Origin: an uncultured Opitutia bacterium
GTDB taxonomy: Bacteria; Verrucomicrobiota; Verrucomicrobiia; Opitutales; Puniceicoccaceae
Direction: 5' to 3'
Length of the DNA stretch: 42,379 nucleotides
Assembly (NCBI GenBank): GCA_913056175.1
Contig: CAJXLM010000020.1
Location: 1-42,379, forward strand
Shown: positions 1 through 42,379 of the stretch, one piece after another
How the letters are laid out: the number at the start of each line of letters is the position of its first letter
Position numbering within the stretch: the first letter of the stretch is position 1
Position numbers and translations under genes: made by a program
The notes under the pieces: model-generated
Told to the model about the DNA's origin: nothing
What the model saw: the letters and a program-made list of their open reading frames with translations, nothing else
Databases searched by the model: none

Positions 1-258
1 GCGTGGTCGGACCGGGCGGCGGAGGAGGCGGTGAGCTGGCTGCTCAACCCGCGGGGCCGGCTCGTCGAGGTCCGGGGCGGCCGGGCTCCGCCCCGCGAGA
101 TCGAGGAGGCGATGGCCCGACGGGTGATCGCCGGCTCCGAGGCCTACGTGCGCCGTCACCGCGCCCGCTGGGCGGGCGCACCGCGGGCGGTCCCCGTCGA
201 GGAGGTCGACATCCCCCTCTGGGGCGCCCAGCCCTGGCGGCGGACGATGCTGAAGTAA
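1..258 (+). CDS. C-terminal end of an unidentified protein (5' end outside window)
   Basis: An open frame runs in from the left edge without a start and ends at TAA 256-258, giving the last 85 residues. The piece is rich in Arg, Ala and Trp and holds no motif that I can name with confidence. The segment reading VIAGSEAYV followed by an Arg-rich stretch faintly recalls the C-terminal ends of REP-associated tyrosine transposases, but this is a weak impression only. The gene lies directly upstream of the tandem repeat array and is separated from it by about 60 bases of short C/G repeats. The frame and composition look coding; the function is unknown. Confidence 0.55.
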   Translation, partial: AWSDRAAEEAVSWLLNPRGRLVEVRGGRAPPREIEEAMARRVIAGSEAYVRRHRARWAGAPRAVPVEEVDIPLWGAQPWRRTMLK

Positions 259-319
259 CCGCTTCGGGGTCCCGGGGCTCCCGGGGCTTTCGATGGTTCC
301 GGGAGTTCGGGGGCTTCGG

Positions 320-1600
320 GGTGTCTTGGGGGACCCGTGGCGTTGCGGGCTCGTGGGCAGGGGAGTGGGCGGGGGCCCGCGGCATGGGAGCGGGTTCAGA
401 ATTTTGCGGGGAATTCAACCATGCTGCGCCATGCGGCGCTCCCCTGCTGTGCCTCATCGCACATCCATGCTGCGCCTTGCGGCGCCTCCCTGCCCTTCGA
501 TCCGGAGAAGGTGACGGTGGTGCGGGGCGGCGGGATATCCGGAGTGGTTTTGGCAGCCGGGGCGTTGCCGGCTCGCGAGCAGGGGAACGCCTGCGGCGTA
601 GCACGGGAGTGGGCGGAGCCCACGGCAGGGGATGGGTTCGTAATTTTTCGGGGAATCAGGCCATGCTGCGCCTTGCGGCTCTCTTCTGCAGGCCCTGCGG
701 TCTATCTCTGCTGCCCCGTGTAGCGGTCCCATGCTGTGCCTTCGACACATCCGGGCCGCACTTTTGGCACCTCCCTGCTCGTCGCTCGGAGTGGTGGCGC
801 GGGGCGGCGGCGGGTCCGGCGTGTTTTTGGGGAACCGGAGCGTCACGGGCTCGCGGGCAGGGGAACGCCTGCGGCGTGGCAGGGGAGTGGGCGGGGCCCG
901 CGGCAGGGGATGGGTTCGTAATTTTTCGGGGAATTAGGCCATGCTGCGCCTTGCGGCTCTCTTCTGCAGGGCCTGCGGCCTATCTCTGCTGCCCCGTGTA
1001 GCGGTCCCATGCAGTGCCTTTGACACATCCGGGCCGCACTTTCGGCACCTCCCTGCTCGTCGCTCGGACTGGTGGCGCGGGGCGGCGGCGGGTCCGGCGT
1101 GTTTTTGGGGAATCGGAGCCTCACGGGCTCGCGGGCAGGGGAACGCCTGTGGCGTGGCAGGGGAGTGGGCGGGGCCCACGGCAGGGAGTGAGTTCGGGTT
1201 TTTTCGGGGAACTGAGCCATGCCTCGCCTTTCAGCGCTTTTCTGCAGGGCCTGCGGCCTATCTCTGCTGCCCCCTGCAGTGGTCCCATGCTGTGCCTTCG
1301 GCACATCCGGGCCGCGCCTTCCGGCTCTTCTTTGTTGGGCCGTGGGCATATCCATATCGCGCCCTGCCCGCTTCCACGCGCTTGGGCGCGGAGCGCCGGG
1401 GGGGGTTCGGGGGTGTCTCGAGGGTCCGGGCTTTGCGGGCTCGCGGGCAGGGGGACGCTTGCGGCGTGGTAGGGGATTAGGCAGGGCGACGGCAGAGAGT
1501 TGGCGAGGGTCGGCGGCGGGGGGTGGGTTCGGGATCTTCTGGGGAATGGAGCCCATGCTGCGGCTTCGGGGGCTGGCCTGTTTTGGTTTCGGACCCTCCA
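320..1600. repeat. Tandem array of degenerate ~278-bp repeats
   Basis: The anchor GGGAGTGGGC recurs at 361, 605, 883 and 1161, and degenerated at 1473, giving spacings of 244, 278, 278 and 312 bases. Units 605-882 and 883-1160 differ at about a dozen positions by eye, so they are roughly 96 percent identical. Outer units are more diverged. Each unit also holds an internal sub-repeat beginning ATGCTGCGCCTTGCGGC or a variant (near 420, 467, 662, 731, 940, 1010, 1219, 1288 and 1555). The common period of 278 is not a multiple of three, so the array is not a repeated protein domain. It is not CRISPR, because whole units repeat without unique spacers. Its role is unknown. Confidence 0.9.
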
Positions 1601-2216
1601 GGCCGTGACCTGGGGCGCTTTCCTACGCTCCGGCAAGACCTTTCCAAGGGCTCGATGGGTCTCCGCCACTTGTGGGTCCATCCCGTTGCGTACGGGTGGC
1701 TTCCCGGTCCTTGGGCGATCGATTTTTCCTTTCGCTACCCTACTCCCGTTCGGGCTTCCGCGGGCCTTCGGGGGGATGGCGGGAGTCGGTGTGGGATCGG
1801 ATTGTTTGGTTCCATGGATCGCCTTCCCGGTTCCCTCGACGGGTCCAATTTTCAGTCCCCGGCAAAGCGGCGTAGGGTTGCCCGGTTCCCCCGACGGGGT
1901 TCGGTCTCTCGGAGCTTCTTGGGAGGGAGAAAGAGGAGAAGAGCAGGGTGGCTCCGGAGAAGGGGACGGTTATGGGCCCCGGTTTACCGGGAAAATTCCC
2001 GGCAGCGTGTCGGTCTCCCGCCGTCCTTTCCAATCGATGTCGCGGTCTGTCCCCGTACCCCGCAGAACACGTCGTCCGTTCGATAGGAAAACGAACTCCA
2101 ACCCACTCACCCCCCCTCCATGCAGCGATGTCCGTCCCCGGCAGGAGACGATTGCACCTCTTTGGAGGACCTCGGGTCGAGCCTCCCGCAGCCGTTGGGG
2201 AGGGGGGCGGAGGGGG
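1601..2216. other. Gene-free stretch with small hairpins and a short direct repeat
   Basis: No open frame here has a recognisable product. An 18-base direct repeat (CCCGGTTCCCTCGACGGG at 1826-1843, and the same with one change at 1881-1898) is visible. Two mutually exclusive hairpins overlap at 1978-2002: CCCGGT/ACCGGG with a TT loop (1978-1991) and CCGGGAA/TTCCCGG with an AA loop (1987-2002). These could belong to the 3' end of the minus-strand transcript that ends at 2217, but no clear U-tract follows. No tRNA, tmRNA or RNase P RNA core was recognised by eye. Confidence 0.5.
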
Positions 2217-2930
2217 TCAAAGGTGGCGGACGTCCTGGTAGGAACCGGAGGGAGTGGAGAGGAGTGCGGGGAGAAGGTCGAAGAGGTGGGCGGCGGCAGT
2301 GGGGCCATCGGGCATGCGAGGGGTTCCCTTGGCCTCCCGGAGGATCTCGAGCGGGGGAAAGCGGTCATCCGGGGGGAGCGAGGTGAGGTAGTCCTGCATT
2401 TCCGAGTCGACCAGCCCCGGAGCGAGGGCGGTGAAGTGAGTGTCGGGTTGTTCGGCGGCGTAGAGGCGGACGAACATGTTGAGGGCGGCCTTGGAGATGC
2501 TGTAGCCATTCCATCCCCGGCTCCCGGAGACGGAGGCGCCCGAGGAGATGGCAACCACCTGCTGGACGGAAGCGGCGCTCTCGAAGAGAGCCTGGAGGAT
2601 CCAGTGATTGGCCCACACGTTGATTTCCATTGTCTCGCGGAGGTCCTCGGTGGGGCAGTCGGCGAGGTCGCGAATCGTGCCGAGCTTGCCGGCGTTGAGG
2701 AAGACGGCGGACCAGGCGATCTCCCGGGGAAGGAATTCGCGAAGGCGGGCGCGCCCGGTTGCCTCGTCGCGGAGGTCGATCGGCGTCCAGAGGAGTCCGC
2801 GACGGAGGAGCTCGGCAGGTTCCCGGCGGCTGCAACCGTAGACCGTGGCGCCGCGCTGGAGGGCAACGTCGGCGAGTCCGTAGCCCAAGCCCGAGCTAAC
2901 TCCGGTGATGAAAATGGTTTCCTCGCTCAT
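2217..2930 (-). CDS. SDR-family oxidoreductase (short-chain dehydrogenase/reductase)
   Basis: This 237-residue protein has the classical SDR layout: the nucleotide-binding TGVSSGLG motif close to the N-terminus, LNAG near the middle of the Rossmann fold, a catalytic Ser in ISSGAS, and the YSISK active-site Tyr/Lys. It is a cytosolic NAD(P)H-dependent reductase of unknown substrate. The PGLVDSEMQ segment after the active site recalls sepiapterin-reductase-like members. The ATG at 2930 gives the standard SDR N-terminus; an upstream extension would be low-complexity and is rejected. It is the last gene of a minus-strand group, 64 bases after the AsmA-like gene. No clear Shine-Dalgarno is visible. 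Confidence 0.85.
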   Translation of the reverse strand: MSEETIFITGVSSGLGYGLADVALQRGATVYGCSRREPAELLRRGLLWTPIDLRDEATGRARLREFLPREIAWSAVFLNAGKLGTIRDLADCPTEDLRETMEINVWANHWILQALFESAASVQQVVAISSGASVSGSRGWNGYSISKAALNMFVRLYAAEQPDTHFTALAPGLVDSEMQDYLTSLPPDDRFPPLEILREAKGTPRMPDGPTAAAHLFDLLPALLSTPSGSYQDVRHL

Positions 2931-2994
2931 GGGGGCAGCGTGGGCGTGGCCGGGGCCCGTTTCCAGCGCGGAGGGCTGGGAGGCGGGGAAAATC

Positions 2995-5280
2995 TCAGCC
3001 GCCGAAAAGGTCGAAGAGCTTGCGCGCGCCCTCCTCAAGAAGCTCTTCTCCCGGGCCCTTCTCGCGCGGGGCGCGCTGCTCCTCGGAGAGGTCCCGGTCG
3101 CGCTTGGTGGCGGCGGAGGTGACCGCGGTGATGAGCATGCCGGTGAGCTGGGAGGTATTGGGCTCGGCGAGGGAACCGCTCAGGCGGATGGTTTCGACCC
3201 AGGGGCGATAGGCCTGCGGATCCTCCGGAGCGGGGCCGGAGAGTCCGAGGATGGAGAGAGGCCGGGTGAGCGGGGGGCGGCTACCGGCGGCCAGTTCCAA
3301 GTTCATGCTAAGATTCTCGACCTCGTCGAGCGGACCGACGGCAATGCGGCCCTTGCCCCGGAGGGCCAGGTAGGGCCCCTCGAAGAGGATCGGGTCGAAG
3401 GTCGTGCGAGCGCTGGCCTCGCGGCGCGCGGAGACCTGCAGGCGGTTGAAGGGGATTTCCTGGAAAAGCCGGACCACTTCGGCCAATGCCTCCACTCCGG
3501 GCCGGTCGATGCCCTGCCCGAAGATCGAGGTGATCACCGAGCCCGCCCGGATGTACTGGGTAATGCGTTCCTCCGGCCGCAGGGAGCGAACCACGCCGTC
3601 CTTCCCCTGGAGGTCCACCGAACCCGTCAATTGGGCGGGGAGACCCTGCAAGGAAGCGGCGGAGCCAGCGAGATCCGCCTGGAGGGTGAAGGTGCCAGTG
3701 ACCTGGGGTGTCTGATCCGGCTGGAGGAGCCGAAGGAGTGGGCCCACCGCGAGATCGCTGACGGAGGCGGTGAGCTCGGCGTCCACTGGTCCTCCGTCCG
3801 GGCTCCGCAGCGAACCACTGGCCCGGACACCACTCTCTTCCTGCCAATCGGCACTCAGGTCGAAGTCGGCCTTCTCGGGGGAGGCTGCCGCCTTCAGGTC
3901 GAGATTGCGCACGGCCGGAAAGTCGGGGAGGACCACCTCGCCGAAGGCGACTTCAGCGGTGACCGGGAAGGGCAGGCCCGCGAGAGGATTATCATCAGCG
4001 GCCCCTACCTCCTCCGCCTCTCCGGCAGAGCTCTCGCCCGTCTCCGCCTCGTCCGGCGGGGCACCCGCAAGGGCCTCCTGCCAGGGAGCGGCAAACTCCT
4101 GAAGGACCGCGACATCGAGCCGGCTTCCCTTGACGGTGGCCTGCAACTCCTCCCCGTCTCCGCGCCGGGCGGAAAAATTAAAGGAAGAGGCCTTGTCCCG
4201 AGCGTCGGCCAGCCGGAAGGACCCATTCACCGGAAGCCCCTCGGCACTGCCGGTGGTTGCCTGCAGATCGAGGGAATAATTCTCGGTGGTCCCGGTTGGT
4301 ACCAGTTCGGCAACCTTGACATCGGCAGCCAGCCCGTCGCCCTCCGGGCGAACCTCGGCCCTCAACTTCCCGTCAGAGAACTGGGGGAAGCGGTCGAGGA
4401 AGGGACGCCCGGCGAGCTCGGTGAGGTCAACACGGACGTCGCCCTGCCACTGCCCGTCCGGGCGGGCGAGGGTGCCGGCGACCAGTTCCGCATCATCGGG
4501 CCTACCGGTGAGGGTGAACTGGAGCCAATCCTGCGGGTCCTCGGGGGAGTAGCGGGCACTGAAACCAAATCCGCGACCCTCCGCGGCACCCCCGGCCCCA
4601 ACCACCGCACCCTCGGCCTGCAGGCTGCGGATTCGGGCCTTGCCGTCGAGTCCGACCGTGGCGTCGAGGTCGACATTCGGAAAGAGCGCGGCGGCAGCGG
4701 CATCCGGCCGCACGGTGAGCTGGAGTTCCCCGGATTCCCCGTTCTCCCCGAAGTTGGAGCGGACTTTCACGTCGAGCTGGCCCCCGTCCGGCAGGCCAAG
4801 GGTACCCTGCAGGTCGAGGTTGGCGAGCACCGGCAGGGGTGGGCCGGAGAGCAGCGGCTCCCACTCCCGGGGGAGTTCCCAACCGGAGCCCGTCCGGTCG
4901 GCGGGCCCGCCTGCATCGGAGGCGGCAGCGGCGGCGGAGGTCCCGCCGCCCGAATCCGGCGGTGGCAGTTGCACATGGAACTGCTCGGCGCGGACCGCGC
5001 GCAGCCGGACGGGACCACTGCCCCAAAGGCTGGCCCAGTCCGGCCGCACCGTCGCGAAGGGGACCCGGACGCTCGCCTCCGGCCCGTCCCAGGTGAGTCC
5101 GGTCATCTCCACCCCGGACAAGCCCACCCGGAATTTTTCGACCGCGACCTTCCCGTCCGCCGATGGAACGAAGGCGAGGAAGAGGGCTCGCTGGACCGGA
5201 GCGAGGCTGAGCAGGCCGACCAGCAAGAGGAGGAGCAGAAGCGGGATTCCCAGCCAGAGGGAGAGGGAGCGAACGCGCAT
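2995..5280 (-). CDS. Large AsmA-like envelope protein
   Basis: This 761-residue protein starts with Arg residues followed by a single Leu-rich membrane anchor (about residues 6-26). The rest is a long, mostly beta-type domain with repeated patterns of L-x-A-x-L and D-G. The C-terminal third, with segments such as LEALRGKGRI-like beta strands and a late hydrophobic stretch near SILGLSG, resembles the C-terminal region of AsmA/DUF748-like proteins. Such proteins sit in the inner membrane, span the periplasm and are linked to lipid transport to the outer membrane. The start at 5280 is chosen because it places the anchor at the very N-terminus. It lies between a DUF151 nuclease gene and an SDR gene on the same strand. 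The assignment rests on architecture rather than a sharp motif. Confidence 0.7.
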   Translation of the reverse strand: MRVRSLSLWLGIPLLLLLLLVGLLSLAPVQRALFLAFVPSADGKVAVEKFRVGLSGVEMTGLTWDGPEASVRVPFATVRPDWASLWGSGPVRLRAVRAEQFHVQLPPPDSGGGTSAAAAASDAGGPADRTGSGWELPREWEPLLSGPPLPVLANLDLQGTLGLPDGGQLDVKVRSNFGENGESGELQLTVRPDAAAAALFPNVDLDATVGLDGKARIRSLQAEGAVVGAGGAAEGRGFGFSARYSPEDPQDWLQFTLTGRPDDAELVAGTLARPDGQWQGDVRVDLTELAGRPFLDRFPQFSDGKLRAEVRPEGDGLAADVKVAELVPTGTTENYSLDLQATTGSAEGLPVNGSFRLADARDKASSFNFSARRGDGEELQATVKGSRLDVAVLQEFAAPWQEALAGAPPDEAETGESSAGEAEEVGAADDNPLAGLPFPVTAEVAFGEVVLPDFPAVRNLDLKAAASPEKADFDLSADWQEESGVRASGSLRSPDGGPVDAELTASVSDLAVGPLLRLLQPDQTPQVTGTFTLQADLAGSAASLQGLPAQLTGSVDLQGKDGVVRSLRPEERITQYIRAGSVITSIFGQGIDRPGVEALAEVVRLFQEIPFNRLQVSARREASARTTFDPILFEGPYLALRGKGRIAVGPLDEVENLSMNLELAAGSRPPLTRPLSILGLSGPAPEDPQAYRPWVETIRLSGSLAEPNTSQLTGMLITAVTSAATKRDRDLSEEQRAPREKGPGEELLEEGARKLFDLFGG

Positions 5281-5406
5281 GGAGAGAAAACGAGACCCAG
5301 ACCGCAAGTGTGCGGGACGGCCCCGGTTCCTGGCGAGAAAAAGGGGAGAGGTGACCTGCATGAGAAGTGGGGCGGGGGGAAGGAAATCAACGGGGAGCGG
5401 CCACCG

Positions 5407-5859
5407 TCATTCCTCGTTTTCCTCCTGGTTGGCGATGCGTTCGAGGATTTCCGACATGTCGTCCACTTTGTCGAAAACCTCCCGGTCCACGAGGATCGGT
5501 TTGTCCTGCTGGAGGGCCAGCACCAGGGAATCGCTCGGACGGGCGTCCAGCTCGACCAGCTTCGTATCGATCTCATTCTCCATGCGGAGGATCAGCCGGG
5601 CGTAGTAGGTCCCCTCATCCACGTCATTGATCACCACCCGCTGCAGCTCGATCCCGAAGCCCGTGAAAATGTGGCCGATGAGGTCGTGGGTCATCGGACG
5701 CTCTTTCTGCACGTCGTTGATCGTCATGGAGATCGTATTCCCGATCCCCTGATCCACGTAGATCACGAAAACCTTTTCCTCGTTCCCGAGAAAGACGGCG
5801 CATCCGTTGGCGGTGGGCATGACTCCCTTGATGGTGATGCCAACTACATTGCTCTTCAT
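5407..5859 (-). CDS. Bifunctional nuclease family protein (DUF151/BFN)
   Basis: The 150-residue protein matches the DUF151 pattern: a short beta strand start (VVGITIKGV), a G-C-A-V-F-L-G turn, a conserved RPMTHDLIGHIF block, the DEGTYYARLIL strand, and the DARPSDSLVLAL motif near residue 107. Family members are small soluble proteins; a plant relative has DNase/RNase activity, and the bacterial role is mostly unknown. The acidic C-terminal tail is common in the family. The gene is 65 bases downstream of metW and has its own promoter-like sequence directly upstream of the ATG (see 5867-5895). Confidence 0.9.
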   Translation of the reverse strand: MKSNVVGITIKGVMPTANGCAVFLGNEEKVFVIYVDQGIGNTISMTINDVQKERPMTHDLIGHIFTGFGIELQRVVINDVDEGTYYARLILRMENEIDTKLVELDARPSDSLVLALQQDKPILVDREVFDKVDDMSEILERIANQEENEE

Positions 5860-5866
5860 GGAGGCA

Positions 5867-5895
5867 AGTTAACAGACACAGGGGCACCGGCACAA
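5867..5895 (-). promoter_or_regulatory. Candidate promoter for the DUF151 gene, nearly leaderless
   Basis: Read on the minus strand, TTGTGC (5895-5890) and TTAACT (5872-5867) are separated by 17 bases, close to a sigma-70 pattern. Only seven bases separate the -10 box from the ATG at 5859, so transcription would start at or next to the start codon. No Shine-Dalgarno would then be present on the message. Confidence 0.4.
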
Positions 5896-5924
5896 CTCCG
5901 GGCGTCAGAGGGAATGCCGGAACC

Positions 5925-6569
5925 TCAGGCCGGTGGCCGCTGCAGGTGGAAGATGGCGTAGCCCGCCCGCCAGGAAACCCACCGGGTGCAGCGGGTTTCC
6001 CAGTCTCCCGCCAGGTAGACCGATGCGGCGAGGCGGTAGCCCGAGCGGTCCACAAAGGCGAGAAACTCCCCGACGGAGAGATGGTTGGTCAGGGGGAGAT
6101 CCTCCCAGGGCAGCGGATACACCTCGTTGCGGGCGGTGCGTCCTCCCCAGAGGAAGGAGAAACGGTTCTTCCAGAAACCCCGGTTGATCGCGCCCACAAG
6201 CACACTCGGGGCGAGGGTAAGAGCCAGCCCGAGCGTCCGGGCCGGCTCCCCGATCATTTCGAGGGTCCGCGAGAAGACCACGTAGTCGAAACTGTCCGGC
6301 GGGAAACGTTGCAGGCTCCCGGCCACATCGCCCTGGACAATATTCAGCCCCTTGCGGATGCACACTCCGACCTTGGTCGGATCGTGATCCACCCCCACCC
6401 CGTAGACCTCCTTGCGGCGCCGCAACTCGTCGAGGAGGACCCCGCGCCCACAGCCCAGGTCGAGCACCCGGCTGCCGGGCCGGATCCAGTCGACCATGAT
6501 TTCCAGGTCGATCTGCCTCCGCTTCTGCGAGCGGGCAAGAATCGGGCTCCGGGAAGCGTTCGCCTTCAT
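5925..6569 (-). CDS. metW: MetW, methionine biosynthesis methyltransferase-like protein
   Basis: The 214-residue protein has the SAM-binding VLDLGCGRG motif at about residues 35-43, followed by GVGVDHD and the FDYVVFSRTLEMI segment typical of MetW. MetW works with MetX in homoserine acylation for methionine synthesis; its partner is encoded immediately upstream. Only two bases separate the metX stop (6572-6574) from this ATG, so the two are likely translationally coupled. Length is close to the family norm of about 200 residues. Confidence is high because both the motif pattern and the metX-metW pairing agree. Confidence 0.93.
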   Translation of the reverse strand: MKANASRSPILARSQKRRQIDLEIMVDWIRPGSRVLDLGCGRGVLLDELRRRKEVYGVGVDHDPTKVGVCIRKGLNIVQGDVAGSLQRFPPDSFDYVVFSRTLEMIGEPARTLGLALTLAPSVLVGAINRGFWKNRFSFLWGGRTARNEVYPLPWEDLPLTNHLSVGEFLAFVDRSGYRLAASVYLAGDWETRCTRWVSWRAGYAIFHLQRPPA

Positions 6570-6571
6570 GA

Positions 6572-7723
6572 TCAGGGACGGTGGAGGAACTCGCGGACGA
6601 ATCGACGCAGTTCCGGAGCGTCGATGAGGAAGGAATCATGGCCGAACTCCATGTCGACCTCCGCGTAGGAGGCCCGCTTCCCCCCCCGGAGGAGAGCCGC
6701 CGTCACCTCCCGGTTCTGCTCGGGCGGAAACAGCCAATCGGAGGTGAACCCGATCACGAGCACCCGGGAGCGCACGGGAGCAAAGGCCTCTTCGAGGGAA
6801 CCGCCCCCGAGGGCGTAGAGATCGAAGCGGTCGAGCGCCCGCGTGAAATAAATGTAGGTGACCGGGTCGAACTGGGAGACGAAGGACTGGCCCTGGTAGC
6901 GGAGGTAGCTCTCCACCTCGAACTCGACCCCCTCCACCGACTGGTGCTCGGCGGCGAGCCGCCGGGAGCGCCCGAACTTCTGCTGGAGGCCCTCGTCGGA
7001 AAGGTAGGTGATGTGAGCCATCATACGGGCGACCGCCAGGCCGACGTGGGGACCCTCTCCCTCCGGATACCGCCCCCCTTGCCACTGCGGGTCCTGGAGG
7101 ATGGCCGTACGGCCCACCGCGTTGAAGGCAATCGCCTGAGCGTTCTGGCGCGGGGTCGTGGCCAGGGCGAGGACGTTGCGCACCCGTTCCGGATAGTCGA
7201 TCGCCCACTGCAGGGCCTGCATCCCGCCCATGCTCCCGCCGGTCACCGCGACCAGCTCGTCGATACCGAGATGATCGAGGAGGAGCGCCTGTGCCCGCAC
7301 CATGTCCCCGATGGTGGGGACCGGGAAGTCGAGTCGGTAGGGCTGCCCGGTTTCCGGGTGCGGGCTGGAGGGACCTGTCGTGCCGCTGCACCCTCCGAGG
7401 CAATTGCTGCAGACCACAAAGAAGCGGTTCGTGTCGATCGGCTTGCCCGGCCCGATCATCCGGTTCCACCAGCCCGTCTTGCGGTCCCGCAGGCTGTACT
7501 GGCCGGCACAGTGGTGATCCCCGCTGAGCGCGTGGCACACGAGGATGGCGTTGGAGGCTTCCCGGTTGAGCCGCCCATAGGTTTCGTAGCGAATCCGCAG
7601 GGCGGGGACCGATTCCCCGGAGCGGAAGAAGAACGTCTCCGGGGAGTCAAAATCGTGGTGGGAGACGATTCCGACCTCGCCGCCGTCGTCCCCCTCACCG
7701 GAGGGCTGGGTGGCATCATTCAT
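6572..7723 (-). CDS. metX: Homoserine O-acetyltransferase (MetX)
   Basis: This 383-residue alpha/beta hydrolase transfers an acyl group from acyl-CoA to homoserine in the cytosolic methionine pathway. The nucleophile elbow GGSMGG places the catalytic Ser at 164; Asp329 (in FTSDWLFP) and His362 (in EFGHDSF) complete the triad. The [14 protein letters not shown] block near residue 108 is characteristic of MetX. The ATG at 7723 gives a normal-length protein; an in-frame upstream extension would overlap the divergent lpxC/fabZ start and is rejected. Whether the acyl donor is acetyl- or succinyl-CoA cannot be read from the sequence by eye. Confidence 0.93.
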
Positions 7724-7865
7724 GGCAGTGGCACAAGCGGAAACGGAGAGATCGTGTTCCGCCCGGCCCCACACTTCAATGCTTTCCCTCCCCGCGAGCG
7801 CGGAACGGTCACCTCCGGAATCCTCTTGCCTCGGGGGAAGCGCTGGCGGTGAATCGGGCCACCGG

Positions 7866-9239
7866 ATGAAACAAAGGACCGTTCTCCAGCCTGCCACCCT
7901 CCACGGGCGCTCCCTGCACACCGGCGAGGACGTGGAAGTGCAACTACTTCCCGCCCCTGCCGACGCGGGCATCCGCTTCCGGCGGGCCGATCTTTACGGA
8001 AAACCGGAGATTCCCGCGGACGTCGCCTACATCACCGAACTCGTGCGGAGCACCACCCTTTCTTCCGGGCACGCCAAGGTTCACACCGTCGAGCATGTTC
8101 TGAGCGCCCTGAGCGGGTGCGGGATCGACAATGCCATCCTCGAGATGGACGCCGGGGAGCCCCCGATCCTCGACGGTTCGGCGCGACCCTTCGTGGAGAT
8201 GATCCAGGAGGCCGGCCCCGTCGAGCAGGAGGCGAACCGCAAGGAGTACATCCTCCCCGAAGCCGTCTCCGTGAGCGAGGGCAACCGCTCCCTCATCGCC
8301 CTCCCCTCCGACCGCTTCCGGATCACCTGCACCTCCTCGGACGACCGGGGCATCCACACCCAACACCTCACCCTCGACCTCGATCCGGATGTCTACCGCA
8401 CCCAGGTGGCCCCGGCACGGACCTTCACCATTTACGAGGACATCGAGGAACTCCTCCGCCTCGGGAAGATCCAGGGGGGGAGCCTCGACAGCGCCATCGT
8501 CATCAAGGGGGACAAGATTCTCTCCAAGGAGCCGCTCCGCTTCGAGGACGAGTTCGTCCGGCACAAGATCCTCGACATCATCGGCGACCTTTCCCTGCTC
8601 GGCTGTGGGCTGCGCGCCCACATTGTGGCCGTGCGGCCCGGCCACGCCCTCAACGCCGCCCTCACCCAGGCCATCCGGGAAAAGATGGAGAGCGCCCGGG
8701 CGGTCGACTCCCCCGTCCCCGCCACGGGGAGGAAACCGTCCTCTCGCCCCGGGCGGAGTGCCCCGGCGGGCCCGGCCGTACTGCCGAACGAGACCGAGCT
8801 GGATATCCGCCGGATCCTCGACACCATCCCCCACCGCTACCCCTTCGTAATGGTCGACCGCGTCCTCGAGATTCGCTCGGACGACGAGCTCGTCGCGGTC
8901 AAGAACGTGACCATCAACGAGCCCTTCTTCAGCGGCCACTTCCCCGGCCGACCCGTCATGCCCGGCGTCCTCCAAGTGGAGGCGATGGCCCAGGCCGCCG
9001 GCATCCTCATGCTGCGACAGACCACCAACGAGAACAAGATCGCCTTCTTCATGAGCTGCGACAAAGTCAAGTTCCGCGCGGCGGTCGTGCCCGGCGACCG
9101 GATGGAGATCCATGTGCAGTTGATCAAGAAACGGGGCGACAAGCTCGCCGTGGCCTCCGGCGAATGCCGGGTTGAGGGGAAGATTGTTTCCTCGGCGGAG
9201 CTCATGTTCACCATCATGGACGCCGGCGAAGCCCACTGA
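7866..9239 (+). CDS. lpxC/fabZ: Bifunctional LpxC/FabZ fusion
   Basis: A single 457-residue protein joins UDP-3-O-acyl-GlcNAc deacetylase (about residues 1-275), the committed step of lipid A synthesis, to 3-hydroxyacyl-ACP dehydratase (about 310-457) of fatty-acid synthesis. LpxC residues visible are Glu76 and His77 (HTVEH), the zinc ligands His233 and Asp237 (RHKILD), and His260 (RPGH). FabZ shows PHRYPF at 322-327, catalytic His358 in FSGHFP and Glu372 in GVLQVEAM. A Pro/Ser/Arg-rich linker separates the two at about 281-306. The fused form is known from Bacteroidota and related Gram-negative lineages. lpxA follows with a one-base overlap. The start has no clear Shine-Dalgarno. Confidence 0.96.
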
Positions 9240-10000
9240 TGGCCCGGATCCATCCGACCGCCATTGTCGAGGAGGGGGCCGTCCTGGACTCCTCCGTGGA
9301 GGTGGGGGCCTATGCCTTCCTCGGCGAGGAGGTGGAAATCGGGCCCGGCACCGTGATCGCCCACCACGCCACCGTGGAGGGCAGGACCCGGCTCGGCCGG
9401 GAGAACCACGTCTACCCCTACGCCTTCCTCGGGGGGCGCACCCACGACCTCAAGCACCGCGGGGGCACCCCCGGCCTGCGGGTGGGCGATGGCAACACCT
9501 TCCGCGAGTACACCACCGTCCACTGCGCCACCGACGACGGAGAGTGGACCCGGATCGGCAACGGGAACACCGTCCTCGCCTACTCGCACATCGCCCACGA
9601 CTGCCAGGTGGGCGACCATCTCATCATGAGTAGCCACGCCGCTCTCGGCGGCCACGTCCTCGTGGGAGATCATGCCAACATCGGGTGGGGTTCCGGGGTC
9701 CACCAGTTCTGCCGGATCGGCGCCTACGCCATGGTGGGGGCAGCCACCAAGCTCGTGCGGGACCTGCCGCCCTTCTTTCTCGCCGACGGGAATCCCGCGG
9801 AGATCAAGACCATCAACCGGGTCGGCCTGGAGCGGGCCGGCTTTTCGCCGGAGGCCATTCGAGCCATCCACCACGCCTACCGACTGCTCCACCGCGAGGG
9901 GCTCACCCGGAAGGAGGCCATCACGCGGCTCCGCGCAGAGGCGGGGGAGGATGACTCCGTGCGCGCGATCCTCGCCTTTCTCGAAGAGAGCGAGCGCTAG
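9239..10000 (+). CDS. lpxA: Acyl-ACP--UDP-N-acetylglucosamine O-acyltransferase (LpxA)
   Basis: This 253-residue left-handed beta-helix enzyme adds a hydroxyacyl chain to UDP-GlcNAc, the first step of lipid A synthesis. Hexapeptide repeats start at residue 4 (IHPTAIVEEGAVL) and run to about 185, and the catalytic His is about residue 120 within SHIAHDC. The HQFCRIG and GNPAEIKTINRVGLER segments are typical of LpxA. The C-terminal helical domain ends the protein at the usual length. The start codon shares one base with the stop of lpxC/fabZ (TGATG), so translation is probably coupled. It converges on the HNH gene, with five bases between the stops. Confidence 0.96.
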   Translation: MARIHPTAIVEEGAVLDSSVEVGAYAFLGEEVEIGPGTVIAHHATVEGRTRLGRENHVYPYAFLGGRTHDLKHRGGTPGLRVGDGNTFREYTTVHCATDDGEWTRIGNGNTVLAYSHIAHDCQVGDHLIMSSHAALGGHVLVGDHANIGWGSGVHQFCRIGAYAMVGAATKLVRDLPPFFLADGNPAEIKTINRVGLERAGFSPEAIRAIHHAYRLLHREGLTRKEAITRLRAEAGEDDSVRAILAFLEESER

Positions 10001-10005
10001 GCCCC

Positions 10006-10617
10006 CTAAGTCTTCCCGAGAAACGGCTTCCAGCTTTCCCTCGAGCCATTCCGGTGCAACAGGGCGAGGAAGGGCCGGTGTTTCGGGCGGACCGGCTGGC
10101 AACGCAGGCGAAGGCCCGCCTGGTGGGGCAGGCGGTTGGCCTTCCGGCTGTTGCAGCTGATGCAGGAGGTCACCAGATTTTCCCAGCTCGTACGCCCTCC
10201 CCGGTCGCGGGGGATGACGTGGTCGAGATTCAGCCGGGACTCCGGGAAGACCTCTCCGCAGTACTGGCAGCGGTACTGGTCGCGCTCGAACACATTGCGC
10301 CGGTTCAGCTTGGTCTCCTGGACGGGCACCCGATCGAAGCGCTGGAGCAGCAGGATCTGGGGGAGTCGCAGGTTCATGCGGATGGAGCGCACACTGGCCT
10401 CATCCGGCTGGGGGGGATCGTCGAGGGAACGCTCCACCCACTCTTCCGCGGAGAGGAGCTCGTAGTGGCCATGGTTCGGATCGATGACCTGCGCGTTCCG
10501 CTGGAAGAGGAGGCCGAGGGCCCGCTTCGCACCCACGATGTTCACCGGCTGCCAAACCCGGTTGAGAACGAGAACCCGGTAGGCTTCCTCATGCGAAAGC
10601 TGACCGCCGTCCTTCAT
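10006..10617 (-). CDS. HNH endonuclease
   Basis: The 203-residue protein carries a C-terminal HNH domain with zinc-ligand pairs Cys117/Cys120 and Cys152/Cys155. The core includes Asp132-His133 (LDHVIPRDRGG), Asn147 (WENL) and Asn156. The N-terminal half (VLVLNRVWQPVNIV, with the KRAL and LLFQRNAQVID segments) is shared by many small chromosomal HNH proteins whose role is not established; they may be repair or restriction-like nucleases. No restriction partner is nearby. It runs convergent to lpxA and lies 78 bases upstream of the start of the next minus-strand gene downstream, mnhG. Confidence 0.9.
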   Translation of the reverse strand: MKDGGQLSHEEAYRVLVLNRVWQPVNIVGAKRALGLLFQRNAQVIDPNHGHYELLSAEEWVERSLDDPPQPDEASVRSIRMNLRLPQILLLQRFDRVPVQETKLNRRNVFERDQYRCQYCGEVFPESRLNLDHVIPRDRGGRTSWENLVTSCISCNSRKANRLPHQAGLRLRCQPVRPKHRPFLALLHRNGSRESWKPFLGKT

Positions 10618-10695
10618 TGGGGAACAACCAAGAAGCTCCCCCGGCCCCTGGCAACCTCAAAGGGCGTTCCCCCGGGTTCCCACCGGAAAGCGGAC

Positions 10696-11064
10696 CTACT
10701 CCTCCCCCGGCTCCGACTTTGGCCCGCGGGACTCCTCCACGAAGTCCCTCGGTTCGCGGATCTCGTCGATCCGTCCGTCCCCCCAGGTCGGCAGCTGGCG
10801 GCGATACGCCGCCCGAGCGAGCACTTGGGCGGCCACCGGAGCCGTCAAGTAAAAGAAAACAATGGTGGCCGCCGCCACGACCACCGTGCGCAGGCTGCCG
10901 AAGTGCAGAGCCGCTCCCACCAGGACGAGGGCGGCCCCAAAGGCCCCCGCCTTGGTGGCGGCGTGCATTCGGGTGTAGAGGTCCGGCATGCGGAGGACCC
11001 CGATGGCCGCGACCAGGCTGAAGAACCCGCCCGCGATCACAAAAAAGGCCGCCATCCAGTTCAT
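10696..11064 (-). CDS. mnhG: Na+/H+ antiporter subunit MnhG/MrpG
   Basis: The 122-residue membrane protein has three hydrophobic segments, starting with MNWMAAFFVIAGGFFSLVAAIG cut short at the first loop, and the family signature LRMPDLYTRMHAATKAG at about residues 24-40. Its charged C-terminal tail is acidic. It is the last gene of the mnh/mrp cluster. The ATG overlaps the mnhF stop by four bases (ATGA). MrpG is needed for assembly of the multi-subunit cation/proton antiporter in the inner membrane. Confidence 0.93.
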   Translation of the reverse strand: MNWMAAFFVIAGGFFSLVAAIGVLRMPDLYTRMHAATKAGAFGAALVLVGAALHFGSLRTVVVAAATIVFFYLTAPVAAQVLARAAYRRQLPTWGDGRIDEIREPRDFVEESRGPKSEPGEE

Positions 11065-11327
11065 CGGCTCCCTCCCCTCTCGAGGTAGCGGGCAAAGGCG
11101 ACCGTGCCGAGAAAACCGGCCACGGCGATGGCAAGGGCCGCATCGAGGAGGACCGGCTGGCCGAAGCCCAGCCCCAGCAGCACCATGATCCCGAGGGTGA
11201 GCCCGCTGAGCAGGTCGAAGGCGACCACCCGGTCAAAGGAGGACGGACCCCGCACGATCCGGACCATGGCGATGGCAATGGAGATCAGGTAGAGCCCTCC
11301 GCCTACGGCGAGCCCGACCCCGAGCAC
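11061..11327 (-). CDS. mnhF: Na+/H+ antiporter subunit MnhF/MrpF
   Basis: This 88-residue protein has three transmembrane segments and the conserved VRGPSSFDRVVAFD motif near residue 25. I chose the GTG at 11327 because a GGGAGAG ribosome-binding site sits six bases upstream of it, directly after the mnhE stop. The resulting length is also normal for MrpF. A longer reading starting inside mnhE would add 28 non-family residues. It overlaps mnhG by four bases. Sodium or potassium could be the exchanged cation. Confidence 0.9.
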   Translation of the reverse strand: MLGVGLAVGGGLYLISIAIAMVRIVRGPSSFDRVVAFDLLSGLTLGIMVLLGLGFGQPVLLDAALAIAVAGFLGTVAFARYLERGGSR

Positions 11328-11340
11328 GTTGATCTCTCCC

Positions 11341-11664
11341 TCAAAAGACACGGCGCACCTTCCTCCCGTAATTGCGCTCCAGTTCCGCGGCGAGTTCGGC
11401 GGGAGAGCCATCGATGTACATGGCGTGGATGAACAGGCGCTCCTGGTCCGGGGAGACGGCGATCCCGAGCGTACCCGGCGTCATCGTGATCAGGTTCGCC
11501 ATGAGGACCACCTGGCGGTCGCTCATCCCCCGTATATCCAGCCCAATGAAGCCCGGCTTGAGGCGGTGGCGGGGGGTGAGGACATCGTGGGCGACACGGA
11601 AATTCGACTGGACCACATCATAGATGTAAAACGCCAGGAAGGGGATGAGGCGGAGGAAGCGCAT
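11341..11664 (-). CDS. mnhE: Na+/H+ antiporter subunit MnhE/MrpE, short form
   Basis: The 107-residue protein matches the C-terminal two thirds of MrpE: a hydrophobic start (FLRLIPFLAFYIYDVVQSN), VLTPRHRLKPG, NLITMTPGTLGI and the LFIHAMYID strand. Typical MrpE proteins are about 150-160 residues and begin with extra transmembrane helices that are absent here. There is no room for them, because the mnhD stop is only six bases upstream of this ATG. Either a short natural form exists in this lineage or the N-terminus was lost. Order and coupling within the operon are otherwise intact. Confidence 0.85.
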   Translation of the reverse strand: MRFLRLIPFLAFYIYDVVQSNFRVAHDVLTPRHRLKPGFIGLDIRGMSDRQVVLMANLITMTPGTLGIAVSPDQERLFIHAMYIDGSPAELAAELERNYGRKVRRVF

Positions 11665-11670
11665 AGGAGA

Positions 11671-13179
11671 CTATTCCTTTCCACGGCCCGCGAGAACCGT
11701 CGAGATGTATTCCTGCGGCGAGAGCAATTGGTCGGCGGCCCGCTCCGAAAAAGCGAAGAGGAATTCCCCGAAGACGCCGAGAGCCACCGTGCAGACGGAG
11801 AGGGTGGCCACCGGGACCACCATCCAACCGAGCCGGCCCACCCCTCCCGCCATCAGCGGGAGCGCCCCCTCCGGCCGCGGTTTCCAGAAAGCCTCCGCCC
11901 AGATCTTGGTCATCGAGTAGAGCGTGAGGATGCCGACCACCAGGGCGGCGGCCACCGCGAACCACCAGCCCCCCTCGAGGCCTGCCCGGACCACTCCCAG
12001 TTTCGCCCAGAAGCCGGACAGAGGCGGAATCCCCGCGAGGGAAAACGCGGGAAGGAAGAAGAGGACTGCCAGCCAGGGTGCGCTCCGGTAGAGGCCGCCG
12101 ACCCGGGCGAGGTCGGCCGTGCCCTGCAGGCGGATGACGATCCCGCTGATCAGGAGGAGGTTCGTCTTCGCCACCATGTTGTGAATGATGTAGAAAATCG
12201 CGGCCGCGAGGGCCAGGGGCGTGAAGAAGGCCAGCCCCAGAACCATGTAGCCGATCTGGCTGACGATGTGGAAGGAGAGGATCCGGCGCATCTCGAAGTG
12301 GGCCGCCGCCCCGAGCACCCCCGTGATCATGGTAAGCACCGCGATGGCCAGCAGCAGGCCCTGGGCCTGGGGGAAGAGCGGTTCGAAGACGAGGGTGTAG
12401 ACCCGAATGAGCGCGTAGACCCCGACCTTGGTGAGGAGCCCGGCGAAGATCGCGGAGACGGTGGAGGGGGGGGTATGGTAGGAAGCCGGCAGCCAGAAGA
12501 AGAGCGGAAAGACGGCCGCCTTCAGGCCGAAGGCCACCAGGATCAAGAGGGAAGCCGCCTGCAGCCAGCCCGGATCCGGAGAGGCTTCGAGTCGCACGGC
12601 GAGGTCGGCGAGGTTGAGGGTGCCGAGCACCCCGTAGAGGATCCCCGCCGCGGAGAGGAAAAGGGCCGAGGAGAAAAGGTTGAGGATGACATACTTGAGC
12701 CCCCCCTCCAGCTCCGCCCTTGCCCCGCCGAGGGCGGTAAGGACGAAGGAAGCGATCAGCATGACCTCGAACCAGACATAGAGGTTGAAGAGGTCCCCCG
12801 TGAGGAAGGCCCCGTTCACCCCGAAGAGCAGGAGGAGGTAGAGCGGGTAGAAGAAGCGCTGGATGCGGCGGCGGCTGATCTCCCCCAGCGAGAAGACGGC
12901 CACGGCTGCGCCCAACAGAGCGGAGAAGGCCACCATGACGGCGCTCAGCCGGTCGGCGACCAGACTGATCCCGAAGGGCGCCTCCCAACTGCCCAGCTGG
13001 ACCACGAGGATGCCCGCGCGGTCCACCGCCACGAGGAGGACGAGGGAGGCCACCAGGGTGAGGCCACTGCAGACCACCGCCCCCACCCGCTGGAAACCCA
13101 CCGAGAGGGAGCCGGCCAGCAGGACGATGGTCCCCGCCAGCGGCAGGAGCAGGGGCAAGAGCAGGAGCAGTCCGCTCAT
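11671..13179 (-). CDS. mnhD: Na+/H+ antiporter subunit MnhD/MrpD
   Basis: The 502-residue polytopic protein belongs to the proton-translocating antiporter family related to complex I NuoL/M/N. Visible landmarks are LYVWFEVMLIASFVL (conserved Glu in a membrane helix), the GLKAAVFPLFFWLPASYHTPPSTVSA block with its conserved Lys, and SGFWAKLG further on. MrpA and MrpD form the two ion-pumping subunits of the complex. The ATG overlaps the mnhC stop by four bases (ATGA), supporting this start. Confidence 0.95.
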   Translation of the reverse strand: MSGLLLLLPLLLPLAGTIVLLAGSLSVGFQRVGAVVCSGLTLVASLVLLVAVDRAGILVVQLGSWEAPFGISLVADRLSAVMVAFSALLGAAVAVFSLGEISRRRIQRFFYPLYLLLLFGVNGAFLTGDLFNLYVWFEVMLIASFVLTALGGARAELEGGLKYVILNLFSSALFLSAAGILYGVLGTLNLADLAVRLEASPDPGWLQAASLLILVAFGLKAAVFPLFFWLPASYHTPPSTVSAIFAGLLTKVGVYALIRVYTLVFEPLFPQAQGLLLAIAVLTMITGVLGAAAHFEMRRILSFHIVSQIGYMVLGLAFFTPLALAAAIFYIIHNMVAKTNLLLISGIVIRLQGTADLARVGGLYRSAPWLAVLFFLPAFSLAGIPPLSGFWAKLGVVRAGLEGGWWFAVAAALVVGILTLYSMTKIWAEAFWKPRPEGALPLMAGGVGRLGWMVVPVATLSVCTVALGVFGEFLFAFSERAADQLLSPQEYISTVLAGRGKE

Positions 13180-13523
13180 GTGTCCGTGCTCCGGAAGGCG
13201 TCCGTGTCGTCATCGCCGACCGCCTCGTGGGCCTCGTGGACCAGGGTGAGGACGAAGGCGGTCAGACCAAAGCTGATGACGATGGCGGTGAGCACCATCG
13301 CCTGGGGGAGCGGATCGCCGAAGGGCGCCACCGGCTCCTGACCGTCCGCCGGTACCAGCGGGGGACTCCCCGCGAGCAGGCCCCCGCTCGCGAAAACCAG
13401 CAAGTTGGCCCCTTGGCTGATGAGCATCACCCCGATGACCAGTTTCATGATGCTGCGTCGCATCAGGCAGTAGACCCCTGCGGCGAACAGGACGCCGATG
13501 AGGATGGGCACGAGGAACCCCAT
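13176..13523 (-). CDS. mnhC: Na+/H+ antiporter subunit MnhC/MrpC
   Basis: The 115-residue protein resembles NuoK: three transmembrane helices, the GVYCLMRRSIMKLVIG segment near residue 16, ISQGANLLVF and the DPLPQAMVLTAIVISFG helix. It is a membrane subunit of the Mrp complex. The start at 13523 shares one base with the mnhB stop (TGATG), and the stop overlaps mnhD by four bases, so this subunit is coupled on both sides. The C-terminal tail is acidic. Confidence 0.94.
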   Translation of the reverse strand: MGFLVPILIGVLFAAGVYCLMRRSIMKLVIGVMLISQGANLLVFASGGLLAGSPPLVPADGQEPVAPFGDPLPQAMVLTAIVISFGLTAFVLTLVHEAHEAVGDDDTDAFRSTDT

Positions 13524-13975
13524 CAGCCCGGCTCCTCCTCGTCCTGCTCGGCCCAGCCGAAATCGGCGAGGCTGAAAACCGTGTGCAGCACGAAACCGAT
13601 CACCGTCAAGTAGACCCCGACATCGAAGAGGAGCGGGGTCCCGAGGTGAATCGTCCCCAGCAGCGGCAGGGAAAAGCTGGGCAGCCAGAGTCCGGTGAGG
13701 AAAGGGGCGCCGCCGAGCATCCCGAACAGACCGCTGATCACGGCGACCCCCAAGCCGACGCCCATGAGGACTGCCGGGGGGATGCGGACCCGGCGGCGGG
13801 CCTCCGCCATGCCGTCCCCGAGACCGACCAGCAGGAAGGAAGCGGCCGCAAGGAGTCCCCCGATAAACCCTCCGCCCGGCAGGTTGTGCCCGCGGTAGAG
13901 AACCAGCAGGGAGAGCAGCAGAAGGAGCGGAAAGAGCAGGCGTCCCGCCCGGCTGAGAATGAAGGAGTCCTTCAT
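13523..13975 (-). CDS. mnhB: Na+/H+ antiporter subunit MnhB/MrpB
   Basis: The 150-residue membrane protein carries the MrpB signature [15 protein letters not shown] (about residues 28-42) and a C-terminal [13 protein letters not shown] helix. Its separate existence shows that mnhA and mnhB are not fused here, unlike in organisms with a single long MrpA-B. The ATG at 13975 overlaps the mnhA stop by four bases (ATGA). Confidence 0.94.
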
Positions 13976-16299
13976 TCCGCGCGTTTCCGCCGGCGGCGGC
14001 GAAGGCCGCCGGTGACGAGGGCAGCCACCCCGAGGGCGGCGGCCACGAGGACGGTGATTTCCCCAAGGGTGTCGAGGGCCCGGAAGTCCACGAGGATCAC
14101 GTTGACGACATTCTTCCCCTTCGCGAGCGGGTAGCTCATTGCGGCCAGCCGTTCGGAGATCGGCGTGTCCAGGTTCAGGGTGATCGCCTCCAAGGCGAGA
14201 TAGCTCATGCAAAGACCGAAGAGGGCGGCGAGGCCGGCATCCCGCAATCGGATGAGCACCCGGGAGGGGTGGCGCAGGTGGGGAAGACGGTAGATCACGA
14301 ACATGAAGAGCACCACCGTGAGCGTCTCCACGAGCAGCTGGGTGATGGCGAGGTCGGGCGCGCCGTAGTAGGTGAAGAGCAAAGCCATCCCGAAGCCGAC
14401 CGTGCCCAGCCCGAGCAAGGCGGTGATCCGGTTGTCGGTGACCGCGGCGAGAACCGCCCCCACGATCATCGTGAGGACGATGCCCGCCGGGAGGGCCTCG
14501 ATCGGACCCGGCAAGGGGGGCGGGGCGAGCCGGAGGGAGGTGGAGAGGATCGCTCCTCCCACGAGGACCACCGTGAAGAGGAGGACGATGCGCACGTAGC
14601 TGTAGAGCCGGCCGGACTGGAGCGTGCGCGTCTGCCACTCCGCGAGGGCGACCGTGGAGGCGAAGAGGAGGTCGTAGGTGGCCTCGGCCCCGCGAGCCCG
14701 CAGGAAGTAGCGGACCCGCGGCGCCACCCTCCAGAAGTGGTGGCGGAGGCGGAAGAGGACGAGACCCCCAGCGAGGGTGAGCAGGCTGAGGAGGAGGGGA
14801 AGGTTGAAGCCGTGCCAGAGCTTGACGTACACCTCGCTGGGAGCCCCCGTCATCGCCGAGACCGCCGGCGCCACCAAGGTGGGCCCAACCAGACCCGGGA
14901 CCAGGCCGAGGAGGAGGCCGATGCTCCCGAGGAGGAGGGGCCCAAACCAGAGGGAGAAAGGACCCTCGTGGGGCGGCTTGGGGGTCTGCCCGCTCGGCCG
15001 GCCCCAGAAGGGAGCGATGCCCGCCTTCAGCGCGAGCGCCATCATGAGCATGTTGCCGCCCACCGCGACCGCGAGGACGCCCCAGCCGAGCCCGCCGAGG
15101 TTGCCGGCCGCCTCGTAGACGGCCTCCTTGCCGATGAAGCCGAAAAAGGGCGGGAAGCCCGACTTGGAAAGGGCCGCGAGGAGGGCGGCGGTCGCCGTGA
15201 GGGGCATGGCGAAGCGGAGCCCCCGCAGGTGGGTCAATTCCCGGGTGCCCGTCTCGTGGTCGACCGCACCCGCCGTCATGAAGAGGGCCGCCTTGTAGAG
15301 GGCGTGGCCGATGAGGAAGACGATCATCGACTTGAGGGCGAGCTCGGTGCCGACTCCGAGAAGCATGGTGAGCAGCCCGAGAACCCCGAGCGTGGTGTAG
15401 GCGAGGATGCCCTTCAGGTCGGTCTGGAAGAGGCCGAGGACCACCGCGGTGAGGAGGGTGAGCCCCCCGAAGACGACGAGGTAGCCCGTCCACATCTCCG
15501 TCCCGCCAAGGGCGGGATGGAGGCGGGCGAGGAGAAAGACCCCGGCCTTCACCATGGTGGCCGAGTGCAGATAGGCACTCACCGGGGTCGGGGCGACCAT
15601 CGCGTTGGGCAGCCAGAAGTGGAAGGGGACCTGGCCGCTCTTGGTGAAGGCGCCCGCGAGGATGAGGAGGAGGATGGCCGGGTAGAGGGGAGAGGCGGTG
15701 AGGAGCGCACCCTCCCCGAGCAGCTCACTGATCCGGTAGGTGCCGGCCACCTCGCCGAGGAGGATGAACCCCGCGAGCATGACCACTGCCCCCAGCCCAG
15801 TCACCAGGAGTGCCTGCAGGGCCTTTTTCCGCGACTGCGGATCCTCGTGCAGGAAGCCGATGAGCAGGTAGGAGGTGATGCTCGTCAGCTCCCAGAAGAT
15901 GAAGAGGAGGATGAGATTGTCGGCGAGGACCAGCCCGAGCATCGCCCCCATGAAGGCGAGCAGGAAGGAGGCGAAGCGGCCGTACTGCGGGTGCTTGCCG
16001 AGGTAGCCGAAGGAGTAAAGGACGATGAGGGCGCCGATCCCGGTGACCAACAGGCCCATCACCGCGGAGAGCCCGTCCATGCGCAGGTCGAGGGTGACCC
16101 CGAGAGAGGGAAACCAGGGGAGCTGGAGACTCACCGCCCCGCCGGCGGCCACAGCGGGCAAGCCGCCCAGGAGGAGGAGGAAGGCACCCAGCGGAACGAC
16201 CAGCAACAGGTTGCGCAGCCAGCCCCTCCCCGCACGCACCATCCACGGGGCGGCGAGCGCCCCGGCAAAGACGAGGAGGAGGCTGAGGAGGAGGGTCAT
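13972..16299 (-). CDS. mnhA: Na+/H+ antiporter subunit MnhA/MrpA
   Basis: The 775-residue protein is the largest Mrp subunit, related to NuoL. Seen in it are the VLYSFGYLG and [18 protein letters not shown] helices (with the key Glu) and the [16 protein letters not shown] block (Lys and His of the proton path). [10 protein letters not shown] follows, and a long C-terminal region resembles the MbhD/MbhE part ([16 protein letters not shown]). Length matches an MrpA that has a separate MrpB. It heads the seven-gene operon mnhABCDEFG that maintains cytoplasmic pH and Na+ balance. The 156 bases upstream would hold the promoter, but no strong one was seen. Confidence 0.96.
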
Positions 16300-16455
16300 G
16301 GAATCGTGCGGCTGTCTCGGGACTTCCGACTTTCCGGAGAGGCCATCGCCTCTTCAAGGCTTTCCGGAGGAATTCGGCCGCGCATCCCCTGGAACCGGCT
16401 CTCTTGGCCGTCGCGGGGGGCCAGCCCGCTGAGGCCGCCACCCCGCGCGCCTGCC

Positions 16456-17727
16456 TCAGCGAATCATCCCGGCCCCCACCGTGCGGTTGGTCCCCTCGTC
16501 GACGAGGACAAAGCCGCCGGTGAGCCGGTTGCGCCGGTAGGAGTCGTAGAGGAGGGGCTCCGCCGTGCGCACATGGATCCGACCGATGTCGTTCAGGCCC
16601 AGCTGGACGTCGCCCTCCTCCTTGTGGAGGGTGTTGATGTCCACCTTGTAGCGGACCTCGCGGACAAGGGCGCGGACGCTCCGGGTCGTGTGGCGGAGGA
16701 GGTACTTGCGCCCCGGCTCGAGCGGCCGTTCCGGCGAGAACCAGCAGAACATCGCGTCCAACTCCTGCTCGACCCGCGGCTGGTTGTTTGGCTTGGCGAT
16801 CATGTCCCCCCGGCTCACGTCGATGTCGTCCTCCAGGCGAATCACCACGGACATCGGGGAGAAGGCCTCCTCCACCGGTCCCTCAAAGCGCTCCACCGAA
16901 CGGATCCGGGTGGTGAACCCGGAGGGCAGCACGACCACCTCGTCCCCCGCGCGGAAGACTCCCCCGTGCACCCGGCCGGCGTAGCCCCGGTAGTCGTGGT
17001 GCTCCCGCGAATGCGGCCGGATCACCCACTGCACGGGGAACCGCGCATCCACATGGTTGCTGTCCGGGCCGATGTAGACGTTTTCCAGGTGGTAAAGGAG
17101 GGAGGGCCCCTCGTACCACGGCATGTTCGCCGAGCGGTTCACCACGTTGTCGCCGTGCAGCGCGGAGATCGGCACGAAGGTGATCTCCTTGATCTGCAGG
17201 CGCGTGGCAAAGGCCTTGAAGGCCGCGACGATCTCCTCGAAGCGCTCCTGCGCGTAGTCGACGAGGTCCATCTTGTTGACGCAGAGAACCACGTGCTCGA
17301 TGCGGAGGAGCGAGGCGATGAAGGAGTGCCGGCATGTCTGCTCGATGACACCCTTGCGGGCATCGACGAGGATGATGGCGAGGTTGGCGGTGGAGGCCCC
17401 CGTCACCATGTTCCGCGTGTACTGGATGTGCCCCGGGGTGTCCGCGATGATGAACTTCCGCTTCGGGGTGGCGAAATAGCGGTAAGCTACGTCGATGGTG
17501 ATCCCCTGTTCGCGCTCCGAGCGGAGCCCGTCGGTGAGGAGGGCGAGGTTCACGTTCTCATCGCCCCGCTGCCGACTGGTGCGCTCGATGGACTCCAGCT
17601 GGTCCTCGAAGATCGTCTTCGTGTCGAACATGAGCCGCCCGATCAGGGTGCTCTTGCCGTCGTCCACGCTGCCCGCCGTGGTGAAGCGGAGCAGGTCCAT
17701 ATCCAGGTAGCCGTCCAATGTTTCCAT
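16456..17727 (-). CDS. cysN: Sulfate adenylyltransferase GTPase subunit (CysN)
   Basis: The 423-residue protein is an EF-Tu-like GTPase that, with CysD, converts sulfate and ATP into APS. GTPase motifs are GSVDDGKST (19-27), DTPGH (96-100) and NKMD (151-154), followed by two beta-barrel domains. Unlike many CysN proteins there is no C-terminal CysC kinase domain; that enzyme is encoded separately at 18720. A GAGAGGG sequence just upstream of the ATG is a plausible ribosome-binding site. The gene follows cysD after 14 bases. Confidence 0.96.
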   Translation of the reverse strand: METLDGYLDMDLLRFTTAGSVDDGKSTLIGRLMFDTKTIFEDQLESIERTSRQRGDENVNLALLTDGLRSEREQGITIDVAYRYFATPKRKFIIADTPGHIQYTRNMVTGASTANLAIILVDARKGVIEQTCRHSFIASLLRIEHVVLCVNKMDLVDYAQERFEEIVAAFKAFATRLQIKEITFVPISALHGDNVVNRSANMPWYEGPSLLYHLENVYIGPDSNHVDARFPVQWVIRPHSREHHDYRGYAGRVHGGVFRAGDEVVVLPSGFTTRIRSVERFEGPVEEAFSPMSVVIRLEDDIDVSRGDMIAKPNNQPRVEQELDAMFCWFSPERPLEPGRKYLLRHTTRSVRALVREVRYKVDINTLHKEEGDVQLGLNDIGRIHVRTAEPLLYDSYRRNRLTGGFVLVDEGTNRTVGAGMIR

Positions 17728-17741
17728 GCCTGTTCCCTCTC

Positions 17742-18650
17742 TCAGAAGTAGCCCTGCCGCTTGCGGTCCTCCATGGCCGCCTCGGAGCGCCGGTCGTCGG
17801 CCCGTCCGCCCCGCTCCGTCTGCCGGGCGGAGGCGACTTCCTCAATCACTGCCTCGAGGGTGGAGGCGGCCGACTCGACCGCACCCGTGCAGGTGGCATC
17901 CCCGACCGTGCGAAAGCGCACCGTGCGCCGCTCGGTGCGCTCCTCCTCACGGAGGGTGAGGAATTCGGTGACGGCGAGGAGGACTCCCTCGCGCTCGATG
18001 ACCTCCCGCTCATGGGCAAAGTAGAGAGCGGGAATGGGGATCTCCTCGCGGAGGATGTACTGCCAGACATCCATCTCCGTCCAATTGCTGAGCGGGAAAA
18101 CCCGGAAGTGTTCCCCCGTCTGCTTGCGCCCGTTGAAGAGATTCCAGAGCTCCGGCCGCTGGTTCTTCGGATCCCACTGGCCGAACTCGTCGCGGTGGGA
18201 GAAAAAGCGCTCCTTCGCCCGGGCCTTTTCCTCATCGCGCCGGGCACCGCCCACGGCGGCGTCAAAGCGGCCCTCCTCCAGGGCGTCCAGCAGCGTGACC
18301 GTCTGCAGCCCATTCCGGCTGGCATTGGGCCCCTTTTCCTCCACCACCCTTCCGCGGTCGATCGAATCCTGCACCAGAGCCACCTGCAGTTGGGCCCCGA
18401 GATCGCCGAGGAAGCGGTCGCGGAACTCGATCGTCTCCGGGAAATTGTGCCCCGTGTCCACGTGCAGGAAGGTCAGGGGCGGGCGGGCCGGCCAGAAGGC
18501 CTTCTGGGCGAGGCGGGCGACCACGATCGAATCCTTGCCCCCGGAGAAGAGGATGCAGGGCCGCTCGAACTGGGCGGCGGTCTCCCGCAGCACAAAAATT
18601 CCCTCCGATTCCAGCTGGTCGAGGTGGCTGAGTTGGTAGGACTGGGTCAT
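17742..18650 (-). CDS. cysD: Sulfate adenylyltransferase small subunit (CysD)
   Basis: The 302-residue protein has the PP-loop SGGKDS at residues 36-41, THVDTGHNFPET-type segment (LHVDTGHNFPE) and the DAAVGGARRDEEK and FPLSNWTEMDVWQYI blocks that are diagnostic of CysD. It forms APS with CysN in the cytosol. The ATG at 18650 gives the family-typical MTQSYQLSHLDQLE N-terminus; a TTG seven codons upstream is less likely. It lies 69 bases after cysC and directly before cysN. The Arg-rich C-terminus ending KRQGYF is the expected tail. Confidence 0.96.
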   Translation of the reverse strand: MTQSYQLSHLDQLESEGIFVLRETAAQFERPCILFSGGKDSIVVARLAQKAFWPARPPLTFLHVDTGHNFPETIEFRDRFLGDLGAQLQVALVQDSIDRGRVVEEKGPNASRNGLQTVTLLDALEEGRFDAAVGGARRDEEKARAKERFFSHRDEFGQWDPKNQRPELWNLFNGRKQTGEHFRVFPLSNWTEMDVWQYILREEIPIPALYFAHEREVIEREGVLLAVTEFLTLREEERTERRTVRFRTVGDATCTGAVESAASTLEAVIEEVASARQTERGGRADDRRSEAAMEDRKRQGYF

Positions 18651-18719
18651 GCGCTCAAACCGACCAGACAAGCACGGCCGGCGGCAGCGGGAAACGCTAA
18701 AATCGCCGCCCCCCGGCGC

Positions 18720-23175
<4,456 letters not shown>

Positions 23176-23206
23176 GGACGGGGGCCTGCTGCCCCCTTGG
23201 CCGCGC

Positions 23207-23965
23207 TCAGACGGCTTCCGCAGGAGCCACTGGCAGGACGGGGGCCCGCACCCGACCGAAGCGCCGCTCGCGGCGGGCATAGGAGGCGAGAGCAGCCTGG
23301 AAGTGCTCCGGCCCGAACTCCGGCCAGGGAACCTCGCAGAAGTACAGTTCGGCGTAGGCACCCTGCAGGAGCAGGAAGTTGCTCAGCCGCCACTCTCCGG
23401 AGGTGCGGATGACAAGATCCGGGTCGGCCAGCTCCCCGGTGTACAGATAGCGCCGGTACTCCTCCCAGGTCTCCGGGGGAACGGCGAGACGCCCCGCCGC
23501 GAGGTCCGCGGCAATCGCCCGGGTGGCATCGAGCACTTCGGCGCGGGAGCCGTAGTTCAGGGCGAGGTTGAGGGCATGGTCCCGGTAGCCCGCTGTCTCG
23601 GCGACCACCTCGGCCACCAGCTCGCGCACCCGGGCGGGCAACTCATGGATCCGCCCGATCCCCCGGAGCCGGATGCGGTGTTTGTGCAACTGGCGCCGCT
23701 CCCGCCGGAGGAACTGTACGAGCAGGTCCATGAGGGCCTCCACCTCGTCGGGGGGCCGCTGCCAGTTCTCCACACTGAAGGCGAAGAGTGTGAGGTCGCG
23801 GATGGAGGAACCGGCGAGCGATTCCACCAGCCGACGGACGTTCTGTACGCCCCGGCGGTGCCCCTCGATCCGGGGAAGCCCTCGCTGGCCCGCCCAGCGG
23901 CCGTTGCCGTCCATGATAATGGCCACGTGGGCCGGCACTTGCTCTGCGGAAGGCACACCACTCAT
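23207..23965 (-). CDS. uppS: Isoprenyl (undecaprenyl) diphosphate synthase
   Basis: The 252-residue cis-prenyltransferase makes the C55 lipid carrier for cell-wall synthesis from farnesyl-PP and isopentenyl-PP. IIMDGNGRWA (catalytic Asp, about residue 19), GHRRGVQNV, FAFSVENWQRP and DLVIRTSGEWRLSNFLLLQ are all present, as is YAELYFCEVPWPEF near the end. It is usually next to cdsA or dxr, but here it stands alone on its strand, with icd upstream at a distance of 131 bases and a hairpin between them. The ATG at 23965 gives the usual short N-terminus. Confidence 0.95.
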   Translation of the reverse strand: MSGVPSAEQVPAHVAIIMDGNGRWAGQRGLPRIEGHRRGVQNVRRLVESLAGSSIRDLTLFAFSVENWQRPPDEVEALMDLLVQFLRRERRQLHKHRIRLRGIGRIHELPARVRELVAEVVAETAGYRDHALNLALNYGSRAEVLDATRAIAADLAAGRLAVPPETWEEYRRYLYTGELADPDLVIRTSGEWRLSNFLLLQGAYAELYFCEVPWPEFGPEHFQAALASYARRERRFGRVRAPVLPVAPAEAV

Positions 23966-24010
23966 CGAAAGGCCAGACTAGTCCCCCTGCTCCCCACTGT
24001 CACGCGGGAA

Positions 24011-24052
24011 GCCACCGGATCGCGCGGCTGCGGGGCCGCGCGGTCCGGTGGC
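24011..24052. terminator. GC-rich hairpin between icd and uppS
   Basis: Arms 24011-24028 and 24035-24052 form an 18-bp stem with one G-T wobble and a six-base loop. It lies 45 bases below the icd stop on the minus strand. No U-run follows on either strand, so it may act as a weak or factor-dependent terminator, or protect the 3' end of the icd message. Confidence 0.6.
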
Positions 24053-24075
24053 AAAGGAGGGAGGATGGGGGGCGG

Positions 24076-24091
24076 GGGACGAAAGCGTCCC
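24076..24091 (-). terminator. Small hairpin just below the icd stop
   Basis: GGGACG (24076-24081) pairs with CGTCCC (24086-24091) around a four-base loop, five bases after the icd stop. Together with the larger stem at 24011-24052 it gives two hairpins in tandem. No U-tract is visible, so the terminator assignment is tentative. Confidence 0.35.
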
Positions 24092-24096
24092 GGCCG

Positions 24097-25554
24097 TCAA
24101 CTCTGTCCCTGCCCGAGCTGGAAGGCGGGCTTGCCGTCGAAGTAGTAAAGGCCCTCGGTCTTGATGAACTCGAGACCCGTGCGGTTGATGCGGTCGAGGA
24201 GGGCCACGATCTCCCCGTGGGGCAGGGCCTCGCCCGCCTCGGGATTGTCCATGGTGAAACGGCAGCGCCAGTGGTCGCAGAGGAGGGTTTGCGCAAAGCC
24301 CTGCGGCCAGACGGCCATCCCCCGGCTGGAGATCATGCGCAGCTGCAGGTTGTCCGCGTTCGCCTGCTGGAGGAGCTCGGCGATCTCGGCGGTGGATCCG
24401 CGAAATTCGCAAAAGACATCCACCCCCACCAGCTGCCGGACGACCACCGGCCGCTCGTAGGGAGGGTTGGTCTTCACCTGGGCCTCCTCCTTGTTGTAGT
24501 GGGCGGCCGGCAGAGTGTCCGGGAGCTGGCCGACGCGTTCGCCGACGGCTTGGGCGAACTCGGCGGTGCCCACCTTCTCGCGGCTCTTGCCCTCCTCGTA
24601 GACATCGTAGGTGTGGAGACCGTCCTCGATCGTCTTCAGCCAGGCGTTGTGGGTGCGCTCGGCGGCCTCGACCTGCCCGATGTGCACGAGCATCTGGATC
24701 GCGCCCATGAGCAGACCGGAGGGGTTGGCCAGGTTCTGGCCGGCCCGGCGGGGGGCAGAACCGTGGATCGCCTCGAACATGGCGTGCTCCGGCCCGATGT
24801 TGGCGGAGCCGGCCAGGCCGACGGAACCGGCCACCTGGGCGGCCACATCACTGAGGATGTCCCCGTAGAGGTTCGGCATCACCACGACATCAAAGCTCTG
24901 CGGCGTGTCCGCCAGCTTGGCCGCCCCGATGTCAACAATCCAGTGCTCGTTCTCGAGGTCGGGATACTCGACGGCGATCTCCTCGAAGACCTTGTGGAAG
25001 AGGCCGTCGGTGATCTTCATGATGTTGTCCTTGGTGAAGCAGGTCACCTTGCGGCGGCCGTGGGCCTTCGCGTACTCGAAGGCGTAGCGGACGATCCGCT
25101 CGCAGCCCTGGCGGCTGATCAGCTTGAGGCACTGGGTGACGTCCACCGTCTGCTGGTGCTCGATGCCGGCGTAGAGATCCTCCTCGTTCTCGCGGATCAC
25201 CACGACATCCATGCCGGGGTGCTTGGTGTGGATGAAGGGATGGTAGGCCACGCAGGGGCGAACATTCGCATAGAGCCCGAGGGCTTTCCGCGTGGTCACG
25301 TTCATGCTCTTGAAACCGCCTCCCTGGGGGGTGGTGATGGGGGCCTTCAGGAAGACCTTCGTCCGCAGGATGGAGTCGAAAGCTCCCGCCGACATCCCGC
25401 TGGTGTTCCCCTTGAGGTATTCCTGCTCCCCGATGGAGATCTCCTCGATCTCCAGCTGGGCGCCGGCCTCCCGCAGGATATGCAGGGTCGCGTCCATGAT
25501 TTCGGGGCCGATTCCATCGCCCCGGGCTACGGTGATGCTCTTCGCTTCGCTCAT
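24097..25554 (-). CDS. icd: Isocitrate dehydrogenase (NADP-type)
   Basis: The 485-residue protein is an isocitrate/isopropylmalate dehydrogenase-family enzyme: GDGIGPEIMD at the start, substrate-side NTSGMSAGAFDSILRTK, the KSMNVTTRKALGLYANVRP block, NEEDLYAGIEH, and the metal/cofactor motif NLYGDILSDVAA. After about residue 350 it has an extra C-terminal domain, so it belongs to the long subgroup like those of Thermus and Rickettsia rather than the E. coli form. It catalyses oxidative decarboxylation of isocitrate in the TCA cycle. The cofactor (NADP rather than NAD) is assumed from the family and not proven by eye. A TTTACA/TAGGGC pair 17 bases apart lies about 73 bases upstream. Confidence 0.92.
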   Translation of the reverse strand: MSEAKSITVARGDGIGPEIMDATLHILREAGAQLEIEEISIGEQEYLKGNTSGMSAGAFDSILRTKVFLKAPITTPQGGGFKSMNVTTRKALGLYANVRPCVAYHPFIHTKHPGMDVVVIRENEEDLYAGIEHQQTVDVTQCLKLISRQGCERIVRYAFEYAKAHGRRKVTCFTKDNIMKITDGLFHKVFEEIAVEYPDLENEHWIVDIGAAKLADTPQSFDVVVMPNLYGDILSDVAAQVAGSVGLAGSANIGPEHAMFEAIHGSAPRRAGQNLANPSGLLMGAIQMLVHIGQVEAAERTHNAWLKTIEDGLHTYDVYEEGKSREKVGTAEFAQAVGERVGQLPDTLPAAHYNKEEAQVKTNPPYERPVVVRQLVGVDVFCEFRGSTAEIAELLQQANADNLQLRMISSRGMAVWPQGFAQTLLCDHWRCRFTMDNPEAGEALPHGEIVALLDRINRTGLEFIKTEGLYYFDGKPAFQLGQGQS

Positions 25555-25671
25555 TCTGGGATTGGTTGTGAGAGGACTTCGGGAGACCTGAATCCTTAGC
25601 CCTACGACGGTGGCCTCCCCTTGTAAAGGAAGACCGGGATCGGGGGTCCCCCGGGAACCGGGCGGAAACGC

Positions 25672-27114
25672 TCAGGCCTCCGCCCCGTGGCCGGCGGCCT
25701 CGCCGGGTCCCGCCGTGTCGGCGACCGTCGCACGCGCGGGCCCGCAGGGCAGCAGGGTGGCCTCGCTCATCCCGTGGATGATCTTCTTGTCGGCCGGGCA
25801 GACCGTGGCGAGGGTTCCCTCCCAGGAGTACTCCTCGCCGTCGGCGAAGTAGAACGGGGACAGCCGGACTCGGCCCTCCCTCTCCCGGGCCACCCCCTCC
25901 CCGGAATAGATCGGGTGGCGGACCCGGCGGGGCTTGTGGTACTCCTGCAGGACGTGGAGGTGCTGTCCTCCCTCCCGAACGGCGTGGCGAAGGGCCGCCG
26001 TCCACTGCTCCCGGGAGACGTCGTTGCCGAGGACGACGCTGCGCGCCCCCCAGGCGGTCTCGTGGTACCCACTGATCTTGAGGATCAGGTTCCGCTCCCG
26101 CTGGGAGCCGGAGCCGAGCTGGTCCCAGCTGTGAATGGGCTGACCACCGACCGTGGGAGCGTGCAGGAAGGCGTTCGGGGGGACCATTGCCGGATCGACG
26201 ATCCAAGTGCGCGGTACGAGGGACTGGAGGAGGCGGCGGTGCGCCTTGCCGAGAGTCTCCTCCCAGAAGGCCTGCAGGCGGGGGTGGTGGAGCAGCCCGA
26301 GGTTGAGCTTCTCCTCCTGGTAGTGCTTGAGAGGCGGGGTCACCCGCAGGTCACCGCGCTCGACCGCCTCGAGGAGGCCCTCCGCCCAGGGGAAGTCGAA
26401 GTGGTCGAAGAGCTCCCAGAAGCGGTAGACGCAGTCGATCCGCTCCGGATTACCGTCGAGGGAGGCACAGACGGTCTCCCCGAGGAGAAAGATTTCCTCC
26501 GGCCGGAACACGAACACCCGCCGGCCCTGCTTCTGGAGCTGCTCGGCCAGCCACTCCATCTCCGGTCGGTAGGTTTCCGCCTCCTCGCTCACCACGATGG
26601 CAAGGAGGGGATTCCGGTAGGGGTCCTCCCCGCCGGTGACGGCCCGGAAGAAGGCTTCGGCCATGCCCTCCGCGGAACCGAGGACCTCCTCCGCGCGCCC
26701 GTAGAGACCCTGGAGGAAGGCGGTGAGCCCGATCCCGCCGGGCACGGAGTCCAGCTCGGTCAGGCAGAAGCCCCCCTCCACCGGGAGGAGGTCGGGCCGG
26801 ATCACCGGGGGCAGCTCGTCCTTCACGGCGGGGTGGCGGCCGTGAGCGACGAGGCGGGCCGGCTTGCCCCGCTCGAGATAGTCCACCACCCAGTCCGCCT
26901 CGAGATCCCCATTGCGGAGAAGACGGCGGCCCTCGATGACCCGCCGGTAAAGCCGCTCCACGGCGAGGTAGAACGCGCGGCAGGCCGGACCGACCGCGGC
27001 AATCCCAGCCTGTTGGCCCTCGTCGAGGGGGAAGGCATGCGGGGAGAGCAGCCAGGTCTTGTCCGCGAAGAGGGGCGTCTCCCCGAAGGCCCGCTGGAGT
27101 GCCTCCGCCTCCAT
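25672..27114 (-). CDS. Putative circularly permuted ATP-grasp protein
   Basis: I do not recognise a named family for this 480-residue protein. Its motif order fits circularly permuted ATP-grasp enzymes: RPD plus ELDSVPGG (about 106-127), a Rossmann-like VVSEEAETYRPEMEWLAEQL segment (174-193), IDCVYRFWELFD (226-237), and TPPLKHYQEEK (259-269). Then comes LILKISGYHETAWGARSVVLG (343-363, split here at the loop) with a candidate ATP-binding Lys346, and a following LQEYH strand. Such enzymes join carboxylates to amines or thiols using ATP. It is translationally coupled to prfB by a one-base TGATG overlap. Function is unknown. Confidence 0.65.
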   Translation of the reverse strand: MEAEALQRAFGETPLFADKTWLLSPHAFPLDEGQQAGIAAVGPACRAFYLAVERLYRRVIEGRRLLRNGDLEADWVVDYLERGKPARLVAHGRHPAVKDELPPVIRPDLLPVEGGFCLTELDSVPGGIGLTAFLQGLYGRAEEVLGSAEGMAEAFFRAVTGGEDPYRNPLLAIVVSEEAETYRPEMEWLAEQLQKQGRRVFVFRPEEIFLLGETVCASLDGNPERIDCVYRFWELFDHFDFPWAEGLLEAVERGDLRVTPPLKHYQEEKLNLGLLHHPRLQAFWEETLGKAHRRLLQSLVPRTWIVDPAMVPPNAFLHAPTVGGQPIHSWDQLGSGSQRERNLILKISGYHETAWGARSVVLGNDVSREQWTAALRHAVREGGQHLHVLQEYHKPRRVRHPIYSGEGVAREREGRVRLSPFYFADGEEYSWEGTLATVCPADKKIIHGMSEATLLPCGPARATVADTAGPGEAAGHGAEA

Positions 27115-28266
27115 CAGGCGGGCTCTTCGGCGGGAAGGGCATCCGCCCGGCTGTTGGGGCAGCCCGCCCGGAGCCAGGCGTGGATGAAGGGATCGAGGTC
27201 CCCGTCCATGACCGCCTGGATGTTGGAGGTTTCCTCCCCGGTACGCAGGTCCTTGACCATCTGGTAGGGCTGGAAGACATAGCTGCGAATCTGGTTGCCC
27301 CAGGCCATCTCCCCCTTCTCTCCGTAGAACTTCTCCATCTCCGAGCGCTTCTCGTCCTCCCGCTGCTCGTGGAGGCGAGCCTTCAGCATGCGCAGGGCCG
27401 TCGCCTTGTTCTTGTGCTGGGAGCGCTCGTTCTGGCAGGCGGCCACGATCCCGGTGGGCAGGTGGGTCAGGCGGACGGCCGAGTCGGTCTTGTTCACGTG
27501 TTGCCCGCCCTTGCCACTCGCCCGGTAGGTATCCACGCGCAGCTCCTCGTCCGGAATGACCACCTCGGTGTCGTTGTCCTCGATTTCCGCGAGCACGTCC
27601 ACTGAGCAGAAGGAGGTGTGCCGCCGCTTGGCCGAGTCGAAGGGGCTGATGCGCACGAGGCGGTGGACTCCGCGCTCGGCCTTCGCGTACCCGTAGGCGT
27701 TGTCCCCGACGAGGCGGAGGGTCACCCGGGAAACCCCGGCCTCCTCCCCTTCCTGCAGGTCCTGCACCTCCACGGTGTAACCGGAGCGCTCCGCCCAGCG
27801 GGAGTACATCCGGAAGAGCATTTCCGCCCAGTCACAGGACTCCGTGCCGCCGGCGCCGGCGTGCACGGTGAGGATCGCGTTGCGGCTGTCGTACGGTCCG
27901 TTCAGGAAGGACTGCAACTCGACGCGGTCCATCTTCTCGGTGAGGGCTGCGGTGAGGCTCTCCACCTCCGCGGCGGCGGCTTCGCCGTTGGGGCCCTCCT
28001 CCTCGGCGGCGAGCTCCGCGAGGGTCTGCACGTCCTCCACCTCGCCGCGGAGGGCCTCCATGGAGTCGGTAATCCGCCGGAGGCGGCTCACCTCGGAGCT
28101 CAGCCGCTGCGCTTCCTCCGGCTGGTCCCAGAAACCGGGGGCGGACATGCGCTCTTCCGCCTCGGTGATCTGCGCGCGCTTCCCGTCGACGTCAAAGATA
28201 CCTCCAGAGGTACCCGGCGCGCTTGTCCAGTTCGTCGATGCGGGAGCGGTATTCCGGTGCGAGCAT
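27114..28266 (-). CDS. prfB: Peptide chain release factor 2 (PrfB), with programmed +1 frameshift
   Basis: RF2 recognises UGA and UAA stops. The first 24 codons (ATG at 28266, reading [19 protein letters not shown] and on) end at an in-frame UGA (28194-28192), and the rest continues in the +1 frame from 28193. The slip site CTT TGA C with GGAGG three bases upstream is the classical autoregulatory signal. The joined product has 383 residues with SPF at 207-209 (stop recognition) and GGQ at 253-255 (peptide release), at positions nearly identical to E. coli RF2. Its stop shares one base with the start of the ATP-grasp-like gene. Confidence 0.96.
28191..28205 (-). promoter_or_regulatory. prfB programmed +1 frameshift signal
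   Basis: On the minus strand GGAGG (28205-28201) is followed after TAT by CTT (28197-28195), TGA and C. The ribosome pauses at UGA when RF2 is scarce, and the internal Shine-Dalgarno-like GGAGG promotes slipping from CUU to UUU, so RF2 regulates its own level. The arrangement matches the E. coli site base for base in the critical part. Confidence 0.95.
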
Positions 28267-28364
28267 ACCGCCAAATTGGCCGTCCCCGGTTCCCGGGGCA
28301 AACGCTTTCCCGGGAAAAGCCGGCCGCGGGGGGGCGTCTCCGAAGCCCTTCGAGAGCCCCGCCC

Positions 28365-29330
28365 TCAGGCGGGCAGCTCGGCCGTGGGGAGGTCCTTCAC
28401 CTCCTGCAGGGCCTTGTCCGCGAGGGCCGTGCTCAGGTAGCGCTCGCCGAAGCTGCACCCGATCGTCACGATCCGCTTGCCGGCCATCTCCGGGCGCCGG
28501 GCCAGCTGGAGCGCCGCCCAGACGTTGGCACCGGTGGAGATGCCCCCGAGAATCCCGTCGGAGAGGGCCAGCTGGCGGGCCGTCGCGAAGGCGTCCTCGT
28601 TGGTCACGGTGATCACCTCGTCGATGAGGGAGGTGTCGCAGTTCTTCGGGATGAAGCCCGCCCCGATCCCCTGGATCTTGTGGGGGCCGGGGTTGCCGCC
28701 GCTGATCACGGGGCTGTCCGCGGGTTCCACGGCCACCGTATGCAAGTCGGTGCGGCCCTTGATCACGCTGGAAACTCCGGTGATGGTCCCGCCGGTTCCG
28801 ACTCCGGCGACAAACGCATCGATGTTGCCCTCCATGTCCTCCCAGATTTCTTCGGCGGTGGTCTGCCGGTGGATCTCGGGATTTGCCGGGTTCTCGAACT
28901 GCTGCGGCTGGAAGGCCCGATCGCCATGCTCGGCGACCAACTCGGCCGCCTTGGCGATGGCGCCCTTCATGCCCTTGGGCCCGGGTGTCAGGACCAGCTC
29001 GGCTCCCAGCATCCGGAAGAGAACCCTCCGCTCAAGGGACATGCTGTCCGGCATGACGAGCAGGAGCCGGTAGCCCTTGGCCGCGCAGACAAAGGCGAGG
29101 GCGATGCCGGTATTCCCGGAGGTTGGCTCGATGACCACGCTGTCCGGGTGGAGCTGGCCGTCCCTCTCCCCCGCCTCGATCATGGCGCGGCCGATCCGGT
29201 CCTTCACGCTGGCGAGTGGGTTGAAGAATTCTCCCTTCAGGAAAATCTCCGCGGGCACGTCGCGGGTGAGTTCATTGATGCGGAGGAGCGGGGTCCGCCC
29301 AATACTGTCAAGAATGCTGGGAGCAAGCAT
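28365..29330 (-). CDS. cysK: Cysteine synthase A (CysK)
   Basis: The 321-residue PLP enzyme makes cysteine from O-acetylserine and sulfide. The lysine that binds PLP is in [11 protein letters not shown] (about residue 40), [10 protein letters not shown] and the phosphate loop GTGGTITGV are visible, and the C-terminal [10 protein letters not shown] closes the fold. The start at 29330 gives the usual N-terminus ([11 protein letters not shown]) after four residues. It lies about 60 bases after infA on the same strand and 98 bases before prfB. It complements the cysDNC genes for sulfur assimilation. Confidence 0.95.
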
Positions 29331-29391
29331 GAGTGCGGAGTCGAGGGAGGTGGGAGGTGAGGGAGAAGACCAATGCAGCGCGGTGGGCCGG

Positions 29392-29673
29392 TCAACGGCG
29401 CCGGCGGTTGTTGCGCGGGCCGAAGCTCCGAATCGGGGCGTTGCGGTTGGCATTCGCGTTGCGGAGCCGATAGGTGATCCGAGCCTTGTCGAGGTCGTAG
29501 GGACTCATCACCATCTTCACGGTATCGCCGGTCGTGATCTTGATAAAATGCTTCCGCAATTTCCCCGAGATGTGGGCGAGAACTCGGTGCCCGTTGGCCA
29601 ACTCAACCCGAAACATCGTCCCGGGCAGGACCGATACGATCTTGCCTTCTACTTCTACTTCATCTTCTGCCAT
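29392..29673 (-). CDS. infA: Translation initiation factor IF-1 with basic C-terminal extension
   Basis: The 93-residue protein matches IF-1 over about 71 residues ([51 protein letters not shown]). It then carries a 22-residue Asn/Arg-rich tail ending in a run of Arg. IF-1 binds the 30S A site during initiation. E. coli IF-1 has 72 residues, so the tail is an addition, perhaps for RNA binding. An alternative ATG lies seven codons upstream (29694). A TTGACA box starts at 29715. Confidence 0.93.
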
Positions 29674-29686
29674 AGGCTCAGGAGTA

Positions 29687-29715
29687 TTCATCATCCGGGA
29701 AGCCCCGATTGTCAA
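29687..29715 (-). promoter_or_regulatory. Candidate infA promoter
   Basis: TTGACA (29715-29710) on the minus strand is a perfect -35 box, with GATGAA or the overlapping ATGAAT 17-18 bases further on as a poor -10. The infA ATG at 29673 is 13 bases below this, so the leader would be only a few bases long. If the start were 29694, the transcript would begin inside the gene, which favours 29673. Confidence 0.4.
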
Positions 29716-29799
29716 GGGCCCGGGAGCGGTGAGGCGACAAAGCCGGCGCGCCCGGACCACCGATTGTAGCCACACAGCCGAGCCGTCTATCCTTGAAGC

Positions 29800-30123
29800 A
29801 TGAAGAATCCGCTTCGGAAGTATCGGGACCAGTGGTTCAGCGTGACCATCAACCTGATCATGATTTTCGTAGGGATGCAGTTCATCGATTTTGCCTACCG
29901 GATGCAGGTGGGTGCGCCGCCTACGGGGAAGGATTTCTCCCTGCTCAGCGCCATGTACCTCGCCTTCATCGCCGGGCTGTTTCCCAACTACGCGACGTCG
30001 TTTGCAGAGGCTCTCCGGGGGACCCACCGGAAAAATCTCGCTGAGATCGGGGAGGTGCTCCTTTTCTTTTTCCTGATTCTCGTGCTCAACGCCGCGGTCA
30101 TTTACGCAGCCCTCTGGATCTGA
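29800..30123 (+). CDS. Small unidentified membrane protein
   Basis: This 107-residue protein begins with a basic [12 protein letters not shown] segment and has three hydrophobic helices (about 14-34, 50-65 and 83-106). I do not recognise the family. It lies divergently from infA, separated by 126 bases, and 58 bases before tadA. Codon use looks like that of its neighbours, which supports a real gene. No strong Shine-Dalgarno is visible. Confidence 0.65.
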
Positions 30124-30181
30124 TCGTGGATCCCGGCCGCGCGGGCACCCGGGCTGGCTCTTGATCCGCCCGCTTCCACTC

Positions 30182-30709
30182 ATGGACTGCCCTTTTCCAA
30201 AACAGCACCTCTCCCAACTGCACCGGGACGACGCCTTCTTCATGAGCCTCGCTTACAACCAGGCGGTGGACGCCTTCCGGGCGGGAGAAGTTCCGGTGGG
30301 GGCAGTCGCGGTGCGGGAAGGGGAAGTGATCGGGGCGGCCCACAACGCGGTGGTGGAGACCGGCGATCCCACAGCCCACGCGGAAATGCTGGCCCTCACC
30401 CAGGCCACCCGCGTCCTCGGGGATTACCGTCTCAATGCCGTTACCCTTTTCGTGACAAAGGAACCCTGCCCGATGTGTGCCGGGGCCACGATTATGGCCC
30501 GGGTGGGAAGGGTCGTCTACGGGGTGGGAGACCCGAAGATGGGGGGAATGGGTGGTGCCCTCGACATCCCTGCCGTTGCCACGCTCAACCATCATCCCGA
30601 GGTCACCGCGGGGATCGGGGAAGAGGAGGCCCGCCGGATTCTCCAGGCTTTTTTCTCCCAGCGGCGCGGGCAGGACCGCCGAGAGGCCTCCCGCCCCGCG
30701 GAATCCTGA
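30182..30709 (+). CDS. tadA: tRNA adenosine deaminase-like protein (TadA family)
   Basis: The 175-residue zinc deaminase has HAE at 66-68 (TAHAEM) and PCPMC at 95-99, the two zinc-binding/catalytic motifs of the TadA/nucleoside-deaminase group. VPVGAVAV and the [16 protein letters not shown] segment are typical of tRNA(adenine34) deaminase, which makes inosine at the wobble position of tRNA-Arg. The ATG at 30182 is preferred over a TTG seven codons upstream. A Gln/Arg-rich tail ends the protein. A guanine deaminase role cannot be excluded. Confidence 0.88.
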
Positions 30710-30746
30710 AGGGTGGCTGCCACGGGAGGCCGCCTTCGCGCTTCGG

Positions 30747-30774
30747 TTGACGGCCGCCCCCGATGACCTATTCA
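30747..30774 (+). promoter_or_regulatory. Candidate sodA promoter
   Basis: TTGACG (30747-30752) and TATTCA (30769-30774) are 16 bases apart and lie 43 bases above the sodA ATG. The match to sigma-70 consensus is moderate. No repressor site was identified. Confidence 0.4.
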
Positions 30775-30817
30775 CTGTGCTGCTTCCGCAAGCCCAACCA
30801 GAAACCTGAAGCGAATC

Positions 30818-31441
30818 ATGGCCTACACACTACCCGACCTTCCCTACGCCTACGATGCCCTGGAGCCGCACATCGATGCGCGCACCATGGAGATCCACCA
30901 TACCAAGCATCACAATACCTATGTCACGAAAGTGAACGACGCCCTCGCCGGCACTTCGCTTGAGGACCAGCCGGTGGAAGCGGTCATCGCCGACCTCTCC
31001 GCGGTGCCGGACGAGAAGCGCACGGCCGTGCGCAACAATGGTGGCGGCCACGCCAACCATTCCTTCTTCTGGACCCTCCTCAGCGGCGAGGGCGGCGGCG
31101 AGCCCACCGGGGAGCTCGCCGAGGCCATTACCCAGACCTTCGGGAGCTTCGATGCCTTCAAGGAACAGTTTGCCGCCGCCGCGGTTGGCCGGTTCGGCAG
31201 CGGGTGGGCCTGGCTCTACGTGAAGCCCTCGGGCGAGCTGGCCATCGGATCCACTCCGAACCAGGACAGCCCCCTCATGAAGGGCGTCGCCGAAATCGAG
31301 GGGACCCCGGTGATCGGGCTCGATGTCTGGGAGCACGCCTACTACCTGAACTACCAGAATCGCCGCCCCGACTACATCGCCGCGTTCTGGAACGTGGTCG
31401 ACTGGGCCGCCGCCAATCGCAACTACCTCAGCGCGCGCTGA
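30818..31441 (+). CDS. sodA: Superoxide dismutase, Mn/Fe family
   Basis: The 207-residue enzyme removes superoxide. Metal ligands are His27, His81 (in HANHSFFW), Asp169 and His173 (in [12 protein letters not shown]). Gln149 within TPNQDSPL is the residue usual in Mn-type enzymes, so manganese is the likely metal, though cambialistic forms exist. Length and the [11 protein letters not shown] block are typical. It has its own promoter-like sequence and a strong terminator, so it is probably monocistronic. Confidence 0.95.
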
Positions 31442-31471
31442 GGAGCGCTCCTCCTCATCGCCCTTGTCCCG

Positions 31472-31508
31472 GCCGCCGTCCTCCCCCTGGAGGGCGGCGG
31501 CTTTTTCT
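31472..31508 (+). terminator. Rho-independent terminator of sodA
   Basis: A 13-bp GC stem with one G-T wobble (arms 31472-31484 and 31489-31501) and a four-base loop CCCT is followed by TTTTTCTT. It lies 30 bases after the sodA stop. It is the clearest intrinsic terminator in the window. Confidence 0.93.
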
Positions 31509-31575
31509 TGCCCGGGGCCGCCGGGCCGAGACGCGGCCGCCCCGGGTGGTCTCCCCTTCCCCGGGCGACTCGCCC

Positions 31576-31797
31576 CTACTCGCCCTCGTCCGTGGCGAGG
31601 TCCCCTTCCGCGAGGACCTCGCGGGCCCGTTCCACGTCCTGCGGGGCCACCCCCACCCGGAACTTGCCGAAGGCGCTCTGGTACCCGGTCACCGCGGCCG
31701 CCTCGTCGAGAACAATGCCCTCGATCCCCGACCCGCGGAGCACACTGACCGCCATCTCCGCGAGGGCGAGGTTCGGATAGACCGCAATCACTTCCAT
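31576..31797 (-). CDS. DUF2007 small protein (putative signal-transducing)
   Basis: The 73-residue protein reads as a small alpha/beta ferredoxin-like fold: EVIAVYPNLALAEMAVSVL, then GIEGIVLDE, and VGVAPQDVERAREVL near the end. These fit the DUF2007 family, small domains found alone or in signalling proteins, of unknown function. It faces sodA across the terminator and is divergent from the Gfo/Idh oxidoreductase gene, 90 bases apart. Confidence 0.85.
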   Translation of the reverse strand: MEVIAVYPNLALAEMAVSVLRGSGIEGIVLDEAAAVTGYQSAFGKFRVGVAPQDVERAREVLAEGDLATDEGE

Positions 31798-31887
31798 GCT
31801 CCCGATCGTGCGCAGGGAACCGTCCGCCGCAAGCGTCTCCTTTCGTGCGGGATTGCCTCGTCGGCAACAGGGGACCAGCCTCATTCC

Positions 31888-32826
31888 GTGAACGAGGACC
31901 AGCAGCCAATCCGGGTGGGGGTGGCCGGGGTCGGCCATCTCGGCCAACACCATGCCCGGATCTACCGCGAGCTGTCGGAGGCCTGCGAGTACACCGGTTT
32001 CTACGAGGTCGACGACGCCCGGGCTGCGGAGATCCTCGAGCGCTATGGCGGCCGCCGCTTCCTCAGCCTGCCGGAAATGGCCGCGCACTGCGACGCGGTC
32101 AGTGTCGCCGTTCCGACGGACCGCCACCTCGAGGTGGCCCTGCCCCTCCTCGAGGCGGGCTGCCACCTCCTCGTGGAAAAACCGATTTGCACGACCCGGG
32201 AGGAGGGCGAACGCCTGCTGGAGACCGCCCGCCGCCGCGACTGCCTTCTCCAGGTGGGCCACATCGAGCAGTACAACCCGGTGACTTCCTTCCTCGAGGA
32301 GGTGGTCGACCGGCCGCGCTTCATCACCGCCGACCGGCTGGCCCCCTTCCAGCCCCGTGGCACCGAGGTGGGCGTGGTCCTCGATCTGATGATCCACGAC
32401 ATTGGGGTCATCCTGCAATTGGTGGACGCGCCGGTGGAGCGCATCGAGGCGGTGGGGGTGGACGTACTCTCCTCCTCCGAGGACATCGCCAACGCCCGCC
32501 TGGTCTTCGCGGACGGCTGCGTGGCCAACATCAACACGAGCCGGGTCTCCCTCAAGAAGGTGCGGGAGATCCGCGTCTTCCAGCCACAGGGCTACCTCTC
32601 CCTCGACTTCATGAACCAGAAGGGTCACCTCCTCCGCCGCGGGGAGCACGGGTTGCAGAAGGAGGACATCCCGCTCAACCCGGCCGAGCCCCTCCGGCTC
32701 GAGCTGGAATCGTTCCTCTCCTGCATCCGCTCCGGCCACGAGCCCAAGGTGAGCGGTCTCTCCGGCATGAGGGCCCTGGAAATCGCGCTGGAGGTGACCC
32801 GCCAGGTCCGGGAGGCGGCGCTCTAG
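31888..32826 (+). CDS. Gfo/Idh/MocA-family oxidoreductase, lpxB-linked
   Basis: The 312-residue protein has an N-terminal Rossmann fold with GVAGVGHLG (11-19), the conserved EKPI at 97-100, and His170-Asp171 in the active-site region. GTG at 31888 is the natural start; no ATG fits. The gene ends one base before the lpxB ATG. Family members oxidise or isomerise sugars. Next to lpxB a UDP-GlcNAc 3-dehydrogenase role (as for GnnA in 2,3-diamino lipid A) is attractive, but no gnnB aminotransferase is nearby, so this is inference. Confidence 0.88.
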   Translation: MNEDQQPIRVGVAGVGHLGQHHARIYRELSEACEYTGFYEVDDARAAEILERYGGRRFLSLPEMAAHCDAVSVAVPTDRHLEVALPLLEAGCHLLVEKPICTTREEGERLLETARRRDCLLQVGHIEQYNPVTSFLEEVVDRPRFITADRLAPFQPRGTEVGVVLDLMIHDIGVILQLVDAPVERIEAVGVDVLSSSEDIANARLVFADGCVANINTSRVSLKKVREIRVFQPQGYLSLDFMNQKGHLLRRGEHGLQKEDIPLNPAEPLRLELESFLSCIRSGHEPKVSGLSGMRALEIALEVTRQVREAAL

Positions 32827-32827
32827 A

Positions 32828-34051
32828 ATGTCGGCGACGGAAGCTCTCGCCACCACTGGTTTTCCCGCGCCCGCGGGCAGCTCCTGCGACCTGCTGGTCG
32901 TCGCCGGCGAGCACAGCGGCGACCAGCATGCGGCCACCGCCGTGCGCGACCTCCTCGCGAGCCGGCCGGACCTGCGGGTGTGCGCCCTCGGCGGGCCGGC
33001 CCTCGGGGAGGCCGGTGCCCAGGTGCTCTTCGACCTGCCCTCCCTCTCCGTGGTCGGGCTGGTCGAAGTCCTCCGCCACTACGGCCGCTTCCGCCGCCTC
33101 TTCGCGGAGACCCTCCGCTGGATCGAGACCTACCGCCCTCGGGTCATCTGCCTCGTCGATTATCCGGGCTTCAACCTGCGGCTGGCCCGGGCCCTCCGCG
33201 AACGCGGACTCAGCCGGCGGGGTGGCGGGGACATCCGCGTGCTCGGCTACATCAGCCCGCAGATCTGGGCGTGGAAACGACAGAGACGCTTCCGCATGCA
33301 GGAATGGCTCGACGAGATCGGCACGATCTTCCCCTTTGAGGTGGAATGCTACAAGGACACCCACCTGCCGGCCTTCTTCCTCGGTCACCCCTTTACCGAT
33401 CCCCGTTTCCGCCTCCAAGTCCACTTCGATCCGGACGGTCCCCTCCTCCTCCTGCCCGGGAGCCGCCGCGCCGCGGTCCGCCGGATCTTCCCCGCCCTCC
33501 TCGGGGCAGTCCGGCGGGCCCGCGGTTTTCTCGGCGACCGCCCGGTGCGCGTCCTCTATCCGGACCGTCCCATCCGGGAAATCCTTGAGGCGGCGCTCGC
33601 CCGGATGCCCCGCGACACCCGCCCGGAACTGGTTCCGGTCGGGGAGGGCTCCCCGGCGGCGGCGGCGCTCACGAGCTCCGGCACGATGTCCCTGCAGTGC
33701 GCCCTCGCCGGGATTCCCGGAGCCATCGTCTACCGGGCCCACCCGCTCACCTTCGCCGTGGGACGGCGCCTCGTGAAGATTCCCTACCTCGGCATTGCCA
33801 ACCTCCTCCTCGATCGCCCCGCCTATCCCGAATACCTGCAGGGCGCCGCCGGAGCGGCCGAGCTGGCCGACGAGGTCGCCCGGCTGCTCACGCCGGAGGC
33901 CGGCCGGGAAGCTGAGTCCGATGCCGCCGCCCTTCGTCGGATCCTCTCGACCAATCGCTACCTCGATCCGGGCGGCTGGCTGCTCTCCCATCTCGACCCG
34001 CCCGCCGCAGGTTCCCCGGTGACCGAGCTGGGCCCCCGGCCCCACTCCTAA
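32828..34051 (+). CDS. lpxB: Lipid-A-disaccharide synthase (LpxB)
   Basis: The 407-residue GT-B glycosyltransferase joins UDP-2,3-diacyl-GlcN with lipid X at the inner membrane. GEHSGDQH (27-34) corresponds to the family GExSGD motif, SVVGLVEVL (74-82) and SPQIWAWK (143-150) are diagnostic, and LLPGSRRAAV opens the second domain. TSSGTMSLQCALAGIPGAIVY carries the nucleotide-binding Ser/Thr stretch. The N-terminus is about ten residues longer than in E. coli. It is one base after the Gfo/Idh gene, so the pair is coupled. Confidence 0.95.
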   Translation: MSATEALATTGFPAPAGSSCDLLVVAGEHSGDQHAATAVRDLLASRPDLRVCALGGPALGEAGAQVLFDLPSLSVVGLVEVLRHYGRFRRLFAETLRWIETYRPRVICLVDYPGFNLRLARALRERGLSRRGGGDIRVLGYISPQIWAWKRQRRFRMQEWLDEIGTIFPFEVECYKDTHLPAFFLGHPFTDPRFRLQVHFDPDGPLLLLPGSRRAAVRRIFPALLGAVRRARGFLGDRPVRVLYPDRPIREILEAALARMPRDTRPELVPVGEGSPAAAALTSSGTMSLQCALAGIPGAIVYRAHPLTFAVGRRLVKIPYLGIANLLLDRPAYPEYLQGAAGAAELADEVARLLTPEAGREAESDAAALRRILSTNRYLDPGGWLLSHLDPPAAGSPVTELGPRPHS

Positions 34052-34131
34052 GCCGGGACCACGCCCGGGAGGCCGGACCAAGGTCAACGGTCGCTGGCGC
34101 GTCGGGGTTTGACCGGGGCGGGCTCCTCCGG

Positions 34132-34161
34132 TTGACTGGTGGTTTTTCCCGATCCCATTAC
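34132..34161 (+). promoter_or_regulatory. Candidate tig promoter, possibly leaderless
   Basis: TTGACT (34132-34137) and CATTAC (34156-34161) are 18 bases apart, and the tig GTG at 34163 follows at once. The -10 match is poor (three of six). If used, transcription would begin at or inside the start codon region. Confidence 0.3.
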
Positions 34162-34162
34162 C

Positions 34163-35500
34163 GTGAACGTTACCATCGAAGAAGAAGGACTTCCCGCCCG
34201 CCGCATCGCCCGCGTGGTCGTGGAGGGCGAGGAGTTGCAGCGTGAGGAAAAGAAAATCCTCGCGGAGGTCGGCAAGGCCGCCCGCATCCCGGGCTTCCGC
34301 CCGGGCAAGGCACCCCGCTCCCTGCTCTACCAGCGCCACGGCGACCTGATCCGCCAGGAGCTGCGCAACAACCTCCTCGGCCGCGGCTTCGAGGGAATCC
34401 GCGAGCAAGGGGTTGTCCCCGTCCGGGTCGTCGACCAGGAAGATCCGGATCTCGAGGCAGAGCCGCCCCTCGAGTTTCGCCTCACTCTCGACATCCAGCC
34501 CGAGTTCGAGCTCCCGGAGTACGAGGGCCTCACCCTGCACCGACCCGTTGTCGAGGTGACCGAGGAGGAAGTCGAACAGACCCTCTCCACCCTCCGCTCC
34601 CAACAGGCCGAGTTCAACCCGGTCGAGCGGGCCGTCGAGCCCGGGGACTACGTGCAGTGCTCCTATGTGGGCCGGATCGACGGCGAACCCATCGCCGATG
34701 AGGTTGCCGACCATCCGATGTACGGCACCCAGGAGAATACCTGGGAGGAGGCCGGAGACGAGGTGTCGCCGGGCATCCCGGAGATCGCCGCGGCCCTCGT
34801 GGGAATGAACGCCGGTGAAAGCACCGAGGTGGAGGCCGCCTTTCCGGAGGACCACCGGGTGGAGTTCCTGCAGGGGAAGACGGTCACCTACCACCTCGAG
34901 GTCAAGGAGGTGCGCGCGAAGATCCTCCCGGAGATGGACGAGACCTTTCTCGAGAACCTGCAGGTCAGTTCGGTCGACGAGCTGAAGGACCGGATCCGGC
35001 AAAGCCTGGAGTCCCGCCGCCACCAGGAGCAGGAAGAGGCCGTCCGCAACGAGGCCGTGCGGCAGGTCGCCTCCATCGAGGATTTCGATCTCCCGGAGAG
35101 CCTGGTGGAGGAGGAAACCCAGGGTGCCCTCCAGAGCCACGTCCGCCAGCAGCTGCAGAGAGGGGTGCCGGAGGAGAAGATCCACGAGAACAACGAGGCC
35201 CTCTACGCGTCCGCCCGCTCCAACGCCGAACAAAAAGTGAAGTCCGACTTCATCCTCGACCGCATCGCCGAGAAGGAGGCGGTCGAGATCGCCCAGGACG
35301 ACCTCCAGCACTACCTGCAGAGCTACACCATGCAGACGGGCCGGCCCGCCGAGGAACTGGTCGAGGAGTGGAAGAAGGATCGGCAGGCCCTCCAGCGGGT
35401 CCAGACCCAGCTCCGCCGGGCCAAAGTCGTCAGCCTCCTCGTCGAGCGCGCCTCCATCGAGGAGGTCGCGCCCGCCCCGGCGGAAGAGAACGCCGGCTGA
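34163..35500 (+). CDS. tig: Trigger factor (Tig)
   Basis: The 445-residue ribosome-bound chaperone and prolyl isomerase meets nascent chains at the exit tunnel. The ribosome-docking signature GFRPGKAP is at residues 44-51. The FKBP-like domain spans about 135-235 ([18 protein letters not shown]) and shows substitutions, so isomerase activity may be low. The C-terminal arm is helical and charged. I chose GTG at 34163 because it gives the family-like MNVTIEEEG start; a GTG eight codons earlier is the alternative. It opens the tig-clpP-clpX group. Confidence 0.95.
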
Positions 35501-35520
35501 CGGTGGAAGCGACCCTCCGT

Positions 35521-35550
35521 TTGACACCCTCCACCCCACGCAACCATCCT
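35521..35550 (+). promoter_or_regulatory. Candidate clpP promoter
   Basis: A perfect TTGACA (35521-35526) is followed 18 bases later by CATCCT (35545-35550), a weak -10. The clpP GTG lies 9 bases further, so the leader would be very short. The box lies in the 59-base tig-clpP gap. Confidence 0.35.
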
Positions 35551-35559
35551 CTTCCTACC

Positions 35560-36180
35560 GTGAGTTATCTACCGCTTCCCTATGTCTACGAGCGCGAGGG
35601 CCGCCAAGAACGGGCCTGGGACATCTACAGCCGTCTCCTCCGCGACCGCATCATTTTCATCGGCACGCCGATCAATGACTTCGTGGCCAACGCCGTCATT
35701 GCCCAGCTGCTCTTCCTGCAGATGGAGGATCCCAAGAAGGAGATCCACATCTACGTGAATTCGCCCGGCGGCAGTGTCACCGATGGGATGGCGATCTACG
35801 ACACCATCAACTTCGTGAAATGCGAGGTGGTCACCTACTGCGTCGGCCTGGCCGCTTCCATGGCGACGGTCCTCGTGGCCGCCGGTACCAAGGGCAAGCG
35901 CTACGCCCTCCCGAACAGTCGACTCATGCTCCACCAACCGACCGGGGGTGCCGGCGGGCAGACCGCGGACATCTCCATCGCCGCGAAGGAAATCCTCCGC
36001 TGGAAGAAGACCCTCAACGAGGTGCTCGCCGAGAAGACCGGCCAGCCCATCGAGCGGATCGAGAAGGATTCGGACCGCGACTTCTACCTCTCCGCCGAGG
36101 ACGCCCGCGACTACGGCCTCGTCGACCACGTGATCAGCAGCCAGTCTGCCCCCGCCACGGAGATCGCAAAGGCTTCCTGA
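35560..36180 (+). CDS. clpP: ATP-dependent Clp protease proteolytic subunit (ClpP)
   Basis: The 206-residue serine protease forms tetradecamers and degrades proteins fed by ClpX. The triad is Ser100 (GLAASMA), His125 (LMLHQP) and Asp174 (DSDRDF); YVNSPGG and the PYVYERE-type processing region near the start are typical. The start is the GTG at 35560; the gene has no in-frame ATG at a plausible place. Its stop overlaps the clpX ATG by one base (TGATG), so protease and unfoldase are made together. Confidence 0.96.
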
Positions 36181-37514
36181 TGGCCAAGCCCACCAAGATG
36201 AGCATCTGCTCGTTCTGCGGGAAATCGCAGAACGAGGTGCAGAAAATGATCGCCGGGCCCGCCGGCGTCTACATCTGCGATTCCTGTGTCTCGGTCTGCA
36301 AGACGATCATCGACCGGGAACTGGCCGATGAGCCGCGCAAACCGCAGGAGGAAGGGGCCGATAGTGGAGCCGAGGGCGCCGAGCCCGCCCTCCGCAAGCC
36401 ATCCGAGATCAAGGCCGTGCTCGACGAGCACATCATCGGCCAGAATGAGGCCAAGAAGACGCTCTCCGTGGCCGTCTACAACCACTACAAGCGGCTCCGC
36501 GAGCTCACCTCTGAGGGCGGGGGGGACGAAGCCTTTGAGGGAGTGGAGATCGAGAAGAGCAATGTCCTCCTCATCGGCCCCACCGGCAGCGGGAAGACCT
36601 TCCTCGCCAAGACCCTCGCGGACATGCTCGACGTGCCCTTCGCGATTGCCGACGCCACCACCCTCACGGAGGCCGGCTACGTGGGGGATGACGTCGAGAA
36701 CATCATCCTCCGCCTCCTCCAGGCTGCCGACTACGACCCGAAGCGGGCGGAAACGGGGATCATCTATGTCGACGAGATCGACAAGATCGGCCGCAAGACC
36801 GACAACGTCTCCATTACCCGGGACGTTTCCGGCGAGGGCGTGCAGCAGGCCCTCCTCAAGATTCTCGAGGGCACCGTCTGCAACGTCCCCCCCCAAGGGG
36901 GGCGGAAGCATCCGAACCAGGAATATGTGCAGGTCGACACGTCCCGCATCCTCTTCATCTGTGGCGGTGCCTTCGTCGATCTCGACAAACTGATCCGGCG
37001 CCGCTCCTCGAAGAGCTTCGTGGGATTCCACACGGGGGAAAACGAGTCGGAGGAGGACCGCCGCCGGGCCGCCATCCGGGAGGAGGAGGAAGTCCTCCGC
37101 CATGTCGAGCCGGAAGACCTGGTCCAGTACGGGTTGATCCCTGAGTTCATCGGGCGCCTCCCGGTCGTCTCCGTGCTCCGCGAGCTCACCCGTGAGGACC
37201 TCGAACACATCCTTCTCAACACGCGCAACTCCCTCATCAAGCAGTACACCAAGCTGCTCGCCATGGACGGGGCCAAGCTGAAGTTCACCCGGGACGGCAT
37301 TGCCGCCGTCGCGGAAAAAGCCATCGAGCTGGGCACCGGCGCCCGCTCCCTCCGTTCCATCCTCGAGAAGATCATGCTGGAGGTCATGTACTCGATCCCC
37401 GATGACGCCGAGTCCACCGAGGTCACCATCAACCGCGCCGTTGTCCGGGGGGAGAAGCGGCCGACCATCCGGCGACCCCGGGCCAAGGAGGATCGGTCCA
37501 AGGATGCTGCCTGA
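36180..37514 (+). CDS. clpX: ATP-dependent Clp protease ATP-binding subunit (ClpX)
   Basis: The 444-residue AAA+ unfoldase feeds substrates to ClpP. The N-terminal zinc domain has Cys10, Cys13, Cys33 and Cys36. Walker A is GPTGSGKT (133-140), the pore loop GYVG at 166-169, Walker B IIYVDE at 194-199, and the RKH loop (GGRKHPNQE) follows. The [10 protein letters not shown] sensor 2 segment is present. Length is slightly above E. coli ClpX. Start overlaps clpP; the C-terminus is overlapped by the next gene by 11 bases. Confidence 0.97.
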
Positions 37515-37806
37515 GGAAGGCGAGCCCCTCCCCCGCAGGAAAAAGGTCGACCGCGAGGCGCTGAACGCGCCCCTCATGCGGATTCCCGGCATGCGGGTGG
37601 AGGTGGTACGGGCCCTCCTCGATCTTGGCATCCGGGAAGCCTACGAGTTGGTCGGGCGCTCCCCCGAGGTCCTCGCGGAGGAAGCCGCCGCCCGCCCCGC
37701 ACCCCCGCCGCCCTTTTCCCTCCTCCCCTACCTGCGCCTCGCCGTTTACTACGCCGAGCACGATCCCCCCGAACCCGCCCTCCTCCGCCCGGCCGCCTGG
37801 AGCTGA
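37504..37806 (+). CDS. Helix-hairpin-helix (Cdd1/pathogenicity-locus-like) protein
   Basis: This 100-residue protein has a basic start, then [20 protein letters not shown] (a HhH-like motif around residue 25) and a later [13 protein letters not shown] helix. The pattern is like Cdd1/pathogenicity-locus proteins, small proteins of unclear role sometimes with cysteine clusters, which are absent here. The ATG at 37504 overlaps the clpX end by 11 bases, and the codon pattern fits a coding frame. It is likely in the clp transcript. Confidence 0.7.
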
Positions 37807-37848
37807 GCCCGCGGCCCTGTCCATCCCCCTCCCCCCCCCACCTCCACC

Positions 37849-38538
37849 ATGGACAATCCCCTTCCCTTCGACCTGCCTTCCTCCGTTCCGGGGATCACCC
37901 TGCCCGATGTCGTCCTCTTTCCCCAGGGCAGCCTCCCCCTCTACATCTTCGAGCCCCGCTACCGGACCATGCTCGAGGAGGTCATGGACTCGAGCGGGCT
38001 CATGCTCGTGGTCACCCGCGACGCCGACGCCAGCGAGACGCAGGAAAACCCGGAGCCCTTCCACCGGCCGGCCACCCTCGGCATGGTCCAGTCCTCCGAA
38101 AAGAATGCTGACGGCACCTCGCAAATCGTCGTGCAGGGACTCCTGCGGGTCGAGGCGGGGCCCCGGGAACAGGCGGAGCCGTACCCGGTCTTTGCCATCC
38201 GGCCGATTCCCTCCGAGCCGGGGGCCGACTCCGCCGAGCTGGAGTCCCGCGTGCAGCGACTCCTCGCCCTGGTCCGCCGACGCTCCGAGCTGGACAACCG
38301 CATCCCCCGCGAACTGCTCCGCTTCCTCGAAGGACTCGACGACCCCGACGCCCTCACCGACCTTACGGCCCACACCCTCATCGGGCCCACCGCCGAAAAG
38401 CTCCGCCTCCTCGAGACCCCCCGGATCACCGCCCGCTTCGACCGCCTCTTCGACCTGCTCGGCCAGGAAATCCAGGAACTCGACCTGGAGTCCCGCCTCC
38501 GCGGGGGCCTCCGCGACGACGATATTTCCCGGAACTGA
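37849..38538 (+). CDS. Lon N-terminal-domain (substrate-binding) protein
   Basis: The 229-residue protein matches the stand-alone Lon N domain: LPDVVLFPQGSLPLYIFEPRYRTML at residues 18-42, GMVQSSEKNADGTSQIVVQGLLRV, and a helical C-terminal half. It lacks the AAA+ and protease domains of Lon. Such proteins probably bind proteins, but their role is not established. Placed next to clpX, it fits a proteostasis block. It ends 10 bases before a large inverted repeat. Confidence 0.88.
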   Translation: MDNPLPFDLPSSVPGITLPDVVLFPQGSLPLYIFEPRYRTMLEEVMDSSGLMLVVTRDADASETQENPEPFHRPATLGMVQSSEKNADGTSQIVVQGLLRVEAGPREQAEPYPVFAIRPIPSEPGADSAELESRVQRLLALVRRRSELDNRIPRELLRFLEGLDDPDALTDLTAHTLIGPTAEKLRLLETPRITARFDRLFDLLGQEIQELDLESRLRGGLRDDDISRN

Positions 38539-38548
38539 GGGGACGAGC

Positions 38549-38603
38549 GGGAGGCTGAGGACCGCGGGCAGGGGGTACCCCCGCCCGCGGTCCTCAGCCT
38601 CCC
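38549..38603. terminator. 21-bp perfect inverted repeat (bidirectional hairpin)
   Basis: Arms 38549-38569 and 38583-38603 are exact complements over 21 bases; the 13-base centre can add a GGGGG/CCCCC pairing around a TA loop. It fills the gap between the Lon-domain gene (stop 38538) and the opposing PEP-CTERM gene (stop 38604). Neither side has a U-tract, so it may stop transcription with Rho or protect both messages. The position suits a bidirectional terminator. Confidence 0.8.
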
Positions 38604-39494
38604 TCATTCGCGACGCCGCCAGTGCTGTCGGCGTCCCAAAGCCACGGCTAGAGCCACGCCCGCGAGGATCGGACCGAAGCTCGCCGGCTCCGGGATGGTC
38701 GTGGTCAGGTTCGAAAGCGTCTGCGTGGCGGTGGCTCCGCCAGTCCCCCCCGTGAAACCGAGCCAAGCCTCGCGATTGGCACCGAGCTGATTGTCAAAAA
38801 TATTGCCGTCCGAATCGGTCGCGAAGAGGAACGCGACTGAGCCACTCTCGGTGCCCCCAACTTTCTCCCAGTCCACGGTCATCGTCTGGTCCGTCTCCTC
38901 CCAGCCGACCGTGAAGTCGAGGGTGAGATCGGTGTTCTTGAAGCTGTTAATTCCTGAGAGCGGCTCCGGAGAGAAACCTACTTCCGAGGTAACGCGTCGG
39001 TTGCTGTCGATCTCTCGCCATTCGCCGCCGTAACCCGCTATGAGGCCCGTGCTGGTTCCATCACCGTCATAGAGATCCAGCCCGATCGCCACTGAATTCT
39101 CGATGCCGGGGCTGCCTGTATAGGCCATTGCAGCCCCAATCGCACCGCTCGCATCTTTGGAATCATCCTGGAGGACAAAGGCAAAACCGTCCGCCGGGTT
39201 CGCGTTGCTCGCCAGAGCATAACGGAAGCTCACCTCGAAATCCCGGTCGAAACGAAACCTTTCCTCGTAGAAAAGGGCGTTGGCCTCGTTTTGCCCTCCT
39301 TCCGTGGTCAATTCAACACTACCATTGCTGAAGTCGCCGGAAGCGAGGCTTCCGTTCGATTGCCAGTCGTCAGGGTTGAAGGGTAACGAGAGGGCACCAT
39401 TGGTAACGGGTACCCATCCCCACCCAAGGGCGAATACATAGGCAGCCATCCGGACGCTTTCGCGCCACAGAGAGTGCGAAAATCTGCGATGCAT
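38604..39494 (-). CDS. PEP-CTERM anchored, lectin-like exported protein
   Basis: The 296-residue protein starts with an Arg-containing n-region and a hydrophobic stretch (about 16-32), a likely signal peptide. It has a beta-rich middle resembling legume-lectin-like domains (FEVSFRYAL, DGFAFVLQDDS, GLDLYDGDG, LDFTVGWEE) and ends in a PEP-CTERM signal. The PEP sits at 268-270, followed by a hydrophobic helix and a basic QHWRRRE tail. PEP-CTERM proteins are recognised by exosortase and anchored or released at the cell surface. Base use is less GC-rich than neighbouring genes by eye. A promoter-like site lies close upstream. Confidence 0.85.
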   Translation of the reverse strand: MHRRFSHSLWRESVRMAAYVFALGWGWVPVTNGALSLPFNPDDWQSNGSLASGDFSNGSVELTTEGGQNEANALFYEERFRFDRDFEVSFRYALASNANPADGFAFVLQDDSKDASGAIGAAMAYTGSPGIENSVAIGLDLYDGDGTSTGLIAGYGGEWREIDSNRRVTSEVGFSPEPLSGINSFKNTDLTLDFTVGWEETDQTMTVDWEKVGGTESGSVAFLFATDSDGNIFDNQLGANREAWLGFTGGTGGATATQTLSNLTTTIPEPASFGPILAGVALAVALGRRQHWRRRE

Positions 39495-39506
39495 GATGAA
39501 AAATTC

Positions 39507-39534
39507 GCCTATGCCTCTTTGCGCCTTTCGTCAA
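39507..39534 (-). promoter_or_regulatory. Candidate promoter of the PEP-CTERM gene
   Basis: Read on the minus strand, TTGACG (39534-39529) and ATAGGC (39512-39507) are 16 bases apart, and the ATG at 39494 is 12 bases below. A short A/T-rich stretch lies between. The leader would be about five bases if this promoter is used. Confidence 0.35.
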
Positions 39535-39648
39535 GCCGTTTTTGGTTATGAGACTACGGGGTTTTCTGCCGATGAGGGATCATGCAAACCTTCACCCGCC
39601 GCGGACTAGCCCGAAGCTCCCGGGATCGGTGGCTCTTCGGCGCATTCC

Positions 39649-41433
39649 CTACGCCTCCACCGCCTGCAGGTAGAGATCGCGCAGCTGGCGCTCGGTGACC
39701 GAACCCGGGGCCGCCGCCATCAAATCCTGTCCCTTCTGGGTCTTAGGGAAGGCGACCACATCCCGGAGGCTGGCGCGATCGGCGAGCAGGGCCACCAGCC
39801 GGTCGAAGCCGAGGGCAATCCCCCCGTGCGGCGGGGCTCCGTAGGAGAAGGCCTCCAAAAGGTAGCCAAAGCGGTCCTCGACCACCTGCGGATCCAGCCC
39901 GAGGACCTCCTCGAAGACCTTCTTCTGCAGGTCCGCCCGGTGGATACGGATGCTCCCGCCCCCGAGTTCTACTCCGTTCAAGACAAGGTCGTAGTGCTGC
40001 CCGCGCACGGCCTGCGGCTCCCGGTCGAGCAGCTCGAGATCCTCCTCCACCGGCGCGGTGAAGGGATGGTGCGCGGCGAGGTAGCGTCCCTCCTCGGCGT
40101 CGAAGAGCATGAGGGGGAAATCCACCACCCAGAGGAAACGCCAGTCGCGTGGGTCGCGGTGGAGCTGGCCGCGCTTCTCCAGAAGGGTCGCCGCCTCCAG
40201 CCGGATGCGCCCGAGGATCGTGCAGGAACCCTCCCAGTCACCCGCCGCAAAGAAGGCCACATCCCCTTCCTTCAGGGCGAGCCGTTCCTCCAGCCCGGCT
40301 CGCTCCCCTGCCGAGAGGAACTTGAGGATCGGCGACCTCCACTCGCCGTTCTCGACCTTGATGTAGGCGAGACCTTTCGCCCCGAGAGATTTTGCGGTCT
40401 CCTCGAGGTGCTTGAGCTCCCCCTGCGTAAGGTCGGCGAGGCCCTGCGCGTTGACCGCCTTGACGGTCCCTCCGGAGGCGAGCGCCCCCGCGAAGACCTT
40501 GAATGCGGACTCCGCGAACAGGTCGTCCAGACCGACGAGCTCCATCCCGAACCGACGGTCGGGCTTGTCGGAGCCGTAGCGGTTCATCACCTCCGCATAG
40601 GAAAGCCGAGGAAAGGGCAGGGATAGCTCCGTCCCCTCCACCTCCCGCCAGACGGCCGCCATGAGCCGCTCGATGAGGCCGTAGAGATCCTCCCGGTCGA
40701 TGAAGGACATCTCCAGGTCAATCTGCGTGAACTCGGGCTGGCGGTCCGCCCGCAGGTCCTCGTCCCGGAAGCAACGCGCCAACTGGAAGTACCGCTCCAC
40801 CCCCGCCACCATGAGCATTTGCTTGTACTGCTGGGGCGACTGGACGAGCGCATAGCAGTCACCAGGATTCAGTCGGCTGGGCACGAGGAATTCCCGGGCC
40901 CCTTCCGGAGTGCTCTTGAAGAGGACGGGCGTCTCCACCTCGAGGAAGCCCTCCGCGTCGAGGGCCCGCCGCACCGCCTGTGCGGTCCGGTGGCGAAGGC
41001 GGAGCGCCTCGAAGTTGCGCCGGCGGCGCAGGTCGAGGTAACGGTACCGCAGCCGAAGGTCCTCCCCCACCTTCTCCGCCTTGCCCTCCTCCAGGGGGAA
41101 GGGCGGCGTGCGGGATTGGTTGAGCAACTCCACCCGCCGGGCCGCCACTTCAACCTCCCCGGTCACCATCCGCGGATTGATGGTCGACTCCTCCCGGAGC
41201 ACGACCTCCCCCTCCACCTCGAGAACCGACTCCGGCTTGAAATGGGCCAGGGCCTCGTCGATCGAGCGCTCCCCAGGATGCACCACCACCTGGGTCAACC
41301 CTTCCCGGTCCCGCAGATCCACGAAGAGAACCCCGCCGTGGTCCCGGACCGAGTCAATCCATCCCACCAACCGCACTTTCGCCCCCGCGTCCGTCGGCCG
41401 CAATTCCCCGCAATGATGTGTCCGCTTCTCCAT
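39649..41433 (-). CDS. aspS: Aspartyl-tRNA synthetase (AspS), bacterial type
   Basis: The 594-residue class II synthetase charges tRNA-Asp. The OB-fold anticodon domain opens with RLVGWIDSVRDHGGVLFVDLRD. Motif 2 is seen in FRDEDLRADRQPEFTQIDLE, the bacterial GAD insertion lies in the middle, and motif 3 is GGIALGFDRL near the C-terminus. ATG at 41433 gives the normal start MEKRTHHCGEL. It is the last minus-strand gene here; the upstream side is the G-poor (on the plus strand) gap. Confidence 0.96.
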   Translation of the reverse strand: MEKRTHHCGELRPTDAGAKVRLVGWIDSVRDHGGVLFVDLRDREGLTQVVVHPGERSIDEALAHFKPESVLEVEGEVVLREESTINPRMVTGEVEVAARRVELLNQSRTPPFPLEEGKAEKVGEDLRLRYRYLDLRRRRNFEALRLRHRTAQAVRRALDAEGFLEVETPVLFKSTPEGAREFLVPSRLNPGDCYALVQSPQQYKQMLMVAGVERYFQLARCFRDEDLRADRQPEFTQIDLEMSFIDREDLYGLIERLMAAVWREVEGTELSLPFPRLSYAEVMNRYGSDKPDRRFGMELVGLDDLFAESAFKVFAGALASGGTVKAVNAQGLADLTQGELKHLEETAKSLGAKGLAYIKVENGEWRSPILKFLSAGERAGLEERLALKEGDVAFFAAGDWEGSCTILGRIRLEAATLLEKRGQLHRDPRDWRFLWVVDFPLMLFDAEEGRYLAAHHPFTAPVEEDLELLDREPQAVRGQHYDLVLNGVELGGGSIRIHRADLQKKVFEEVLGLDPQVVEDRFGYLLEAFSYGAPPHGGIALGFDRLVALLADRASLRDVVAFPKTQKGQDLMAAAPGSVTERQLRDLYLQAVEA

Positions 41434-42275
41434 GCCCGCAAAACCGCCAGACAACCCCCGCCTTATCCCGCCGACAAGCACAATCCCCGCCCGGCTCCCC
41501 ATCCCCGGCCCACCAAGGCCGCTCCGGCGGAAAACGGGGGCTCCCTCTTCCTTCCCGGCAGGAACGGATGGCCCCCAAAGTGGATCCAAGCGGGACCTAT
41601 TCCGGCTTCCACCGGTACCGGTCTCCCGGAATCAAACCACCCCTCCCCTCCGGAGAGGGAGGGAAACCCCGTCACCGGATTCCGGCCAACCGCGGGGCGA
41701 AAGAGATCGCCCAACCGGCCGCTCCTCTGCGCTACGCCCACGACACCACCCCTCCCGAACCTGTCTCCCCTCCCACGCCGGCCGGGGTAACCCTTCCCTT
41801 CGGGTCTCCGTTCCACCCGCCCTGACAGACGAACCGAGCCCGGCCCAAGACCCCCAGTACCCCACGGACATGCAGACGCGGGCCACCCCATCCACCAATA
41901 CCGGCACTCCCAAAATCGCACCCCCACACTCTCCCTCCACCAACCCCCCGCCGCCACCACTCACAAAACCCTCCCGCGCGGAACAATCCCCCAACCCACC
42001 CCCTTCATGCCCCCCCCAAAAAAACTGCACCCTACCCCTCCTCTCCCAACAAAAGCCCCCACCTCTCCCCCCCAACACATCCCCCTCCCCGCTCTCCCCA
42101 CTCCACCCCCTCCGCACACCCCACACAACAACCAACACCTTTCCCACCCCACCGGTTCGCGAAAATCGCCACTCCCTCCCCCTCCTCCCCTGCAACTCAT
42201 TGGTTTCTGCAGGTCTGTCCCCCGTATTCAGCTTGCAAAGAAGGAAGTTTCGTTTTGAATGGAGGTACGATGCGG
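41434..42275. other. Long gene-free gap with strong C/G strand asymmetry
   Basis: No gene is recognisable in these 842 bases. From about 41830 the plus strand is rich in C and A and almost free of G: I count 74 C and 5 G in 42001-42120. The minus strand is then full of G-runs and could form G-quadruplexes. The open frames on both strands are low-complexity (Pro-rich or Gly-rich) and are composition artefacts. The aspS promoter should lie at the left part. A small inverted pair (CCTGCA at 42189-42194 and TGCAGG at 42208-42213) sits near the right end. Confidence 0.6.
42261..42266 (+). promoter_or_regulatory. Ribosome-binding site deciding the start of the right-edge gene
   Basis: GGAGGT lies nine bases above ATG 42276 and three bases above ATG 42270. 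The spacing favours 42276. It is one of the few perfect Shine-Dalgarno sequences in the window. Confidence 0.6.
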
Positions 42276-42379
42276 ATGGCTCGTTACAAGGTGGGGGGGA
42301 GTGGGGTGTACTACGTGCGGAGTGAGCTGGTGGACCGGTTGCCGGCGTTGGGGGAGGAGGACTGCCGTGTGCTGTTGGC
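42276..42379 (+). CDS. N-terminus of a probable REP-associated tyrosine (RAYT-type) transposase
   Basis: Only 34 codons are visible before the right edge. They read MARYKVGGSGVYYVRSELVDR and continue with LPALGEEDC. The pattern MAR-x-K/R-V, a Tyr-Tyr/His at about 13-14, then SR/SE-L-V-D, is like the start of RAYT (TnpA-REP, Y1 transposase) proteins, which mobilise REP palindromes. The catalytic His-x-His motif and Tyr would lie beyond the edge. Codons are G-rich (GTG, GGG, TTG, CGG), unlike the C-ending codons of neighbours, consistent with foreign origin. Assignment rests on short similarity only. Confidence 0.45.
   Translation, partial: MARYKVGGSGVYYVRSELVDRLPALGEEDCRVLL

Follow-up and report, generated by a model that had tools for sequence, protein, structure and literature searches.

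REP-associated tyrosine transposases (RAYTs) described so far keep the HUH motif and the catalytic tyrosine, and their tag is GT[AG]G (PMC2817692, PMC8266576). The catalytic residues were kept in all of the RAYTs aligned in one of these studies (PMC2817692). In Pseudomonas fluorescens SBW25, every RAYT differs from the others and is present once, and most REPINs are scattered through the genome as singlets, clusters being few (PMC3116915). TnpA-Y1 subclasses 2.1 and 2.3 were reported without flanking REPs, and proteins without HUH or Y were set aside as probably non-functional (PMC6006769).

In this study, we analyzed a window of 42,379 nucleotides from an uncultured Opitutia bacterium and show, for a gene that we call A and its tandem arrays, the linkage, the copy number, the hairpin anatomy, the loss of HUH and the purifying selection on the protein. 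The best explanation, to which we give a probability of about 55%, is that A is a multicopy, non-cutting, hairpin-binding descendant of RAYTs with its own hairpin arrays; the binding and the route of spread are the parts that we infer.

Structure of the array in the window

The window opens with the end of gene A, followed by a tandem array of hairpin units:

1-258, plus strand: last 85 codons of gene A with its stop, sharing 93-100% identity with the 3' ends of 18 further A copies, all of which have an array behind them
317-1644, plus strand: tandem array of REPIN-like hairpin units (family HMM, TRF), beginning 59 nt past the gene A stop
317-528, plus strand: unit 1, diverged and shortened (family HMM)
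541-806, plus strand: unit 2, 93% identical to unit 3 (family HMM)
818-1084, plus strand: unit 3 (family HMM)
1096-1333, plus strand: unit 4, its right half partly repeated at 1311-1395 (family HMM)
1411-1644, plus strand: unit 5, the most diverged, with a ragged 3' end (family HMM)
1143-1179, plus strand: example of a left block, hairpins ACGCC-TGT-GGCGT and GTGGGC-GGG-GCCCAC with GCAGGGGA before each
426-485, plus strand: example of a right block, hairpins GCGCC-ATGC-GGCGC, TGTGC..GCACA and GCGCC-TTGC-GGCGC, with TCCCTGC-type tags after the hairpins that are the left-block tag inverted

A sequence-only reading had placed a tandem array of non-coding repeats of about 278 bp here, and the array was found at that place. 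The anchor GGGAGTGGGC starts at 361, 605, 883 and 1161, with a degenerate copy at about 1473, and Tandem Repeats Finder gave a period of 278 with 2.9 copies at 516-1315 (score 1264, far above chance). Because the first and last anchor intervals are 244 and 312, this period is limited to the array centre and fails at the edges. The identity between 548-825 and 826-1103 was 93%, rather than the 96% estimated for the central units; the next stretch (1126-1315) reached 86%, and the outer units (about 70-80%) were diverged as described. The internal sub-repeat ATGCTGCGCC... also proved real, as a 32-nt motif in 11 copies, mostly about 45 nt apart within units, which corresponds to hairpins with a conserved tag between them.

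The array is not coding, as had been proposed, since units differ in length from array to array (about 205-320 bp) and these lengths are not multiples of three. An Rfam search at the gathering threshold gave no match to the array, indicating that it is not a known RNA family. With regard to the repeated small RNA that had been put forward as an alternative, one window unit was folded as RNA or DNA, and its folding energy was no better than that of shuffled sequence. The remainder of the window's gene A copy falls beyond the contig end, and for its 85-aa fragment the sole Pfam match, RecC_C, was sub-threshold and was rejected.

Distribution of gene A and the arrays

With the window unit as query, the bacterium's own genome (2.61 Mb, 96.5% complete, 84 contigs) gave 130 matches, nearly all of which lie no more than about 2 kb from a contig end. 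Orienting these contig ends showed 28 arrays, and an iterated HMM gave 117 full or partial units; the window array is not a solitary expansion. The unit DNA was absent from the 272 other genomes of the order (0/272), and viral contigs gave no match. For dispersed single units, significant matches lay only in arrays, and the matches elsewhere were 19-38 nt long with E 0.002 or worse. The window's first 257 bases, whole or in part, recur at 93-100% identity upstream of 18 other arrays.

Gene A has about 300 codons and about 26 copies in the genome, and the arrays lie at contig ends because these copies break the assembly. C-terminal pieces were found at 19 contig ends and N-terminal pieces at about 26. 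A full-length A gene was never seen on one contig, and the pieces were matched by homology to the closest full-length paralog, on C19 (72% identical); C29 supplies 165 C-terminal residues (QRFSRWFNRRHRRKGPLWADRFQS...). In all 19 copies with a readable stop codon, an array lies 22-61 nt downstream. Upstream of gene A stands a conserved leader, about 65 nt long, that contains TATAATGACAGGCTTT. Searching for this leader with up to 2 mismatches gave 24 matches in the genome versus 0 for the control, and all 24 lie at the end of a contig, immediately before the start of an A copy. Beyond the leader, the A copies have a C-rich, G-poor tract upstream (mean skew 0.52). We propose that these parts make up a genomic module, in about 26 copies, of the leader TATAATGACAGGCTTT..., a RAYT-derived gene A and a tandem REPIN-like array, of which the window array would be the 3' half.

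It is very improbable that the arrays are an assembly artefact of a short-read metagenome bin. They do stand at contig ends in a genome of 84 contigs, and unit numbers may be wrong, but the breaks fall mostly inside gene A, at differing points, and not in the array; the 28 arrays also differ in sequence and run into different flanks.

Several arrays were observed in other settings. On C36 (L110), an array at about 621-1477 on the minus strand has no gene A copy directly 5' and lies about 0.5 kb upstream of the leader of another A copy. On C39 (L109), a 52%-identical HUH-less paralog (24461-25354) faces a gene A array from the opposite side, so that a single array stands between two convergent RAYT-like genes. 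The edges of three arrays (C9 (L034), 1-250; C27 (L046), contig end; C48 (L030), 1-470) carry a transposase-like fragment, of IS256/Mutator type by eye; the fragment of C9 and C27 (81 aa) had no Pfam hit. This suggests an insertion sequence entering hairpin arrays.

At its right end (42270-42379), the window also holds the N-terminal part of a further RAYT-like gene, of subfamily B, which runs off the contig and matches the C19 paralog at about 53% over 30 residues. Related N-termini are present at about six other contig ends (C13, C22, C25, C26, C34 and C3). Just upstream of gene B, at 41801-42260, the C-over-G strand skew reaches 0.84 (200-nt windows), and the tracts upstream of gene A copies have the same kind of skew.

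Loss of the catalytic centre

Gene A was assigned to its family from its paralogs, by a tree and by weak matches to NCBIfam NF047646 (REP-associated tyrosine transposase) that stay below the cut-off (E 0.003 to 1e-6; 17-28 bits versus a cut-off of 80). Y1_Tnp also stayed below its cut-off, and a PDB search with the paralog profile gave nothing significant. In the tree, the full-length HUH-less paralogs formed one clade (support 100/100) inside HUH-bearing Verrucomicrobiota RAYT-like proteins, one of which scores 64 bits against NF047646.

The HUH position reads TGIQ or RGIQ in all 5 A copies that are long enough, and TGIQ, REVC, REVQ, RELL or REIQ in the paralogs; the distant paralog C6 keeps HFH and has no tyrosine. 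In C29, the sole A copy reaching that position, S stands in place of the catalytic tyrosine (Y...NP). Paralogs have A, S, F or H there, and the tyrosine is replaced in every full-length member of the HUH-less clade. Both HUH and the tyrosine were intact in 110 Verrucomicrobiota relatives (80 from named genomes and 30 from further genomes) and in 27 of 28 more relatives found by scanning 273 genomes of the order, where the one exception has a shortened N-terminus; the sets of 80, 30 and 28 may share some identical genes. Misalignment as the source of the HUH loss was rejected, as conserved residues on either side fix the HUH column in the alignments with the 110 relatives. Protein A would work without cutting by the standard HUH/Tyr chemistry. 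Among the relatives examined in other genomes, none had a comparable run of units downstream, and a few had short or single direct repeats of their own.

A might instead be a still-active transposase with a changed active site, the module being self-mobile and the array hairpins serving as its recognition ends. The presence of about 26 near-identical proteins at dispersed sites under strong purifying selection resembles an element that needs its own protein to spread, and histidines (RMHDIS, NRRH, VRRH) and tyrosines (WYRA, DYRW) are widely conserved among paralogs. We nevertheless regard this as unlikely, since both halves of the HUH/Tyr centre are replaced throughout the clade, the array has a ragged 3' end, no inverted copy of the 5' leader (a terminal inverted repeat) was found at or near array ends, and the module is absent from every other genome searched. 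An IS200/IS605 insertion sequence was rejected on the lost catalytic residues and the ragged 3' end of the array.

RAYT-like genes separate from A were found on C7 and C8. Both keep NHSH and the tyrosine and are candidates that could act in trans. About 1.1-2.0 kb downstream of the HUH-intact RAYT-like gene on C7 (L107) lies a direct repeat of another kind, about 397 nt long with 91% identity. On C55 (L099), a direct repeat of 153 nt with 87% identity lies 454-818 nt past an HUH-less paralog and may represent an array type of its own.

Hairpin anatomy of the unit

The consensus unit given by the iterated family HMM is 294 bp long and starts its hairpin series with 2-3 hairpins that have the 5' tag GGCAGGGGA; after a spacer of 34 nt come at most 5 hairpins that carry this tag inverted. 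On the left side, a 38-nt lead is followed by GGGCAGGGGA[GCGCC-TGC-GGCGC], GGCAGGGGA[GTGGGC-GGG-GCCCAC] and GGCAGGGGA[GCGGGC-GGGG-GCCCGC]. On the right side, a T-rich spacer of about 34 nt is followed by at most 5 hairpins with TTCCCTGCT- and ATCCATGCC-type tags between them. Since these right-block tags are the left tag inverted, the tags face outwards, as in head-to-head REP doublets.

The arrays contained 278 perfect hairpins of at least 5 bp, versus 123 +/- 9 (maximum 149) in dinucleotide shuffles. Conservation was 0.79 in stems versus 0.64 in loops, and 0.80 versus 0.60 at G/C positions alone. In the five hairpins that could be placed without ambiguity, standard pairs made up 89% of 1,892 cells, versus 31-52% when slid by 1-2 columns. 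In a test of covariation across aligned units, a check that the sequence-only reading had put forward, two-sided compensatory cells numbered 43, versus 24.5 on average and at most 36 after shuffling, but the change is concentrated in one pair, the first of hairpin L1 (G-C 39, A-T 26), and the RNAalifold covariation term is small. Because most pairs vary little and the signal is largely one pair, the covariation is supportive, not overwhelming.

By analogy with its RAYT ancestors, which bind REPs, protein A may bind the array hairpins, and its target would be single-stranded DNA or A's own transcript. Against this explanation, the hairpin tags GGCAGGGGA differ from the canonical REP GT[AG]G.

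Selection and probable spread

We compared the C-termini of 19 A copies in 171 pairs, which are not independent. The results showed a pS of 0.166, a pN of 0.0023 and a pN/pS of 0.014, with 28 non-synonymous versus 715 synonymous differences; the N-termini gave a pN/pS of 0.119. The A protein is clearly under strong purifying selection despite the lost centre. Of 21 site pairs, 9 failed the four-gamete test, indicating that A copies recombine.

Mean unit identity was 0.77 within arrays and 0.76 between arrays, and the nearest relative lay in the same array for 11 of 75 near-full units, versus 2.5 expected by shuffling, so that the arrays mostly moved with the adjacent gene, and local slippage is not their general origin. 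First units were more alike across arrays than later units, as expected if arrays moved with the gene. It is therefore suggested that gene and array spread together and that some tandem duplication took place locally, units 2-4 of the window being an example. The recent local expansion first proposed is supported for those units and is not supported for the arrays in general.

That the array is junk DNA expanded locally by slippage, close to a repeated gene by chance, is highly unlikely. Window units 2-4 are indeed closest to one another (93%, 86%), but an array stands beside 19 of 19 A copies, only the 11 of 75 units have their nearest unit in the same array, and the hairpins have been kept.

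In a host role, the hairpins bound by A would be those of chromosomal DNA or of the 3' portion of the A mRNA, with mobility long over and autoregulation, a nucleoid function or a transcription-end function as proposed functions. The synonymous divergence of about 0.17 with almost no amino-acid change suggests copies that have long been apart and are each functional; the arrays, lying directly after the A stop, are probably co-transcribed with it; and sequence is exchanged between copies (9 of 21 site pairs). The need for about 26 copies is hard to see, however, and we consider this role rather doubtful.

If A is a non-cutting, hairpin-binding RAYT descendant, the modules would have spread together with their arrays, probably by an enzyme in trans or by inter-copy recombination, and the arrays would then have diverged through tandem gain and loss. 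A wider proposal, which we hold tentatively and at less than even odds, is that a lineage descended from transposases lost DNA cutting, kept hairpin recognition, gained arrays and multiplied to about 26 modules, through a new route of spread or a host function of the protein-hairpin pair.

Comparison with known systems

The array had been thought to fit no known family, which the analysis did not support: it has the organisation of a REP/REPIN cluster next to a RAYT gene, a kind already known. The clusters in Pseudomonas fluorescens SBW25 likewise consist of inverted REP-type hairpin doublets in tandem adjoining a RAYT gene (PMC3116915); unlike there, the gene here has about 26 copies, a unit has up to eight hairpins, and dispersed copies were not found. 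REP/BIME systems with REP-associated tyrosine transposases likewise have tagged hairpins in alternating orientation by a Y1-related gene (PMC2817692, PMC8266576), whereas in A both catalytic parts are missing and the hairpins carry the tag GGCAGGGGA. The proteins of TnpA-Y1 subclasses 2.1 and 2.3 are long, with about 325 aa in subclass 2.3, and have a YVDLNP-type motif (PMC6006769); the Verrucomicrobiota relatives of A share these traits, which is a resemblance only.

Tagged hairpins occur as inverted pairs, as in REPINs and BIMEs (tag GGCAGGGGA on the left, TTCCCTGCT on the right), and the consensus unit shares the head-to-head layout of REP doublets and is larger. RAYTs have REPs on both sides in inverted orientation; here the hairpin array lies only 3', with the leader and C-rich tract 5'. 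The consensus tag ends in GGGGA and not in the GT[AG]G tetranucleotide of REPINs and BIMEs, and their high-copy dispersal through intergenic space was not found. Because these defining features were tested and are absent, we do not file the system as a member of the RAYT or REPIN family. It is of the RAYT/REPIN kind in organisation, and gene A itself and its copy number were not known before.

Earlier descriptions have RAYTs as single-copy genes (PMC3116915) with their catalytic residues intact (PMC2817692), and the reason for which hosts retain them is an open question. Family A, with about 26 strongly selected copies that are without the cutting residues and always adjoin a hairpin array, may be a natural case in which hairpin binding is uncoupled from cutting, and it offers a direct test of whether binding alone is selected.
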